Below are positions 1 to 64,000 of a stretch of 64,000 nucleotides of DNA, one piece after another. Below the pieces are notes generated by a model. The model saw only the letters and a list, made by a program, of their open reading frames with translations. It ran no database searches and was not told the origin of the DNA. A program made the position numbers and the translations under genes. The first letter of the stretch is position 1; the number at the start of each line of letters is the position of its first letter. Location: contig NZ_BPMV01000002.1 of the NCBI RefSeq assembly GCF_019656655.1, positions 186,001 through 250,000 of the forward strand, given 5' to 3'. Source of the DNA: Tsukamurella sp. TY48 (GTDB lineage Bacteria > Actinomycetota > Actinomycetes > Mycobacteriales > Mycobacteriaceae).

Positions 1-43
1 ACCACGCGCACGCGGCGGACCGGCGTCGTCGAGCGGTGGTCAT
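1..43 (-). CDS. Possible N-terminus of a divergent gene, cut by the window edge
   Basis: An ATG at 43 reading leftward opens a frame with no stop to the window edge (14 codons, arginine-rich). A TAGGAT hexamer at 52-57 ends 8 nt before the ATG, the leaderless-promoter layout seen at many genes here. Divergent placement from rbpA is consistent with a gene start. Too little is visible to name a product. Confidence 0.3.
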   Translation of the reverse strand, partial: MTTARRRRSAACAW

Positions 44-62
44 GGCCGCTCATCCTAGCCGG

Positions 63-100
63 TAGACTGGGAATGTTCGGCGTACGGCGATCGTTGGGAG
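63..100 (+). promoter_or_regulatory. rbpA promoter -10 and ribosome binding site
   Basis: TAGACT at 63-68 fits the actinobacterial -10 consensus TANNNT and predicts a transcript start near 75. GGGAG at 96-100 lies 4 nt before the rbpA ATG, so this gene probably has a roughly 30-nt leader, unlike the leaderless genes elsewhere in the window. No convincing -35 is seen. Confidence 0.5.
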
Positions 101-104
101 AAGC

Positions 105-440
105 ATGGCAGATCGAGTTCTACGGGGCAGCCGCCTGGGTGCGGTGAGCTATGAGACGGATCGGGACCACGACCTCGCTCCGCGGCGGATCGCGCGATAC
201 CGCACCGACAACGGTGAAGAGTTCGACGTACCGTTCGCGGACGACGCGGAGATCCCCGGTACCTGGCTGTGCAAGAACGGCCTGGAGGGCACGCTGATCG
301 ACGGCGTGGTGCCCGAGGAGAAGAAGGTCAAGCCCCCGCGTACCCACTGGGACATGCTGCTCGAGCGGCGGTCCGAGGGCGAGCTGGAGGAGCTGCTCAA
401 GGAGCGGCTCGACCTGCTCAAGGCGCGTCGCGGCAAGTGA
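105..440 (+). CDS. rbpA: RNA polymerase-binding protein RbpA
   Basis: RbpA is the actinobacterial transcription activator that binds the beta' subunit and the principal sigma factor and stabilises the open promoter complex. The 111-residue product has the family's usual length. It shows the N-terminal MADRVLRGSRLGAVSYE tail, the central beta-barrel core with RYRTDNGEEFDVPFADDAE and TWLCKNG, and the C-terminal charged helix rich in Glu, Arg and Leu that contacts sigma. The start is fixed by the GGGAG ribosome site at 96-100. Position matches Rv2050 in M. tuberculosis, next to ppm1. A strong hairpin follows the gene. Identification is secure from sequence and synteny. Confidence 0.97.
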   Translation: MADRVLRGSRLGAVSYETDRDHDLAPRRIARYRTDNGEEFDVPFADDAEIPGTWLCKNGLEGTLIDGVVPEEKKVKPPRTHWDMLLERRSEGELEELLKERLDLLKARRGK

Positions 441-457
441 CCTGAGAAACCACGAGA

Positions 458-485
458 AAGGGCCCCGGAGAAATCCGGGGCCCTT
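458..485. terminator. Bidirectional intrinsic-type terminator between rbpA and ppm
   Basis: A perfect 12-bp GC-rich stem, arms 458-469 and 474-485, closes a GAAA tetraloop at 470-473. The arms begin with AAGGGCCCC, so a short A/T step flanks each side. It lies between the convergent rbpA and ppm genes and could stop both transcripts. There is no long U-tract, as is common in high-GC actinobacteria. Confidence 0.85.
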
Positions 486-544
486 CTTCGTGCGCGCGAC
501 GCCGCCCGCTCAGCGGGCGGCGGCCCCGCGCAGCGGCCGAAGAC

Positions 545-1306
545 TCAGCGGCCGAGGCGGCGCTGCACCTTGCGCTTGCGGGCCTGGAACCCCCACTTCG
601 GGACCAGGGTGGCCGCCTCCTTGAAGATGGAGCCGCTCATCTTGGAATCGCCGATGGTCCGCTCGGTGAAGGTGATGGGCACCTCGACCACGGTGTATCC
701 GGCCTGCACGGCGCGCCAGGTGAGGTCGATCTGGAAGCTGTAGCCGAGCGATTCGACACTGTCGAGGCCGAGTCCCTCGAGCGTCTCGCGGCGGAAGGCC
801 TTGTAGCCACCCGTGATGTCCCGGATCCGCGTGCCCAGCATGATCTGGCTGTAGACGTTGCCGCCGCGGGAGATGATCTGTCGCGACAGCGGCCAGTTCA
901 CGGTCTTGCCGCCGGGCACGTAGCGCGAGCCGATCACCAGATCGGCGCCCGCGTCGATCGCGTCCAGGTGCCGGTACAGCTGCTCCGGGGCGTGCGAGCC
1001 GTCGGCGTCCATCTCGACCACCACGCGGTAGTCACGATCGAGCGCCCACTTGAAACCGGCGATGTACGCGCCGCCGAGGCCGTTCTTCTCCGAGCGGTGC
1101 AGCACGTGCACGCGGGGATCGGCGGCAGCCATCTCGTCGGCCTTCTCCCCCGTCCCGTCCGGGCTGCTGTCGTCGACCACGAGGACGTCGACGTCCGGCT
1201 GGGCGCGGTGCAGGCGACCCACGATGAGCGGCAGGTTCTCCAGCTCGTTGTAGGTGGGGATGATCACCAGCGTCTTCGACGAGGGAGACGACGGCTGCTC
1301 GGTCAT
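545..1306 (-). CDS. ppm1: Polyprenol monophosphomannose synthase (GT2 family)
   Basis: Transfers mannose from GDP-mannose to polyprenyl phosphate, giving the mannosyl donor for lipoarabinomannan, lipomannan and protein mannosylation. The 253-residue product has the GT-A fold signatures of Dpm1 enzymes: [13 protein letters not shown] near the N-terminus, [10 protein letters not shown], and the metal-binding [13 protein letters not shown] at 1306 was chosen over an upstream in-frame start because the GT2 fold begins 12 residues later and the ATG overlaps the lnt stop (ATGA). In M. tuberculosis the same catalytic domain is fused to the Lnt-like domain in Ppm1; here they are separate, overlapping genes as in M. 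smegmatis. Confidence 0.95.
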
Positions 1307-2886
1307 GTGGTTCCTTGGTCTGCTGTGGGCCGGTCTGCTGTGGAGTGGTCCGATGCGGGCTGGGTGAAACGCCATCCATCCTGCCTTATGGCGATGGCGA
1401 TCCCGCACAGGGTGAGCACCAACAGTGCGATGTTCCCCCACTCGCCCAGTCGGGCGGCCGGGGTGCGGCCCTCGCGCAGGGCGATGGTCTCCACCAGATG
1501 GTCGGCGGTCCAGATACGGGTGTTCTGCGCGATCGTGCCGTCGGGACGCACGAAGGCGCTCACTCCGGTGGTCGCGGCCACCATCACATCGCGATCGAGT
1601 TCGACGGCCCGGACCTGCGACATGCCCAGCTGTTGCCAGGTCATGCCCGTGCGCCCGAAGGTGGCGTTGTTGGTGGGCACCGTGAGCAGCTGCGCCCCGT
1701 TCGCCACGGACATCCGCAACGAGCGGTCGAAGGCCACCTCGTAGCAGGTCGCGACGCCGAGCGGCAGCGGCGGACCGTCGCCGCGGCGGGGATGCACCAC
1801 CCCGTCGCCGGTGCCGGGGGTGAAGTTGTTGGCCATGTCGACGTAGCTGGAGAACAGGCGGAAGAAGTCGCGCATCGGCATGGTCTCGCCGAAGGGCTGC
1901 AGGATGGCCTTGTCGTGCCGCTCCACCGGGCCCTCGGCGGTCATCAGGATCATGCTGTTGTAGTAGCGGCCGGTGTCGTCGTAGTGCACGCTGCCCACCA
2001 GGATCGGCGCCCCCACCTCCGCCGCGGCGGCGCGCATCCGGGCATCCACCGAGGGATCACGCTCCGGGGAGACGTCCGAGGAGTTCTCGGGCCACACCAC
2101 CACGTCCGGTTGCGGTTGCCGCCCGGCGCGGATCTCCGCGGCCAGCCGCCGCGTCTCCTCCAGGTGATTGGTGAGCACGGCCTCGCGCTGGGTGGCCACG
2201 TCCCAGCGCTGCTCGGGTACGTTGCCCTGGATCGCGGCCACCGTCACCGTGCGTCCGGGCGACGGTGCGCCCACCGTCGGCCAGGCCGCGGCCGCCCCGG
2301 CCACCACGATCAGTGCCGCGGCGGCGGGCACGGCGTAGCCACGGGCCGCGCCCCGGCGCCACGCGGTGAGTGCGGCCGCCGCGAGGGCGGTGCCGAGCAG
2401 GGCCACCGCGAAGGAGAGGCCGGGTGCGCCCACGAACCGGGCCAGCGAGACCAGGGGTGAGTCGCCCTGGCTGAACGCGAGCCGGCCCCAGGGGAAGCCG
2501 CCGAACGGGAAGGAGGACCGCGCCCACTCGGCGACGGTGAAGGCCGCGGCCACCCAGACCGGGGCGCCCGGCACGCGGGTCAGGCGCGCCGCGAGCACGC
2601 CGAAGGCCCCGTAGAAGATCGAGCAGGCGATCGCGAGTCCGATCCACGGGAGCGCGCCGACCATGCTGTCGATCCACTTCAGGAGCGGGACGAACTGCCC
2701 GAGCCCGGCGAGCAGGCCGTAGCCGAAGCCGGCGCGCGGCCGCGTCCGGTCCGGCAGCGCGAGCACGGCGTACAGCACGCCGATGCCGATCGGGGCGAGC
2801 CACCACAGGCCGGTGGGTGGGAACGCGAAGTAGAGGGCGAGGCCCGCGGCGAGGCTCGCGAGCGATCGCGCCAGCACGGCGGTCAC
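1303..2886 (-). CDS. lnt: Apolipoprotein N-acyltransferase
   Basis: Adds the third acyl chain to the N-terminal cysteine of lipoproteins on the outer face of the membrane; in mycobacteria this partner also supports polyprenol mannosylation. The 527-residue protein has an N-terminal multi-span membrane region of about 200 residues, then a nitrilase-type domain. The catalytic Glu is in VWPENSSD, the Lys in [10 protein letters not shown] and the Cys in VATCYEVAF, matching the E. coli Lnt triad. A last membrane span sits near the C-terminus. GTG at 2886 was chosen because it overlaps the amidohydrolase stop (GTGA). The gene overlaps ppm by 4 nt, so all three are probably one operon. Confidence 0.93.
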
Positions 2887-4445
2887 GCCGCGAACACCGT
2901 CCGTCCGTCGATCACCGTGCGCAGGCAGCGCGGCAGGCGGGCTCCCGGCGCCAGATCGGGCAGCGGGGCCACGCCCGCGCGCGGATCGGTGGACCAGCGC
3001 TGCACCGCGTCCGACGGTGCCCGCACCACCAGTTCGTCGGCGTCCCACACGGCGAACGATGCGGGCGCGCCGGGAACGAGGGTGCCGGCGATGCCGTCGC
3101 GCACTCCCCCGGCCCGCCAGGCCCCGCGGGTCGCTGCGGCGAAGGCGGCGCGGGGCGAGATGGCGCTGCCGGGCGTGTGGTGCTGGGTGGCGGCGCGCAG
3201 TGTGGCCCACGGGTCCAGCGGTGTGACCGGGGAATCCGACGACAGCGCGAGCGGCACCGCGTTGCGGGCCAACAGCGCGAAATCGTTGAGGGTAGCGGCG
3301 CGCTCGGCGCCCAGGCGCATCGCGTACATGCCCTCGGTGCCGCCCCAGAAGGCGTCGAACAGGGGCTGCATCGAGGCGATGACGCCCCAGTCCCCCAGTC
3401 GCTTCGCCTGATCGGCGGTCACCATCTCGGCGTGTTCGATGCGATGCGCGCAGGAGGCCACCCGCGGGCCGCCGAACCGCTCGACGGCGGCGGCGAAGCC
3501 GGCCACGATCCGGGCCGTCGCGGCGTCGCCGATGGCGTGGAAGCCGGCCTGGATTCCGGCCTCGGTGCACGCCAGGATGTGGTTCGTCACGGTCTCGTCG
3601 TCGAGGTAGGAGACGCCGTGGGTGTCGGCGTCGGCGTAGGGCTCGAGCAGCAGGGCGGTGTGGCTGCCGAGCGAGCCGTCCACGAACAGGTCGCCGGCCA
3701 GCCCGTCGGCGCGGGTGCGGGCCAGCAGGGCGCGGGCGTGCTCGGCGTCCCGGGCGGGTTCCCCCCAGTACCGGCGCACGTGGACCGGATGATCGAGACC
3801 CGCGAGGAGCGCGAAATCCCGCTCGCCGGCGATGTCCGGGCCCGAGTTCTCGTGCACGGCGACGATGCCCGCGCGGGCCGCCGCGTCGAGGGCGGCGGTC
3901 TGTGCCGCGGTGATCTGGACATCGGTGAGCGCGGCGATCGCGGCCGCGCGGACGGCGTGGTGCGCGGCGGCGGTCAGCGGACCGTCGGGCGAGTAGCCGG
4001 CCAGCTCGGCGAGGTCGGGCACCAGGGCGCGGAGGGCGGTGCTGGCCTGTGCGGAGTGTTCATCGATGCGCGCGGCGTAGATGATGCGGTCCCCGGGCAG
4101 GTCGGTGCGCAGCAGCGGGGTGTCCCACGCGGTGTCGTCCCAGCCGCGTGCCAGGACCGCGCCGCCGAGCGTGCCCTGCAGCGTGGCGACCACGGCGTCC
4201 CTGGGCCCGGACAGGTCGAGTCCGGTGAGCGCCAGTCCTGTGGCGGTGAGGTGCACGTGGGTGTCGACGAAGCCGGGGGCGACGAAGGCGCCGTCGAGTT
4301 CGGTGACCCGGGCATCCGGATGCAGGGCCCGCGCCGCCTGATCCTCACCGATCCAGCTGATGAGGCCGTTCTCCACGGCGATCGCGGTGGCCGTGGTGGA
4401 GGCGGGTGTGTAGATGCGCCCGCCGACGAGGAGTTCCGTGCTCAC
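2883..4445 (-). CDS. YtcJ-like metal-dependent amidohydrolase (amidohydrolase_3)
   Basis: A 520-residue amidohydrolase-superfamily protein, probably cytoplasmic, with unknown substrate. Visible signatures are the N-terminal beta-sandwich strand followed by GFVDTHVHLTATG (metal-binding HxH), the inner-barrel FHAIGDAA and HRIEHAEMV histidines, and the late SSDSPVTPLDPW segment typical of YtcJ/amidohydrolase_3 members. GTG at 4445 places residue 1 right before the conserved TELLVGGRIYTP opening. A CAGACT box ends 6 nt upstream, compatible with a leaderless mRNA. It heads the lnt-ppm unit, whose genes overlap by 4 nt each. No known link to lipoprotein acylation. Confidence 0.85.
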   Translation of the reverse strand: MSTELLVGGRIYTPASTTATAIAVENGLISWIGEDQAARALHPDARVTELDGAFVAPGFVDTHVHLTATGLALTGLDLSGPRDAVVATLQGTLGGAVLARGWDDTAWDTPLLRTDLPGDRIIYAARIDEHSAQASTALRALVPDLAELAGYSPDGPLTAAAHHAVRAAAIAALTDVQITAAQTAALDAAARAGIVAVHENSGPDIAGERDFALLAGLDHPVHVRRYWGEPARDAEHARALLARTRADGLAGDLFVDGSLGSHTALLLEPYADADTHGVSYLDDETVTNHILACTEAGIQAGFHAIGDAATARIVAGFAAAVERFGGPRVASCAHRIEHAEMVTADQAKRLGDWGVIASMQPLFDAFWGGTEGMYAMRLGAERAATLNDFALLARNAVPLALSSDSPVTPLDPWATLRAATQHHTPGSAISPRAAFAAATRGAWRAGGVRDGIAGTLVPGAPASFAVWDADELVVRAPSDAVQRWSTDPRAGVAPLPDLAPGARLPRCLRTVIDGRTVFAA

Positions 4446-4464
4446 CCCTAGAGTCTGCCAAGCG

Positions 4465-5010
4465 CTACGCCGGCGGCAGCTCCCGGTATCCGGGACGGGG
4501 ACCGGCGGACGATCCGGCGTCCACCACGACACCGTCCACGGTGCCGTCGGCGGCGCCCTGCGTGGCGTGGTCGTCGACCGAGCCGTCGACCACGGTGCCG
4601 AAGCCGCGCGGTTGCCCGGCGAGCACGGTCACCAGGCCGGACTCCTCGACGAAGTGCGCGATGCGCTTGGCGCCCACGTACGCGGCCACCGGGCGGATCA
4701 CGGCGCGGACCGGCTTGACCAGCAGCACCAGGCCGAGCGCGGTGCTCACCACGCCGGGCACGGCGAGCAGGAACACCGACGCGGCGAGCAGCGCCGTGTC
4801 CATCAGGGCGGGCCCCGCGGACTTGCGCCCGTCGAGGGCCGCACCGAGGTCGCGCAGCACGCCCGCGGCGGTGCGCCGCAGCATGAGGACGCCGATGGCG
4901 GTCGCGGCGATCACGGTGAGCAGTGCCCAGCCGAACCCGAGCCACGCGACGAGGCCCGCGAACGCCGCGATCTCCACGACGAAGTAGGTCAGGAACGCAA
5001 AGAGCTTCAT
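4465..5010 (-). CDS. fxsA: FxsA family membrane protein
   Basis: A 181-residue FxsA-family protein; the E. coli member is a cytoplasmic-membrane protein that relieves phage T7 exclusion by the F plasmid, but the housekeeping role is unknown. The sequence starts with two hydrophobic spans (about residues 2-45), a basic loop with LRRTAAG, then a long hydrophobic pair around residues 70-105 containing the family motif VPGVVSTALGLVLL. The tail after residue 135 is hydrophilic. It corresponds to Rv2053c in position. It lies 19 nt upstream of the amidohydrolase start on the same strand and may be co-transcribed. Confidence 0.85.
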   Translation of the reverse strand: MKLFAFLTYFVVEIAAFAGLVAWLGFGWALLTVIAATAIGVLMLRRTAAGVLRDLGAALDGRKSAGPALMDTALLAASVFLLAVPGVVSTALGLVLLVKPVRAVIRPVAAYVGAKRIAHFVEESGLVTVLAGQPRGFGTVVDGSVDDHATQGAADGTVDGVVVDAGSSAGPRPGYRELPPA

Positions 5011-5049
5011 GCCCTGTACAACGGGCGAACCGGGCGAATGGTTCCCGCG

Positions 5050-8000
5050 TCAGCGGTCCTCGAGATCGCCCTCGGTGTCGAGGTACACCTGCTGCAGGTC
5101 GGCGAGGAGCTGCGGATCGGGCTCCTTCCACAGCTCGCGTTGCGAGGCCTCCAGCAGCCGCTCGGCGATGCCGTGCAGCGCCCACGGGTTCGACTCCTCC
5201 ATGAACTTCCGGTTCTCGGGGTCGAGCACGTAGTTCTGCGTGAGCGTCTCGTACATCCAGTCGGCCATCACGCCGGCGGTGGCGTCGAAACCGAAGAGGT
5301 AGTCGACGGTGGCCGCCATCTCGAAGGCGCCCTTGTAACCGTGCCGGCGCATGGCCGCCATCCAGCGCGGATTCACCACCCGGGCGCGGAAGACGCGGGT
5401 GGTCTCCTCGTTCAGGGTCCGGGTGCGCACGCTGTCCGGGCGGGTGGAATCGCCGACGTAGGCCTCCGGGTCGGAGCCGGTCAGATGACGCACCGTGGCC
5501 ACCATGCCGCCGTGGTACTGGAAGTAGTCGTCGGAATCGGCGATGTCGTGCTCGCGGGTGTCGATGTTCTTCGCCGCCACGGCGATCCGCCGGTACGCCG
5601 ACCGCATGTCGTCGGCGGCCGGTGCACCGTCGAGCCCGCGACCGTACGCGTAACCGCCCCACGCGGTGTACACCTCGGCGAGGTCGGCGTCGGTGCGCCA
5701 GTTCTTCGAGTCGATCAGCTGCAGCAGTCCGGCGCCGTAGGTGCCGGGCTTGGAGCCGAAGACGCGGGTGGTGGCCCGACGGGGATCGCCGTGCTCGGCC
5801 AGCGCGGCGCGGGTGTGGGCGGCCACGTAGTTCTGTTCGTCGGACTCGTCGAGCTGTGCGACCAGCTGGACCGCATCGTCGAGCATCGCCACGACGTGCG
5901 GGAAGGCGTCGCGGAAGAAGCCGGAGATGCGCACGGTGACGTCGATGCGGGGGCGGCCCAGCTCCTCCAGGCCGATCACCTCGAGGCCGGACACCCGGCG
6001 GGACTGCTCGTCCCACACAGGGGTCACGCCGACCAGTGCCAGCACCTCGGCGATGTCGTCGCCCGCGGTGCGCATGGCGGAGGTTCCCCACACCGACAGG
6101 CCCACCGACTTCGGGTACTCGCCGTGCTCGCCGAGGTACCGCGCGATCAGGGACTCCGCGAGTTCCTGCCCGGTGGCCCAGGCCAGCCGCGAGGGCACCG
6201 CCTTCGGGTCGACGGAGTAGAAGTTGCGGCCCGTGGGCAGCACGTTCACCAGTCCGCGCAGCGGCGAGCCCGACGGTCCGGCGGGGACGAAACCGCCGTC
6301 CAGTGCCCGCAGCACGTGATCGATCTCGTCGCCGGTGCGGCGCAGCCGCGGCACCATCTCGGTAGCCGCGAACTCCAGCACCTTCGTCACGGCCGGATCG
6401 TCGCTGATCGCGGCCACCGCGGCCGGATCCCAGTCGGTAGCCGCGGCCGCGAACACCAGCTCGCGGGCGCGGGCCTCGAATTCATCGGTCTGCGCCTTCG
6501 AGGCGGACCCGTCCTCGTCCATGCCCAGGGCCTCGCGCAGGCCGGGTGTGTGCACCGCGCCGGCCCACATCTGCTTGGCGCGCAGCATGGCCAGCACCAG
6601 ATCGGACTCCGCATCCCCCGATGGTGCCGCGCCCAGGATGTGCAGGCCGTCGCGGATCTGGACGTCCTTGATCTCGCAGAGCCAGCCGTCGACGTGCAGG
6701 ATCATGTCGTCGAAGGAATCCTCGTCGGGCTGATCGGTGAGCCCCAGGTCGTGGTCGAGCTTCGCGGCCTGCAGCAGGGTCCAGATCTGCTGCCGGATCA
6801 TCGGCAGCTTCGCCGGGTCGAGGCTGGCGACGTTGGCGTACTCGTCGAGGTGCTGCTCCAAGCGCGCGATGTCGCCGTAGCTCTCGGCGCGGGCCATCGG
6901 CGGGATCAGGTGATCGACCAGCACCGCGTGCGCGCGACGCTTCGCCTGCGTGCCCTCGCCGGGGTCGTTGACCAGGAACGGGTAGATCAGCGGGAGATCG
7001 CCGAGAGCGGCGTCGGTGCCGCAGTCGGCCGACATGCCGAGCGTCTTCCCCGGCAGCCACTCCAGGTTGCCGTGTTTGCCGAGGTGCACCACGGCGTCGG
7101 CGCCGAAGCCGCCGTCGGCCTCGGCCGCCGCGAGCCAGCGGTAGCTGGCCAGGTAGTGGTGGCTCGGCGGTAGGTCGGGATCGTGATAGATGGCCACGGG
7201 GTTCTCGCCGAAGCCGCGCGGCGGCTGCACCATGACCACGAGGTTGCCGAATCGCAGGGCGGCGATGGCGATCTCGTCCGCGGCGGTGGTGAACAGCGAG
7301 CCGGGCGCCTCGCCCCAGTGTTCGGTGACGGAGTCGCGCAGGCCCTGCGGGAGCGTGGCGAACCACTGTCGGTAGGTGTCCGCGGGCACCGTGATCTCGG
7401 TGGCCTCGAGGCGCTCGTCGGAGAGCCAGTCGGGGTCCTGTCCGCCGCGGGCGATGAGAGCGTGGATGAAGGCATCGGAATCGTCGGCGGCCAATCCGGG
7501 GATCGCCTCGGCCGGGCCGAAGTCGTAGCCCGCGTCGAGGAGCCGGCGGAGCAACTCCAGCGCGGACTTCGGCGTGTCCAGGCCGACGGCGTTGCCGATG
7601 CGGGCGTGTTTGGTGGGGTACGCCGAGAGCAACAGCGCGATCCGCTTATCGGGGTTCGGAACCGACCGCAGCCGCGCGTGTCGCAGCGCGAGCCCGGCCA
7701 CGCGATCCGCGCGCTCGGCGTCCGGGACGTACGCGGGCAGGCCGTCGTCGCCGATCTCCTTGAACGAGAAGGGCACGGTGATGATGCGGCCGTCGAACTC
7801 CGGGATCGCGACCTGTGTCGCCACGTCCAGCGGGCTCAGCCCGTCGTCGCTGCCCTGCCACTGTTCGCGCGAGGTGGTCAGCGCCAGCGCCTGCAGGATC
7901 GGGATGTTCAGTGCGGCCAGGCGGCCCACGTCCCAGGACTCGTCGTCGCCGCCCGCCGCGGCGCCCGCGGCGTTCACCCCGCCGGCCGCGAGCACGGTGA

Positions 8001-8622
8001 CCACGAGTGTGTCGAGGGTGGCGAGCTCGGCGAAGAGCGCATCGTCGGCGGCGCGCAGCGAGGCGCAGAAGATCGGGACGGCCGTGCCGCCCTGCGCTTC
8101 GATGGCCGCGGCGAGCGCGTCGATGTAGGCGGTGTTCCCGGCCAGGTGCTGGGCCCGGTAGTAGAGGATCCCGATCCGGGGACCGGTGCCCGCGGGCCGC
8201 TCGACGACACCCCACTGCGGCGCGGCGACCGGCGGTGCGAAGCCCTTGCCGGTCAGCAGGATGGTGTCGGACAGGAAGTCGTGCAGCTGCGCCAGGTTCT
8301 CGGGGCCGCCCTCGGCGAGGTAGGCGTGCGCCTGGGTGGCGACGCCGGCCGCCACGGTCGAGGCCTCCATCAGATCGGCGTCCGGTGCCTGCTCCCCCGA
8401 GACCACGACGACGGGCTTGCCGCTCGCCGCCAGCGCGTCGAGCCCCGCCTCCCAGTAGCGGCGTCCGCCGAGGATGCGCACCACCACGATGTCGGCACCG
8501 TCCAGCAGTGCGGGCAGGTCCAGGTCCACGCTGATCCGGGCCGGGTTGGCCCAACGGTACGGCGCGCCACTGGCCTTCGCGCTGAGCAGATCGGTGTCGG
8601 AGGTCGAGAGCAGGAGGATCAC
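5050..8622 (-). CDS. cobN: Cobaltochelatase subunit CobN
   Basis: The large subunit of the aerobic ATP-dependent cobaltochelatase, which inserts cobalt into hydrogenobyrinic acid a,c-diamide with help from CobS/CobT-type AAA proteins (not in this window). The 1,190 residues match the family length (M. tuberculosis Rv2062c is similar). Recognisable segments include VVHLGKHGNLEWLPGK, the YPFLVNDPGEGTQAKRR stretch and the late EESNPWALHGIAERLLEA, all typical of CobN/BchH. GTG at 8622 is supported by a TAGGGT -10 ending 7 nt upstream, implying a leaderless transcript separate from the upstream hotdog gene. It faces away from the cobG-cobH-cobIJ set 2.4 kb away. Confidence 0.96.
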   Translation of the reverse strand: MILLLSTSDTDLLSAKASGAPYRWANPARISVDLDLPALLDGADIVVVRILGGRRYWEAGLDALAASGKPVVVVSGEQAPDADLMEASTVAAGVATQAHAYLAEGGPENLAQLHDFLSDTILLTGKGFAPPVAAPQWGVVERPAGTGPRIGILYYRAQHLAGNTAYIDALAAAIEAQGGTAVPIFCASLRAADDALFAELATLDTLVVTVLAAGGVNAAGAAAGGDDESWDVGRLAALNIPILQALALTTSREQWQGSDDGLSPLDVATQVAIPEFDGRIITVPFSFKEIGDDGLPAYVPDAERADRVAGLALRHARLRSVPNPDKRIALLLSAYPTKHARIGNAVGLDTPKSALELLRRLLDAGYDFGPAEAIPGLAADDSDAFIHALIARGGQDPDWLSDERLEATEITVPADTYRQWFATLPQGLRDSVTEHWGEAPGSLFTTAADEIAIAALRFGNLVVMVQPPRGFGENPVAIYHDPDLPPSHHYLASYRWLAAAEADGGFGADAVVHLGKHGNLEWLPGKTLGMSADCGTDAALGDLPLIYPFLVNDPGEGTQAKRRAHAVLVDHLIPPMARAESYGDIARLEQHLDEYANVASLDPAKLPMIRQQIWTLLQAAKLDHDLGLTDQPDEDSFDDMILHVDGWLCEIKDVQIRDGLHILGAAPSGDAESDLVLAMLRAKQMWAGAVHTPGLREALGMDEDGSASKAQTDEFEARARELVFAAAATDWDPAAVAAISDDPAVTKVLEFAATEMVPRLRRTGDEIDHVLRALDGGFVPAGPSGSPLRGLVNVLPTGRNFYSVDPKAVPSRLAWATGQELAESLIARYLGEHGEYPKSVGLSVWGTSAMRTAGDDIAEVLALVGVTPVWDEQSRRVSGLEVIGLEELGRPRIDVTVRISGFFRDAFPHVVAMLDDAVQLVAQLDESDEQNYVAAHTRAALAEHGDPRRATTRVFGSKPGTYGAGLLQLIDSKNWRTDADLAEVYTAWGGYAYGRGLDGAPAADDMRSAYRRIAVAAKNIDTREHDIADSDDYFQYHGGMVATVRHLTGSDPEAYVGDSTRPDSVRTRTLNEETTRVFRARVVNPRWMAAMRRHGYKGAFEMAATVDYLFGFDATAGVMADWMYETLTQNYVLDPENRKFMEESNPWALHGIAERLLEASQRELWKEPDPQLLADLQQVYLDTEGDLEDR

Positions 8623-8629
8623 ATAGGCG

Positions 8630-8635
8630 ACCCTA
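8630..8635 (-). promoter_or_regulatory. cobN leaderless promoter -10 box
   Basis: TAGGGT read on the minus strand (TANNNT) is followed by 7 nt and then the cobN GTG at 8622. No Shine-Dalgarno sequence precedes the GTG, so transcription and translation probably start at the same base. Confidence 0.55.
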
Positions 8636-8658
8636 TCCTGCTGTCGGTGAGCCGGCTC

Positions 8659-9141
8659 TCAGAGCACGGCGCCGTGCATCACCACATCGCGGGAGGCCTG
8701 GTCGATGAGATCGGCGGGTACCTCATCGCCCCCGGCGTAGGCCACCACGCTGGAGGTCTCGATCCGGGCCTCATCGCCCACCGCCACGACGCAATCCACG
8801 GTGAACAGGTCGATTCCCGCCTTGGTGACGCGGTCGGTGATCCGGGCGCCGAGCGAGGCCACATCGCCGATCCGGATCGGCTCCACCTGCCGGACCGTCT
8901 GCGAGACGTGCAGGAGGCGGCCCACGTTGAAGTCGTCGATGACGTCGGCCATGAGCCGTGCCGCCACCTTGAACACGGGCTGCGCCACGATCAGCGGCGG
9001 GACGGCCGTGTCGTGCGGGATCACGCGGCTGTTCGCGTAGGGGACGTGCGATGCGCGCGTGGCACGCGCGTACGAGCGCACTCCCTCCGAATCGATAGCG
9101 TAGGTGTCCTCGAGCCAGACGGAGTAGTCGTCGCGGTTCAT
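8659..9141 (-). CDS. MaoC/HadA-like hotdog dehydratase-domain protein
   Basis: A 160-residue single-hotdog protein resembling the N-terminal half of MaoC-type (3R)-hydroxyacyl dehydratases (FAS1-like dehydratase, HadA/HadC type). The N-terminus has the conserved 'IDSEGVRSYARAT...' helix and a PPLIVAQPVF segment, followed by the VGRLLHVSQTVRQVEPIRIGD pattern of strands in the hotdog sheet (split here for description). It lacks an obvious catalytic D-x4-H motif, so it may be a structural or binding partner rather than an active subunit. ATG at 9141 overlaps the tetR stop (ATGA), so the two are translationally coupled. Substrate is unknown; the adjacent FabH suggests acyl-chain metabolism. Confidence 0.7.
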   Translation of the reverse strand: MNRDDYSVWLEDTYAIDSEGVRSYARATRASHVPYANSRVIPHDTAVPPLIVAQPVFKVAARLMADVIDDFNVGRLLHVSQTVRQVEPIRIGDVASLGARITDRVTKAGIDLFTVDCVVAVGDEARIETSSVVAYAGGDEVPADLIDQASRDVVMHGAVL

Positions 9142-9749
9142 TCGCCGGACTGTACTCGCACAGCTGATTGTGCGATCGTGAGATCGAGGAGCGCCTTCAT
9201 GCTGGCGTGCACGTCGGTGAGCGGGGAGATGTTGCGCGCGGCGCGTGAGCGCGCCACGGCACCCTCCACCGAGCTCATGAACACCGAGGCGAAGACGCGG
9301 GCGCCCTCCTCGTCGACCCCCGAGTCGACCAGTGCCACGGCGAACCGGCGCGCGCACTCGGTGTAGGCGGCGGTGGCCGCCTCCTGGACGCGGGGCTCAC
9401 CGTCGGCCAGCGCGGCCGCCAGCAGCGGGCATCCCACCCGGAAATCGGACCGCACCAGGACCCGCTTCCACAGCTCCAGGAAGCGCCCGATCCAGTCGTG
9501 CGGCTCCCCCTTGCTGGTGGCGGCGTCGATGTAGCGCAGCAGGCGGCGGCCCGCGAGCGCGGTGGAGGCCTCCACGAGCTCGGCCTTGCCGCCCGGGAAG
9601 TACTGGTAGAGCGAATTCTTCGAGGCCTTCGAGTGGGCGGTGAGCTCCGTGAGCCCGGCATCGGCGAAGCCGTGCTGCCCGACGAGGGTGAGGGCGGTGT
9701 TCACCAGGCGCGCACGGGGACGCGGGCGCGGCTTGGGGGCGGTCGTCAT
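9138..9749 (-). CDS. TetR family transcriptional regulator
   Basis: A 203-residue TetR repressor. The N-terminal helix-turn-helix is visible as ALTLVGQHGFADAGLTELT followed by SKASKNSLYQYFPGGKAELV, where YQYFPGGK is the family's recognition-helix end. The remaining 140 residues are the ligand-binding domain, TetR_C-like, with unknown effector. ATG at 9749 follows a GAGGA-type ribosome site. It is divergent from fabH, and two perfect inverted repeats lie in the 158-nt gap between them, so it probably represses itself and fabH. It overlaps the downstream hotdog gene by 4 nt. Confidence 0.9.
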   Translation of the reverse strand: MTTAPKPRPRPRARLVNTALTLVGQHGFADAGLTELTAHSKASKNSLYQYFPGGKAELVEASTALAGRRLLRYIDAATSKGEPHDWIGRFLELWKRVLVRSDFRVGCPLLAAALADGEPRVQEAATAAYTECARRFAVALVDSGVDEEGARVFASVFMSSVEGAVARSRAARNISPLTDVHASMKALLDLTIAQSAVRVQSGE

Positions 9750-9822
9750 TCCTCGCGATCCTCCTCGAGAAGCCATCGGGTCACGACCGGATATTGTGCC
9801 CGACCGCATGGCGGTGCTTGTT

Positions 9823-9838
9823 TGAACCGCTCGGTTCA
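9823..9838. promoter_or_regulatory. TetR-type operator palindrome 1
   Basis: Perfect 7-bp inverted repeat TGAACCG-CT-CGGTTCA in the tetR-fabH divergent gap. This arrangement is typical of TetR-family operators. Its centre is 36 bp from the centre of palindrome 2, and both share the AACC/GGTT core. Confidence 0.75.
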
Positions 9839-9857
9839 TGTTACCAATACTGCGTCG

Positions 9858-9875
9858 GTGAACCGAATGGTTCAC
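9858..9875. promoter_or_regulatory. TetR-type operator palindrome 2
   Basis: Perfect 7-bp inverted repeat GTGAACC-GAAT-GGTTCAC, with the fabH ATG 32 nt downstream. It shares the TGAACC/GGTTCA arms with palindrome 1 but has a 4-nt instead of a 2-nt centre. Confidence 0.7.
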
Positions 9876-9907
9876 CCGCACCGTCCCCCGAATGGAGTTA
9901 CCGACGC

Positions 9908-10978
9908 ATGACCGCCCCCGCCCGGATCGCCCCCGCTGCTCCCGCTGAGCAGCCGCACGCCGCCTACCTCGGAATCGGCGTCTACCGGCCGCGGCGCGTG
10001 GTCCCGAACTCGGAGATCGTGGACAAGATCGACTCGAGCGACGAGTGGATCAAGACCCGTTCGGGCATCGAATCGCGGAACTTCGCGAGCGACGACGAGA
10101 CCATTCTGGAGATGTCGGTCAAGGCCGCGGAGCGCGCCATCAAGGCCGCGAACATCGATCCCGCGCTGGTGGACTGCGTCATCTCCGCCACCAACACCCG
10201 CCTCGAACTGGGTCCCTCGCTGGCGCCGCAGATCGCGAAGGCGCTCGGCCGCATCGGCATTCCCTCGTTCGACATCACCGCCGGCTGCTCGGGCTTCACC
10301 ACCGCCGCCGCCGTGGGCACCGACCTGATCCGCGCCGGCACCGCCAAGTACGTGGTGGTCGTGGGCGTCGAGCGCCTGTCGGACCTGATCGCCGAGGACG
10401 ACCGCACCTGCGCGTTCATCTTCGCCGACGGTGCCGGCGCCGCGGTCATCGGACCGTCCGACGAGGTGGGCATCTCACAGGTCTCGTGGGGAGCCGACGG
10501 CGACTACACCGGTGCGATCTACCAGGACAAGGACTTCGGCACCTACTTCGACGAGGTGCACGCCTACCGGGATGACACCGCGGGGACCACCGAAGCGCCC
10601 GTGCGTCCCTTCCTGCGCATGGAGGGCCGCAAGGTCTTCCGCTGGGCGGCCACCGCGCTCCTGCCCGCCTGCCAGGAGGCGCTCAAGCTGGCCGGCCTCA
10701 CCTCCAAGGACATCGACGTCTTCGTGCCGCACCAGGCCAACCTGCGGATCACCCAGGTGCTCATCAAGGCCCTGGAGCTGCGGGACGACTGCGTCGTGGC
10801 CGAGGACATCGTGACCACCGGCAACACCTCCGCCGCGTCGATCCCGCTGGCCATCGAGGAGCTGCTGCGCACCGGCAAGGCGAAGCCCGGCCAGACCGCG
10901 CTCGTCATGGCCTTCGGCTCGGGCCTGGCCTACGCCGGACACGTGATCACGCTGCCGCCCACCTACGAGGAGGCCTGA
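9908..10978 (+). CDS. Beta-ketoacyl-ACP synthase III (FabH-like)
   Basis: A thiolase-fold condensing enzyme joining an acyl-CoA starter to malonyl-ACP. The 356-residue protein keeps the full triad: Cys127 in ITAGCSGF, His275 in VPHQANLR and Asn306 in TTGNTSAAS. The N-terminal signature SSDEWIKTRSGI and the DGAGAAV segment are typical of FabH rather than thiolase or HMG-CoA synthase. ATG at 9908 follows GGAG and gives 16 residues before the fold. The gene is divergent from tetR with two operator-like palindromes upstream. It may be a second FabH used for special starter units. The cobG coding frame overlaps or abuts its stop codon. Confidence 0.9.
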   Translation: MTAPARIAPAAPAEQPHAAYLGIGVYRPRRVVPNSEIVDKIDSSDEWIKTRSGIESRNFASDDETILEMSVKAAERAIKAANIDPALVDCVISATNTRLELGPSLAPQIAKALGRIGIPSFDITAGCSGFTTAAAVGTDLIRAGTAKYVVVVGVERLSDLIAEDDRTCAFIFADGAGAAVIGPSDEVGISQVSWGADGDYTGAIYQDKDFGTYFDEVHAYRDDTAGTTEAPVRPFLRMEGRKVFRWAATALLPACQEALKLAGLTSKDIDVFVPHQANLRITQVLIKALELRDDCVVAEDIVTTGNTSAASIPLAIEELLRTGKAKPGQTALVMAFGSGLAYAGHVITLPPTYEEA

Positions 10979-11052
10979 TCTCCGACGCCCCTCGGGAACC
11001 CGACGCCTGCCCCGGCGTACTGCGACCGCACACCGCGGCCGACGGTGCGCTG

Positions 11053-12036
11053 GTGCGGGTGCGACTTCCCGGCGGCAGGCTGACCCCGGCCCAACTGGAG
11101 ACCCTCGCCGACCTCTCGGACGGCGACGACATCGAGCTCACCTCGCGCGGCAACATCCAGCTGCGCGGCGTCGCCGATGTGGACGCCGCTCGCGCCGCCC
11201 TGTCCGGCGCCGGGCTGCTGCCGTCGGAGACGCACGAGCGGGTGCGCAACATCGTGGCCTCGCCGATGTCCCGCGCCCTCGCCGACCGTGCGGCCGCCTT
11301 CGACGAGGCACTGCGCGGGCGCGCCGCCCTCGCCGCGCTCCCCGGCCGATTCCTGTTCGCCCTCGACGACGGCTCCGGCGACGTGGCCACGCTCGCCGCC
11401 GACGTCGAGACCCGCGACGGTGCGCTCCACCTCGACGGCCACCGCACCGACTTGCCCGGCACCGTCGAGCACATGCTCGATGCGGCGCAGGCCTTCCTCG
11501 ACCTGCGCGCCGACGAATGGCGGATCCGTGACCTCCCCGACGGCGCCGCCCGGGTCGCGGCCGCACTCGGCGGCGTGATCCTCGGTCGCGACTCCCCCGC
11601 CGCGCCGCCCGCCCCGCCGGTCGGCTGGTTCGACCGGGACGACGGCACCGTGGCGCTCGGCGCCGGTGTGCGGCTCGGCCGCCTGCCCGCCCGCACCGCT
11701 CGTTTCCTGGCCGCCATCGACCGCCCGCTCACGGTGACCCCGTGGCGCACGATCCTGGTGCACGATCTCGACGACGGCGCCGCCGAGACGGTGGTGCGAG
11801 TACTGGCGCCGATGGGTCTGATCTTCGATGCGAACTCCCCGTGGCTGCGGGTGAGCGCCTGCGTGGGCGACCACGGATGTGCGCGCGCCGAGGCCGACGC
11901 GCTCGGGCACGCCGCCGGCCTCGTGGACGATCTCGACGCGGACGAGCGCGTGCACGTGGTGGCGTGCGAGCGGGGCTGCGGCGCACCGTCGGGTGAGCAC
12001 CGGCTGGTGATCGCTCCCCCGGACCCGGGCGAATAG
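11053..12036 (+). CDS. cobG: Precorrin-3B synthase CobG (start uncertain)
   Basis: CobG is the oxygen-dependent [4Fe-4S] monooxygenase that converts precorrin-3A to precorrin-3B in the aerobic B12 pathway. It belongs to the sulfite/nitrite reductase family: an RGNIQLRG segment lies in the first half, and the second half carries four cysteines in CVGDHGCA and CERGCG, expected Fe-S ligands. GTG at 11053 is the first standard start codon, giving 327 residues. However, the frame is open upstream to at least 10978 and encodes a CPGVLRPH stretch that matches the conserved CobG N-terminus. The true start is therefore probably further left, possibly the CTG at 10975 that overlaps the fabH stop. The position fits Rv2064. 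Confidence 0.9.
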   Translation: MRVRLPGGRLTPAQLETLADLSDGDDIELTSRGNIQLRGVADVDAARAALSGAGLLPSETHERVRNIVASPMSRALADRAAAFDEALRGRAALAALPGRFLFALDDGSGDVATLAADVETRDGALHLDGHRTDLPGTVEHMLDAAQAFLDLRADEWRIRDLPDGAARVAAALGGVILGRDSPAAPPAPPVGWFDRDDGTVALGAGVRLGRLPARTARFLAAIDRPLTVTPWRTILVHDLDDGAAETVVRVLAPMGLIFDANSPWLRVSACVGDHGCARAEADALGHAAGLVDDLDADERVHVVACERGCGAPSGEHRLVIAPPDPGE

Positions 12037-12039
12037 ACT
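12034..12039 (+). promoter_or_regulatory. cobH leaderless -10 box formed by the cobG stop codon
   Basis: TAGACT matches TANNNT, and its first three bases are the cobG TAG stop. Six nt later comes the cobH GTG at 12046, with no Shine-Dalgarno sequence between. This would give cobH-cobIJ its own leaderless transcript. Confidence 0.5.
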
Positions 12040-12045
12040 CCCGGG

Positions 12046-12681
12046 GTGCACGAGTACCTCACCGACGGCGCCGAGATCTATCGGCGCTCCTTCGCCACCA
12101 TCCGCGCCGAATCGGAGCTGTCCGGGTTCGCGCCGGATGCGGAGACGGTGGCGGTTCGGATGATTCACGCCGCGGGCCAGACCGATCTCGCGACCGACAT
12201 CCGGATCTCGGGCGGCGCGGTGGCCGCTGGGCGCACCGCGCTGCGGTCCGGTGCCCCGATCCTCACCGACGCGAACATGGTGGCCCACGGCGTCACTCGC
12301 GCCCGGCTGCCCGCCGACAACGAGGTGCTGTGCCTGCTGCGTGATCCCCGCGTCCCCGAACGGGCCGCCCGGATCGGCAATACCCGCAGCGCGGCGGCGG
12401 TCGAGTTCTGGGGTGAGCGGCTCGACGGTGCGGTGGTCGCGGTGGGCAACGCCCCGACCGCGCTGTTCCACCTGCTCAACCTGCTGCACGAGGGTGCGCC
12501 GAAACCCGCGGTGATCGTGGGCATCCCGGTCGGTTTCATCGGGGCCGCAGAATCCAAGGACGCGCTGGTGGCCGATGCGGCCGCGCTCGGCGTCGAATAC
12601 ATCACGGTGCTGGGGCGGCGGGGCGGCAGCGCGATCACCGCCGCTGCGCTCAACGCGCTGGCGCAGGAGGAGGAACTGTGA
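12046..12681 (+). CDS. cobH: Precorrin-8X methylmutase
   Basis: Moves the C-11 methyl to C-12, turning precorrin-8X into hydrogenobyrinic acid. The 211-residue length is normal for CobH/CbiC. Recognisable parts are the opening YLTDGAEIYRRSFATIRAE, VRMIHAAGQTDL with the catalytic histidine, DANMVAHGV, and the C-terminal VGIPVGFIGAAESKDAL loop. The GTG start at 12046 is supported by a TAGACT box 6 nt upstream. It lies 9 nt after cobG and overlaps cobIJ by 4 nt (GTGA), so cobH and cobIJ are translationally coupled. Equivalent to Rv2065. Confidence 0.96.
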   Translation: MHEYLTDGAEIYRRSFATIRAESELSGFAPDAETVAVRMIHAAGQTDLATDIRISGGAVAAGRTALRSGAPILTDANMVAHGVTRARLPADNEVLCLLRDPRVPERAARIGNTRSAAAVEFWGERLDGAVVAVGNAPTALFHLLNLLHEGAPKPAVIVGIPVGFIGAAESKDALVADAAALGVEYITVLGRRGGSAITAAALNALAQEEEL

Positions 12682-14150
12682 GCGGCACGCTCTACGGCGT
12701 CGGTGTGGGGCCGGGCGATCCGGAACTGGTGACGGTGAAGGCGGCACGGCTCATCGGCGCCGCCGATGTGGTGGCCTATCACAGTGCGCGCCACGGCCGT
12801 TCGAATGCGCGGGCGTGCGCCGAGCCCTACCTGCGCGGCGATCAGACTGAGCTGCGCCTGATGTACCCCGTGACCACCGAGACCACCGATCATCCCGGCG
12901 GCTACCGCGGAGCATTGGACGATTTCTACGCCGAGGCCGCCGAGCAGCTCGCCGAACACCTGTCCGCGGGCCGCGACGTGGTGCTCCTCGCCGAGGGCGA
13001 TCCGATGTTCTACAGCTCGTACATGCACATGCACAAGCGGCTCACCGGCCGATTCGACTGCGTGATCGTGCCGGGAGTCACCTCGATCAGCGCCGCCGCC
13101 GCCGCGACGGGCGTCCCGCTCGTGGAGGCCGACGAGGTGCTCACCGTGCTACCGGGAACCCTGCCCGAGCCGGAGCTGCGCCGCCGCCTCGCCGACACCG
13201 ATGCAGCGGCGATCATGAAGCTGGGCCGCACCTTCCCCGCGGTCGCCGCGGCGTTGGACGCCTCCGACCGGGCCACGACGGCCCTCTACGTGGAGCGCGC
13301 GAGCCGGACCGATCAGCGGGTGCTTCCGCTCGCCGAGGTCGCGCCCGACAGCGTCCCCTACTTCTCCACGGTGCTGGTGCCCGGGCCGATCAATGCGCCC
13401 GCCGCGCGGCCCACGCCGGGCGTCGTGGTGGTGGGGCTCGGCCCCGGCGACGAGGCGTGGACCACGCCCGAGGTGCGCCGCGTCCTCGCCGAGGCCACCG
13501 ACATCGTGGGCTACCAGACCTACACCGACCGCGTGCGTCCCCGGCCCGGTCAGCGCGTGCACGCCTCGGACAACCGGGTGGAGGCCGAACGGGCGCGGCA
13601 CGCCCTCACCCTGGCCGCCAACGGTGCGCGGGTCGCCGTCGTGAGCTCGGGCGACCCCGGTGTCTTCGCCATGGCCTCCGCCGTCGCCGAGGTGGCGGCC
13701 GATCCCGAGTTCCACGGCGTTCCCGTGGACGTGCTGCCCGGGATGACCGCCGCCAACGCCGTGGCCAGCCGGGTGGGCGCCCCGCTCGGCCACGACTACG
13801 CCGTGATCTCGCTGTCGGACTACCTCAAGCCATGGGCGGTGATCGAGGAACGGCTGCGGGCGGTATCCCGCGCCGATCTCGCACTGGCCGTGTACAACCC
13901 GGCCTCGAAGACCCGGCGTGAACAGCTCGTCCGGATGCGTGAGGTGCTGCTCGAGGAGCGACCCGCGAACACCGTGGTGATCCTCGGCCGCGCTGTCGGA
14001 TCGCCCGACGAGGAGATCACCGTAACCACTCTGGCCGACCTCGATCCCGACACCGTCGATATGCGCACCCTGCTCATCATCGGGTCCTCGCGCACAGAAG
14101 TCACTGAACGTGCGGCCGGTCGCATCGTGCACACGCCCCGGCGATACTGA
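12678..14150 (+). CDS. cobIJ: Fused precorrin-2 C20- and precorrin-3B C17-methyltransferase
   Basis: A 490-residue fusion of two SAM-dependent corrin methyltransferases. Residues 1 to about 240 are CobI, opening with GVGVGPGDPELVTVKAARLI and holding the LAEGDPMFYSSY loop. Residues from about 245 are CobJ, opening with VVVGLGPGDEAW and holding VSSGDPGVFAMA and AVYNPASKTR. The fusion is the usual form in Mycobacteriales (Rv2066). It follows cobH with a 4-nt overlap. CobI acts before CobG and CobJ right after it, so the products of this locus are consecutive in the pathway. Confidence 0.96.
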   Translation: MSGTLYGVGVGPGDPELVTVKAARLIGAADVVAYHSARHGRSNARACAEPYLRGDQTELRLMYPVTTETTDHPGGYRGALDDFYAEAAEQLAEHLSAGRDVVLLAEGDPMFYSSYMHMHKRLTGRFDCVIVPGVTSISAAAAATGVPLVEADEVLTVLPGTLPEPELRRRLADTDAAAIMKLGRTFPAVAAALDASDRATTALYVERASRTDQRVLPLAEVAPDSVPYFSTVLVPGPINAPAARPTPGVVVVGLGPGDEAWTTPEVRRVLAEATDIVGYQTYTDRVRPRPGQRVHASDNRVEAERARHALTLAANGARVAVVSSGDPGVFAMASAVAEVAADPEFHGVPVDVLPGMTAANAVASRVGAPLGHDYAVISLSDYLKPWAVIEERLRAVSRADLALAVYNPASKTRREQLVRMREVLLEERPANTVVILGRAVGSPDEEITVTTLADLDPDTVDMRTLLIIGSSRTEVTERAAGRIVHTPRRY

Positions 14151-14176
14151 AGACACCGCAACCGAAGGAGAAGCAC

Positions 14177-14467
14177 ATGGCCAAGGCGTACTGGATGGCG
14201 TTCTACACCGAGATCCGCGATCCCGAGAAGGTGGCCGCGTACGCCGCCCTGGGCGGCCCCGCGATCACGGAGGCCGGTGGCCGGTTCCTGGCGCGCGGAC
14301 TGCCCGCGGTGACCTACGAGGCGGGGATCAAGGAGCGCACCACGCTCATCGAGTTCGACAGCCTCGAGGCCGCGATCGCCGCCCACGACTCCCCCGCCTA
14401 CCAGGAGGCCCTCGCCGCCCTCGGCGACGGTGCCGTCCGCGAGATCCGGATCAGCGAAGGCGCCTGA
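14177..14467 (+). CDS. DUF1330 domain protein
   Basis: A 96-residue alpha/beta ferredoxin-like barrel protein of the DUF1330 family, whose biochemical role is not established. The opening KAYWMAFYTEIRDPEKVAAYAALGGPAI and the central ARGLPAV plus TTLIEFDSLEAA segments (shown in parts) are characteristic. A clear AAGGAG ribosome site precedes ATG 14177. It starts 26 nt after cobIJ, so read-through is possible, but no pathway link is known. A large palindrome follows. Confidence 0.85.
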   Translation: MAKAYWMAFYTEIRDPEKVAAYAALGGPAITEAGGRFLARGLPAVTYEAGIKERTTLIEFDSLEAAIAAHDSPAYQEALAALGDGAVREIRISEGA

Positions 14468-14489
14468 CCTCGGTGAACACCCCGGTCCC

Positions 14490-14516
14490 GTGCCTGCCCC
14501 TGACAGGGGCAGGCAC
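14490..14516. repeat. 27-nt perfect palindrome between DUF1330 and XRE regulator
   Basis: Arms 14490-14502 and 14504-14516 are perfect 13-bp inverted repeats (arm GTGCCTGCCCCTG) around a single A. As RNA it could form a very stable hairpin and end the cobH-DUF1330 transcript. As DNA it could be an operator for the XRE regulator that starts 31 nt downstream. There is no U-tract after it, so the terminator reading is not certain. Confidence 0.75.
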
Positions 14517-14546
14517 GTCCGTGGCCTGAGGATCACACTCGAGTAC

Positions 14547-15392
14547 ATGATCGAAGAGACCGCCCCGACGCTCGGCTCGTTCCTGCGTTCGCGCCGCGCC
14601 GCCGTCGACGCCGATGAACTGGGACTGGCGAGCTACGGCCGCCGTCGCGTGCCGGGGCTGCGCCGCGAGGAGCTAGCCGAATTGGCCGGCGTGTCCGTCA
14701 ACTACCTGACGCGGCTGGAACAGGGCGCCGCCGTCAACGCCTCGGACGAGATCCTCAACGCGCTCGCCCGGGCGCTGCGGCTCTCCGAGGTCGAGCGGCT
14801 GCACCTACTCGAACTCGCGCATCCGTCCGGCGAGCGGGCCGCACCCATCGACCGTGCCGGTGCCGGTTTCACCGGAGTCCGGCAGCTCGTCGAGGCGATG
14901 GACACTCCCGCCGTGGTCCTCTCGCGCAATCAGGACGTGCTGGCCTGGAACCGGCTCGGCAACGCGGTGCTGGCCGCGCACGTGCCCTACGGGGCGGTCC
15001 ACGACGATCCGCCGCCCAACAAGGTGCGCCAGACCTTCCTCGACCCGCAAGTCCGCTCGCTGTACGTGGACTGGGAGCACGAGGCCGAACTGTCCGTCGC
15101 CTCCCTGCGCTGGGTGTCGGCGCAGTTCCCGGCGGACCCGGATCTGCGGGCCCTGCTCGGCGAGCTCGTCCTGGACCGTGATTTCGCCCGGCTGTGGGCG
15201 CGTCAATCCGTCGAGCTGTGCACCAGCGGGCTCAAGCGATTCACCCATCCGTGGGTCGGCCGGATGGACCTCTGCTACCAGATGCTGCACCTCCCCGAAT
15301 CCGACGGAGCCCGCATGATCGCGTTCAGTGCGGCCCCCGGCAGCGCGGATGACGACGCCCTCGCCCTGCTGCGGCACCGCGTCGACGGCTGA
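14547..15392 (+). CDS. XRE family regulator with MmyB-like ligand-binding domain
   Basis: A 281-residue regulator of the HTH_31/MmyB-like type common in actinobacteria. The N-terminal HTH is RRVPGLRREELAELAGVS plus NYLTRLEQG (residues about 30-65). Residues from about 105 form the MmyB-like domain, including TPAVVLSRNQDVLAWN and FTHPWVGRMDLCYQ, where the fold resembles PAS and may bind a fatty acid. ATG 14547 has no ribosome site; a CACACT box ends 7 nt upstream, so a leaderless mRNA is possible. Such regulators usually control the adjacent gene, here the hydrolase and MFS pair. Confidence 0.88.
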   Translation: MIEETAPTLGSFLRSRRAAVDADELGLASYGRRRVPGLRREELAELAGVSVNYLTRLEQGAAVNASDEILNALARALRLSEVERLHLLELAHPSGERAAPIDRAGAGFTGVRQLVEAMDTPAVVLSRNQDVLAWNRLGNAVLAAHVPYGAVHDDPPPNKVRQTFLDPQVRSLYVDWEHEAELSVASLRWVSAQFPADPDLRALLGELVLDRDFARLWARQSVELCTSGLKRFTHPWVGRMDLCYQMLHLPESDGARMIAFSAAPGSADDDALALLRHRVDG

Positions 15393-15486
15393 CCGCCCAC
15401 CCCCACTCTTCTTCTCCCCCCATCACCCACGGTGACCAGGCCTGTCCTGGCGCTGTGAGCTGTCCGCACGACATCGGAGTACGCCC

Positions 15487-16410
15487 ATGCCCCTGCACGC
15501 CCAAGCCGCCGCACACCTGGCCGCCGTCGCCGACGCCCCGCCCCTCCACACGCTCACCGTCCCCGAAGTCCGGCACGCCATCCGCGGCTACCTCGGGATG
15601 CAGCGCCCCGCGCCCACCGTCGCCGAGGTCCAGTACAGCTACATCGTCGGTCCCGGATCCGCACTGCCCGTGCGCATCTACCGCGACGGACCGCCCGCCG
15701 GGCCGGTGATCCTGATGCTGCACGGCAGCGGCTTCGTCGGCGCCGATATCGAGGTGAGCGATCAACCGGCCCGGGTTCTGGCGCGCGACACCGGAGCCAC
15801 GGTGATCACCGTCGACTACCGCAAGGCGCCCGAACACCCCTACCCCGCCGCGCTCGACGACGCCGCGGCCGCCCTCGACTGGATCGCCTCCGGCCAGTTG
15901 GACGTGGACACCGACCGGATCGCGGTGATCGGCGACAGCGCCGGCGGCACCCTCGCCGCGGCGCTGGTGCAGCGGGTCCGTGACAGCGGCGGCCCGCGCA
16001 TCGCGGCGCAGGCCCTGATCTATCCACCGCTGCGGCCCGGCGACTACGACGCGATCCCCGCCGATGAGGTGGGCCTCTCTGCGCCCGACATGGATTGGTT
16101 CTGGCGCCAGTACCTACCGGACGGGCAGGACGGCCCCGGCCGCACCCCGTCCGGCGCCGCACCGCTGGACGCGACCGATTTCGCCGCCCTCCCACCGGCC
16201 TTCGTCGCGACCGCGGAGTACGACGTTCTGCGCGGCCACGGCGAGCGGTACGTCCGCGCGCTCACCGCCGCCGGTGTGCCCGCGACCCACATCGACTACC
16301 CCGGCACCCTGCACGGCTTCTACTGGATGGACGCCGTGCTCGACACCGCCCTCGACCTGCAACGCGACCTCGCCTCCTGGCTGCGCGACACCCTGAACGG
16401 AGCACGATGA
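15487..16410 (+). CDS. Alpha/beta hydrolase, hormone-sensitive lipase family
   Basis: A 307-residue HSL-type (family IV) esterase. The oxyanion motif is HGSGF rather than the usual HGGGF/W, the nucleophile elbow is IGDSAGGTLAAAL, the acidic residue is expected near EYDVLRGHG and the histidine in GTLHGFYW. An N-terminal cap of about 60 residues precedes the core. It overlaps the MFS gene by 4 nt (ATGA), so the two are one unit, plausibly an ester-hydrolysing and efflux pair under the upstream XRE regulator. A short inverted repeat CCAGG/CCTGG at 15436-15450 lies in the 94-nt leader region. Substrate unknown. Confidence 0.88.
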   Translation: MPLHAQAAAHLAAVADAPPLHTLTVPEVRHAIRGYLGMQRPAPTVAEVQYSYIVGPGSALPVRIYRDGPPAGPVILMLHGSGFVGADIEVSDQPARVLARDTGATVITVDYRKAPEHPYPAALDDAAAALDWIASGQLDVDTDRIAVIGDSAGGTLAAALVQRVRDSGGPRIAAQALIYPPLRPGDYDAIPADEVGLSAPDMDWFWRQYLPDGQDGPGRTPSGAAPLDATDFAALPPAFVATAEYDVLRGHGERYVRALTAAGVPATHIDYPGTLHGFYWMDAVLDTALDLQRDLASWLRDTLNGAR

Positions 16411-17615
16411 CCACCACCGACACCCGGCGCATGCACCCCGGCCTGATCGCCCTCGCCATGGGCGGATTCGGCATCGGCCTCACCGAATTCTCGATCACCG
16501 GCCTCCTCACCGATGTGGCGGCGGACCTGCGCGTCACCATCCCCGCGGCCGGCGGACTGGTGACGGGCTACGCCCTGGGCGTCGTCGTGGGCGCCTTCAC
16601 CGTCACCCTCGCCCTCGTCTCCCGCCCACCCAAGGCGGCGCTCCAGATCTTGTTGGCCCTGTTCGTCATCGGGAACCTGGTGTGCGCCTTCGGACCCACC
16701 TACGAGATCGTGCTGGCCGGGCGGATCATCACCGCGCTGTGCCACGGCGGCTTCTTCGGGATCGGCGCCGTCCTCGCCGCCCGGTTGGTGACCCCCGAGC
16801 GGCAGGCCTCGGCCATCGCGCTGATGTTCGCCGGGCTCACCGTGGCCAACGTGCTCGGCGTCCCCGCGGGCACGGCGCTCGGCCACCGGTTCGGCTGGCG
16901 CGCGACCTTCGTGGCGGTGGCGCTGATCGGCGTGCTCGCGATCGCCGCGATCGCCGCCTTCGTGCCGAATCTCCCGCCCGCGACGACCTCGGTCCGGTCG
17001 CAGATCACGGTACTGCTGCAGCCGTCCGTCTGGATCGCCTGCGCGGTAACGGCACTGGTCTTCGGCGGACTGTTCGGCGCCTTCACCTACATCGAGCCGC
17101 TGCTGCGCGAGGTCACCGGTTTCGGACCCGGCGCGATTCCCTGGATCCTGGTCCTCTTCGGCGTCGGACTGTTCGCCGGGAACCTGGTGGGCGGGCGCGT
17201 CGCCGACCGGGACGCCGACCGCGGCCTGATCGTGTTCGCGGTGCTGCTGCCCCTCGCGATCGCCGCCGTCGCGGTGTGCGCGGGCTCGAAGCCGCTCGTC
17301 GTGCTCGCCCTGATGGTCATGGGAGCGGTCGGCTTCGCAACGGTGCCCGCCCTGCAGCTGCGGGTGCTCCGCAACGCCGGAACAGCCACGCTCATCGCCT
17401 CGTCGGCCAACATCGCCGCGTTCAACCTCGGCAACGCCGCGGGGGCGCAGTTCGGGGGCATGGGGATCAGCGCAGGCGGCGGCCCGACGATGCCGGTGTG
17501 GATCGGGGTGGCGCTCAGCGGCGCCGGCGCACTGCTCGCCGCCGCGAGCATCGCGTGGGAACGCCGCAACCGCGCCGCCCGACCCGACGCCCGGCTCGAT
17601 CACGTGACGGCCTGA
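16407..17615 (+). CDS. MFS transporter, DHA1/AraJ-like efflux family
   Basis: A 402-residue major-facilitator protein with about 12 membrane spans. The first span carries GGFGIGLTEFSITGLL, the signature of AraJ/YdeA/CmlA-type DHA1 exporters, and LVTGYALGVVVGA follows in the second span. The loop with RPPKAALQ corresponds to the conserved 2-3 loop. ATG at 16407 was chosen because it overlaps the hydrolase stop; the frame is open further upstream, but the MFS fold begins here. Likely exports a small drug or sugar-like compound; specificity cannot be told from sequence. Confidence 0.9.
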   Translation: MTTTDTRRMHPGLIALAMGGFGIGLTEFSITGLLTDVAADLRVTIPAAGGLVTGYALGVVVGAFTVTLALVSRPPKAALQILLALFVIGNLVCAFGPTYEIVLAGRIITALCHGGFFGIGAVLAARLVTPERQASAIALMFAGLTVANVLGVPAGTALGHRFGWRATFVAVALIGVLAIAAIAAFVPNLPPATTSVRSQITVLLQPSVWIACAVTALVFGGLFGAFTYIEPLLREVTGFGPGAIPWILVLFGVGLFAGNLVGGRVADRDADRGLIVFAVLLPLAIAAVAVCAGSKPLVVLALMVMGAVGFATVPALQLRVLRNAGTATLIASSANIAAFNLGNAAGAQFGGMGISAGGGPTMPVWIGVALSGAGALLAAASIAWERRNRAARPDARLDHVTA

Positions 17616-17673
17616 CCGTTGCGCGTGCCGTCGGATCCGGAACAGCCGGACCCGGCGGCGCGTTGCACCCGGC

Positions 17674-18105
17674 ATGGCATCGACCGAGTTCGACCCCCGC
17701 AGCCTGATCGCGACCAGTCGCATCGGCGTCCTCGCGACCATCCGCGCCAGCGGGATGCCGCAGCTCTCGCCCGTCACCACGGTGTACGACGCGGACGGCG
17801 ACCGGATCCTGGTCTCGATGACCGCCGGTCGCGCGAAGGAGGCGAATCTGCGGCGCGATCCCCGCGCGGCGATCGAGTTCACCAGCGCCGACGGCTACGC
17901 CTGGGCCACCGCAGAGGGAACGGCCACGCTCATCGGCCCGTCCACCGACCCCGACGGTCCCGAGGTGGACGCCCTGGTCGACTACTACCGCAGCGGGGCT
18001 GGCGAGCACCCCGACTGGCGCGAGTACCGCGAGGTGATGGTTTCCGACCGTCGCGTGCTGTTGGTCCTGCAGATCACCCACGCCTACGGCGCCCAGCTGC
18101 GCTGA
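17674..18105 (+). CDS. PPOX-class F420-dependent oxidoreductase
   Basis: A 143-residue split-barrel flavin/deazaflavin oxidoreductase. The start FDPRSLIATSRIGVLATIRASGMPQLSP (given in overlapping pieces: FDPRSLIATSRIGVL and PQLSPVTTVYD) is the standard opening of the actinobacterial PPOX F420 family, and GRAKEANLRRDPRAAIE is the phosphate-binding region. ATG 17674 has no strong ribosome site. It stands alone between the MFS gene and a convergent gene 24 nt away. Physiological substrate unknown. Confidence 0.87.
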   Translation: MASTEFDPRSLIATSRIGVLATIRASGMPQLSPVTTVYDADGDRILVSMTAGRAKEANLRRDPRAAIEFTSADGYAWATAEGTATLIGPSTDPDGPEVDALVDYYRSGAGEHPDWREYREVMVSDRRVLLVLQITHAYGAQLR

Positions 18106-18128
18106 GCGCGCCTGTAGGTCCGTGACGG

Positions 18129-18716
18129 TCAGGCGGCCCCGAACCGCGCCACGGCCTCGACCGCCGATACCCGGCCGGCCGTCACCAGATCCAGGTTCGC
18201 CAGCGATGCGTCGTGCGTCGCGGGGTCGGCGGCGGCCACGCAGTCCTCGACCACGTGCACCACGAGTCCCAGATCGGTGGCGTGCCGCGCGGTCTGCTCC
18301 ACGGTGAGGTTGGTGGCCACACCGGTCAGATACAGCGTGTCGATCCCGTGCTCCGCCAGCCATTCCGTCGCCGGACCGGCGAGCCCCGATAGCCGCTGGT
18401 TGTCGTAGACCGCGGTCGGCTGGTCGCGCATGACGGCGATGATCTGCGCCCCGTCCGCATCGGGACGGAAGGACTCCTGCGCGTCCCCAACCGCCTGCAT
18501 GAACCCGGTGTTGCGTACCAGGTCGCCCTCGCCCTCGGGCACGGTGAAGCGGGTGAAGATCACCGGCACGCCCGCCGCGAGTGCCGCATCGTGGAAGGCC
18601 GCGGCCCGGTCCACGACGCCCGATTCGGCGACCGGCCCCGCCAGCATCGGGCCGAAGAAGCCCTCCGGTTCGATCACGTTGATCTGCCAGTGAAGGGCGA
18701 GGACGGCGTCGGTCAT
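18129..18716 (-). CDS. Isochorismatase-like protein lacking the Asp-Lys-Cys triad
   Basis: A 195-residue protein with the isochorismatase/cysteine-hydrolase fold: the central strand and cis-peptide region TGVATNLTVEQTARHATDL and the C-terminal Rossmann-like half align clearly with the family. All three catalytic positions are changed. The Asp of 'IDMQ' is His (LALHWQ), the Lys of 'KxRYSAF' is Asn (VYDNQRLSGL), and the nucleophilic Cys of 'GVATNVCV' is Thr (GVATNLTV). It is therefore probably not a cysteine hydrolase. ATG 18716 follows GAGG. A 22-nt gap separates it from the alpha/beta hydrolase upstream on the same strand. Confidence 0.85.
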   Translation of the reverse strand: MTDAVLALHWQINVIEPEGFFGPMLAGPVAESGVVDRAAAFHDAALAAGVPVIFTRFTVPEGEGDLVRNTGFMQAVGDAQESFRPDADGAQIIAVMRDQPTAVYDNQRLSGLAGPATEWLAEHGIDTLYLTGVATNLTVEQTARHATDLGLVVHVVEDCVAAADPATHDASLANLDLVTAGRVSAVEAVARFGAA

Positions 18717-18738
18717 GCCTCGATCATGCCCGCCGGGC

Positions 18739-19536
18739 TCACCGTGCGGCCAGGAACTCCGCAACGTCGCCCGACCACCGGGCCGCCTCGTCCGGGGTGA
18801 AGATGTGGCCGGCACCCGGGTACTCGATCACCCGTGAATCCGCGATCGCGCCGAACTCGCGGCTGATCTCCGGCGGCACCAACCGATCACCGCCGCCCAC
18901 CACCGCGAGGGTCGGGACGCGGATTCCGGACAGCAGCCCCGTCACATCCACCCGGCCGACGAGCTCCATGTGATCGGGCATGCCGGGCGGGATCGTCGCG
19001 GCGATCCCGGCACGGGCGGCCTGTTCGTCCTCGTCCGTCAGTGCCCGCAGGCCGGCATCCGAGGACACGGCCGTGAGCACCAGTGCCGTGAGTGCGTCCG
19101 TCGCACCCGCGGCCGCGAGGGCGCGGAAGGCGCCGCTCGTGGCGCGCACCCGCACGTCCGCGCGGGCCAGGCCCACGGTGAGCACCAGCGCCGAGACGTG
19201 CTCCGGATGACGCAGGGCCGCGGTCACGGCAACCGCGGCACCGAGCGAGATCCCGACGACGGGGAATCGCTCGGCGCCCCGCTCGACCGCGGCCGCCACG
19301 ACGGTGTCCGCGAGCTGCTCGAGCTCGAGCGGGGCCGCGGCACGCGGGGTGCCACCGGCCCCGGGCCAGTACGGGCCCACGAACCGATGCCCGCCGACGG
19401 CGTCCATGAGCGGACCGAAGTTCTCGACCACACCCCCGCCCGCGCCGTGCGCCAGCGCGACGACGGGGCCCGTGCCCCGATCGACCACGTGCGAACCGGT
19501 CTCGGTGAGGATCTGCGCTGCCTGTTCGGAATACAT
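18739..19536 (-). CDS. Alpha/beta hydrolase under a MerR-type promoter
   Basis: A 265-residue alpha/beta hydrolase with VALAHGAGGGVVENF (oxyanion region), the nucleophile elbow VGISLGAAVA (G-x-S-x-G), the acid near VVGGGDRLVPPE and the histidine in GAGHIFTPDEA. ATG at 19536 was chosen because a -10-like GACACT box ends 6 nt upstream; the frame is open far upstream but overlaps the divergent MerR gene. The 27-nt gap to the divergent MerR-family gene, plus the long-spacer promoter, implies MerR control. Probably co-transcribed with the triad-less isochorismatase-like gene 22 nt downstream. Confidence 0.85.
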   Translation of the reverse strand: MYSEQAAQILTETGSHVVDRGTGPVVALAHGAGGGVVENFGPLMDAVGGHRFVGPYWPGAGGTPRAAAPLELEQLADTVVAAAVERGAERFPVVGISLGAAVAVTAALRHPEHVSALVLTVGLARADVRVRATSGAFRALAAAGATDALTALVLTAVSSDAGLRALTDEDEQAARAGIAATIPPGMPDHMELVGRVDVTGLLSGIRVPTLAVVGGGDRLVPPEISREFGAIADSRVIEYPGAGHIFTPDEAARWSGDVAEFLAAR

Positions 19537-19542
19537 GCATGC

Positions 19543-19574
19543 AGTGTCGGGGTTGACGCCGGTGTGAAGGTCAA
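19543..19574 (-). promoter_or_regulatory. MerR-type promoter with 20-bp spacer
   Basis: On the minus strand TTGACC (19574-19569) and GACACT (19548-19543) are separated by 20 bp, the stretched spacer used by MerR-family activators, instead of 17 bp. A TTGAC/GTCAA inverted repeat with arms 19553-19557 and 19570-19574 spans the spacer. The hydrolase ATG follows the -10 by 6 nt. Confidence 0.6.
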
Positions 19575-19935
19575 GGACGAATTGCTCATCGGCGAGTTGT
19601 CGCAGGTCACGGGAGCGAGCGCCCGGTCGCTGCGGTACTACGAGGAGAAGGGCCTGCTCGCGTCGCGCCGGACCGCGGCAGGTTACCGGGTCTACGACCG
19701 CGACGCCGCTACCCAGGTGCGTCGCATCCGCGGACTGCTGGACGCCGGATTCGACTCGGCCGCCATCGCCGTCGTCCTGCCGTGCGTCCGCGAGGACCAC
19801 GTCACCGTGGACCTGTGTCCCGCCGTCGAGGCCACGATGCGAGCGACCCTGGCCCGCATCGACGCCGAGTTCGAGGATCTCGCACGGCGGCGCCGGGAAG
19901 TGGGAGCGCTCCTCAGCTCGCCGGTTGGCGACTGA
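19564..19935 (+). CDS. MerR family transcriptional regulator
   Basis: A 123-residue MerR regulator. The winged HTH is LIGELSQVTGASARSLRYYEE followed by GYRVYDRDAA (first part shortened to LIGELSQVTGAS and SLRYYEEKGLL). The C-terminal half is a dimerisation helix ending LARRRREVGALL, with two cysteines near PCVRED and DLCPAV that could sense an effector. GTG 19564 is the outer start. TTG 19582, preceded by AAGGA at 19573-19577, is the better one by family length and would leave the divergent promoter outside the coding region. It overlaps the convergent membrane-protein gene by 23 nt at the 3' end. Confidence 0.85.
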   Translation: MKVKDELLIGELSQVTGASARSLRYYEEKGLLASRRTAAGYRVYDRDAATQVRRIRGLLDAGFDSAAIAVVLPCVREDHVTVDLCPAVEATMRATLARIDAEFEDLARRRREVGALLSSPVGD

Positions 19936-20182
19936 GCAGGTAATCGCCGCCGAATGCCACGGCGACCCCGGGGAGCACGTTGATCAGCAGGATCGGGAAC
20001 TCCTCGCTGAAGGAGTAGCCGTGGCTCATCCCCACCGCCATGTTGATCGCCATCGCGACGGTCCAGACCACGGTGAAGGCGATCGCGGCGCGACGGGTGC
20101 CGATCGAATCGACCTTCCGGCCCACCGCCAGGAAGACGAGGGCGAGCACGATGCCGATCGAGACGATGATGACAGTGCGCAT
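19913..20182 (-). CDS. Small membrane protein, three predicted spans
   Basis: An 89-residue protein with hydrophobic segments at about residues 3-20 (VIIVSIGIVLALVFLAV), 33-52 and 63-83. I do not recognise a family. ATG 20182 is the first start that gives a membrane-type N-terminus. A perfect palindrome lies 22 nt upstream and may be an operator. The 3' end overlaps the convergent MerR gene by 23 nt, so simultaneous transcription of both would interfere. Confidence 0.7.
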   Translation of the reverse strand: MRTVIIVSIGIVLALVFLAVGRKVDSIGTRRAAIAFTVVWTVAMAINMAVGMSHGYSFSEEFPILLINVLPGVAVAFGGDYLLSRQPAS

Positions 20183-20203
20183 TTCCGGGCCTCCTGGCTG
20201 TGA

Positions 20204-20219
20204 GATTGCACTCGCAATC
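20204..20219. promoter_or_regulatory. Operator-like palindrome upstream of the small membrane protein
   Basis: GATTGC-ACTC-GCAATC is a perfect 6-bp inverted repeat centred about 30 nt upstream of the ATG at 20182. Its size and TTGC/GCAA core look like a TetR-family site. No TetR gene is adjacent, so the regulator would act from elsewhere. Confidence 0.55.
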
Positions 20220-20259
20220 ACGTGGCTCACATCATAGGGGCTGGAAATTCCGTTCGCGC

Positions 20260-21270
20260 TCAGTCGGATCTTCGGGCGAAGGCGGCGTCGAACGCTCCCG
20301 GCGAAGCCGTGAGCTGATTCCGCCGGACGAAGTCCAGTGCCTGCGGGGCGCCGTCGAGACGGTCCATGCCCGCGTCCTCCCACTCGACCGATAGCGGTCC
20401 CGCGTAGCCGATCGTGTTGAGCATCCGGAAAATCGGGTCCCACTCGACGTGTCCGCGGCCTACCGAGACGAAATCCCAGCCGCGCCGAGGATCGCCCCAC
20501 TCCAGGTGGGAGGCCAGCCGCCCGTTGCGGCCGTTCGCCGTCTGTCGACGCGCATCCTTGCAGTGCACGTTGTAGATGCGGTCGGCGTAGTCGTACAGGA
20601 AACCTGCGGGATCAAGGTCTTGCCAGACCATGTGCGAAGGATCGAAATTGAGGCCAAAAGCGGGCCGGTTCCCCACTGCGTCCAGTGCGGCCCGTGTTGT
20701 CCAGTAGTCGTACGCGATCTCCGAGGGATGCACCTCGAGCGCGAATCGGACGCCTTCCGCATCGAATACATCGAGGATCGGGTGCCAGCGGTCTGCGAAG
20801 TCCTGGTAACCGGCGCCGATTTGGGCGGCAGTGGCCGGCGGAAACATTGCGACGTACTTCCAGATCGATGACCCGGTGAAGCCGGTCACGGTGGGCACAC
20901 CGAAGGCTGCGGCGGCGCGCGCCGTGGCTTTCAGTTCGTCGGCCGCGCGGTGGCGCACGCCCTCGGCTTCACCATCACCCCACACCGCGTCGGAGAGGAT
21001 TGCTCGGTGGCGTTCGTCGATCGGGTCGTCGCACACGGCCTGGCCGGTGAGATGGTTCGACAGTGCCCATACTTGCAGCCCGTACTCGTCCAGCAGGCGC
21101 CGTTTGGCGGGCAGGTATTCCGGATCAGATAAAGCTCGATCGACGTTGAAATGATCTCCGGAACAAGCAATTTCGAGTCCATCATAGCCCCATTCGGCGG
21201 CCTGGCGGACCAGGTCGACGAAGGGCATGTCAGCCCACTGCCCGGTGAAGAGCGCTATCGAGCGGGTCAT
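20260..21270 (-). CDS. Sugar phosphate isomerase/epimerase (TIM barrel)
   Basis: A 336-residue AP-endonuclease-2 superfamily TIM barrel. The metal-site residues expected in this family are visible: Glu in FALEVHPSEI, Asp and His in LNFDPSHMVW, His in YNVHCKDA and Glu in LSVEWEDAG. The opening SIALFTGQWADMPF and WGYDGLEIACSGDHF are typical of operon-encoded isomerases paired with Gfo/Idh dehydrogenases. ATG 21270 overlaps the dehydrogenase stop (ATGA). It is the last gene of the sugar operon. Substrate is unknown; inositol-like or keto-sugar intermediates are candidates by analogy only. Confidence 0.88.
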   Translation of the reverse strand: MTRSIALFTGQWADMPFVDLVRQAAEWGYDGLEIACSGDHFNVDRALSDPEYLPAKRRLLDEYGLQVWALSNHLTGQAVCDDPIDERHRAILSDAVWGDGEAEGVRHRAADELKATARAAAAFGVPTVTGFTGSSIWKYVAMFPPATAAQIGAGYQDFADRWHPILDVFDAEGVRFALEVHPSEIAYDYWTTRAALDAVGNRPAFGLNFDPSHMVWQDLDPAGFLYDYADRIYNVHCKDARRQTANGRNGRLASHLEWGDPRRGWDFVSVGRGHVEWDPIFRMLNTIGYAGPLSVEWEDAGMDRLDGAPQALDFVRRNQLTASPGAFDAAFARRSD

Positions 21271-22424
21271 GGAGTAGCCTCCTCGGCTGCTTCGATCACG
21301 GTGGTCCAGCTCCGGGTGCGATCGCTGGTCTCGATCGAGGCCAACACGCGCTGTACCTGCAGTCCGTCCTCGAAAGAAGGAGCTGGATCAGTACCGTCGG
21401 CGATCGCATTCAGCAGATCCACCGCCTGATGGGTGAAGGGCTGTGCGTATCCCAGGCTGTGCCCGGGTGGCCACCAGGCCCCGACGTACGGATGCTGCGG
21501 ATCGGTGACCATGATCCGTCGGAAGCCCGCGTCAGGGCCGCCGCTGGTGTCGTAGAACTCGAGGTAGTTCATGTCCTCGAGGTCGAAGGCCAGCGCGCCG
21601 TTCTCGCCGCTCACTTCGAGTCGCAGGGCGTTCTTCCGGCCCGTGGCGAGCCGGGTCGCGGTGAAGGAACCCGACGCGCCCGAGGCGAACCGCGCGACGA
21701 AATCGCACGAATCGTCGACGGTGACCGCGCGTGAGGTGCCCCCGGCATCGACGCGCTGCGAATGCGCCGTCGTCAAGGTGCCGCTCACGGTTGTGATGCG
21801 GTCACCCACGACGTACTGCGCGAGGTCGATCACGTGCGCGCCGATATCCCCGAGGGCGCCGGAACCTGCCGCCGTGCGATCGAGTCGCCAGGTCCAGGGC
21901 GCTTTCGGATCGGCGAGCCAGTCCTGCAGGTACTGGCCCCGCACCGAGTAGACCCGGCCCAGGCCGCCGCGGGCCACGATCTCCCGTGCGAGGGCGATGG
22001 CGGGGAGCCGCCGGTAGGTGAAGCCGACCATCGATCGGGTTCCGGTCCTCCGCGCGGCGGCGGCGGCCTCCGCCATCGCCTCCGCCTCGGCGAGGGTGTT
22101 CGCCATGGGCTTCTCCACGAGCACGTGCTTGCCTGCGGCGAGCGCTGCGATGGCGATCTCAGCGTGTGTATCACCGGGTGTGCAGATGTCGATCAGTCCG
22201 ATCGCGGGATCGTCGAGGAGATCTCGCCAATCGGTACGGACGGATCGCCACTCGAACCGATCGGCTACATCCCGCGCTGCCTCGGCATCACGCCCGGCGA
22301 TCGCGGTGAGCTCGGCGCGGATACCTGGAGAGAAGAACTGCCTACTGGCCAGCCACGCCTGGGAATGCGCTCGGCCCATGAAGGCGTAGCCGACCAGTCC
22401 AACGCCGATGGTGTCAGGACTCAT
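21267..22424 (-). CDS. Gfo/Idh/MocA family oxidoreductase
   Basis: A 385-residue NAD(P)-dependent sugar or cyclitol dehydrogenase. The N-terminal Rossmann fold starts IGVGLVGYAFMGRAHSQAW (GxGxxG variant), continues with IDICTPGDTHAEIAI and the catalytic-region EKPMANTLAEAEA. The C-terminal domain includes GDIGAHVIDLAQYVVGD. The gene overlaps the isomerase by 4 nt and the binding-protein reading frame by 11 nt, so translation is coupled along the operon. It probably oxidises the imported sugar before isomerisation. Confidence 0.9.
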   Translation of the reverse strand: MSPDTIGVGLVGYAFMGRAHSQAWLASRQFFSPGIRAELTAIAGRDAEAARDVADRFEWRSVRTDWRDLLDDPAIGLIDICTPGDTHAEIAIAALAAGKHVLVEKPMANTLAEAEAMAEAAAAARRTGTRSMVGFTYRRLPAIALAREIVARGGLGRVYSVRGQYLQDWLADPKAPWTWRLDRTAAGSGALGDIGAHVIDLAQYVVGDRITTVSGTLTTAHSQRVDAGGTSRAVTVDDSCDFVARFASGASGSFTATRLATGRKNALRLEVSGENGALAFDLEDMNYLEFYDTSGGPDAGFRRIMVTDPQHPYVGAWWPPGHSLGYAQPFTHQAVDLLNAIADGTDPAPSFEDGLQVQRVLASIETSDRTRSWTTVIEAAEEATP

Positions 22425-23453
22425 AGGCCGTGGTGATGTACTCGCCGACGTTCGAGCTGTCGACGACGGGTGCGGACAGAGTGATCTCCTTGGGAACGGC
22501 CACCTCATCGATGTCGGCGAGCGGCTTCCCCTGGGCGACCAGGCGTGCGAGGCGCACGCCGTCGGCGCCCTGAGTCGCCGGGTACAGGATGGTGGCCTTC
22601 ACCACGGAGTCGGCCTTCTGGATTTCGGCCATCATGTTCTTGGACCCACCGCCTCCCATCATGGTCATCTCCGTGCGTCCCGCCTGCTTGATCGCAGTGA
22701 GCACGCCGACGCCCTGGTCGTCGTCGTGGTTCCAGAGGAGTCGATCTTCGGAGCGGCCTGAAGCAGGTTCGAGGCCGCACGCTCGCCGCCCTCCACGGTG
22801 AAATCGGCCGCAACGCGGTTCGTGACCTTCAGACCGCACCGTGCGAGCGCGTCACGGAAGCCACGCGACCGGTCCTGTGTGAGTGGCAGCGAGTCGATGC
22901 CGGGAATCTCGGCGACAACGGCGTCGGTCCGGCCCTTCGCGGCGGTGCACACGTACCGTCCGGCCGACTGCCCCATGCCGTAGTTGTCTCCGAGAATCGT
23001 GGTGCGCGCTGCCGTGGCGCTCTCGAAGCGCCGGTCGACGTTGACAACCGGAATACCAGCGTCGGTCGCCTTCTGCGCGACCTGGGTCAGGGCGCCGCCG
23101 TCGATCGGCAGGATGACGATGGCATCGACCTTGTCGTTGATGAAGGTTTCCACCTGCGAGATCTGCAGGCTGGCGTCGGCTGTGCCCTCCGACAGCCGGA
23201 ATTCGACATCGCCGTACCGCCCGGCAGCCGATTTCGCCTGCGCGGTGATCGCCGCCATCCAACCGTGATCGGCGGCGGGTGCGGAGAAGCCGATCGTCAC
23301 CTTCTTGCCCGGCGCGTCATTGGCGCCGGACTGCGCTGCACCCTGACTAGGTGCGGGCGACGACGTGGAATTCGTGCACGCGGTGGCGGCGAGGGTCGCG
23401 GAAGCGATGATAGCCACGGTTGCTGCACTGCGGCGGACCGCGTTTCGAGACAT
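22414..23453 (-). pseudogene. Frameshifted sugar ABC transporter substrate-binding lipoprotein
   Basis: A CUT2 (RbsB-like) periplasmic-binding-protein gene in two frames. The first frame (23453 to about 22740) begins with a lipoprotein signal, hydrophobic core then LAATAC lipobox, and the type-1 PBP fold with KKVTIGFSAPAADHGWM and DAIVILPIDGGAL. The second frame (from about 22737 to 22414) resumes as LWNHDDDQGVGVLTAI and ends with the normal C-terminus. Between the Asp codon at 22742-22740 and the CTC at 22737 only two bases remain, so one base is missing. Either the gene is inactivated or the base is a sequencing error; the rest of the operon is intact. Confidence 0.85.
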
Positions 23454-23489
23454 GTGGGGACCTTTCGTTGGGCTGCTGTGGGTTTGTGA

Positions 23490-24485
23490 TCAGGAGGGGC
23501 GGCGGTCCGCACGCTGGGCGAGGTGCTGCTGCAGGAGGACGGCGCCGATGATGATGAAGAACTTGGCCACCGATTGCACCGATACGGACAAGTTGTTGAG
23601 GGTGAAGATGTTGGTGAGGACGGTGAAGATGAGGACACCAAGCACGGTGCCGATGATGGTGCCGCGGCCGCCGCTGAGCAGAGTGCCGCCGATGACCACC
23701 GCGGCGATCGCATCGAGTTCGTAGAGGCTGCCGTGCGTCGAAGTGCCGGTGGTGGTGCGGGCCATCAGCATGAGCGCGGCAATGCCGCAGGTGAGTCCCG
23801 CCAACATGTACAACAGCACGGTGTGGCGCGATACCTTGATTCCCGCCAGGCGAGCGGCCTCGGGGTTGCCGCCCACGGCGAACGTTCGACGGCCGAACGT
23901 GGTGCGGTTGAGCAGGAACCATCCGCAGATGGCGACGAGGGCGAAGATGATGACGATCATCGGCACGCCGAAGACGTCCGCCTGGAAGAAGCCTAGGAAG
24001 CCCTCGTTCGTGATGATCTGGGTCTTCTTGTCCGAGATGATCTCTGCGAGGCCCCGGGCACCGGCGAGCATGGCTAGCGTCGCAATGAAGGGCACGATCC
24101 GTCCGTAGGCGATGAGCACACCGTTGATCAGGCCCACGGCGACACCGACCAGAAGGGCGGTCGCGACGATCACCGGCCATCCCAGCGAGTTCGCCAGGGC
24201 GAACGTGCCGCTGGTGGTGGCCCACACGGAGGCGAGTGCCACGATGGCGCCTACCGAGAGATCGATGCCGCGACCGGTGATCACGAAGGTCATGCCGATC
24301 GATACGACGCCGATCACCGCCGCTAGGCGCAGGATTGTCAGGAAGTTGTCAATCGATCCGAAACGCCCACCCGCGGTGACCAATCCGATGACGCATAACG
24401 CTAGGAGTGCGACGCCCAAGCCGACGAGGCGAAGGAATCCCGCTGGCAACCGGCGGCTCGTGTCGTCAACCACTGCTTCGCTCAC
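23490..24485 (-). CDS. Sugar ABC transporter permease (RbsC family)
   Basis: A 331-residue CUT2-type inner-membrane permease with about 8-10 spans. Signatures include GMTFVITGRGIDLSVGA (the conserved loop after the second span, as in RbsC), LVGVAVGLINGVLIAYGRIVPFI (given here in parts: GLINGVLIAYGRIVPFI) and AVGGNPEAARLAGI in the coupling region. GTG 24485 overlaps the ATPase stop (GTGA). The binding-protein gene follows after 36 nt. Confidence 0.93.
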   Translation of the reverse strand: MSEAVVDDTSRRLPAGFLRLVGLGVALLALCVIGLVTAGGRFGSIDNFLTILRLAAVIGVVSIGMTFVITGRGIDLSVGAIVALASVWATTSGTFALANSLGWPVIVATALLVGVAVGLINGVLIAYGRIVPFIATLAMLAGARGLAEIISDKKTQIITNEGFLGFFQADVFGVPMIVIIFALVAICGWFLLNRTTFGRRTFAVGGNPEAARLAGIKVSRHTVLLYMLAGLTCGIAALMLMARTTTGTSTHGSLYELDAIAAVVIGGTLLSGGRGTIIGTVLGVLIFTVLTNIFTLNNLSVSVQSVAKFFIIIGAVLLQQHLAQRADRRPS

Positions 24486-26029
24486 TGTCGATTTCCTTCC
24501 ATCACCAGGTCGAGGACCCGGTGTTCGTCGAGCTCGTCGCTCGGTCCGGTGTGCACTTGGCGGCCGTCCGCGACAACGGTGACGCGGTGCGCCAGACCGA
24601 GGACCTCGGGCAATTCGCTGGACACCACGAGGATCGCCACCCGACGGGTCGCGAGTTCGGCTATGAGCTGGTAGATCTCGCGTCGGGCACCGATGTCGAC
24701 GCCGCGCGTCGGCTCGTCGAGGAGGAGTACCCTGCAGTCGCCGAGCAGCCAGCGCGCGAGAACCACCTTTTGTTGGTTGCCGCCCGAGAGCGTTCCGACG
24801 ACCCGTTGCACGTCCGGGGGACGGAGCTCGACCTGCGTCGCGACGCGATTGGCCGCCGCGAGTTCAGCTTTCTGGTCGATGACACCTCGGTGTGCCCATT
24901 CGTCGATGCTCGCCAGGGTGATGTTGCGCGCGATGGTGTCATCGAGCACGAGGCCCTGCGATTTGCGTTCCTCGGGGCACAGGCCGAGGCCGGCCGCGAC
25001 TGCGGCGGGCACGGAGCCGGCTCGCAGAGGGTTGCCGTCAACGGCGACCGTTCCGGTATCAGGCTTGCGTGCGCCGAAGATCGTCTCCATGATCTCGCTG
25101 CGCCCCGACCCGACCAGTCCGGCTATGCCGAATATCTCACCCGGGCGGACGTCGAAATCGATCGGACCGAACTCGCCGCGTCGCCCCAGGCCGGCGACCC
25201 GGAGAATCGGCGCCGCTGAGTAATCCACGGCAGGAAGGTGATCGAAGACGCGCTCGATTGCCCTGCCGGTCATCAGGGTGATCAAGTCGGCGGTCGGGGT
25301 CTGTGCGACCGAAAGGTCGCGGGCAACGGTTCGCCCGTCCTTGAGAACGGTGATGCGGTCTCCGAGGCGCCGAATCTCCTCCAACCGGTGGGATATGTAA
25401 ATGACGGCTGCGCCGGCGGCGCGGAGCCTCTCGATCACGTCGAACAGGCCGTCCACCTCGCCGGAGTCGAGCACGGCCGTGGGCTCGTCCATGATGACCA
25501 CCTGGCGGTTCATCTCCCCATCGTCCAAGTGAGACAACGCGCGCGCGATGGATACCACCTGTTGTTTGGCCGCAGGAAGCGCACCCACCTCGGTGGTCGG
25601 CGAGATCTCCGGATGGCCGAGCCTCGCGAGGAGGGCTTGCGCCGCGGCGTTCGTTCTGCCGATCGCGGTGACCCCACCTTTTGAGAATTCGTGTCCCAGA
25701 TAGATGTTTTCAGCCACTGTGAGGCCGTCGATGAGGTCGAGCTCCTGATAGATGGTGGCGATTCCGTGGCTGAGCGCATCCTGGGGGTTGCGAAACTCGA
25801 CTCGGGAGCCGCTCAGCTCGATCGTCCCCTCGTCGGGGCGATGTGCTCCTGCGAGCACCTTGATGAGGGTCGACTTGCCCGCACCGTTCTGACCCAGCAG
25901 GCAGTGAACCTCGCCGGACCGCGCCACCAGATCAACTCCGTCGAGCGCACGCACACCTGGAAAGACCTTCACGATCCCACGCATTGTGAGCGTCGGGACC
26001 CTGTCGATCTCTGGTGTGACGTGCGCCAT
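24482..26029 (-). CDS. Sugar ABC transporter ATP-binding protein (RbsA family)
   Basis: A 515-residue duplicated ATPase typical of CUT2 sugar importers. The first domain has Walker A GQNGAGKSTLIK, a signature region PAAKQQVVSIARAL and Walker B VVIMDEPTAVL. The second has the degenerate Walker A GLVGSGRSEI, LSGGNQQKVVLARWL and LLLDEPTRGVD. ATG 26029 was chosen over an upstream in-frame start because a TTGACA/TATCGT promoter ends 6 nt before it and no ribosome site is present. It is the first gene of the five-gene sugar operon. Base composition at third positions looks less GC-rich than in the cob genes. Confidence 0.93.
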   Translation of the reverse strand: MAHVTPEIDRVPTLTMRGIVKVFPGVRALDGVDLVARSGEVHCLLGQNGAGKSTLIKVLAGAHRPDEGTIELSGSRVEFRNPQDALSHGIATIYQELDLIDGLTVAENIYLGHEFSKGGVTAIGRTNAAAQALLARLGHPEISPTTEVGALPAAKQQVVSIARALSHLDDGEMNRQVVIMDEPTAVLDSGEVDGLFDVIERLRAAGAAVIYISHRLEEIRRLGDRITVLKDGRTVARDLSVAQTPTADLITLMTGRAIERVFDHLPAVDYSAAPILRVAGLGRRGEFGPIDFDVRPGEIFGIAGLVGSGRSEIMETIFGARKPDTGTVAVDGNPLRAGSVPAAVAAGLGLCPEERKSQGLVLDDTIARNITLASIDEWAHRGVIDQKAELAAANRVATQVELRPPDVQRVVGTLSGGNQQKVVLARWLLGDCRVLLLDEPTRGVDIGARREIYQLIAELATRRVAILVVSSELPEVLGLAHRVTVVADGRQVHTGPSDELDEHRVLDLVMEGNRQ

Positions 26030-26035
26030 ATGAGG

Positions 26036-26065
26036 ACGATAGGTACCACTTATGGCGATTGTCAA
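26036..26065 (-). promoter_or_regulatory. Sugar operon promoter (leaderless) with operator-like dyad
   Basis: On the minus strand TTGACA (26065-26060) and TATCGT (26041-26036) are 18 bp apart, and the ATG follows 6 nt later at 26029. The -35 overlaps a TTGT-CA-ACAA dyad (26059-26068). The divergent ROK gene starts 104 bp away, so this is the likely ROK target. Confidence 0.7.
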
Positions 26066-26133
26066 CAAAAGAATGATTGGGATCAGGATAAGGTGTTCGG
26101 TAATCTCGGCGGATTGCGGAAGGAGTGTCGGTC

Positions 26134-27339
26134 ATGGCTGCGTCGCAGGGTGAACGGATCCCGGTGCCGCGTTCGCGCACCGCAGGGACGGGTGCGGGCG
26201 ACCTCCTTCAGCTGCTCCGTGACGGCCGTCCGAGAACGCTCGCCGATCTGGTCGAGCACACCGGCCTGTCGCGCTCCACAGTCCGCACGCGGGTGGATGC
26301 CCTGGTCGGGGCGGGATACCTGACTACCACTGAGGATGGACATTCCACCGGCGGTCGGCCAGCCGGTCGCTTCGCGTGGAATGCCCACCATGCGGTGGTG
26401 CTCGCGATCGATCTCGGAGCGACGCACGCCGTGATGGCGGTGCTCGACCTCAATCGCAGCGTGCTTGTCGAACACACCTGGGACAGGTCGATCTCCGATG
26501 GACCGGAGGCAGTCCTCGACGAGGTGCTTGAACATGGTCGGCGGCTGCTAGCGGAAGTGTCCGTCCCTCGGCTCGCAGGCATCGGCGTGGGATTGCCCGG
26601 ACCGGTCGAGCATGCGACCGGCCGGCCGACCAGACCGCCCATCATGCCGGGGTGGGACGGTTACGACGTGGTCGGGCACCTCGGCGAGTTCGGTGCACCG
26701 GTACTGGTGGACAACGACGCGAATCTCATGGCGCTCGGCGAGCACGCATCCACGTGGCCGAAGGAGCGGCACCTCCTCTTCGTGAAGGCGGCCACCGGAA
26801 TCGGGTCGGGCATCATCTCCGAGGGTGTGCTGAACCGGGGGGCGATCGGCACCGCGGGCGACCTGGGCCACGTCGCGCTATCGGCCGCGGACGACGTGAC
26901 CTGTCACTGCGGAAACACCGGCTGCCTCGAGGCGGTCGCCTCGGGTGCGGCGATCATCCGCACGTTACGCGCATCCGGCATGCCGGTGGTGTCGATCAGT
27001 GAGGTTGTCGAGGCCGTCCGGCGCGGGGACCCGGCGGCGGCGACGCTGGTGCGACAAGCGGGTCGCGATATCGGAACCGTTCTCGCGACGTGCGTCAGTC
27101 TGCTCAACCCGTCGGTGATCGTGATAGGTGGCGAGCTCGCAGCCGCAGGAGAATCTCTGCTCGCCGGTGTGCGCGAGGTGGTCTACCGTCGGTCGATCCC
27201 GCTGGCGACTTCGACGCTGCGCATCGTGGCCTCGGAGACCGGGTACCACGCTGGTGTCATCGGAGCAGCGGAGATGGTGATCGATCGGGTATTCGCCTCG
27301 GACGTCGTCGACTCCCGCATCCTCAACGCCGCTTCCTGA
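26134..27339 (+). CDS. ROK family transcriptional regulator
   Basis: A 401-residue NagC/XylR-type ROK repressor. The N-terminal winged HTH covers about residues 20-75 (LADLVEHTGLSRSTVRTRVD). The sugar-kinase-like domain starts with LAIDLGATHAVMAV, and the ROK zinc motif is intact in CHCGNTGCLEAVASG; HVAL with the zinc histidine precedes it. ATG 26134 was preferred to GTG 26125 because GGAAGGAG at 26118-26125 sits 8 nt before the ATG but directly on the GTG. It is divergent from the sugar ABC operon and probably represses it until the sugar or its phosphate binds. Confidence 0.92.
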   Translation: MAASQGERIPVPRSRTAGTGAGDLLQLLRDGRPRTLADLVEHTGLSRSTVRTRVDALVGAGYLTTTEDGHSTGGRPAGRFAWNAHHAVVLAIDLGATHAVMAVLDLNRSVLVEHTWDRSISDGPEAVLDEVLEHGRRLLAEVSVPRLAGIGVGLPGPVEHATGRPTRPPIMPGWDGYDVVGHLGEFGAPVLVDNDANLMALGEHASTWPKERHLLFVKAATGIGSGIISEGVLNRGAIGTAGDLGHVALSAADDVTCHCGNTGCLEAVASGAAIIRTLRASGMPVVSISEVVEAVRRGDPAAATLVRQAGRDIGTVLATCVSLLNPSVIVIGGELAAAGESLLAGVREVVYRRSIPLATSTLRIVASETGYHAGVIGAAEMVIDRVFASDVVDSRILNAAS

Positions 27340-27344
27340 CCGCG

Positions 27345-28079
27345 TCAGCGCAGGGCGTGGTAGGCGGCCGCCGCGGAATCCAGGGTGCGCGCACAGGCGA
27401 GGACCGGGCGATCCACCATCACGACGTCGATTCCCAGATCGCGGGCCGCCGCGAGCTTCGCCGAGACCAGCTCGCCGCCGCTGTTCTTCGTGACCAGCAC
27501 GTCGATCCCGTTGTCCCGGAGCAGTGCGCGCTCGTCCTCGAATGCGTAGGGCCCCCGGCTGCGGAGCAGCTCGTGCCGTCGTGGCAGTGGGCCCGACGGG
27601 GCGTCCACCACCCGGATCAGGAACCGCCACGCGTCGAGCGCGGCGAACTCGTGCGCGTCCTGGCGGCCGGTGGTGAGGAACGCGGTGCCGCCCGGCCGGT
27701 TCGCGAGCGCAGCGGCCGCGGCCGCCACCGTCGGCACGCGGGTCCAGCGGTCGCCCGCCTGCGGCGCCCACGGCGGACGGACCACCGCGAGCAGCGGCGT
27801 GCCCGTGCGCTCGGCCGCCGCAGCGGCGTGGGCGGAGATCCGCGCCGCGAACGGGTGCGTCGCATCCACGAGCACATCCACGCCCGCGAGGTAGGCCGAG
27901 AGGCCGTCGACTCCGCCGAAGCCGCCGATCCTCGTCTCGCCCACGGGCAGCCTCGGATTCGCGACCCGGCCGGCGAGCGAGCTCACCACCGCGAACCGCT
28001 CGTCGCGCTCCAGGAGGCCGGCCAACTCGCGGGCCTCCGCGGTGCCGCCCAGGATCAGCACGCGGGTCGGCCCGGCCAT
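27345..28079 (-). CDS. cobK: Precorrin-6A reductase
   Basis: NADPH-dependent reduction of precorrin-6A to precorrin-6B. The 244 residues include the opening ILGGTAEARELAG, the VDATHPFAARIS motif, FLTTGRQDAHEFAAL and TKNSGGE, all standard for CobK/CbiJ. ATG 28079 shares one base with the cobM stop. The gene ends 5 nt from the convergent ROK gene, and a CTGAC/GTCAG inverted repeat at 27336-27348 spans both stop codons. Equivalent to Rv2070c. Confidence 0.96.
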   Translation of the reverse strand: MAGPTRVLILGGTAEARELAGLLERDERFAVVSSLAGRVANPRLPVGETRIGGFGGVDGLSAYLAGVDVLVDATHPFAARISAHAAAAAERTGTPLLAVVRPPWAPQAGDRWTRVPTVAAAAAALANRPGGTAFLTTGRQDAHEFAALDAWRFLIRVVDAPSGPLPRRHELLRSRGPYAFEDERALLRDNGIDVLVTKNSGGELVSAKLAAARDLGIDVVMVDRPVLACARTLDSAAAAYHALR

Positions 28080-28837
28080 CAGTGGCTCGCCCCTGGCGCG
28101 CGCAACCGGGCGGCCGAGTACAGGTAGCTGTCCTCGAAGGTCTCGGCCTCGAGCACCCTGCCCACGAAGATCACCGCGGTCTTGGTGATCCCCGATGCGG
28201 ACAGCCGCTGGGGCAGATCGGCGAGCCGGCACCGCACGATCTGCTGCTCGGGCCGGCTGGCGAAGGCCACCACCGCCACCGGACAGTCCGCGCCGTAGTG
28301 CGGCAGCAGCTCGGCGGTCAGCTCGGGTCCGCGGTGCGCCGCGAGATGCAGCGCGAGCGTGACCCCGGAGGCGGCGAGCGAGGCGAGGTCCTCCCCCGGT
28401 GGCATGTCGGTCGAGAGCGTGGACACCCGGGTGATCAGCACCGACTGCCCCACTCCGGGCACCGTGAGCTCGCGGTGCAGCGCCGCCGACGCCGCGGCGA
28501 ATGCGGGCACCCCCGGAATCACCTCGTAGGGAACGCCCGCCGCGTCGAGGCGCTTCGCCTGTTCGGTGAAGGCCGAGTACAGAGACATGTCGCCCGAATG
28601 CAGTCGGGCCACATCGCGACCCGCTCCATGGGCGCCCACGATCTCGGAGATGATGTCGTCCAGCGGCATCCGCGCCGTGTTCACCAATCGGGCACCGGGC
28701 GGGCAGCGGTCCAGCATCTCCTGCGGGACCAGGGAGCCCGCGTAGAGGCACACCTCGCACCGGGCCAGGAGCTCCGCGCCGCGCAGCGTCAGCAGATCCG
28801 GAGCCCCGGGGCCCGCGCCGATGAAGTAGACGGTCAC
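28079..28837 (-). CDS. cobM: Precorrin-4 C11-methyltransferase
   Basis: SAM-dependent methylation of precorrin-4 at C-11, giving precorrin-5. The 252-residue protein has the methyltransferase opening YFIGAGPGAPDLLTLRGAEL, the LYAGSLVPQEML segment, RLHSGDMSLYSAF and the VIPGVPAFAAASAAL loop, which are diagnostic for CobM/CbiF. GTG 28837 was chosen because it follows GAGGAAGC and overlaps the cobL stop (GTGA). Equivalent to Rv2071c, in the conserved order cobL-cobM-cobK. Confidence 0.96.
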   Translation of the reverse strand: MTVYFIGAGPGAPDLLTLRGAELLARCEVCLYAGSLVPQEMLDRCPPGARLVNTARMPLDDIISEIVGAHGAGRDVARLHSGDMSLYSAFTEQAKRLDAAGVPYEVIPGVPAFAAASAALHRELTVPGVGQSVLITRVSTLSTDMPPGEDLASLAASGVTLALHLAAHRGPELTAELLPHYGADCPVAVVAFASRPEQQIVRCRLADLPQRLSASGITKTAVIFVGRVLEAETFEDSYLYSAARLRAPGASH

Positions 28838-29970
28838 GCTTCCTCTTTCACATAGATCCACTGCACCACGGGACGCCGGGGTTCCCATGCGGTGCCCGCA
28901 CCCAGCGGTCGTTGATCGGCCACCGTGTACGACCGGAGGATGCCGCCGAATCGGTCGCGCAACCGCGCGCACAGGGCCTGCCCCTCGACGGTGACGGTGT
29001 TCGCCACCAGCCTTCCGCCGGGCCGGAGTACGCCGACGGAGGCCGCCGCCAGCGTCTCCGTCAGCCCGCCGCCGACGAAGATCGCGTCGGGCTCGGGCAG
29101 ATCGGTGGACAGCGCCGCCGAATCCGCCACCACCACTTCGTTCCGGACGCCCGCGCGGGCCGCGTTACGGGCCACCCGCTCCGCACGATCCGGCCGCTGC
29201 TCCACCGCCACCACCGAGCCGCCACCGGCCAGGGCCCAGCTGATACCGACGGACCCGGATCCCGCCCCGAAGTCCCAGATCCACCCGTCGGACGGGACCA
29301 GGGCGGCCACCGTGAACGCGCGGATATCGGCCTTGGTGATCTGGCCGTCGTGCTCGAACTCGAAAGGTGGCGCGGCGGAGTCCGGTTCGATCGCGATCAC
29401 GTTCAGGTCGTCGACCTGCGCGTCGCGGCGCCACGGCGACACCCGCTCGCGCGGTCCCCCCAGCTGCTCCAGGACGGTGAGCCGGGCCTGCAGCCCCGCG
29501 TCGGCGAGCAGATCCGCCACCAGCTCCGGCGTCCGGCCCGATTCGCTGAGCACGATCACCCGGCGTCCGGTCCGCGCGGCTCGGACGATCGGCGCTAGAT
29601 CGCGGGCCACCGCGGAGACCACGGTGACGTCCTCGGCCGGCCAGCACAATCGCGCGCAGGCCAGCGCGAACGAGGAGAAGTGCGGCAGCACCCGCAGTGT
29701 CAGATCCGGCCGGTGCCGGGTGAGCGTGGCCCCGATTCCGTAGAACAGCGGATCACCGCTGGCCAGCACGTGCTGGCCCGGCTGCACCGCGTCGAGGCCG
29801 GGCAGCAGCGGGGACGGCCACGGCCGCCGCTGCGCCGTGACCGTCGGCGGGAGGTACTCCAATTGGCGTGGGGCGCCGTGGATCACAGTGGCGTCCTCCA
29901 GCTCCCGGCGCGCACCGTCGGTGAGTCCGGACCAGCCGTCGGCGCCGATGCCGACCACCACCACCGTCAT
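28834..29970 (-). CDS. cobL: Precorrin-6Y C5,15-methyltransferase (decarboxylating)
   Basis: A bifunctional enzyme adding methyl groups at C-5 and C-15 and decarboxylating the C-12 acetate. The 378 residues comprise an N-terminal CbiE-type domain (VVVVGIGADGWSGL, LASGDPLFYGIG) and, from about residue 200, a CbiT-type Rossmann methyltransferase with IWDFGAGSGSVGISWAL and AIFVGGGLTETL. ATG 29970 overlaps the SDR stop by 4 nt (ATGA). Fused CobL is the normal form in aerobic producers. Equivalent to Rv2072c. Confidence 0.96.
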   Translation of the reverse strand: MTVVVVGIGADGWSGLTDGARRELEDATVIHGAPRQLEYLPPTVTAQRRPWPSPLLPGLDAVQPGQHVLASGDPLFYGIGATLTRHRPDLTLRVLPHFSSFALACARLCWPAEDVTVVSAVARDLAPIVRAARTGRRVIVLSESGRTPELVADLLADAGLQARLTVLEQLGGPRERVSPWRRDAQVDDLNVIAIEPDSAAPPFEFEHDGQITKADIRAFTVAALVPSDGWIWDFGAGSGSVGISWALAGGGSVVAVEQRPDRAERVARNAARAGVRNEVVVADSAALSTDLPEPDAIFVGGGLTETLAAASVGVLRPGGRLVANTVTVEGQALCARLRDRFGGILRSYTVADQRPLGAGTAWEPRRPVVQWIYVKEEA

Positions 29971-30752
29971 CGCGGCATCCGGCGCCACACCGCCTGGGGC
30001 AGGTACCGCAGCCCCGCGTAGAGCGGGCGCAGTACCGGCGGAATCCACACCGTGCGCCGCCCGTGACGCAGCGCGGCGACGGTGGCGTCGGCGACCTGGG
30101 GCGCGGTGCGGCTGAACGGTGCGGGCTTCACCCCCGAGGCCATCAGATCCCGTGTCATCGCGCCGATGATGAAACCCGGCCGGGCGAGCAGAACCTGGAT
30201 ACCCGAACCGTGCAGGGAGTCGGTGAAGCCCTGCACGAAGCCGTCGAGCCCGGCCTTGGTGCTGCCGTACACGTAGTTGGCCTTGCGCACGCGGACCCCG
30301 GCCACGGACGAGAAGGCGACGATGGCGCCCCGGCGCCCCGCGCGATCGTCCTGCACCCGCATCAGGTTCGCCAGCCCCAGCAGGATCGAGACCTGCGCCA
30401 CGTAGTCGGTCTGCGCGATCTGCACCGCGTGCGTGGGATCCGCCTCCGCCCGAGCCTGATCACCCAGGATGCCGAAGGCGACGATCGCCACCCCGATCCG
30501 GCCGAACCGGTCCGCCACCTCGTCGAGGAAGCGGCCGTGAAGGTCGGTGCGGTCCGCGTCGAATTCGATCGGGAACACGCCCGTGGCGCCCGCCTGCCGC
30601 AGCAGCGCGATCTGCTCGTCCAAATGCTCCGAGCGGCGCGCCGCGAGCACCACGTCCCGACCGGGCGCGATGCGTCGCGCCACCTCCAGGCCCACCTCGC
30701 TGCGCCCACCGAGCAGCAGCACCGCACCGTCGGGCAATCCTTGCCGAGTCAC
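29967..30752 (-). CDS. DprE2-like short-chain dehydrogenase/reductase
   Basis: A 261-residue SDR with the nucleotide motif LLGGRSEVGLEVARR, catalytic Ser in AFSSVAGVRVRKAN and the YGSTK catalytic pair. It resembles DprE2 (the arabinose-forming decaprenyl-phospho reductase), for example in VAIVAFGILGD and STKAGLDGF, but lies with cobalamin genes, as does Rv2073c. Its substrate is unknown; it is a DprE2 paralogue rather than DprE2 itself, since no dprE1 is adjacent. GTG 30752 follows a TAGTCT box by 6 nt. It heads the SDR-cobL-cobM-cobK operon with 4-nt couplings. Confidence 0.87.
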   Translation of the reverse strand: MTRQGLPDGAVLLLGGRSEVGLEVARRIAPGRDVVLAARRSEHLDEQIALLRQAGATGVFPIEFDADRTDLHGRFLDEVADRFGRIGVAIVAFGILGDQARAEADPTHAVQIAQTDYVAQVSILLGLANLMRVQDDRAGRRGAIVAFSSVAGVRVRKANYVYGSTKAGLDGFVQGFTDSLHGSGIQVLLARPGFIIGAMTRDLMASGVKPAPFSRTAPQVADATVAALRHGRRTVWIPPVLRPLYAGLRYLPQAVWRRMPR

Positions 30753-30758
30753 CGCTCC

Positions 30759-30764
30759 AGACTA
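30759..30764 (-). promoter_or_regulatory. Leaderless -10 box of the SDR-cobLMK operon
   Basis: TAGTCT on the minus strand, 6 nt before the GTG at 30752. The only promoter-like element before cobL, cobM and cobK, so it probably drives all four genes. Confidence 0.5.
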
Positions 30765-30773
30765 GGCCCCGGC

Positions 30774-30779
30774 TACGGT
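30774..30779 (+). promoter_or_regulatory. Leaderless -10 box of the biliverdin-reductase homologue
   Basis: TACGGT on the plus strand, 7 nt before GTG 30787. The -10 covers the alternative GTG at 30778, which therefore cannot be the start if this promoter is used. The two divergent -10 boxes are only 9 bp apart. Confidence 0.5.
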
Positions 30780-30786
30780 GGCAGGC

Positions 30787-31176
30787 GTGACCCACCTCAA
30801 CGCGGAAGCGACGACCTTCGTCACCGAGCGGCACCTCGCCACCCTGAGCACCCTCCGTGCGGACGGAACGCCGCACACCGTCGCGATCGCCTTCACCTAC
30901 GACCCCGAGGCCGGGATCGTGCGGGTGATCACCTCCGGCGGCAGCCAGAAGGCCCGCAACGCCGAGCGCGGCGGCTACGCGGCGGTGACCCAGGTGGACG
31001 GTGGCCGATGGATCACCCTCGAGGGGCCCGCTCGCGTGTACACCGACCGCGAGCACGTCGGCGAGGCCGAGCGCCGGTACGCACTGCGGTACCGCGTTCC
31101 TCGCGAGAACCCCGCGCGCGTGGTGATCGAGATCGACGTGACCCGCGTGCTCGGCTCGCCCGGTCTGCGGAACTAG
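30787..31176 (+). CDS. F420-dependent biliverdin reductase homologue (Rv2074-like)
   Basis: A 129-residue split-barrel protein. The M. tuberculosis homologue Rv2074, in the same position beside cobL and the SDR, is an F420-dependent biliverdin reductase. Conserved parts include FVTERHLATLSTLRADG, IVRVITSGGSQKARNAERG (cofactor phosphate loop) and RVVIEIDVTRVLGS. Start GTG 30787 is chosen from the TACGGT box 7 nt upstream. A tetrapyrrole-acting reductase beside corrin genes is suggestive but not proof of a joint pathway. Its stop overlaps that of the convergent sugar porter by 4 nt. Confidence 0.87.
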   Translation: MTHLNAEATTFVTERHLATLSTLRADGTPHTVAIAFTYDPEAGIVRVITSGGSQKARNAERGGYAAVTQVDGGRWITLEGPARVYTDREHVGEAERRYALRYRVPRENPARVVIEIDVTRVLGSPGLRN

Positions 31177-32618
31177 CGCGAGGGCACGCTGCCGTCCATG
31201 TCCTCCAGCGACTTGCCCCGCGTTTCGGGGACGAATCGGTACACGAAGAACAGCGACAGCAGCGCGAACAGCGCGTAGAGGCCGTAGGCGAGCGTCAGGT
31301 TGCCCTCCATCTTGGGGAAGGTGACGGTGATGGCCCAGTTCGCGGCCCACTGCGCGGCCGCCGCCAGCGACAGGGCCGCGCCGCGGATCCGGTTGGGGAA
31401 CATCTCCCCCAGCAGCACCCACACCACCGGGCCCCAGCTGACGCCGAAGAAGATCACGAAGAGGTTGGCCGCGATCAGCGCGATCACGCCCACCGCGCCA
31501 CTCAGGGACGGAGCGCCGTCGGTGATCACCGCAGTGCTGAAACAGACCGCCATCGTGGCCAGCGAGACCGCCATACCGATCGAGCCGATCAGCAGCAGCG
31601 GGCGGCGGCCGATCCGGTCGACCAACATGATCGCCACGATGGTCACCAGCACGTTCACGATCGAGGTGAAGACACTGATGATGTTGGACTGGGATTCCTT
31701 GAAGCCCACCGCCTGCCACAGCATGTTGGAGTAGTAGAAGATCACGTTGATGCCCACGGCCTGCTGGAAGATCGACAGCAGCAGACCCACCCAGACGATG
31801 GGGTAGACCCCGCCGCCCGGCTTGATCAGGTCGCGCCAGGAATGCTTCTGCTCACCGGCGAGGCTCTGCTCGATCCGGCTGACCGTGATGTCGAGGTTCT
31901 TCTCCCCCAACAGCATCGAGAGCACCTTGCGGGCCTCGGGAATCCGGTGCTGGGAGACCAGGTAGCGCGGCGACTCGGGGATCATCGTGGACGCCGCGCC
32001 GTACACGATCGCCGGCACCGCCATCACCAGGAACATCCACCGCCACGCCTCGAGTCCGAACCACAGATCGTTCGAGGCGCCGCCGGCCAGCGAGGCCAGG
32101 AGCCAGTCGATCAGCAGGGACAGGAAGATGCCGAGCACGATGGCCATCTGCTGCAGCGAGCCGAGCCGGCCACGGATCCGGGCCGGTGACACTTCAGCGA
32201 TGTATGCGGGCGCGATCACCGAAGCCACGCCCACGCCGATGCCGCCGACGATCCGGAAGAAGATCAGCACCCACAGGTCGTACGCGAAGGCGCAGCCGAT
32301 CGCGCTGGCGAGGAACAGCACCGCCGCGATCTGCATCACGCGCAGCCGGCCGATCCGGTCCGCGATGCGGCCCGCCGTCATGGCGCCGGCCGCGGCACCC
32401 AGCAGTGCCGAGGCGACAGCGAACCCCAGCGTGTAGCCGTGGATGTCGAAGTAGCCCTCGATGGCCTTGGTGGCACCGTTGATGACGGCGCTGTCGTAGC
32501 CGAAGAGCAGGCCGCCCATCGCCGCGACCACGGCGATCTGAATGACTCGGCCGCTGTTGCCGTCACCCTCCTCGTAGATCGACGATCCGTCGGGCGTGGC
32601 TCCGCCGCCGTGGGTCAT
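31173..32618 (-). CDS. Sugar porter family MFS transporter
   Basis: A 481-residue proton-coupled or facilitated sugar transporter with 12 spans. Family motifs are present: GGLLFGYDSAVINGA in span 1, GRIADRIGRLRV, PESPRYLVSQHR after span 6, QQAVGINVIFYYS in span 7, DRIGRRPLLL and PETRGKSLEDMD after span 12. This is the XylE/GalP/GLUT group; the sugar is unknown. ATG 32618 has a strong AGGAGG site 7 nt upstream. It has no neighbour of evident related function. Confidence 0.93.
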   Translation of the reverse strand: MTHGGGATPDGSSIYEEGDGNSGRVIQIAVVAAMGGLLFGYDSAVINGATKAIEGYFDIHGYTLGFAVASALLGAAAGAMTAGRIADRIGRLRVMQIAAVLFLASAIGCAFAYDLWVLIFFRIVGGIGVGVASVIAPAYIAEVSPARIRGRLGSLQQMAIVLGIFLSLLIDWLLASLAGGASNDLWFGLEAWRWMFLVMAVPAIVYGAASTMIPESPRYLVSQHRIPEARKVLSMLLGEKNLDITVSRIEQSLAGEQKHSWRDLIKPGGGVYPIVWVGLLLSIFQQAVGINVIFYYSNMLWQAVGFKESQSNIISVFTSIVNVLVTIVAIMLVDRIGRRPLLLIGSIGMAVSLATMAVCFSTAVITDGAPSLSGAVGVIALIAANLFVIFFGVSWGPVVWVLLGEMFPNRIRGAALSLAAAAQWAANWAITVTFPKMEGNLTLAYGLYALFALLSLFFVYRFVPETRGKSLEDMDGSVPSR

Positions 32619-32649
32619 ACGGGATCCTCCTGTGTGGAATGTGCCCCTG

Positions 32650-32667
32650 CCCCGGAGGTGTCCGGGC
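32650..32667 (-). terminator. Possible pepE terminator hairpin
   Basis: CCCGGA (32651-32656) and TCCGGG (32661-32666) form a 6-bp stem with a GGTG loop just after the pepE stop. No U-tract. It lies in the 49-nt gap before the sugar porter gene. Confidence 0.4.
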
Positions 32668-33792
32668 CTAGAGGACCGTGAGACCGTGCGGCCGGTTGTT
32701 CACCGGCTCGCATCCGTCCTCGGTGACGATCACGATATCTTCGATCCGTGCTCCCCACGAGCCGCTGAAGTAAATGCCCGGTTCGATCGAGAAGGCCATG
32801 CCCGGTTCGACCGAAAGGTCGTTTCCCGCGACCACATACGGCTCCTCGTGCACCGACAGACCGATGCCGTGTCCGGTTCGGTGGACGAAGTACTCGCCGA
32901 GGCCGGCGGCGGCCAGAACGTTGCGGCCCGCCGCGTCGATCGACTCCGCGCTCACGCCCGGGCGGACCGCGGCGACCGACGCCGCCTGCGCCCGCTCGAG
33001 CACGGCGTACTGCTGGGCGACTTCGGCCGCGGGCTCCCCCATCGAGTAGGTGCGGGTGGAATCGGAGTTGTATCCGGACGGCAACGGCCCGCCGATATCG
33101 ACCACCACCACATCGCCCGCCTCGATCACCCGGTCCGACACCTCGTGATGCGGGTCGGCGCCGTGCGGGCCCGAACCGACGATCACGAAGGCGGCCACCG
33201 TGTGGCCCTCCTCGACGATCGCGGCGGAGATGTCGTCGGCCACCTCACGTTCGGTGCGGCCCACTCGGAGGATCTCGGGGACCCGGGCGTGCACCCGGTC
33301 GATGGCGGCGCCGGCGGCGCGCAGCTCGTCGATCTCCGCCCGGTCCTTGATCATTCGCAGTCGGCGCAGGATCGCCGTGGCCAATTCGGCGGTGAGCCCG
33401 CGGTCCAGGAGCGGGATCAGGTGCAGCGCCGGCACGGCATCCGCCACCGCCACCCGCGATGCGCCCGCCAACCCGGCGACCACCAGCGTGTACGGGTCCT
33501 CGCCGTCCACCCAATCGGCCACGGTCACAGCGACGCCCGCATCGGCGAGCCCGGGCACAGCCGAATCCTTGAGGATGGCCAGTTCGAGGCGCGGTACCAC
33601 CAGCGTGAAGCCCTCGGCGGTGACCACCAATGCGGTGAGTCGCTCGAAGGATTCGCTCACCACCCCGGTGAGGTAGGCGAGATCGGGGCCGGGGGTGATC
33701 ACGAGCGGGGTCTCCGCTGCGGTGCTCAGTTGCTGGGCCCGAGTGAGACGGTTCGCGTACACGGAGGCGGGGAATGCGGTCATGGCCTCCAT
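32668..33792 (-). CDS. pepE: M24 family Xaa-Pro aminopeptidase/dipeptidase PepE
   Basis: A 374-residue pita-bread metallopeptidase. Dinuclear metal ligands expected in M24 are visible: Asp in [20 protein letters not shown] (two Asp, here within 20 residues), His in [16 protein letters not shown], Glu in FSIEPGIYF and Glu in ARIEDIVIV. The N-terminal creatinase-like domain covers about residues 1-150. ATG 33792 is used; ATG 33783 is three codons shorter and follows GGAGG too closely. It matches Rv2089c and, like it, is divergent from the exonuclease gene. Confidence 0.93.
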
Positions 33793-33850
33793 ACTGTCAC
33801 TGCCCCGGCGACCTCCGCGCCGGGCCTGTCCGGCCCGTCGGTGTGTCACG

Positions 33851-34813
33851 ATGACTCCCGTGACGAACGACGCCGCCCATGCCCGCCCGCTGATGCTCCT
33901 GGATTCCGCGGGTCTGTGGTTCCGCGCCTACTACGCGATCCCGGACAAGGTGAAGGCCTCCGACGGCCGTTCGGTGAACGCTCTGCGCGGCTTCCTGGAC
34001 ATGACCTCCCAGCTGATCGCCACACACCGTCCGGGGCGGCTGGTGGCGTGTCTCGATCTGGACTGGCGGCCGGCCTTCCGGGTCGATCTGCTCCCCACCT
34101 ACAAGACCCACCGCGTGGCCGAGGACGCCGAGGACGGTGCCGAGGAGGTGCCCGACACGCTGTCACCGCAGGTGGACATGATCCTCGAGGTACTCGACGC
34201 GGTGGGGATCGCCACCGGCGGAGCCGAGGGGCTGGAGGCCGACGACGTCCTGGGTACCCTGGCCGCCCAGGAGGAACGCGATCCCGTGATCGTGGTCTCG
34301 GGAGACCGGGATCTGCTGCAGGTGGCCGACGATGCGCCGCCGCCGGTGAAGTGCCTCTACATCGGGCGCGGCATCGCCAAGGCGGAGATGTTCGGTCCGG
34401 CCGAGGTCGCCGAGAAGTACGGGCTGCCGCCGGAACGGGCCGGCGAGGCCTACGCCGAACTCGCCCTGCTCCGCGGAGACCCGTCCGACGGCCTGCCCGG
34501 TGTCCCCGGCATCGGCGAGAAGACCGCGTCGAAGTTCTTGCTGCAGTACGGATCCCTCGCCGCGATCCGGGAGGCCGCGGCACAGACGCCGTCGCCCCTT
34601 CCTGCCCGCGCAGCCGCGTCGATCAACGCCTCGTCGGACTACCTGGATGCCGCGTGGGACGTGGTGTGGGTGCGCCGGGATGCCGCCGTCGAGATGTCCG
34701 GGCCCGATTCGCTTCCCGCAGAACCGCGTGATCCGCAGCGCCTGGCCGAGTTGGCCGAGGAGCTGCGGATCGGTGCGCAGGTCGACAGGCTGCTGGCCGC
34801 GCTGCGCGGCTGA
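33851..34813 (+). CDS. 5'-3' exonuclease, Pol I-type FEN domain protein
   Basis: A 320-residue stand-alone 5' nuclease of the Pol I N-terminal type, used in flap or RNA-primer removal. Key segments are [38 protein letters not shown], the acidic [26 protein letters not shown] and the helix-hairpin-helix [14 protein letters not shown]. These carry the metal-binding aspartates. ATG 33851 was chosen; GTG 33860 is three codons later. It matches Rv2090 in position next to pepE. The gene ends 12 nt before the convergent DUF4333 gene. Confidence 0.93.
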
Positions 34814-34825
34814 GCCCGAGAGGCG

Positions 34826-35527
34826 TCAGTTCGGGGCGCCCACCTGGTACTTGCCGTCGCTGTCGAGAACCTTGACGTCCACGGTGCGCTGCTTACCGCT
34901 GATGGTGGCATCGCACTGGAAGGTGCTGCCCGCCTCCACCTTGACGCCGTCGGTGTTGCACTTGACGTCCTTGGTGTCGGACTCGTTGTAGTTCTCCTTC
35001 AACACCTTGGTGACCCCCTCGTTCACCGCGGCGTTGTCGAACTTCTTGCCGAAGAAGGCGCCCGTGAGGTAACCCACGAGAACCACGATCAGGACGATCA
35101 CGATCACGGCACCCGCGCCGATACCGATGATCAGGCCGTTCTTCGACTTCTTCGGGGCACCCGGCTGCCCGGGAACGCCCTGACCGGCGTACTGCGGGGC
35201 GAACTGCCCGTACTGCTGGCCCGGCTGCCCCGGCTGCGGACCGGGATACCCGCCGAACTGGCCGGGCTGCTGGCCCGGAGCGGGCTGTCCCTGCGGGAAG
35301 GGCTGGCCCGGCTGTCCCTGCCACTGGCCGCCGCCGAACTGCGGCGCGACCTGGGTCTGGTCTCCGGTGGGAGCGCCGTACGGCTGACCGGGCTGTTGTC
35401 CCCCGAACTGCGGCGCGATCTGCGTCGGCTCGGCTCCTTGCGGCGGCTGACCGGGCTGTTGTCCCGGCTGGCCGGGCTGTTGCCAGCCCTGCTGCGCCCA
35501 CTGGTTCGGATCCTGCGGGTTGCTCAT
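34826..35527 (-). CDS. DUF4333 membrane-anchored protein with Gln/Gly/Pro-rich N-terminus
   Basis: A 233-residue protein in three parts: residues 1-125 are low-complexity repeats of PGQ, QPGQ and QQPG type; residues 132-157 are one membrane span (LIIGIGAGAVIVIVLIVVLV region); the rest is an extracytoplasmic DUF4333 domain with two cysteines (KCNTD and FQCDATI) that probably form a disulfide. It corresponds to Rv2091c. ATG 35527 has GGAGGAG 7 nt upstream, and TACCTT at 35584-35589 is a candidate -10. Function unknown; the disordered cytoplasmic part could mediate protein contacts. Confidence 0.87.
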   Translation of the reverse strand: MSNPQDPNQWAQQGWQQPGQPGQQPGQPPQGAEPTQIAPQFGGQQPGQPYGAPTGDQTQVAPQFGGGQWQGQPGQPFPQGQPAPGQQPGQFGGYPGPQPGQPGQQYGQFAPQYAGQGVPGQPGAPKKSKNGLIIGIGAGAVIVIVLIVVLVGYLTGAFFGKKFDNAAVNEGVTKVLKENYNESDTKDVKCNTDGVKVEAGSTFQCDATISGKQRTVDVKVLDSDGKYQVGAPN

Positions 35528-35594
35528 AGGTTCACTCCTCCCCGGTCGCCGGACGAGGCCCGGCGACGTACGCGTCTGGATTCAAGGTACCGGA

Positions 35595-38348
35595 TCAGGC
35601 ACCGGATTCAGCGACGACGCCGCGGCGAATCGCAGCGATCGCCGCGGTCGCGACGGCGGCCAGTCCGGGCCGGGTCGCGAGCGAGGTCTGACGGATCTGG
35701 TCGAGCAGGTCGATCACCTGCCGGCACCACCGCACGAAGTCGCCGGCGGGCAGTGGCTGACCCCGCTCACCTGCGGCGATCAGCGTGGCTGCCAGGGTTC
35801 CCCCGCTCGACCACTGGTACATCGGGGCCACGAAACCCACATCGGGTTCGCGGCTCGGCTCGAGGCGGTGCCGGGCCTCGGCGGCGATGATGTCCGTCCA
35901 CCGGTCGGCGACATCGCGCACCGCGGACCGCACGCCGCCGGGGATCTTCTCCCCGGTGAGGATCGATCCGCCCCGATCTCCGCGGGACTCGAAGACCATC
36001 GCGGAGACGACCGCGGCCAGCTCGGCGGGAGCCAGGCCGTCGAAGACGCCGTCCTCGATGCACTCGCACACCAGGAGATCGGACTCGCTGTACACCCGTG
36101 CCAGGCGATGCCCGGCTTCGGTGAGCACCACCTCGTCGTCGACCGTCTCCAGGTAGCCGCGGTCGTCGAGCAGGGCGACGATCCGCTCGAAGGTCACCGC
36201 CAATGACGACGTGGTCGCGCGCACGGTGGCCGCGGAGGCCGTGGTCTCCCGTTCGAGCCGCGCGTAGCGCTCCGCCAGCCGGTCGAGTTCGGGTGCGCGC
36301 TGGCCGGTGTGGGCGGGGTGCGCCCGCATCCGCGCGCGCAGGTCGGCGAGCTCACCGTCGTTGGCTGCCGGACGCGGCGCCTTCGCCTGTTGGCGCGGCG
36401 CCGAGATGCCGCTGTTGCGCAGGGTGGATGCGAGATCGCGTTTGCCGCGACCGGACCGGTAGTCGGCGTTCTTCGGCACGCGCAGGGTGCCCAGCACGGC
36501 CACGTCGCCCACGAAATCGGACGTGCCCACCCGGCCCGACCAGCCGCTCTCGGTGATCACCACCGGCTTCGGCTCGCGTCGATCGCCGGACGGTTCCACC
36601 ACCAGGGCCAGGCCGCGCCGCTTACCGCCGGTCACGGCGATCACATCGCCGCGGCGCAGTTCGCCCAGCGCAGTGGCGGCGCCGTCGCGGCGGTCGCTGA
36701 GGTGTTGCCGGCGCAGCGAGCGCTCGCGGGCGCGGACGGCCTCGCGCAGCCGCACGTACTCGAGGTAGTCGGCGCCGCCCGCAGCGTCGGTGATCTGGGT
36801 GCGGAGCTGATCGAGTTCCTTCTCACCGCGCTGCACGCGCTTGGCGAGGCCGACCACGGACCGGTCGGCCTGGAACTGGGCGAAGCTGGCTTCGAGGAGT
36901 TTCTGGGCCCCGGCACGCCCAAGGCGGTCGACGAGGTTGATCGACATGTTGTACCCGGGGGTGAACGAGCTGACCAGCGGGAAGGTGCGCGCGCCGGCGA
37001 GGCCGGCCACCTCCTGCGGGCGCACGCCGGTCTGCCAGAGCACCACCGCGTGCCCCTCGACGTCGATACCGCGCCGCCCGGCGCGGCCGGTGAGCTGCGT
37101 GTACTCCCCCGGTGTGAGCTCGTTGTGGGTCTCGCCGTTGAACTTCACCAGCCGTTCGAGGACCACGGTGCGGGCGGGCATGTTGATACCCAGCGCCAGG
37201 GTCTCGGTCGCGAAGACCGCGCGCACCAGACCCTTGACGAACAGCTCCTCCACCGCGTGCCGGAAGGCCGGCAGCATGCCCGCGTGATGCGCGGCGAACC
37301 CCCGGGTGAGGGCGGCCCGCCACTCCTCGAATCCCAGCAGTTCGAGGTCGGCCGGCGAGAACTCGGCCACGTGCTTGTCGATGATGGCGCCGATCTCCTC
37401 GGCCTGCTCCTGCGTGGTGAGCACCACCGGTGACCGCAGGCACTGGGTGAGCGCCTGCTCGCACCCCGCCCGGGAGAAGACGAAGGTGATCGCGGGGAGC
37501 AGTCCCTCGGCGTCCAGCAGTGCGATCACATCGGGACGCGGGATGGGGCGCCGCGTCTGGTGCGAGCGGCCCCGTCCGGCACGCCGGCCGGTACGGCTGA
37601 CGATGCCGGGGTCGTGGCTGCGGTCGAGGGCCTCGCGCTGCTTCACGTAACGCACCAGGTCGGCGTCGAGGACGAGCGCGTTCTTGCCGCCGGACTCCTG
37701 CGCGGCGCGGATCGCATTGGTGTCGAACAGATCGAAGAGCCGGCGGCCCACCAACATGTGCTGCCACAGCGGCACGGGACGCTTCTCGTCGACGATCACG
37801 GTGGTATCGCCGCGGACCTCGGTGATCCACGCACCGAACTCCTCGGCGTTGGAGACCGTGGCCGATAGGCTCACGAGCCGCACATCACCGGGAAGGTGCA
37901 GGATCACCTCCTCCCAGACCGCGCCGCGGAACCGGTCGGCGAGGTAGTGCACCTCGTCCATCACCACGTGGCTCAGCGCGTCCAGCGTGGGTGAATCGGC
38001 GTACAGCATGTTGCGCAGCACCTCGGTGGTCATCACGACCACGGGCGCGTGCGAGTTGATCGACGTATCGCCGGTGAGCAGGCCCACCTTGTCGGCGCCG
38101 TAGCGGGCCACCAATTCCGCGTACTTCTGGTTCGACAGCGCCTTGATCGGCGTGGTGTAGAAGCACTTCGTCCCGCCCGCGAGGGCCAGATGCACGGCGA
38201 ACTCGCCGACCACCGTCTTACCCGCGCCGGTGGGCGCGCACACCAGCACACCGTGTCCGGCTTCGAGCGCGGTGCAGCCGTCGCGCTGGAACGGATCCAG
38301 GGTGAAATCGAGGCGTTCGGCGAACAGCTCCAGCTCAGAGGACGTCAT
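35595..38348 (-). CDS. helY: Ski2-like DEAD/DEVH-box helicase HelY
   Basis: A 917-residue superfamily-2 RNA helicase. Walker A is CAPTGAGKT (residues 37-45), the DEVH box is at 131-134, motif III is LSATVSNAEEF, and motif VI is QLTGRAGRRGID. The region after the helicase core contains an SH3-like insert around GDVIAVTGGKRRGLALV and the C-terminal DSHCT domain. The actinobacterial family is probably involved in RNA turnover. ATG 38348 lies 14 nt inside tatC, so it is translated from the tatA-tatC-helY transcript. Equivalent to Rv2092c. Confidence 0.94.
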   Translation of the reverse strand: MTSSELELFAERLDFTLDPFQRDGCTALEAGHGVLVCAPTGAGKTVVGEFAVHLALAGGTKCFYTTPIKALSNQKYAELVARYGADKVGLLTGDTSINSHAPVVVMTTEVLRNMLYADSPTLDALSHVVMDEVHYLADRFRGAVWEEVILHLPGDVRLVSLSATVSNAEEFGAWITEVRGDTTVIVDEKRPVPLWQHMLVGRRLFDLFDTNAIRAAQESGGKNALVLDADLVRYVKQREALDRSHDPGIVSRTGRRAGRGRSHQTRRPIPRPDVIALLDAEGLLPAITFVFSRAGCEQALTQCLRSPVVLTTQEQAEEIGAIIDKHVAEFSPADLELLGFEEWRAALTRGFAAHHAGMLPAFRHAVEELFVKGLVRAVFATETLALGINMPARTVVLERLVKFNGETHNELTPGEYTQLTGRAGRRGIDVEGHAVVLWQTGVRPQEVAGLAGARTFPLVSSFTPGYNMSINLVDRLGRAGAQKLLEASFAQFQADRSVVGLAKRVQRGEKELDQLRTQITDAAGGADYLEYVRLREAVRARERSLRRQHLSDRRDGAATALGELRRGDVIAVTGGKRRGLALVVEPSGDRREPKPVVITESGWSGRVGTSDFVGDVAVLGTLRVPKNADYRSGRGKRDLASTLRNSGISAPRQQAKAPRPAANDGELADLRARMRAHPAHTGQRAPELDRLAERYARLERETTASAATVRATTSSLAVTFERIVALLDDRGYLETVDDEVVLTEAGHRLARVYSESDLLVCECIEDGVFDGLAPAELAAVVSAMVFESRGDRGGSILTGEKIPGGVRSAVRDVADRWTDIIAAEARHRLEPSREPDVGFVAPMYQWSSGGTLAATLIAAGERGQPLPAGDFVRWCRQVIDLLDQIRQTSLATRPGLAAVATAAIAAIRRGVVAESGA

Positions 38349-39339
38349 CGAGCCCCGAACGCGGGATCGAGGTCTGCATCAGCTTCTCGGGCGCGGCGAT
38401 CGCGGATGCTCCCACCGTTCCGCTGGCCGACGGTGCGCCGGACGCCCCGATCGGCTGCGGTGCGGCCGGCGTCGGCGAGGCGCTCTCGTCGTCGATGTCG
38501 CCGTCCCACCCGTCCGTGTTCTTCTGCTTGCGGCTCTTGAGCTTGTCGTGGAACCGGCACCACTGGATGGACAGTTCGAGCAGCACTGCCAGCGCGGCGC
38601 CCAGAGCGAGCATCGACAGCGGGTCCTGCGCCGGCGTGATCACGGCCGCGAAGATGAACATCGACATCAGCAGGCCGCGGCGCCACTTCTTCAGCTTCGC
38701 GTACGGCAGGATTCCCACCAGGTTGAGCATCACGATCAGCAGCGGCATCTCGAAGCTGACGCCGAAGATGATGAGCGCGTTCAGGACGAACGAGAAGTAC
38801 TGATCACCCTGCAGCGCCGTGATCTGGACATCGCTACCGATCTTGAGCAGGAACTCGAAGGCGTGCGCCACCAGGAAGTACGCGAGGGCGGAGCCGGCGA
38901 TGAACAGCGTGGCGCCCACGGCCACGAAGCCCACGGCGTAGCGCTTCTCGCTGCGGTGCAGCGCGGGCACGATGAAGGCCCACAGTTGGTACAGCCAGAA
39001 CGGGGCCGCCAGGATCACGCCAACGGTGATCGCGACCTTCAAGCGCAGCGCGATCTGGTCGAACGCGCCGGTGGCGAGCAGGCGGCAATCCTCGCTACCG
39101 AGGTTCGCGCGGTACTGCGAGGGCACCTCGCAGTACGGGCCGCGCAGGATCTCGCCCGTCGACGGCAGCCCGAACATGGGGTTGGTGTACCAGAAGAAGC
39201 CGATCACCGAGGTCACGGTGATCGCGAGGAGCGCCAGGAGCATGCGGGTCCGGAGCTCGTACAGGTGCTCCACGATCGACATGGTGCCGTCGGGATTGAC
39301 GACGGCGCGGCGCCGCCGCGGATCGAACGGAATCTTCAC
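38335..39339 (-). CDS. tatC: Sec-independent protein translocase subunit TatC
   Basis: The receptor subunit of the twin-arginine export pathway, binding RR signal peptides at the membrane. The 334 residues contain the conserved MSIVEHLYELRTRMLLAL start, six spans, the PFWLYQLWAFIVPALHRSEKR cytosolic loop (given here from its 20-residue core PFWLYQLWAFIVPALHRSEK) and FGVSFEMPLLIVML. An extended hydrophilic, Ala/Pro-rich C-terminal tail of about 70 residues follows the last span, as in other actinobacteria. It lies 29 nt after tatA and overlaps helY by 14 nt. Equivalent to Rv2093c. Confidence 0.95.
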   Translation of the reverse strand: MKIPFDPRRRRAVVNPDGTMSIVEHLYELRTRMLLALLAITVTSVIGFFWYTNPMFGLPSTGEILRGPYCEVPSQYRANLGSEDCRLLATGAFDQIALRLKVAITVGVILAAPFWLYQLWAFIVPALHRSEKRYAVGFVAVGATLFIAGSALAYFLVAHAFEFLLKIGSDVQITALQGDQYFSFVLNALIIFGVSFEMPLLIVMLNLVGILPYAKLKKWRRGLLMSMFIFAAVITPAQDPLSMLALGAALAVLLELSIQWCRFHDKLKSRKQKNTDGWDGDIDDESASPTPAAPQPIGASGAPSASGTVGASAIAAPEKLMQTSIPRSGLDDVL

Positions 39340-39368
39340 GGGGTGCTTTCCGGGGCCGTTCCGCCCCG

Positions 39369-39629
39369 TCAGGCCGACTTGCGGTCGGCCTCCTGCGGAT
39401 CGACGGTCTGCACGTCGATCGGCTTGTCGGTGACCTGGGGTGCCGACTGCTGCGCCTTATCGGCGTCCGCCTTCGTGCCCTCGGTCTTCATCTCGTCCAT
39501 CTCGCTCTTGAAGATGCGCATCGAGCGGCCGAGGCCACGCGCGGCATCCGGCAGCTTCTTGCCGCCGAACATGATGAGGAGGACGACGGCGATGATGACC
39601 CACGCCCAGGGATGTGCCCAGAAGTTCAC
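39369..39629 (-). CDS. tatA: Sec-independent translocase subunit TatA
   Basis: An 86-residue TatA: one N-terminal span ([20 protein letters not shown]), the FGGKKLP hinge, the amphipathic helix [20 protein letters not shown] and a hydrophilic tail. It forms the variable-size translocation pore with TatC. GTG 39629 follows AAGGAGAG; a TACGCT -10 at 39665-39670 predicts a short leader. First gene of tatA-tatC-helY; pafC ends 95 nt upstream. Equivalent to Rv2094c. Confidence 0.95.
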
Positions 39630-39723
39630 GATCTCTCCTTGCTCGCGCGCAATTCTCTTCTTCCAGCGTACCGGACACCGCGCGGTGCTCCCGCCGTACG
39701 GCCGCGCGCCGCGGGTGTCCAGT

Positions 39724-40698
39724 TCATGAATAGTTCGCCAGGCCCGCGGCGGCGCGTTCCGCCACCGCTGTGGCCAGCGATGCGGGTTCGCGCACCGTCA
39801 GCTCGCCGCCGAAGCTCAACACGAAGCGCACCATCCACGACTCGGTCGCGTACGGCATCGTCGCGGTGACCGCGCCGTCCGGACCGTCGCCCACCACGCT
39901 GAACGGGTAGTACTCCAGCGCCCAGGCCGCCCCGGGGGCCACATCGACGGTCGCGATGGTCAGGTCGTCGGCCGCGGCTCCGTCGAACAATCCGGACGCG
40001 GGCTCGACGTGCTCGGGGACTCGGGAGGGCTCGTCGAGCACGCGTGCCTCGTCGATCCGGTCCAGCCGGAACATGCGCAGCCCCTCGCTGCGGCGGCACC
40101 AGGCCTGCAGGTAGGTGTGCCCGTCGAAGGTGTCCACGGCGATCGGGTCCACATCGCGTTCGGTGGTGGTGTCCCGGGTGGCCGAGTAGTACCGCAGGTG
40201 CAGCGCACGGCCGTCGCGCAGCGCGGAGTGCACCGCGGCGGCGATCTCGGTGTCGCGGTCGTTCTCGGTGCGGGCGCCGTTGATCGAGGCCACCGTGTCG
40301 CGACCCGCACCCGCCACCGCGGCCTCGAGCTTGGCGATCGCGCGCAGCACCGCCGCCGGATCGGCCACGCCGGGCGAATCCGCCAGCCCGCGCAGGGCCA
40401 GCAGCAGCGACGCGGCCTCGGCGCCGGTCAGCTTGAGCGGGCGGTCGATCCGGGCGCTGAACCCGATGTCGACACCGGATTCGTCGTAGTCGATCTCGAT
40501 GAGGTCGCCCGGGTACATGCCGGGTAGCCCGCACATCGTCAGGCCGGTGAGGTCCTTGCGGAGCTGCGCCACCGTGACCCCGAGATCGGCCGCGGCGCGG
40601 TCGAGATCGGCGTCGGGATGCGTGCGGAAGTACGGGATCACGTTGAGCCAGCGCGCCAGTCGCTGCATCTGCCGGCTCGGTTGCTTCGGCTGATTCAT
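39724..40698 (-). CDS. pafC: WYL-domain transcription regulator PafC
   Basis: The 324-residue second subunit of the PafBC heterodimer, which activates the RecA-independent DNA-damage response in mycobacteria. It has an N-terminal winged HTH ([12 protein letters not shown]... with the [13 protein letters not shown] recognition region), a WYL domain with [20 protein letters not shown] and [21 protein letters not shown] (pieces), and a C-terminal WCX domain. The WYL domain is thought to sense a DNA-damage signal, probably single-stranded DNA. ATG 40698 overlaps pafB by 4 nt. Equivalent to Rv2095c. Confidence 0.94.
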
Positions 40699-41672
40699 CG
40701 GGCGGCTCCCGCGAGGGCCGTGAGGCGGCCGGTCACCGCATCGCGGAGGCCGTCGGGCTCGAAGACCACCGCATCGGGCCCGAGTCCGGTGACCTCGCGG
40801 GCCAGCGCGTCCACCGACCGCACCTCCACGGTGAGCTCGGTGCCCGGGCGGCCCCGGAAGTCGGCATCGGCCTGGGTCGATGCGAGGCGGCGCAGGCCGT
40901 CGCCGCGGCCGCGGGCCACCCACAGTCGCGCGGTGCCCACCGGATCGCGCTCGGCGACGGTGGCCACCACGTGGGCATGCAGGTCGAAATCCTCGGGCGG
41001 CCGGACGGTGGCGGGACGGTCGAGCACTGCTCCCCCGCGCACCCGGGACAGCTTGAACGTGCGGACGGCGCCGCGGTCCACATCGTGGCCCACCGCGTAG
41101 GCGTTGCCGCGGAAGGTGACCACGCCCCACGGGTGCAGGGTGCGGTCGAGGAAGGGCTGCGTCGGGTTGGCGCGGTGGGCGAAGGAGACGAGGCGGCGGC
41201 GATCGATGCCCTCGAGCATCGCGATGAGCGCGGCCTCGGCCCCGCGGTCCGGAGCCAGGGCCGGGCCGACGCCCGCGCCGGGACCGTCCACATCGAGGCC
41301 ACCGGCCCGGAGCTTCTGCACCGCGGACTGCGCCGCCGACGACATCTCGGGCGACTGCCACATGGCCGCGGCCACGGCCACGGCGGTGGCTTCCTCGGGG
41401 TCGAGGTCGACATCGCCGAGCGCGTAGTCGTCGAAGGCGATGCGGTAGCCCTGCGTGGAGTTGATCCGCGAGATCGGCGCCACCTCGATCGGCACGCCCA
41501 ACTCACGCAGATCCGCCTTATCGCGCTCGAACATCCGCTCGAAGGCATCGTCGTCGGAGTCGCGGTCGTAGCCCGCCACGTTGGCACGGATGTAGTCCCG
41601 ATCCACCGGGAACCGCGTGGACAGCAGGCAGATCACCAGGTTCGTCAAGCGCTCGATACGCGAAGTCGCCAC
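40695..41672 (-). CDS. pafB: WYL-domain transcription regulator PafB
   Basis: The 325-residue partner of PafC. It starts with an HTH (RIERLTNLVICLLSTRFPV and FERMFERDKADLRELGVPI), followed by WYL (RLVSFAHRANPTQPFLDRTL, WGVVTFRGNAYAVGHD) and a WCX tail. Despite the name it is not part of the proteasome; the genes are only linked. GTG 41672 follows a TAAGAT box by 6 nt without a ribosome site, so pafBC probably has its own leaderless promoter in the 33-nt gap after pafA. Equivalent to Rv2096c. Confidence 0.94.
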   Translation of the reverse strand: MATSRIERLTNLVICLLSTRFPVDRDYIRANVAGYDRDSDDDAFERMFERDKADLRELGVPIEVAPISRINSTQGYRIAFDDYALGDVDLDPEEATAVAVAAAMWQSPEMSSAAQSAVQKLRAGGLDVDGPGAGVGPALAPDRGAEAALIAMLEGIDRRRLVSFAHRANPTQPFLDRTLHPWGVVTFRGNAYAVGHDVDRGAVRTFKLSRVRGGAVLDRPATVRPPEDFDLHAHVVATVAERDPVGTARLWVARGRGDGLRRLASTQADADFRGRPGTELTVEVRSVDALAREVTGLGPDAVVFEPDGLRDAVTGRLTALAGAAR

Positions 41673-41678
41673 GTGTCG

Positions 41679-41684
41679 ATCTTA
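41679..41684 (-). promoter_or_regulatory. pafB leaderless -10 box
   Basis: TAAGAT on the minus strand (TANNNT), 6 nt before the pafB GTG. It sits between the pafA stop (41706) and pafB, which would allow pafBC to be expressed independently of pafA, as expected for a DNA-damage regulator. Confidence 0.5.
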
Positions 41685-41705
41685 CGTTCTAGGAGTCCGA
41701 ATCGC

Positions 41706-43064
41706 TCACATCGACGCGATCAGCCTTTCCACCCGCTCGTCGACGTTGCGGAAGGGGTCCTTGCACAGCACGGTGCGCTGCGCCTGGTCGTTGAGCTTGA
41801 GGTGTACCCAGTCGACAGTGAAGTCGCGGTTCGCGGCCTGGGCGGCGGTGATGAAATCGCCGCGCAGCTTGGCCCGGGTGGTCTGCGGAGGCGTGTTGAC
41901 CGCGGCGTCCACCTCCGCATCGGTGGTGATCCGGGCGGCCAGCCCGCGCCGCTGCAGCAGGTCGAAGACGCCGCGGCCGCGCTTGATGTCGTGGTACGCC
42001 AGATCGAGCTGCGCGATCTTCGGATCCGACAGGTCCATCGAGTACTTGTCCTGGTACCGCTGGAAGAGCTTGCGCTTGATCACCCAGTCGATCTCGGTGT
42101 CGACGCCGCTGAAGTCCTGCGACTCGACGGCGTCGAGGGTGCGCCCCCACAGGTCGACGACGCGGTTCAGCTGCTCGTCGGGCTCACGGGTGGTCAGGTA
42201 CTCGACGGCCTTGGAGTAGTACTCGCGCTGGATGTCCAGCGCGCCCGCCTGGCGACCGCCCGCCAAGCGCACCTCGTGCCGGCCGGTGGTGTCGTGGCTG
42301 ACCTCGCGGATCGCCCGGATCGGATTGTCCAGCGAGAAGTCGCGGAACTGCACGCCCGCCTCGATCATCTCCAGCACGAGGGTGGCGGTGCCCACCTTGA
42401 GCATGGTGGTGGTCTCGGACATGTTGGAATCGCCCACGATCACGTGCAGGCGGCGGTACTTCTCGGCGTCGGCATGCGGCTCGTCGCGGGTGTTGATGAT
42501 CGGTCGGCTGCGGGTGGTGGCGCTGGAGACGCCCTCCCAGATGTGTTCGGCGCGCTGGCTGAGGCAGTAGGTGGCCGTCTTCGGGGTGAGCAGCACCTTG
42601 CCGGCGCCACAGATCAGCTGCCGGGTCACCAGGAAGGGCAGCAGCACGTCGGCGATGCGGGAGAACTCGCCCACGCGGCCGACGAGGAAGTTCTCGTGGC
42701 AGCCGTAGGAGTTGCCGGCGGAATCGGTGTTGTTCTTGAACAGGTAGATATCGCCGCCGATGCCCTCGTCCTGCAGCCGCTGCTCGGCGTCGAGCAGCAG
42801 GTCCTCCAGGACCCGCTCGCCCGCCTTGTCGTGCGTGACCAGCTGGAGCACGGAGTCGCACTCCGCAGTGGCGTACTCGGGGTGGCTGCCCACGTCGAGG
42901 TAGAGGCGCGAGCCGTTCTGCAGGAAGACGTTCGAGCTGCGGCCCCAGGAGACCACCCGCCGGAACAGGTACCGGGCGATCTCGTCGGGGCTCAGCCGAC
43001 GGTGCCCGTGGAAGGTGCACGTGACACCGAACTCGGTCTCGATTCCCATGATTCGCCGCTGCAC
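41706..43064 (-). CDS. pafA: Pup--protein ligase PafA
   Basis: Ligates the C-terminal Glu of Pup to lysines of target proteins using ATP. The 452-residue length is identical to M. tuberculosis PafA. Visible active-site parts are [13 protein letters not shown], the catalytic Asp57 in [16 protein letters not shown], the [17 protein letters not shown] loop, and [20 protein letters not shown] (metal and ATP binding). The GTG start is confirmed by homology of residue 1 and by a TATGTT box 6 nt upstream. It is separated from prcA by 223 nt and has its own promoter. Confidence 0.98.
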
Positions 43065-43070
43065 TTCTCG

Positions 43071-43076
43071 AACATA
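43071..43076 (-). promoter_or_regulatory. pafA leaderless -10 box
   Basis: TATGTT on the minus strand, 6 nt before the pafA GTG at 43064, with no Shine-Dalgarno sequence. It lies in the 223-nt prcA-pafA gap, which holds no gene that I can support. Confidence 0.5.
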
Positions 43077-43287
43077 CCCCGCCCGAGAGGGGCGCCGTCG
43101 TCGGCTCGTCGCTACGGGGCTCGACGACCCATCGGCGATCGCGATGCGCGCACGTCAGCCGTGCGAATCCGCTCAACTCCGAATCCCGTCGAGGCGGTCG
43201 CGAACCGCGGGCCTCGTGTCGGATTCGCGGATCGCTCTCAGTACTGCGTCCCGTTCCGGGGAGGGGCCGTCAGTAGGGCGTGGCGCG

Positions 43288-44037
43288 TTAGTCGCTCGCC
43301 TCCGCAGAGGAACTCAGCAGCTCGGCGACCCGCTCGTCCGTCAGGCGCTTGAAGGCGCGACGAGGACGGTTCCGGTCGAGCACCGCTACCTCCAGCTCGC
43401 CCGCCGCGAAGGTCTTCGGTTCAGTGGGGGCCGACGTGGAGGAGTTTCCGTTCGACGGTGCCGCGGCTCCGAGCGCCCTCGCAGCGAGCGCCAGTGCCGC
43501 GCCGAGTTCCAGGTCGTTCTCGTAGCCCTCGGTGAGCACCGGGCTGATCGCCTCGGTCTGTCCGCCCATCACGATGAAGGCCTTCTCGTCGCCGATCGAG
43601 CCGTCGTAGCCCACGCGGTACAGCCTCGCGGACGACGGGCCCGACGAATCGGGACCCGCGACCTCGGCCACGCACAGCTCGACCTCGAAGGGCTTGGCCT
43701 GCTCGGTGAACCCGGTTCCCAGCGTGGACGCGTAGGCGTTCGCCAGCGACCACCCGGTCACATCGCGGCGCGAGTACTGGTAGCCGCGGGTATCGGCGAA
43801 CTGGATGCCCGCACGGCGCAGCGACTCGAACTCGTTGTACTTGCCCACGGCGGCGAAACCGATGCGGTCGTAGATCTCACTGATCTTGTTGAGCGAGCTC
43901 GGATTGTCGGCCACGAACAGCACACCGTCGGCGTACTTGATGACCACCACGCTGCGGCCGCGGGCGATGCCCTTGCGCGCCAGCTCCGAGCGATCACGCA
44001 TGATCTGCTCGGCGGAGGCGTAGTACGGGAACGTCAC
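43288..44037 (-). CDS. prcA: 20S proteasome alpha subunit PrcA
   Basis: The outer-ring subunit that gates the core particle. The 249 residues show the alpha-type N-terminus [21 protein letters not shown] (given as [20 protein letters not shown]), the [20 protein letters not shown] strand pair, [16 protein letters not shown] and [16 protein letters not shown] 44037 was chosen over the later in-frame ATG because it restores the conserved N-terminal gate residues and overlaps the prcB stop (GTGA). The C-terminal tail is longer and acidic. Equivalent to Rv2109c. Confidence 0.97.
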
Positions 44038-44822
44038 TGGGCTCCTCCCCCGGGGTTCGTCGCGGAGCGCCGGGCGATCACGCGCTCGGTCGCCGCCGAC
44101 ACGGCCTCCTCGGACACCTCGACCGCACCGTCGGCGGTGATGGTGATCGCCGTGGGGTACAGATTGCGCAGCACGTCCGGGCCGCCCGTCGCCGTATCGT
44201 CGTCCGCGGCGTCGAACAGGGCCTCGGCCGCGACGTCGAGCGCACCGTCGGCGTCGAGGCCGGGCCGGAACCGCTTCTTGATGGACGACTTCGCCCACGC
44301 GGAGCCCGAACCGATGGCGTGATAGTCGATCTCGTCGTGCCAGTCACCCGTCACGTCGTAGGACACGATCCGTCCGCGGGTCTCGTCGTAGCCGACCAGC
44401 AGGGGCACCGCGACGAGACCCTGCAGCGCGGCACCGAAGTTGCTGCGCACCATGCCGCCGAGGCGATTGGCCTTGCCCTCGAACGTGAGTGGCACGCCCT
44501 CGATCTTCTCGTAGTGCTCCAGCTCCACCGTGAACAGCTTGACGATCTGCTTGGCGATGCCGGCCGTCCCCGCGATGCCGACGGCTGTCAGATCATCGGT
44601 GACGAAGGTCTTGACGATGTCGCGCTGCGCGATCAGATTGCCCATCGTGGCGCGGCGGTCACCCGCGAGCAGGACGCCACCGTCGAACTTGAGCGCGACG
44701 ATCGTGGTGCCGTGCGGAACGTCGCGCGCACCGTCGGGCCCGGCGAGGCGACCCGGAAGCGCCTCCGGGGCCACGGCCGCCAGGTGCTCGACGAACGACG
44801 ATCCGCCCGACAGGGGCGTCAC
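44034..44822 (-). CDS. prcB: 20S proteasome beta subunit PrcB
   Basis: The catalytic inner-ring subunit. A 38-residue propeptide ends at HG, and mature Thr39 ([21 protein letters not shown]) is the N-terminal nucleophile. The Lys33-equivalent lies in [20 protein letters not shown], and the Asp/Ser residues are in [10 protein letters not shown] and [14 protein letters not shown]. 262 residues in total, normal for the family. GTG 44822 overlaps the pup stop (GTGA), making pup-prcB-prcA a coupled operon. Equivalent to Rv2110c. Confidence 0.98.
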
Positions 44823-45013
44823 TGGCCGCCCTTCTGCACGTAGGCGCGCACGAAGTCCTCGGCGTTCTCCTCGAGCACGTCGTCGATCTCGTCGAGCAGA
44901 TCGTCGGTCTCGTCGGTCAGCTTCTCGATCCGCTCCTGGCCGGCACCCGACGGTGCACCCGTGGCGTCGTCCTCATCGCCGCCGCCACCACGCTTGACCT
45001 GTTCCTGAGCCAT
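44819..45013 (-). CDS. pup: Prokaryotic ubiquitin-like protein Pup
   Basis: The 64-residue, mostly disordered tag for proteasomal degradation. It starts [16 protein letters not shown], has the coiled-coil region [20 protein letters not shown] that docks on Mpa, and ends [11 protein letters not shown]. The last residue is Gln, so Dop must deamidate it before PafA can use it. ATG 45013 has a clear AAGGAGG site 8 nt upstream. First gene of the pup-prcB-prcA operon. An inverted repeat surrounds the predicted transcript start. Confidence 0.98.
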
Positions 45014-45030
45014 CTCGCTGCCTCCTTAGC

Positions 45031-45067
45031 GACCATCCGGGCTGCTCGGCCCGATGGTCCAACCCTA
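45031..45067 (-). promoter_or_regulatory. pup promoter with overlapping inverted repeat
   Basis: On the minus strand TAGGGT (45067-45062) is a -10 candidate predicting a start near 45055. An inverted repeat overlaps that point: outer arms GACCATC (45031-45037) and GATGGTC (45053-45059), inner arms GGGC (45039-45042) and GCCC (45049-45052), with one bulged C. As the predicted start lies inside one arm, an operator is more likely than an mRNA hairpin. Confidence 0.5.
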
Positions 45068-45109
45068 CCGGCCCCGGTCTCGACCGCGCCGGTACACGCC
45101 GCCGATCGG

Positions 45110-45115
45110 TACGCT
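45110..45115 (+). promoter_or_regulatory. Leaderless -10 box for the small membrane-protein gene
   Basis: TACGCT on the plus strand, 7 nt before GTG 45123. It supports that start over the longer upstream reading frame. Confidence 0.5.
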
Positions 45116-45122
45116 GAGAACC

Positions 45123-45509
45123 GTGGATCCGTACATGCCTCCGGGGTTGCCGGAACCGGTGCTCGTGACCATCGGGGACATCCATTGCACCCGCACCGAG
45201 GTGATCACGCCCGCCGGCACCTTCCCGATCGAGGGCACGCAGTGGGTGGTGGCCGATCAGACCATGACCACGCGCGTCACCCCGACATGGGCCGTGATCG
45301 TCGCCGTCGTCGTCGCGCTGGGTACCTGCCTGCTCGGGTTGTTCTTCCTGCTGGTCAAGGAGGATCAGACGCAGGGCTTCGTGCAGGTCACCGCGTTCGG
45401 GCCCGAGGGGCGTTCGTACACCACCGCGATCCCCGTGCAGTCCTTCGCGGCGGTCCAGGACACCTTCAATCGCGTCGACTACGCCCGCGGGCTCAGCGCC
45501 GGCTACTGA
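45123..45509 (+). CDS. Small membrane protein divergent from pup
   Basis: A 128-residue protein that I do not recognise as a named family. The N-terminal 45 residues form a probable small beta domain (LVTIGDIHCTRTEVITPAG), followed by a long hydrophobic stretch TWAVIVAVVVALGTCLLGLFFLLV (given in part as TWAVIVAVVVALGTCLLGLF) and a C-terminal soluble part FVQVTAFGPEGRSYTTAIPV. GTG 45123 follows a TACGCT box by 7 nt, suggesting a leaderless mRNA. It lies between pup and a convergent gene 27 nt away, within the insertion that separates dop from pup. Confidence 0.78.
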   Translation: MDPYMPPGLPEPVLVTIGDIHCTRTEVITPAGTFPIEGTQWVVADQTMTTRVTPTWAVIVAVVVALGTCLLGLFFLLVKEDQTQGFVQVTAFGPEGRSYTTAIPVQSFAAVQDTFNRVDYARGLSAGY

Positions 45510-45536
45510 AGGTCCGGATCCCGCGCGGAGGCCCAC

Positions 45537-46070
45537 TCAGAACCCGATGAACCCCGGGTCTCCCGTGGAGACCCGGGCGGTCGGCGAACACCGGCGGATC
45601 CGGCGGCGGATCCGCCACGGTCCAGGGCGAAAGCCGAGCGGGTAGTCGACCGACAGCCGGGGGAACTCCCCCGACCGAGTACGCAAGTGCCACTCGTGGT
45701 GATAAGTGAATCCACGGGCCGAGCGGGGCGCGTAGACGACTTCGGCGACATCCCGCCACGCCACGAATCGCGGCGCCATCGCCGCCGCAGGCGTGATGTG
45801 CATTCCGTCCGCGGTGAGTCGTAGCGGCGTCCGGCGACGCGCACGAAGGGCTCTCCTCAGCAGAACAGTCGTCCCCCAGACGAGGGCGACCGTCCCGACG
45901 CAGATCAGATAGGCGACTGGATCACCGCGCACTACTGCGTGGTAGAGCGAATATCCGGCCAGAAGCGCCAGGAGCAGAGCGCATGTCGCCACCACTGTGA
46001 ATCCGACGCCGAACCGCATCCGGACACGCATCTCCGGCAGGTCCCGTCGAGCCGGGCCGGTGTTTAACAT
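45537..46070 (-). CDS. Two-span membrane protein with PH-like domain
   Basis: A 177-residue protein with two hydrophobic spans at about residues 22-40 (VGFTVVATCALLLALLAGY) and 54-72 (AYLICVGTVALVWGTTVLL), a basic turn LRRALRARRRTPLRL, and then a domain resembling bacterial PH domains (LTADGMHITPAAAMAPRFV, AWRDVAEVVYAPR). ATG 46070 is chosen because a TAGACT box at 46078-46083 ends 7 nt upstream. Its role is unknown; it is not part of the proteasome gene set in M. tuberculosis. Confidence 0.75.
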   Translation of the reverse strand: MLNTGPARRDLPEMRVRMRFGVGFTVVATCALLLALLAGYSLYHAVVRGDPVAYLICVGTVALVWGTTVLLRRALRARRRTPLRLTADGMHITPAAAMAPRFVAWRDVAEVVYAPRSARGFTYHHEWHLRTRSGEFPRLSVDYPLGFRPGPWRIRRRIRRCSPTARVSTGDPGFIGF

Positions 46071-46388
46071 CAAGAATAGTCTATCCGATGCTGCGTGGCA
46101 GTCGAGCGGCAAGGGGCGCCGTCATCGGTCAGCGCCCTCCAGAGTACGGCGGTCGGGGGGCACGCAGGATCGCGGCGATGATCTGCGAGTCGAGTTCCGG
46201 CGCCGGGTGTGCGCCGTGGCCGCGACCGGCAAGCGCGAGGGCCCACCAGCCGCGTACCCGGCCGAGGGCGTAGCGCAGCACAAGGACGCGCCAGCCCGCC
46301 GACCGGTTCCCTGTTCGCCTTGTCCGAGGGCCCGGACGATCGGTGGACTCACGGAATCGCAGACTCCGCTGCTCCACCGATCGTTTGG
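46071..46388. other. Gene-poor 318-nt stretch between pup and dop
   Basis: Holds the leaderless promoter of the PH-like gene at its left edge (TAGACT 46078-46083). A minus-strand frame 46129-46422 (97 codons) overlaps the end of the next gene; its third-position GC is visibly lower than in neighbouring genes, so I do not call it. It could be the remnant of a lost gene. Confidence 0.5.
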
Positions 46389-46955
46389 TCAGGCTTCGCT
46401 CGCGCGAATCCCGTCGAGCCACTCGGACCGTCCCTGTACGTACGGGTCCAGTGGCACCACTTCAAGGTGCTGCACAAGCGATTCCTGAATTCCGAAGCCA
46501 GAGGCAATGACCGAGTACCGCTCGCCGCCGATCTCCACGTCCGGCACGGTGATCCGCCATTCCCAGGGACCGATTTTGGCCTCAGTGGACGCGTTGTGGC
46601 GCCAGCCCTGGGCGGAGGTCTCTCCGATCGAGATCGTTTCGCGGGCGTCATCCACGGCGGACTTGCTGTTGATCTGAATCAGCAGGCGCGGAACTCGGGC
46701 TACTGAAGACCAGTCCAGCTCGGAAGGACTGTCAACGAGGACTGCAAGTGTGGTCAATGACGCCGCGCTGTCTGTTGCCTGCTGACGCTGTCCTTGAGGT
46801 CCATCCGCTGTGCGGGTCATGGCCTGAACGCGTCCTTCGAGGAGTATGCGTTTCGAGATCTTCGGCAGCCCGCTCGGTTCAAGCGAGAAGGGGATTGCCC
46901 CCGTTCGACTTAAGTACGGATCCGGCTCGGGCGAGCCGCTGGTTGCAATCTGCAT
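46389..46955 (-). CDS. Hypothetical protein, unrecognised
   Basis: A 188-residue protein with no motif that I recognise. The N-terminal 85 residues are polar with SKRILLEGRVQAMTRTADGP; the C-terminal part reads as a compact alpha/beta domain (LIQINSKSAVDDARETISIG, GPWEWRITVPDVEIGG, YSVIASGFGI). There is no signal peptide or membrane span. ATG 46955 lies 15 nt after the Ddn-like gene stop, so it is probably co-transcribed. Codon use is less GC-rich than that of dop or pup, a hint of transfer. A shorter start at a later ATG (residue 45) is possible. Confidence 0.55.
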   Translation of the reverse strand: MQIATSGSPEPDPYLSRTGAIPFSLEPSGLPKISKRILLEGRVQAMTRTADGPQGQRQQATDSAASLTTLAVLVDSPSELDWSSVARVPRLLIQINSKSAVDDARETISIGETSAQGWRHNASTEAKIGPWEWRITVPDVEIGGERYSVIASGFGIQESLVQHLEVVPLDPYVQGRSEWLDGIRASEA

Positions 46956-46969
46956 GCCCGCCACCCGGC

Positions 46970-47428
46970 TCAGGCGGGGCGCAGCCGGACCACCGGGATC
47001 GGGCGGCTGGTCTTGCGCTGGTACGCGGCGTAGCGGCCGCCGTTGTTGGAATCCGCCAGATCCCACAGCCGCTGGTAGTCGTCGTCGCCCGGCAGGAGCG
47101 CCGTCACGGTGGCCGGGAAGGAATCGGTGCCCACCTGAACGTTCACGGTGCCCGCCTTGACGATGTTGTGGTACCAGGCGGGATTGCGCGGGGCGCCGCC
47201 CATTGAGGCGACCACGATGTAGTCCTCACCGTCCTTGACGTAGGTGAGCACGGTGGTCCGCGGCTCCCCCGTCTTCGCGCCGACGGTCCGGATGATCAGG
47301 CTGGGTACCCCGAAGAGCAGCTTGTGGCCGATCCGGCCGCCCGAGCGCACGTACAGCTCACCGTGCGCCTCCAGAACCTTCGGGAAAGCCGTGGCGTACA
47401 CCTTCGACAGTTCGCGCGTGATGTCCAT
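46970..47428 (-). CDS. Deazaflavin (F420)-dependent nitroreductase family protein
   Basis: A 152-residue split-barrel protein of the Ddn/DUF385 family. The signature GELYVRSGGRIGHKLLFGVP and the motif SLIIRTVGAKTGEPRTTVLTYV (split: LIIRTVGAKTGEPRTTVL) with YIVVASMGGAPRNPAWYHN are diagnostic and include the F420 contacts. M. tuberculosis Ddn activates nitroimidazole drugs; many paralogues have unknown natural substrates. ATG 47428 lies 2 nt downstream of the dop stop, so translation is probably coupled to dop. Confidence 0.9.
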   Translation of the reverse strand: MDITRELSKVYATAFPKVLEAHGELYVRSGGRIGHKLLFGVPSLIIRTVGAKTGEPRTTVLTYVKDGEDYIVVASMGGAPRNPAWYHNIVKAGTVNVQVGTDSFPATVTALLPGDDDYQRLWDLADSNNGGRYAAYQRKTSRPIPVVRLRPA

Positions 47429-47430
47429 GA

Positions 47431-48924
47431 TCAGCCCTTCAGGGAGTCGACGAGTTCGCGGGCCGTGGCGGCGCCGTCGAGCAAGGCGCCCACGTGGTCC
47501 TTGGTGCCGCGCAACGGTTCCAGAGTGGGGATGCGGACCAACGAGTCGGCACCCACGTCGAAGATCACCGAATCCCAGCTGGCGGCCGCGACCTCGGTGC
47601 CGAAGCGGCGCATGCACTCACCGCGGAAGTAGGCGCGCGTGCTCTCCGGCGGCGTGGTGACGGCGGCCATGACCTGCTCCTCGTTCACCAGGCGTTTCAT
47701 CGAGCCGCGCGCCACGAGCCGGTTGTACAGGCCCTTGTCGAGCCGCACGTCCGAGTACTGCAGATCCACCAGCGCGAGCTTCGACGCGGCCCAGCCGAGC
47801 CCCTCGCGCTGCCGGATGCCTTCCAGCAGCCGCAGTTTCGCGGGCCAATCCAGGGTGTCGGCGAGCAGCATCGGATCGTCTTCCAATGTGTCGAGCACCC
47901 GGACCCACGTCGCGTGCACGTCGAGCGCACGCGCGTCCTCGGAGCCCTCCAGGAACTTCCCGACCCGCTCGGCGTAGATCCGCTGGATCTGCAGCGCCGT
48001 GAGCTGCCGGCCGTCCGCCAGTTCGAGCGGGGCCTTGAGGGACAGATCCCGCGATACCTGGTGCACCGCGGTCACCGGGGCGGCCAGCTGCAGATCGGAG
48101 AGGTCCACACCGGCCTCGATCAGGTCCAGCACCAGCGACGACGTCCCCACCTTGAGGTAGGTGGAGGTCTCGGCGAGGTTCGCATCGCCGATGATCACGT
48201 GCAGGCGGCGGTACTTGTCCGGATCGGCGTGCGGCTCATCGCGGGTGTTGATGATGCCCCGCTTGAGTGTGGTCTCCAGGCCCACCTCGACCTCGATGTA
48301 GTCGGCGCGCTGCGACAACTGGAAGCCGGGCTCGTCGCCGTTGGCCCCGATGCCGACGCGGCCGCTGCCGGTGAAGATCTGCCGGGTCACGAAGAAGGGC
48401 GTCAGACCGGTGACGATCGCCGCGAACGGCGTGTCGCGGCGCATGAGGTAGTTCTCGTGCGTGCCGTACGAGGCGCCCTTGCCGTCGATGTTGTTCTTGT
48501 ACAACTGCAATGCGGGCGCACCCGGCACCGTCGAGGCGTACCGCGCGGCCGCCTCCATCACCCGCTCCCCGGCCTTGTCCCAGATCACGGCATCGAGCGG
48601 ATCGGTCACCTCGGGCGCCGAGTACTCGGGATGCGCATGGTCCACGTAGAGCCGGGCGCCGTTGGTGAGGATCATGTTCGCGGCGCCGATCTCATCGGCG
48701 TCGATGATCGGCGCCGGACCGGCGTTGCGCCCCAGATCGAAACCGCGCGCATCCCGCAGCGGTGACTCCAGGTCGTAATCCCAGCGGGTGCGCTTGGCCC
48801 GAGGCACGGCCGCGGCCGCCGCGTACGCGAGCACCGCCTGGGTGGAGGTGAGGATCGGGTTCGCTCCGGGATCCTTCGGAGCGGAGATGCCGTACTCGAC
48901 CTCGGTACCGATGATGCGTTGCAT
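47431..48924 (-). CDS. dop: Pup deamidase/depupylase Dop
   Basis: Deamidates the Pup C-terminal Gln to Glu and also removes Pup from targets. The 497-residue paralogue of PafA has [20 protein letters not shown], the catalytic Asp95 in [16 protein letters not shown], the [19 protein letters not shown] loop and [20 protein letters not shown]. The longer N-terminal segment of about 40 residues before the shared core is the Dop-loop region that distinguishes it from PafA. ATG 48924 is confirmed by a TAGGCT box 7 nt upstream. Equivalent to Rv2112c, but here 2.4 kb from pup. Confidence 0.98.
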
Positions 48925-48931
48925 ACGGCCC

Positions 48932-48937
48932 AGCCTA
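48932..48937 (-). promoter_or_regulatory. dop leaderless -10 box
   Basis: TAGGCT on the minus strand (TANNNT), 7 nt before the dop ATG and no Shine-Dalgarno sequence. It lies in the 24-nt gap after the FHA/ABC gene. Confidence 0.55.
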
Positions 48938-48948
48938 TCGGTGTGCGG

Positions 48949-51555
48949 TCAGTTCGACTTCCGCGAGATCCGGAACCACGTGACCGCCCAGAACACGGCC
49001 CCCATCACCACGAGCGCGCCGATCGCCAGCGCCCAGTTCTCGGGGTACGGATCCCACAGCGGATCGGCCGTGGTCACCTTCTGCACAGCGGGATTCGCCG
49101 GATCCGGGATCGAGGTGACCTTCTGCAGATCGATCGACGAGGCGCTCGCCGCGAAACCCCACCGCGAGGGGAACAGCCAGGACACCTGCTCCAGCCCGGT
49201 GCGACCGTGCAGGCCGAACAGGCCTCCACTCATCACCAGCTGCACCATGATCACCACCACCAGCAGCGGCATCACCTGCTCGCTCGACTTCGCGAACGCC
49301 GAGATCAACAGGCCCACCAGGGTGGACACACAGGCCAGCACCACGATGTCGAGCACCAGCTCGACCGAGGCGTTCTTGAACACCGCACCCTGCGTGCTCG
49401 GATGCTCGACGCCCGCCAGCACGATGCCCATCATGATGGCCGCCTGGATCGCGGCGGCGACGAAGTACACCAGCGTCTTCGCCGAGAGGTACGCCCCCGG
49501 GCTGAGCCCGACGGCGCGTTCGCGCTGGTAGATCGGTCGCTCACTCACCAGATCGCGGGAGGTGAGCGCCGCGCCCATGAAGCAGGCGCCCACCACCAAC
49601 AGCACCAGGATCATCGCCGGACCGCCCGTGGTCTCCCCCGGCGCCAAGCCCGCGAGTCCGCGTTCGGCGGGCACGAGCAGGGTGATGCCGCCGAGCGCGA
49701 TCGGCATCAGCAGGAGGAACACCAGGTAGCCGCGGTCGGCCAGGATCAGCCGGATCTGTCTCCGCGCCACCACCGACAGCTGTTTGCGGGTGGAGGTCTT
49801 CGGCGCCTTCGTCGGAGTGGGTGGCGCACCCGTCGGCGCGGGCGGGGGCGGCGCCGGATGCGCCGACCGGTACCGCTGCCACGCGACATCGGGCTGCTTG
49901 GCGACGAAATCGAAGATCTCGGCCCAGTCGCTGGTACCCATCGCCGCCTGGACGCCCTTCGGCGAACCGCAGTACGCGGTCTTGCCGCCGGGAGCCAGCA
50001 GCAACACCTGATCGCACATGTCGATGTGCGTGAGCGAGTGCGTCACCACGATCACCACGCGGCCGGCGTCGGCGAGGCGCCGCAGGGTCTGCATCACCTG
50101 CCGGTCGAGTGCGGGGTCGAGGCCCGAAGTCGGCTCGTCGAGGATCAGCAGCGACGGGCCCGTGAGCAGCTCCATCGCCACCGAGGCGCGCTTGCGCTGG
50201 CCACCGGACAGGCGATCGACGCGCGTCTTCTTGTGCTCGGTGAGCTGCAGCTCGGCCAGCACACCGTCGATCACCTGCTCGCGGTCGGCCTTCGACATAT
50301 CGGGCGGCAGCCGCAGTTCCGCGGCGTAGCCGAGGGCCTGCTGCAGCGTGAGCTGGCGATGCAGCACATCGTCCTGCGGCACCATGCCGATGCGGGAGCG
50401 CATCGCGTCGTAATCGCGGTGCACATCGCGGCCCTCGAACTCGACCCGCCCGGCGGTCGGCGTCACCGCACCCGAGACCACCCGGGACACCGTCGACTTG
50501 CCGGCGCCCGAGGGGCCGATCACCGCGGTGAGCGTGCCCGGGGCGGCACGGAAATCGACGCCGTTGAGCAGCGTCTTGTTGCCCTCGACGGTGAGCGTGA
50601 TGCCCTGCACCGCAAGGCCGGCGCCCGCGAACTCCTGGGGGCGCGGCCGGGTGAGCCTGCCGTTGTCGACCACGAGGTCGGAGTTGCCCACCGTGACCAC
50701 GTCGCCGTCGCGCAGCGAGGTGGGGCCGGTGATCCGGCGGCCGTTGACCTGGGTACCGTTCGCCGAATGCAGGTCCTCGATGACCAGCCCCTGCGCGCCG
50801 GTGAGCAGTCGCGCGTGGCGCCGCGAGACCAACATGTCGGGGATCACGAGATCGTTGTCCGGGGTGCGGCCGATCGACAGCTCACCGCCGCCGGCGCGCG
50901 GCGCGGGGATCGGGGCCGCTTGGAACAGTCCGGTGTTCCCGGCCATCGCGCGCAGATGCGGCGCGAGCTCGGAGGCCGCCGAGACCGGCCGTGACTGCGG
51001 CGCCGGGGCCGGTTGCGACGGGGCGGGGCGGCTCGGCGGTGCGGGCTGCTGCGGCCGGGGCGGCAGCGGCTTCGGAGCCGACGGCGGGCGCTGCGCCGAG
51101 GGCATCCCCTGCGGCGCCCCGGTCGCGGGCTGCGACGGGTTCGACACCGGCGGCGTGGACCGCACGGGGTTGCTGCGCGGCGGCTGCGGCACCGGCGGAT
51201 TCGACGGGCCCGACACCGGCTGCGGCGACGGACCGGATGCCACCGGCGGGCGTCCGTTCGCCGCGACGGCCACCGCGGCACCGGTGCGCGGATCGCCGAA
51301 CATCAGCGACTGCGCGCCGTTCAACGCCACCGTCGGGCGGCGGACACCCGCGACGAACACACCGTTGGTGCTGCGATCCGTCAGCACCCAGCCCGTGGGC
51401 GTCATCGTGGCCACCGCGTGGGTGCGCGAGACCAGCGGGTGGTTGATCGTCACATCCGATTCCAGGGTGCGGCCGAAGGTCACCGTCTTGCCCGGCGCGA
51501 AGGTCAACGTCCGGCCGTCGACGGTGACGGTCAGAACGCCCGTATCAGTACTCAT
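48949..51555 (-). CDS. Rv1747-like ABC exporter with two FHA domains
   Basis: An 868-residue half-transporter. Domains in order: FHA-1 (about residues 20-90, with TINHPLVSRTHA), a Pro-rich linker (about 105-200), FHA-2 (225-300, LVIPDMLVSRRHA), an ABC ATPase with Walker A GPSGAGKST near residue 348, signature LSGGQRKRASVAMEL and Walker B LLILDEPTSGLD, and a C-terminal ABC-2 domain of about six spans. M. tuberculosis Rv1747 has this layout, is phosphorylated by PknF in the linker and exports PIM-type lipids; a similar role is inferred. ATG 51555 fits a TATAGT box ending 8 nt upstream. It sits between dop and mpa, unlike in M. tuberculosis. Confidence 0.92.
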   Translation of the reverse strand: MSTDTGVLTVTVDGRTLTFAPGKTVTFGRTLESDVTINHPLVSRTHAVATMTPTGWVLTDRSTNGVFVAGVRRPTVALNGAQSLMFGDPRTGAAVAVAANGRPPVASGPSPQPVSGPSNPPVPQPPRSNPVRSTPPVSNPSQPATGAPQGMPSAQRPPSAPKPLPPRPQQPAPPSRPAPSQPAPAPQSRPVSAASELAPHLRAMAGNTGLFQAAPIPAPRAGGGELSIGRTPDNDLVIPDMLVSRRHARLLTGAQGLVIEDLHSANGTQVNGRRITGPTSLRDGDVVTVGNSDLVVDNGRLTRPRPQEFAGAGLAVQGITLTVEGNKTLLNGVDFRAAPGTLTAVIGPSGAGKSTVSRVVSGAVTPTAGRVEFEGRDVHRDYDAMRSRIGMVPQDDVLHRQLTLQQALGYAAELRLPPDMSKADREQVIDGVLAELQLTEHKKTRVDRLSGGQRKRASVAMELLTGPSLLILDEPTSGLDPALDRQVMQTLRRLADAGRVVIVVTHSLTHIDMCDQVLLLAPGGKTAYCGSPKGVQAAMGTSDWAEIFDFVAKQPDVAWQRYRSAHPAPPPPAPTGAPPTPTKAPKTSTRKQLSVVARRQIRLILADRGYLVFLLLMPIALGGITLLVPAERGLAGLAPGETTGGPAMILVLLVVGACFMGAALTSRDLVSERPIYQRERAVGLSPGAYLSAKTLVYFVAAAIQAAIMMGIVLAGVEHPSTQGAVFKNASVELVLDIVVLACVSTLVGLLISAFAKSSEQVMPLLVVVIMVQLVMSGGLFGLHGRTGLEQVSWLFPSRWGFAASASSIDLQKVTSIPDPANPAVQKVTTADPLWDPYPENWALAIGALVVMGAVFWAVTWFRISRKSN

Positions 51556-51563
51556 CACGCATC

Positions 51564-51616
51564 ACTATAAAGACGCCCGTCTTGTCCGGCGCTTACGTGA
51601 CGCTTGTTGCGCTTAC
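51564..51616 (-). promoter_or_regulatory. FHA/ABC promoter with palindrome and CGCTT boxes
   Basis: TATAGT on the minus strand (51569-51564) precedes the ATG by 8 nt. Just upstream is a perfect palindrome AAGACG-CC-CGTCTT (51570-51583). Further up, CGCTT occurs at 51590, 51601 and 51610 (plus-strand positions), and the outer two lie in identical GCGCTTAC octamers 20 bp apart. The last box overlaps the mpa stop codon. These look like operator elements; the regulator is unknown. Confidence 0.55.
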
Positions 51617-53334
51617 AAGTACTGACCCGTGCTGCTCTCCGTGTCGATCGCGCGCGAGGCGCTGGCGTTCTTCCCGGTGACCAGCGTGCGGATGTACACG
51701 ATCCGCTCGCCCTTCTTGCCGGAGATCCGCGCCCAATCGTCCGGGTTGGTGGTGTTGGGCAGATCCTCGTTCTCGGCGAACTCGTCGACGATCGATTCCA
51801 GCAGGTGGGAGATCCGCAGGCCGGGCTGTCCGGTCTCCAGGAAGCCCTTGATCGCGTGCTTCTTGGCCCGGTCCACCACGTTCTGGATCATCGCGCCGGA
51901 GTTGAAGTCCTTGAAGTACATGACCTCCTTGTCGCCGTTGGCGTAGGTCACCTCCAGGAACCGGTTGTCGTCGGTCTCGGCGTACATCCGCTCCACGACC
52001 CGCTCGATCATCGCCCGCACGCACGCCTCGCGATCGCCGCCGAATTCGGCGAGATCCTCCTCGTGGATCGGCAGTTCCGGCGTGAGGTACTTGGAGAAGA
52101 TGTCGATCGCGCCCTCGGCGTCGGGACGCTCGATCTTGATCTTCACGTCCAGGCGGCCGGGCCGCAGGATCGCGGGATCGATCATGTCCTCGCGGTTGGA
52201 CGCGCCGATCACGATCACGTTCTCCAGGCCTTCGACGCCGTCGATCTCGCTGAGCAGCTGCGGGACCACGGTGGTCTCGACATCGGAGCTGACGCCCGAG
52301 CCGCGGGTGCGGAAAATCGAGTCCATCTCGTCGAAGAAGACGATGACGGGCGTGCCCTCGGAGGCCTTCTCGCGGGCCCGCTGGAAGATCAGGCGGATAT
52401 GCCGCTCGGTCTCGCCGACGAACTTGTTGAGCAGCTCGGGGCCCTTGATGTTGAGGAAGTAGGACTTCACCTCGCGCGAGTCCTCGCCGCGGATCTCGGC
52501 GATCTTCTTGGCCAGCGAGTTCGCGACGGCCTTCGCGATCAGCGTCTTGCCGTTGCCGGGAGGCCCGTACAGCAGCACGCCCTTGGGCGGACGCAGTGAG
52601 TACTCCTTGAACAGGTCCTTGTGCAGGAAGGGCAGCTCCACCGCATCGCGGATCAGTTCGATCTGCCGGCCCAGGCCACCGATGTCGGAGTAGTCCACAT
52701 CAGGCACCTCCTCCAGCACCAGGTCTTCGACCTCGGCCTTCGGAATGCGCTCGAAGGCGTAGCCCGCCTTCGTGTCCACGAGCAGCGAATCGCCCACGCG
52801 CAGCTTGCGCTTCGGGACACCGAACTCGTCGTCGCCCTGCTGATCGCCGGTCTGCAGCGCCAGTGGCGCGGACAGGCGGACCACGCGCTCCTCGTCGGCG
52901 TGGCCGACGACCAGGGCGCGCGTACCGTCGTCGAGGATCTCGCGGAGCGTGCAGATCTCGCCCACGGCTTCGAAATCGCATGCCTCGACCACGGTGAGCG
53001 CCTCGTTGAGGCGCACGGTCTGGCCGATCTCGAACGAGGCCACGTCGAGGTTCGGTGAACAGGTGAGCCGCATCTTGCGGCCCGAGGTGAAGACATCGAC
53101 GGTGTCGTCCTCGAAGGTGCCCAGGAGCACTCCGTAGCCCGACGGGGGCTGGCCGAGGCGTTCCACCTCCTCACGGAGCGTGAGCAACTGGGTCCGCGCA
53201 TCGCGCAGCGTGTCGAGCAGCTTCGCGTTCCGGGTGGTCAGCGCGTCCACGCGTTCGCGGAGCGCGGCCTCGGAGCCGGCGGACGGGGAGGACGACGCCG
53301 GGGTCGTCGGACGAGTCGAATCGGATTCGGTCAC
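51613..53334 (-). CDS. mpa: Proteasome-associated AAA+ ATPase Mpa (ARC)
   Basis: The hexameric unfoldase that captures Pup and threads substrates into PrcAB. The 573 residues contain an N-terminal coiled coil (about 20-60), tandem OB domains (about 65-200), the AAA+ domain with Walker A GPPGNGKT at 257-264 and Walker [11 protein letters not shown], and the C-terminal GQYL tail that docks into the proteasome alpha ring. The coiled coil is what binds Pup. GTG 53334 has GGGAG 5 nt upstream. TAGCGT (53368-53363), formed from the trmI stop codon, is a plausible -10. Equivalent to Rv2115c. Confidence 0.98.
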
Positions 53335-53365
53335 GAATGCTCCCTTCGAGCGGGGTATATCTACG

Positions 53366-54259
<894 letters not shown>

Positions 54260-54733
54260 CTATTCGAGGACGATGAGGACGGTCTGATCATCCGCCGCCG
54301 CATCCGTGTAGAAGTCCCTGATCGCTGCGTAGGCGAAGACCAGGTAGTCGATCCCGTCCGTGGTGGTCCAGTCGGCGACGGGGCCGATCCCGTGCGCCGC
54401 TCGCACGGTCTGCGCGGTGATGACCTCGTCGGTCGGCCGTGTGGCGAGCACGCCTGCGATCGTGCGGACCTCGTCGGGCGGCACCAGGACGACGGGGCCG
54501 TAGCCGATCTCGGTATTCGGCACGGGGGCACCCGCATAGACCACGGGCACCGGTAACCGTTGTGCGGTGAGCACGGCGTGGAGCGCCTCGTGCGCTTGGT
54601 CGATGTCGATGACGCGGCCTTGCTCATCCCAGGCCTGCCGGGCCTCGTCGAACGCATCGAGGTCGAAATCGGTGGCGCGAAGGGCTGCGACCTCGGTGGG
54701 GGCGACGCGGAAATAGGCGGCGACGACGGACAT
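54260..54733 (-). CDS. DUF1877 family protein
   Basis: A 157-residue protein resembling the DUF1877 (YfbM-like) family of unknown function. The opening SVVAAYFRVAPTEVAALR and the conserved DIDQAHEALHAVLT helix near residue 42 are the best matches, with YLVFAYAAIRDFYTDAA at the C-terminus. The ATG is supported by TAGAGT at 54741-54746, ending 7 nt upstream. It is divergent from the thioesterase gene 70 nt away. No substrate or pathway is known. Confidence 0.72.
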   Translation of the reverse strand: MSVVAAYFRVAPTEVAALRATDFDLDAFDEARQAWDEQGRVIDIDQAHEALHAVLTAQRLPVPVVYAGAPVPNTEIGYGPVVLVPPDEVRTIAGVLATRPTDEVITAQTVRAAHGIGPVADWTTTDGIDYLVFAYAAIRDFYTDAAADDQTVLIVLE

Positions 54734-54740
54734 ACCGCCG

Positions 54741-54746
54741 ACTCTA
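54741..54746 (-). promoter_or_regulatory. DUF1877 gene leaderless -10 box
   Basis: TAGAGT on the minus strand, 7 nt before the ATG at 54733, with no ribosome site. The identical hexamer and spacing precede the membrane hydrolase gene at 56883. Confidence 0.5.
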
Positions 54747-54803
54747 GCGCGAAACGGACACCCCGGCGGCGGGCGGAATCCGGTATATCGGTAGGACTGA
54801 TAC

Positions 54804-55634
54804 GTGGCTGACGACGCTTTCTTCCATCCCGCCGGCACGGCCGAGGCGCAGGGGCACGAGTACGAGGTCTTCGACCCCACGCCGGCGACGGCCAGCGTGT
54901 GGGCCGACACGATGCAGCACGGCGCGCCGCCGGCGGCCCTGATGGTGCGCTCGATGGAAAAGCTCGTCGGCGCCGGTGCGCGGGTGTCCCGGGTGACCAT
55001 CGATCTGCTGGGCGTCGTCCCCATCACGCGGTCCCGGGTGCGGGCGTGGACCGTCCGTCCGGGGCGGACGATCTCGCTGCTCGCCGCCGAGATGGACTGC
55101 GTGGACGCGAACGGCGAGTACCGCACCGTCGCCCGCGCCCAGGCGTGGGTGCTCGCCGCATCGGACACCGCCGCGATCGCCCGGGACCGCTCCCCCGCGC
55201 TGCCGCCCGCGGGTGCCGAGCAGGGGGTGATGCCGGGATTCTTCTCGCACCTGCAGGACCAGGGCTTCCTGGCCGCGTGCGACTGGCGGTTCGTCGATCA
55301 TCCCGACGGTCCGGACGGGCCGAAGCAGTGCTGGATCCGGGCGCGGATGCCGCTGGTCGCCGGTGAAGCCCCGTCGCCCCTGGTGCAGGTCTTCTCCGTG
55401 GTCGACGCCGCGAACGGGGTCTCCGCCTACCTCGATCCCACCGCCGTCACCTGGATGAACATGGACATGACGGTGCACCTGCACCGTTCGCCGCAGCCGG
55501 TGGACGGCTGGGTCGGCATCCTCGGTGACCAGCTGGTCGGAGGCGAGGGCATCGGCACCACGGTCTCGCGCCTGTACGACGGTGCCGGGGCCTTCGCCGT
55601 CGGCGCGCAGACCCTCCTCGTGGCCGCGCGCTGA
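54804..55634 (+). CDS. Double-hotdog acyl-CoA thioesterase family protein
   Basis: A 276-residue cytoplasmic protein with two hotdog domains. The first half has GAPPAALMVRSMEKL and VSRVTIDLLGVVPI, the second FVDHPDGPDGPKQCWIRARM and VTWMNMDMTVHLHR, matching the TesB-like 4HBT_3 group. Likely hydrolyses medium- or long-chain acyl-CoA, inferred from family. GTG 54804 has no ribosome site, and a TAGGAC box lies 6 nt upstream, so a leaderless mRNA is possible. It ends 28 nt before the convergent hisG. Confidence 0.85.
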   Translation: MADDAFFHPAGTAEAQGHEYEVFDPTPATASVWADTMQHGAPPAALMVRSMEKLVGAGARVSRVTIDLLGVVPITRSRVRAWTVRPGRTISLLAAEMDCVDANGEYRTVARAQAWVLAASDTAAIARDRSPALPPAGAEQGVMPGFFSHLQDQGFLAACDWRFVDHPDGPDGPKQCWIRARMPLVAGEAPSPLVQVFSVVDAANGVSAYLDPTAVTWMNMDMTVHLHRSPQPVDGWVGILGDQLVGGEGIGTTVSRLYDGAGAFAVGAQTLLVAAR

Positions 55635-55662
55635 CTCATCGCCGCGCGCCGGCCGCGTTGGA

Positions 55663-56535
55663 TCAGAAGCGGCAGCTCCGGATGTCGGTCATCAGAATCG
55701 CCTTCGCGCCGAGCTCCGCGAGATCGTCCATCACGTCGTTGGCGTTCGTGCGGAGCACCATGGCACGCACCGCGACCCAGTTGTCGTCGGCCATCGGCGC
55801 CACCGTCGGGGACTCCAGGCCGGGCGTCACGGCGATCGCACCGTCGAGCAGGGTGCGCGGGCAGTCGTAGTCCAGCATCACGTACTGCCGGCCGAAGACG
55901 ACGCCCTTGAGCCGGGCGGTGAGCTGATCACGGCCGCGGGCGGTCACATCGGTCCGGGCGCGGTCCGAATCGGCGCCCCCGACCCGCTCGATGAGCACGC
56001 CCTCGGAGTCGCACAGGGACTCGCCGAAGGCCACCAGATTGTTCTGCCGCAGCGAGCGACCCGACTCGACGACGTCGGCGATCAGATCGGCCACACCCAA
56101 CTGGATCGAGATCTCCACCGCACCGTCGAGCCGGATCACGTCGGCGTTGATCCCGCGCTGCGCGAGATCGCGCCGCACCAGGTTCGGGTACGAGGTGGCG
56201 ACCCGCTTACCGTCGAGGTCGTCGACCGACCACGGCGTTCCCGCGGGGCCGGCGTAGCGGAAGGTGGAGCGGCCGAATCCGAGCGCCAGCCGCTCGGTGA
56301 ACTCCGCGCCCGAGTCCAGCGCGAGATCGCGGCCGGTGATGCCCATGTCGAGCTCACCGGAGCCCACGTAGAGCGCGATGTCCTTCGGGCGGAGGAAGAA
56401 GAACTCCACCTCGTTGGCGTTGTCGATGACCGTGAGGTCCTTGGCATCCGAGCGGCGGCGGTAACCCGCTTCGCTGAGGATGGCGGCGGCGGCCTCGGAG
56501 AGCGCGCCCTTGTTCGGTACGGCGACCCGCAACAT
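55663..56535 (-). CDS. hisG: ATP phosphoribosyltransferase (long form)
   Basis: Catalyses the first step of histidine synthesis, joining ATP and PRPP, and is feedback-inhibited by histidine. The 290-residue length and the extra C-terminal ACT-like regulatory domain (ending [16 protein letters not shown]) mark it as the long form. [41 protein letters not shown] (split: [18 protein letters not shown]) and [14 protein letters not shown] are typical. ATG 56535 is 23 nt after the hisE stop, with AAGGAA 9 nt upstream. Equivalent to Rv2121c. Confidence 0.97.
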
Positions 56536-56558
56536 GGTTCGAGGTTCCTTCGGGAGAG

Positions 56559-56822
56559 TCAGAGGTAGGAGTAGACGTCGTCGAGCGTGAGGCCGCGCTT
56601 GATCAGCAGCACCTGCAGCCAGTACAGGAGCTGCGAGGCCTCCTCGGCGAGTTCCGCATCGCCCTGATGCTCGGCCGCGATCCACACCTCGCCGGCCTCC
56701 TCGAGCACCTTCTTGCCCAGGAAATGGATGCCGTTGTCCAGCGCTTCGACGGTCCCGCTCCCGGCGGGCCGCGTCCGGGCCTTCTCGGCCAACTCCGCGA
56801 ACAGCGTCTCCATGGTCTTCAC
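56559..56822 (-). CDS. hisE: Phosphoribosyl-ATP pyrophosphatase
   Basis: Hydrolyses phosphoribosyl-ATP to phosphoribosyl-AMP, the second step of histidine synthesis. The 87-residue all-helical protein has [20 protein letters not shown] and [20 protein letters not shown], matching the MazG-like HisE fold. GTG 56822 was chosen because [11 protein letters not shown] aligns with the M. tuberculosis N-terminus; ATG 56813 is an alternative. It is first in a hisE-hisG pair, with the TGGGAGAATCG motif 6 nt upstream. Equivalent to Rv2122c. Confidence 0.95.
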
Positions 56823-56828
56823 GGTGAT

Positions 56829-56839
56829 CGATTCTCCCA
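56829..56839 (-). promoter_or_regulatory. Shared start-proximal motif before hisE
   Basis: TGGGAGAATCG on the minus strand, 6 nt before the hisE GTG. Identical in sequence and spacing to the element before trmI. Confidence 0.4.
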
Positions 56840-56869
56840 CGCCCACAGGACCGCAGGTGGGCGGGGCCC

Positions 56870-56875
56870 TAGAGT
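56870..56875 (+). promoter_or_regulatory. Leaderless -10 box for the membrane hydrolase gene
   Basis: TAGAGT on the plus strand, 7 nt before GTG 56883. It supports this start over the longer upstream frame that would overlap hisE. Confidence 0.55.
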
Positions 56876-56882
56876 GGTCACC

Positions 56883-58775
56883 GTGAACGGTGCGACGACG
56901 GACGACGGGGCACCGTCGACCGCGCAGGACGCTCCGGGCTCCCCGCAGAAGCCGCCGAAGGGCGCCGCCCAGTACCGCTACGCACGGGCGCTGATCCGGG
57001 CGCGACTGCGCGTGGTCCGCGCGACCCGTGATCCCGACCGCTTCCTCCGCGAGAACTTCGACGAATTCGCGCAGCGGCATCCGTTGCTGGCCTGGGCGTG
57101 GGGCCTGCTGCATCTCGACTTCGCCGGCCTGTTCGTGGGTGGCCTGTTCCTCATGAGCAGTTTCACTGTCTCACTCGTTCCCCGGTCCTGGTTCTTCCAG
57201 GGCATCGTGGCCGGGATCAACGCGGTGATCGGCTACGGCATCGGCGTCTTCCTCAAGTGGGTGATCGTGGACCTGCTGGTGCGCACCCACCCCATCCGCG
57301 ACGATCCGAGGCGCGCCCGGTTCGTGCCGCTGTGGCGGGCGCTCATCGTGCTGGGGGTTCTGGTGGGCGGGCTGTGGATGCTGGTGGTGTCGAAACGCTG
57401 GCAGGACGATGTGCGCGCGCTCATGGGCATGCCACCCGGCTCGAATCTCTGGTACCTGTTGACACCCATCGTCGCCTTCCTCGTGGCGGCACTGCTGATC
57501 TCGCTGTTCCGTGTGCTCCGGGACCTGGGGCTGTACCTGGCCCGACGGGCGAACCGGTATCTGCGCATTCCGCAGCCGGCAGCGCAGGTGCTCGGCTTCG
57601 CGGTGGTAGTGATCCTGGTGGTGATCGCCGTCAACGACGTGGGTGTGCGCGGCTTCACGGCGGGCGCGAACCGGCTCGCGTCGGCGTCGAACGACGAACA
57701 GGCCGCGGGCTTCCCCCGGCCCACGGCCCCGGAGCGTTCCGGATCGCCGGAGTCCTTCGCCGAGTGGGACGGCCTGGGCAAGGAGGGACGCAAGTTCGTC
57801 GCGGGCGGGCTGGGTGCAGCCGACCTGGCGCGGTTCACCACCGCGCCCGTGGTCGAGCCGATCCGGGTGTACGTGGGCCTGGAGAACGCGAAGAGCCCCG
57901 ACGAGCGGATCGCCCTGCTGCACCGGGAACTGGCCCGCACCCGCGCGCTGGACCGCAAGTACGTGGTGGTCATCCCCACCACGGGATCGGGATGGGTGAA
58001 TCCGACCGCCGCGCGCGCCGTGGAGCTGATGTACGGCGGCGACGTGGCGCTCGTGGCGATGCAGTACTCGTACCTCCCCAGTTGGATCTCCTTCCTCACC
58101 GACGGCGAGGCCTCGTTGCAATCCGGAAAGCGTTTGGTGGACGCGGTTCTCGGGGATGTGCGCGCCCGGCCCGAACCGGCACGCCCCAAGGTGCTGGTGC
58201 TGGGCGAGAGCCTGGGGACCCGTGCCGGTGAGGGCGCCTTCGACTCGCTCGTCGACATCCGGGACAAGGTGGACGGTGTGGTGTGGCTCGGGCCGCCCCG
58301 CGCCAATCCGATCCATTCGGCGGTCACGCAGCGGCGCGACCTCGGCACCCCGGAGGTCTTGCCCGCCTACACCGACGGGCTGATCGTGCGGTTCACCGAC
58401 GGCGTGGTGCCGCTGTCGGACAACGGGGGCAGCGAGTGGCTGGCCCCGCACATCGTGTACGTGCAGCACCCGTCCGACCCCGTGGTGTGGTGGTCGACGG
58501 ATCTGCTGTTCCGGCAGCCGGATTGGCTGCGCGAACCCGCCGGGCGGGACCGCAGTTCGGCGATGGCCTGGTACCCCTTCGTCACCTTCTGGCAGGTCTC
58601 CGCCGATCTCGCCAACGCCGCCGGGGTCCCCGACGGCCACGGGCACAACTACGGCACCGCCGTCGTGGACGCCTTCGCGGCTGTGCTCCCACCGCCGGGG
58701 TGGACGCCGGCCGATACCGAGCGGGTGCGGATGGCCGTCATGGCCAGCGCCGCGGTCGACGGTGCCGAGAAGTGA
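56883..58775 (+). CDS. Membrane alpha/beta hydrolase (Abhydrolase_9 type)
   Basis: A 630-residue protein with an N-terminal half of about five spans ([38 protein letters not shown] and others) and a C-terminal alpha/beta hydrolase domain. The catalytic part contains [17 protein letters not shown], the nucleophile elbow [26 protein letters not shown] and [13 protein letters not shown], which match the Abhydrolase_9 actinobacterial family. The substrate is unknown; the family is often near lipid genes. GTG 56883 is supported by TAGAGT 7 nt upstream. It is divergent from hisE-hisG. Confidence 0.88.
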
Positions 58776-58848
58776 GGCGTACCGCCTTCGGCGCGTGATG
58801 CTGGACACCTTCCGGCGTTGCCGCCGTGCGTGTCCCGCGCGGGGCCGC

Positions 58849-58854
58849 TAGCGT
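58849..58854 (+). promoter_or_regulatory. Leaderless -10 box for the lipoprotein gene
   Basis: TAGCGT on the plus strand, 7 nt before ATG 58862. The position favours this ATG over the upstream GTG at 58826. Confidence 0.5.
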
Positions 58855-58861
58855 CCCGAAC

Positions 58862-59299
58862 ATGAACCTTCGTTGGGTGATGGGTCGCGCCGGAGGTGCT
58901 CTGGCGGTGGGCGCTCTGGGACTCACCGCGATCACGGGGTGCGCCTCCTCGGATACCGATTCCTCCGATAGCGCCGTCAGTTTCAGTGCGGTCGCGCAAA
59001 CGGGACCGGCATCCGCCGCCCCGTCCGCGCGGGCGGGCACAGGAGACCTCCCGGTCGCCGCGGCAGGAACGGTCTGCGGGTCGGTACCCACCGGAAACGG
59101 ACCGGCCAGCGTGGTGGTGAAGACGGGGCACGCGAACTGCGTGGACGCCCTCCGGGTCGGAAAGGCGTACGCGGCGGCCGCATCCAACGCGCAGGGTCAG
59201 GCCGTCACCGTCGAAAGCGCCGGATGGCGCTGCGGCGCGCGGGTGACCGACGCGGTGGCCACCTGCTCGAACGGCGACAACGCTTTCACCGTCGGCTAA
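58862..59299 (+). CDS. Putative secreted lipoprotein
   Basis: A 145-residue protein with a lipoprotein signal: basic MNLRWVMGR, hydrophobic core and lipobox ITGC (Cys near residue 24). The mature part has a Ser/Thr/Ala-rich linker, then a small domain with four cysteines (TVCGSVPT, ANCVDALRVGKA, WRCGARV, ATCSNGDN), probably two disulfides. I do not recognise a family. Its TAA stop overlaps the HAD gene stop by 4 nt in convergent orientation. Confidence 0.78.
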   Translation: MNLRWVMGRAGGALAVGALGLTAITGCASSDTDSSDSAVSFSAVAQTGPASAAPSARAGTGDLPVAAAGTVCGSVPTGNGPASVVVKTGHANCVDALRVGKAYAAAASNAQGQAVTVESAGWRCGARVTDAVATCSNGDNAFTVG

Positions 59300-59937
59300 C
59301 GGCTGAAGGTCTCCAGCCCGACGCCCGTCAGTCCGCCGAGGTGTTGCGCCCCGTCGGCGACGGGATGCTCGCCCACGGTGAGCACGGTGCATCCGGCGGC
59401 GAGCGCCGACCGCGCGCCGGTCGGCGAATCCTCGACGGCGATGCACTCGGAGGCGGGGAATCCCGCGAGCTCGGCACCGCGCAGATACGGATCGGCCGCG
59501 GGCTTGGGGTTCGGGATCTCGTCACCGCAGACGGTGGCGACGAACCGCTCCCGGCCCAGCGTGCCCAGCGCGTGCTCGGTGATCTCCCGGACCGTGTTGG
59601 TCACCAATACCAGCGGAACGCCGGCCTCCGCGAGCAGGTCGAGGGTCTCGCGCGCACCGGGCTGCCACGGGATACCCGCGTCGAACAGCTCGATCACGCG
59701 GCCGGACAACCACTTCTCGGCTTCCTCGTAGTCCCGCTCGGCCTCCGGCACGCCGGCGAAGTCGAAGATCTTGCGGAGCGAGTCGTCGACCGCATTGCCG
59801 AGCGTTTCCTCCCGGGCCTGCGCGGTGATCTCCGCGCCGAGGGACCGGGTGAACTCGGCCACCGCGATGTCCCACAGCTTCTCGGAATCCAGGAGGGTTC
59901 CGTCCATGTCGAACAGCACTGCGGAGGGAAGGCTCAT
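59296..59937 (-). CDS. HAD superfamily hydrolase (beta-phosphoglucomutase/phosphatase-like)
   Basis: A 213-residue HAD subfamily IA enzyme. Motif I is VLFDMDGTLLDSEKLW, motif II is VLVTNT, motif III Lys is in NPKPAADPYLRGAEL and motif IV is IAVEDSPTGARSAL. The alpha-helical cap occupies residues 18-90. Likely a phosphatase of a small sugar phosphate, substrate unknown. ATG 59937 is supported by TAAGGT (59945-59950) ending 7 nt upstream. Confidence 0.9.
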   Translation of the reverse strand: MSLPSAVLFDMDGTLLDSEKLWDIAVAEFTRSLGAEITAQAREETLGNAVDDSLRKIFDFAGVPEAERDYEEAEKWLSGRVIELFDAGIPWQPGARETLDLLAEAGVPLVLVTNTVREITEHALGTLGRERFVATVCGDEIPNPKPAADPYLRGAELAGFPASECIAVEDSPTGARSALAAGCTVLTVGEHPVADGAQHLGGLTGVGLETFSR

Positions 59938-59944
59938 GCGGTCA

Positions 59945-59950
59945 ACCTTA
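59945..59950 (-). promoter_or_regulatory. HAD gene leaderless -10 box
   Basis: TAAGGT on the minus strand, 7 nt before the ATG at 59937, with no ribosome site. Confidence 0.5.
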
Positions 59951-60045
59951 AGATGCGTGCCCGCGTGCTCCTGCGGCGGCCGTGGACACCGAGCTGTTCA
60001 GTCATTCGTCACCCGCACGACCGCCGGCTGTGTTTGGGTTCGATC

Positions 60046-61749
60046 ATGCGCAACCGTGCCCTGTCCTCCGCCGTCGCACTGACCGCTGCCGCCTCGCTCC
60101 TCGTGAGCTGCGGGACCGCCGGAGACACGTCCGCGCCGTCGTCGTCCTCGTCCGCGGCGGCCGCGGCGTTCACCGTGCCCGGTGTGGGCGATCTTCCGCC
60201 CGCCACGGCGAACCAGGTGCACCTGTTCGCCTTCAACGACTTCCACGGCAACCTGCAGCCGCCCACCGGCTCCACCGGGAAGATCGGCGGCAAGGATGCC
60301 GGCGGTGCCGCGTACTTCGCCACCGCCTTGCAGCGGCTCAAGCAGGCCTACCCGAACAACCTCACGCTGGCGGCGGGTGACCTGGTGAGCGCCAGTCCCC
60401 TGGTCTCGGCGCTGTTCCGCGATGAGCCCACGGTGAAGTTCCTGAACTCGGTGGGCCTGCAGGCCTCGTCGGTGGGCAACCACGAATTCGACCACGGCAC
60501 CGTGGAACTGGAACGACTGCAGAAGGGCGGATGCGCGCCGGACGGCTGCGAACCGGGCGATCCGTTCACCGGCACCGCCTATCAATACCTGGCCGCCAAC
60601 GTCACGAACGGGGCCGGCCAGCTCCCGCCCGGCACGGCCGCGTGGAAGATGTTCGAGGTCGCCGGCCGGAAGATCGCCGTGATCGGCACCGTGACCCCCG
60701 AGACCGCCACCATCGTGGCACCGGAGGGAGTGCGCGGCTACTCCTTCGGCGACGAGGCCGAGGCGATCAACCGGTACGTGCCGGAGATGAAGGCCGCCGG
60801 CGCCCAGGCCATCGTCGCGACGATGCACGACGGCGGCGCCCAGAAGGGTTCGGGTGAGGCAGACCCGAACGCGTGCACCAACGTCTCAGCGCCCACACCC
60901 GACCTCGCCGCGAAGATCGACCCGGCGGTCACGGCACTGGTCACCGGACACTCGCACCAGGCCTACGTGTGCACGATCGGTGGCCGCACCGTGACCCAGG
61001 CCGCGTCGTACGGGCGACTCATCACCGATATCACCCTCGACTTCGGCGCCGACCGCGTGACCTCGAAGGCCGTCAACCGCGTCGTGGGCCGCGACCTGCC
61101 GGCGGATCCGGCCACCGCACAGCTGGTGGACTTCTACGAGAAGGAGGCGAAGCCGCGCGCCGACCGCGTGATCGGCACGATCCCCTCCGATCTCAAGCGC
61201 CAGGCCTTCCCCGGCGGCGATTCGCCACTCGGCGACGTGATCGCCGACGCCATGCTGTTCACCACGCGCGCGCCGAACGAGGCGGCGGGCGTGGTGGCCT
61301 TCATGAATCCCGGCGGTGTCCGGGCCGACCTCAAGGGCGGTGACGTGACCTACGGCGCCGCGTACACGGTGCAGCCCTTCGGCAATCAGGTGGTCACCGT
61401 CTCGCTCACCGGTCAACAGATCATCGACCTGCTGGAGCAGCAGTGGCAGAACCCCGACAAGACCACGATCCTGGCCCCGTCGGGCATCAGCTACGCCTAC
61501 GACGCCGGCGGCGCCCCGAACCGCAAGGTGATCCGGGACAGCGTGAAGGTGGGCGATCAGCCGCTGAACCCCGTCGCCGTGTACCGCGTGACCACCAACA
61601 ACTTCCTCGCCGCGGGCGGTGACGGGTTCAGCGTGTTCACCCGCAGCACCGACCTCACGGTGGGCGGTATCGACCTGGACGCCCTGGAGAAGTACCTGCA
61701 GGCCACCCCGAACCTGCAGACGCCCACCAGCCGGGTCACCAAGCAGTAG
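60046..61749 (+). CDS. Lipoprotein 5'-nucleotidase/bifunctional metallophosphatase
   Basis: A 567-residue extracellular phosphohydrolase of the UshA/NutA type, probably salvaging nucleotides. The lipobox is LLVSC at about residue 21. The N-terminal metallophosphatase has LFAFNDFHGNLQPP, AAGDLVSASPLVS, SSVGNHEFDHGTVEL and VTGHSHQAY, giving the usual Asp-His/Asn/His dimetal ligands. The C-terminal 5_nucleotid_C domain has MNPGGVRADL and NQVVTVSLTGQQI. ATG 60046 is preferred since the signal peptide begins there. It stands alone between the HAD gene and the metH control region. Confidence 0.92.
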   Translation: MRNRALSSAVALTAAASLLVSCGTAGDTSAPSSSSSAAAAAFTVPGVGDLPPATANQVHLFAFNDFHGNLQPPTGSTGKIGGKDAGGAAYFATALQRLKQAYPNNLTLAAGDLVSASPLVSALFRDEPTVKFLNSVGLQASSVGNHEFDHGTVELERLQKGGCAPDGCEPGDPFTGTAYQYLAANVTNGAGQLPPGTAAWKMFEVAGRKIAVIGTVTPETATIVAPEGVRGYSFGDEAEAINRYVPEMKAAGAQAIVATMHDGGAQKGSGEADPNACTNVSAPTPDLAAKIDPAVTALVTGHSHQAYVCTIGGRTVTQAASYGRLITDITLDFGADRVTSKAVNRVVGRDLPADPATAQLVDFYEKEAKPRADRVIGTIPSDLKRQAFPGGDSPLGDVIADAMLFTTRAPNEAAGVVAFMNPGGVRADLKGGDVTYGAAYTVQPFGNQVVTVSLTGQQIIDLLEQQWQNPDKTTILAPSGISYAYDAGGAPNRKVIRDSVKVGDQPLNPVAVYRVTTNNFLAAGGDGFSVFTRSTDLTVGGIDLDALEKYLQATPNLQTPTSRVTKQ

Positions 61750-61896
61750 TCGCGGGCGGGCCGCGGCTCGCCTCAGACGGAGCCCGCCTCCCCGAGCGCC
61801 GCGTGCGCTCCCCACGTCCACGGCACTAGGGACCGCCCGGGACGACACCGGTTGGAGTTTCGTCACGGTAGTTCGCGTACGCCCTCGGTGACGACG

Positions 61897-61902
61897 TAGA
61901 CT
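61897..61902 (+). promoter_or_regulatory. metH promoter -10 box
   Basis: TAGACT (TANNNT) predicts a transcript start 7 nt downstream at 61909, exactly where the riboswitch-like structure begins. No clear -35 is seen. Confidence 0.55.
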
Positions 61903-61908
61903 TTTCTG

Positions 61909-61975
61909 GTCGAGAGGCGTTGCAACGGGACCGGTCCCCCGGTATCCGCCACGCTCGGCGGAGTTAAGGACGCCT
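61909..61975 (+). promoter_or_regulatory. Probable S-adenosylhomocysteine (SAH) riboswitch
   Basis: The RNA after the predicted transcript start fits the SAH-riboswitch layout. P1 pairs AGGCGT (61915-61920) with ACGCCT (61970-61975); the conserved TGCAAC follows P1 at 61921-61926; a hairpin ACCGG/CCGGT closes a TCCC loop (61930-61943); and GTCGAG (61909-61914) can pair with CTCGGC (61954-61959) as the family's pseudoknot, including one G-U. CCACGCTCG (61949-61957) resembles the conserved CCAGGCTCG and TTAAGG the strand before P1. SAH riboswitches turn on genes for SAH removal and methionine recycling, so metH is a fitting target. No covariance search was run. Confidence 0.72.
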
Positions 61976-61996
61976 TCCGCGATGGAAGGAACGTAC

Positions 61997-64000
<2,004 letters not shown>

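Follow-up and report, generated by a model that had tools for sequence, protein, structure and literature searches.

Among the described riboswitches that bind SAH, the class collected in Rfam as RF01057 has ahcY and metF as its core targets, with metH as a further target in Comamonadaceae, according to the accessible part of PMC4239095. SAH riboswitches have also been identified in Mycobacteriaceae, as stated in 2013 in the accessible part of PMC3766115, and SAH is likewise bound by the SAM/SAH riboswitch RF01727 (PMC2864571, in the part accessible to us). The element described here lies in front of metH near the end of a 64,000-nucleotide stretch of the Tsukamurella sp. TY48 genome (positions 186,001 to 250,000 of contig NZ_BPMV01000002.1), which we call the window; since the Mycobacteriaceae were already mentioned in 2013, we treat it as one more example of an established class. 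Judged by homology and structure, the element is real and a genuine SAH riboswitch. With high confidence we regard it as a translational ON switch that controls metH; that it binds SAH, that it switches and in which direction it does so are inferred. A sequence-only reading of the window had proposed an SAH-riboswitch-like RNA beginning at the metH transcript start, and the comparative tests upheld the riboswitch class, the fold, the predicted transcript start and the target that it named.

The last gene of the window is metH, as judged from its Pfam domains (S-methyl_trans, 2.1e-93; Pterin_bind, 2.2e-62), and its open frame in the whole genome encodes 1278 amino acids. Its likely start is the GTG at 61997, behind GGAAGGA; the ATG at 61982 offered by the mechanical list of open reading frames was set aside, the GTG being preferred on reading of the sequence. 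The leader spans 61909-61996, and its part from 61909 to 61990, upstream of metH, holds the helices P1 and P2, a pseudoknot of six pairs and the core of the SAH riboswitch. Its parts, together with the promoter box and the gene, are as follows:

61897-61902, + strand: -10 box TAGACT, from the sequence; the transcript is predicted to start near 61908-61910, with the first bases of P1
61909-61914, + strand: 5' strand of P1, GUCGAG, from the sequence; pairs with 61954-61959
61915-61920, + strand: 5' strand of the P4 pseudoknot, AGGCGU; pairs with 61970-61975
61921-61926, + strand: conserved core UGCAAC, from the Rfam alignment
61926-61948, + strand: P2 hairpin; its conserved base pairs 61926-61928 with 61946-61948
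61930-61934 with 61939-61943, + strand: variable upper stem of P2, from folding
61949-61953, + strand: joining strand CCACG, from sequence comparison
61954-61959, + strand: 3' strand of P1, CUCGGC, the partner of 61909-61914
61966-61969, + strand: AAGG before the pseudoknot strand, present in 111/111 sites
61970-61975, + strand: 3' strand of the P4 pseudoknot, ACGCCU, the partner of 61915-61920
61973-61989, + strand: anti-Shine-Dalgarno hairpin CCUUCC-GCGAU-GGAAGG, from folding; its 5' arm overlaps the pseudoknot at 61973-61975
61984-61990, + strand: Shine-Dalgarno sequence GGAAGGA, from the sequence; 6 bases 5' of the GTG at 61997
61997-64000, + strand: metH, cobalamin-dependent methionine synthase, from Pfam domains; it leaves the window at its end

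The stretch 61949-61957 reads CCACGCTCG. In the window every pair of P1 and P2 is standard, and P4 has six of its six pairs. The elements on which the sequence-only reading relied, namely TAGACT (61897-61902), TGCAAC (61921-61926) and CCACGCUCG, are all present in the metH leader, and the P1 helix and pseudoknot that it proposed are both able to form, ACGCCU being complementary to AGGCGU. To these we add the anti-Shine-Dalgarno hairpin (61973-61989) and the likely GTG start at 61997.

Taken as a single sequence, the element is poorly recognized. The Rfam scan of the window returned no family at its threshold. In a permissive scan of 61750-62100, RF01057 matched 61906-61982 with 21.9 bits, short of its curated cut-off of 37 bits (E 0.051 with all families searched against the same 351 bases), and a weaker RF01057 match on the minus strand of this interval reached 14.2 bits. 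When RF01057 was searched against the whole genome the window site had an E of 0.148, with another site scoring 20.4 bits. Folded on its own, the sequence does not outperform its shuffled versions (z -0.36), and the minimum-energy structure of the window is neither of the two proposed switch states.

The picture changes with models built from relatives. When 20 chosen actinobacterial loci were scanned at Rfam's own threshold, 10 passed that of RF01057 and 10 did not, five of the latter being of Mycobacterium or Tsukamurella type. A model made from the ten accepted loci, L165 included (R2), gave the window element 57.0 bits in its own genome (E 1.5e-7). Although locus L165 is from a different family, the MetH tree puts its protein with Mycobacterium; omitting this locus left nine sites (R3), none of them from Tsukamurella or from the Mycobacterium-type genus (so called after the named Mycobacterium loci that group with it in the MetH tree), L098 belonging to their family but to a different genus. 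The result hardly changed, with 55.1 bits (E 1.4e-7) for the window element and 21.1 bits for the next-best site in the genome. R3 also gave 60.4 bits in the other Tsukamurella genome that carries this metH (G004), the best score in the remaining 14 species being 28.1, and it recovered 20/20 members of a Mycobacterium-type set (the window and 19 relatives) at 52.9-61.1 bits. A model made from 28 actinobacterial leaders, partly from Mycobacterium and with the window included (R1), recovered all 21 of the proteobacterial RF01057 loci given to it, a subset of 48, at E 4.6e-7 to 0.046. We therefore base the membership of the window element in the SAH riboswitch class on homology to Rfam-accepted members and not on the Rfam cut-off, which conceals the window copy and the mycobacterial copies tested. 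A significant covariance score, the lack of which would by the sequence-only reading count against the proposal, is missing for the single sequence with RF01057 (21.9 against 37 bits) and is obtained with the model from accepted relatives (55.1 bits). The view that GC-rich intergenic DNA resembles a riboswitch here by accident could appeal to the RF01057 E of 0.148 and to shuffles that fold equally well, but it is refuted by the comparative data, i.e. by the distance between 55.1 bits and 21.1 bits for the next site and by the linkage of the RNA with close MetH in 171/171 genomes (see below), and retains practically no credence.

At E up to 10, RF01057 found some match in 91 of 101 related genomes, and most of these matches are due to chance. 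The core motif was present in 14 of the 30 loci taken from this permissive search, and one candidate, L115 (23.2 bits, with CCAGG), was rejected as a chance match that overlaps a long open frame. In viral contigs 92 stretches fit the core pattern, and 80 listed loci were searched with R1; the best matches among these (25.0 bits at L370 1654-1712 and 23.0 bits at L347 2549-2680) are probably chance.

The conservation of the aptamer was assessed in 111 sites, comprising 88 of 92 hand-chosen loci from outside the Mycobacterium-type genus (mostly one or two genomes per genus) and 23 others (the window, L108, L111 and loci from the MetH search); three weak loci of about 27 bits (L230, L236, L238) and L193, which is without the CCACG anchor, were left out. 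The pseudoknot has six pairs in 107/111 sites and five in the other four, each of its pairs being standard in 109-111 sites, and its last pair is C-G in 78, U-A in 28 and U-G in three. The pairs of P1 are standard in 103-110 sites, the second one as C-G in 46, U-G in 35, U-A in 18 and G-C in three, and those at the base of P2 in 109-110. Relatives that lose both P1 and the pseudoknot, a pattern that would speak against the structure first proposed, were not seen among the 111 sites. In an alignment of 28 sequences, 99.3% of the cells are compatible with the pairs of the structure, compared with 28-48% for slid versions of it; only two of the 15 pairs show changes on both sides, so much of the signal in this alignment is conservation. 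In the Nocardioides metH copy of L023 (1395-1518) the segment between P1 and the pseudoknot is clearly longer, and this join therefore tolerates insertion.

The core is nearly invariant (UGCAA in 63, UGCGA in 42 and UGCAG in six of the 111 sites), while the P2 loop and the join between P1 and P4 vary freely. This pattern argues against a structured leader that acts only as a brake on translation, as a thermosensor or as a protein-binding site, with the likeness to SAH riboswitches inherited and the sensing lost. Such a leader would agree with the weak direct Rfam score and with the strong hairpin that covers the ribosome-binding site of the window (-9.1 kcal/mol), but it would have no need of a pseudoknot, which is complete in all but four sites, and we consider it very unlikely. 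The SAH-sensing interpretation is also in agreement with the placement of the promoter. A TANNNT box, counted when it starts 14-21 bases 5' of CGAG, is present in 20/20 Mycobacterium-type sites and in 67/91 other sites, compared with 4/551 control windows, which supports transcripts beginning at the first bases of P1, as predicted from the -10 box. The start at 61909 suggested for the window from its TAGACT box is supported by boxes at the corresponding distance in both sets.

In the expression platform the hiding arm and the ribosome-binding site change in step, if the counts are read with the reservation that related sites are not independent and the numbers are not probabilities: sites with a CCUU-type arm carry GAAGG in their ribosome-binding site in 31/37 cases, and sites with a CCUC-type arm carry GAAGG in 0/66 and GAGG in 66/66, with eight of the 111 sites belonging to neither type. 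In the six remaining CCUU sites this stretch reads GGGAGG or GAGGAGG, with which the arm could still pair through G-U. Because shuffled arms also pair in 83/111 sites on average, we relied on these matched types and on folding energies, which average -13.8 kcal/mol for the real segments and -8.7 for those with shuffled arms. The plain count of sites in which the Shine-Dalgarno sequence pairs with the pseudoknot strand (103/111, with a maximum of 90 for shuffled arms) is only modestly above that of the shuffles. Three bases are common to the pseudoknot and to the hairpin that hides the ribosome-binding site, and the hairpin varies along with the pseudoknot, which suggests a translational switch activated by SAH.

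We propose the following mechanism, by which metH would probably be switched on as the toxic by-product SAH builds up. Transcription would start at the first bases of P1. At low SAH, CCUUCC (61973-61978) would pair with GGAAGG (61984-61989) and hide the ribosome-binding site. At high SAH, the ligand would bind in the pocket formed by P1, P2 and the UGCAAC and CCACG joins, and would stabilize P4 (61915-61920 with 61970-61975); P4 would capture three bases of the hiding arm, leaving the ribosome-binding site free for MetH to be made. MetH would then remove homocysteine and so pull the hydrolysis of SAH forward. In one ahcY copy (L097, 1560-1595) the arm extends into a GC-rich, terminator-like hairpin followed by a T run, in place of an anti-Shine-Dalgarno hairpin, and from this copy the platform may also act on transcription.

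The distribution of the RNA follows the type of MetH. The same leader is present at all 17 of the closest MetH loci (L001-L017; 15 titled Mycobacterium, Mycolicibacterium or Mycolicibacter, and two MAGs, L009 and L015, titled otherwise) and at three of the next 19 (L018-L036). In two overlapping genome samples, R1 found matches in 123/397 genomes of the order (weakest E 2.4e-6) and in 75/394 genomes of the class (one of them weak, E 8.9e-4). Among 198 Mycobacterium-type genomes, a close MetH (E below 1e-100) was found in 171, and 171/171 of these have the RNA. In 18 genomes only a distant MetH was found (E about 1e-36 to 1e-41), and 17 of them have no RNA match at E 0.01, the remaining one having a weak match (E 0.0099). 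Four genomes with a partial MetH match have the RNA strongly in two cases, weakly in one and not at all in one, and a strong RNA match was found in one of the five genomes without a MetH match. These counts were made by eye from the lists of matches, two unlisted genomes without a match being identified by elimination. Thus, in Mycobacterium-type genomes, metH of this type is regularly preceded by a sensor usually described from proteobacteria. The comparison of metH leaders in related genomes, to which the sequence-only reading had pointed, finds the element with close MetH throughout the Mycobacterium-type genomes sampled. The argument from rarity made in the same reading, that such a riboswitch would be notable in this group, is weak, as copies in Mycobacteriaceae are mentioned in the accessible part of PMC3766115 and the element is regular with this MetH type.

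Outside the Mycobacterium-type genus, the genes downstream of the 92 hand-chosen sites are metH in 52 cases, ahcY in 22 (two of them with the match starting about 1 kb away), adenosine deaminase in four (L098, L217, L234, L239) and others in 14. The placement before a gene of SAH recycling, seen in the window with metH, thus recurs at 78 of the 92 sites. The products of these three genes remove homocysteine, SAH and adenosine, respectively, so that the choice of targets points to SAH as the natural ligand, and the adenosine deaminase genes are fitting targets for the removal of adenosine made from SAH. Six of the 14 others, each in a different actinobacterial genome, lie immediately before genes for proteins with MOSC_N and MOSC domains (L103, L206, L186, L244, L188, L208). 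This target recurs without an evident reason; it may point to a novel step in the handling of SAH, purines or thiols, and it gives an entry to a gene family whose function is unclear. Two sites precede class I methyltransferases (L184 and L242, both domain-checked) and two precede FMN_bind_2 proteins (L170 and L172, one domain-checked and the other near-identical by eye); of the rest, one is without an assigned gene and three are weak, chance-like matches near 27 bits.

With regard to the binding pocket, in the numbering of the solved SAH aptamer, 61922 and 61923 are presumably G15 and C16, 61951 is taken to be A29, and 61952 (C) and 61968 (G) are taken to be positions 30 and 46. G15, C16 and A29 surround the adenine of the ligand and C46 lies at its homocysteine tail (PMC7057144, accessible part). 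When the sites were parsed with neither base prescribed, positions 30/46 were C/G in 112/112 actinobacterial sites (the 111 and L193) and G/C in all 45 proteobacterial sites parsed from 48 loci (L260, L265 and L266 were unparsed, and L278 was re-read by eye as CCAGG and counted as G/C). Most of the actinobacterial sites were collected with R1, which favours C30/G46; C30/G46 is also found in the twelve best core-carrying loci from the RF01057 search (L097-L106, L108, L109), a model that favours the opposite. The exchange of G-C for C-G suggests that positions 30 and 46 pair, and it is directly checkable in the existing crystal structure; since the swap may be a single lineage-level event, this evidence is suggestive and does not amount to proof.

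By the assumed numbering, the window keeps the equivalents of G15, C16 and A29 and has G in place of C46 and C in place of G30. As positions 30 and 46 differ from those in all parsed proteobacterial members, the ligand specificity cannot be taken for granted, and the C30/G46 form of the same aptamer fold might prefer SAM or another adenosine-containing thioether. The consistency of the swap across the 112 sites and the fact that C46 of the solved aptamer is close to the tail of the ligand (PMC7057144, accessible part) would agree with such a preference, but the prevalence of metH, ahcY and adenosine deaminase among the targets, the retained contacts to the adenine and the resemblance of the swap to an ordinary pair exchange all speak against it, and we regard it as improbable. 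We retain SAH as the probable ligand, and an actinobacterial subtype of the SAH riboswitch is plausible.

The metH unit of the window appears foreign to its genus. Of 16 Tsukamurella genomes only two carry this MetH, with 96-100% identity across its first 228 residues, while the other 14 have a MetH of 42-45% identity; in both carriers the usual MetH of the genus gave no match. A quick maximum-likelihood tree built from 91 MetH rows places both carriers inside the Mycobacterium group, with SH-aLRT values of 100 for the carrier pair and 92 for the enclosing group of 31 rows (no bootstrap). The MetH proteins of L015, L165 and L237, which come from other actinobacterial groups, are also found inside the Mycobacterium group, each with the riboswitch, and other transfers are therefore likely. 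By eye, the similarity to Mycobacterium sets in shortly before the -10 box, and the metH loci of the 14 other species (with 1.5 kb flanks) match the window within metH only or nowhere. Two of the 16 Tsukamurella species thus probably received promoter, riboswitch and metH from Mycobacterium in one piece, as a region corresponding to 61880-64000 of the window and its homologous counterpart in G004. A search with TIGR01371 did not find metE in either carrier genome; across the 16 Tsukamurella genomes this model matched in nine, over its cut-off in seven. MetH is thus probably the only methionine synthase of the window genome, and the switch would set the output of that sole enzyme. A full shut-off would then be costly, which we count against the switch reading.

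If these observations are combined, they would outline a distinct actinobacterial subtype of the SAH riboswitch in which the 30-46 contact at the side of the pocket is flipped from G-C to C-G, a wider regulon that includes adenosine deaminase and a MOSC-domain family representing a new enzyme of SAH recycling or detoxification, and a cassette of promoter, switch and metH that moves between genera. We offer this joint scenario tentatively, as possible rather than probable. The actinobacterial breadth, the swap at positions 30 and 46 and the MOSC targets are apparently undescribed in the open literature searched, and a description of the mycobacterial metH element was not found in our literature search, outside of which most subscription papers lie.

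In comparison with the known systems, the cobalamin riboswitches of mycobacteria also control a methionine synthase gene (metE); in the window, the cobalamin riboswitch had no match at threshold. The SAM/SAH riboswitch RF01727 is described, in the accessible parts of PMC2864571 and PMC4239095, only from Rhodobacterales before metK, and it had no threshold match in the window and none at E up to 10 in 61750-62100. The SAH riboswitches mentioned for Mycobacteriaceae in PMC3766115 belong to the same class and the same bacterial group and are probably the same element, and the accessible part of that paper names no target gene, structure or mechanism for them. Finally, the proteobacterial members of RF01057, which precede ahcY, metF and metH, have P1, P2, P4, a UGCRRC-type core and the targets metH and ahcY in common with the actinobacterial sites, but they carry G30/C46 where the actinobacterial sites carry C30/G46.
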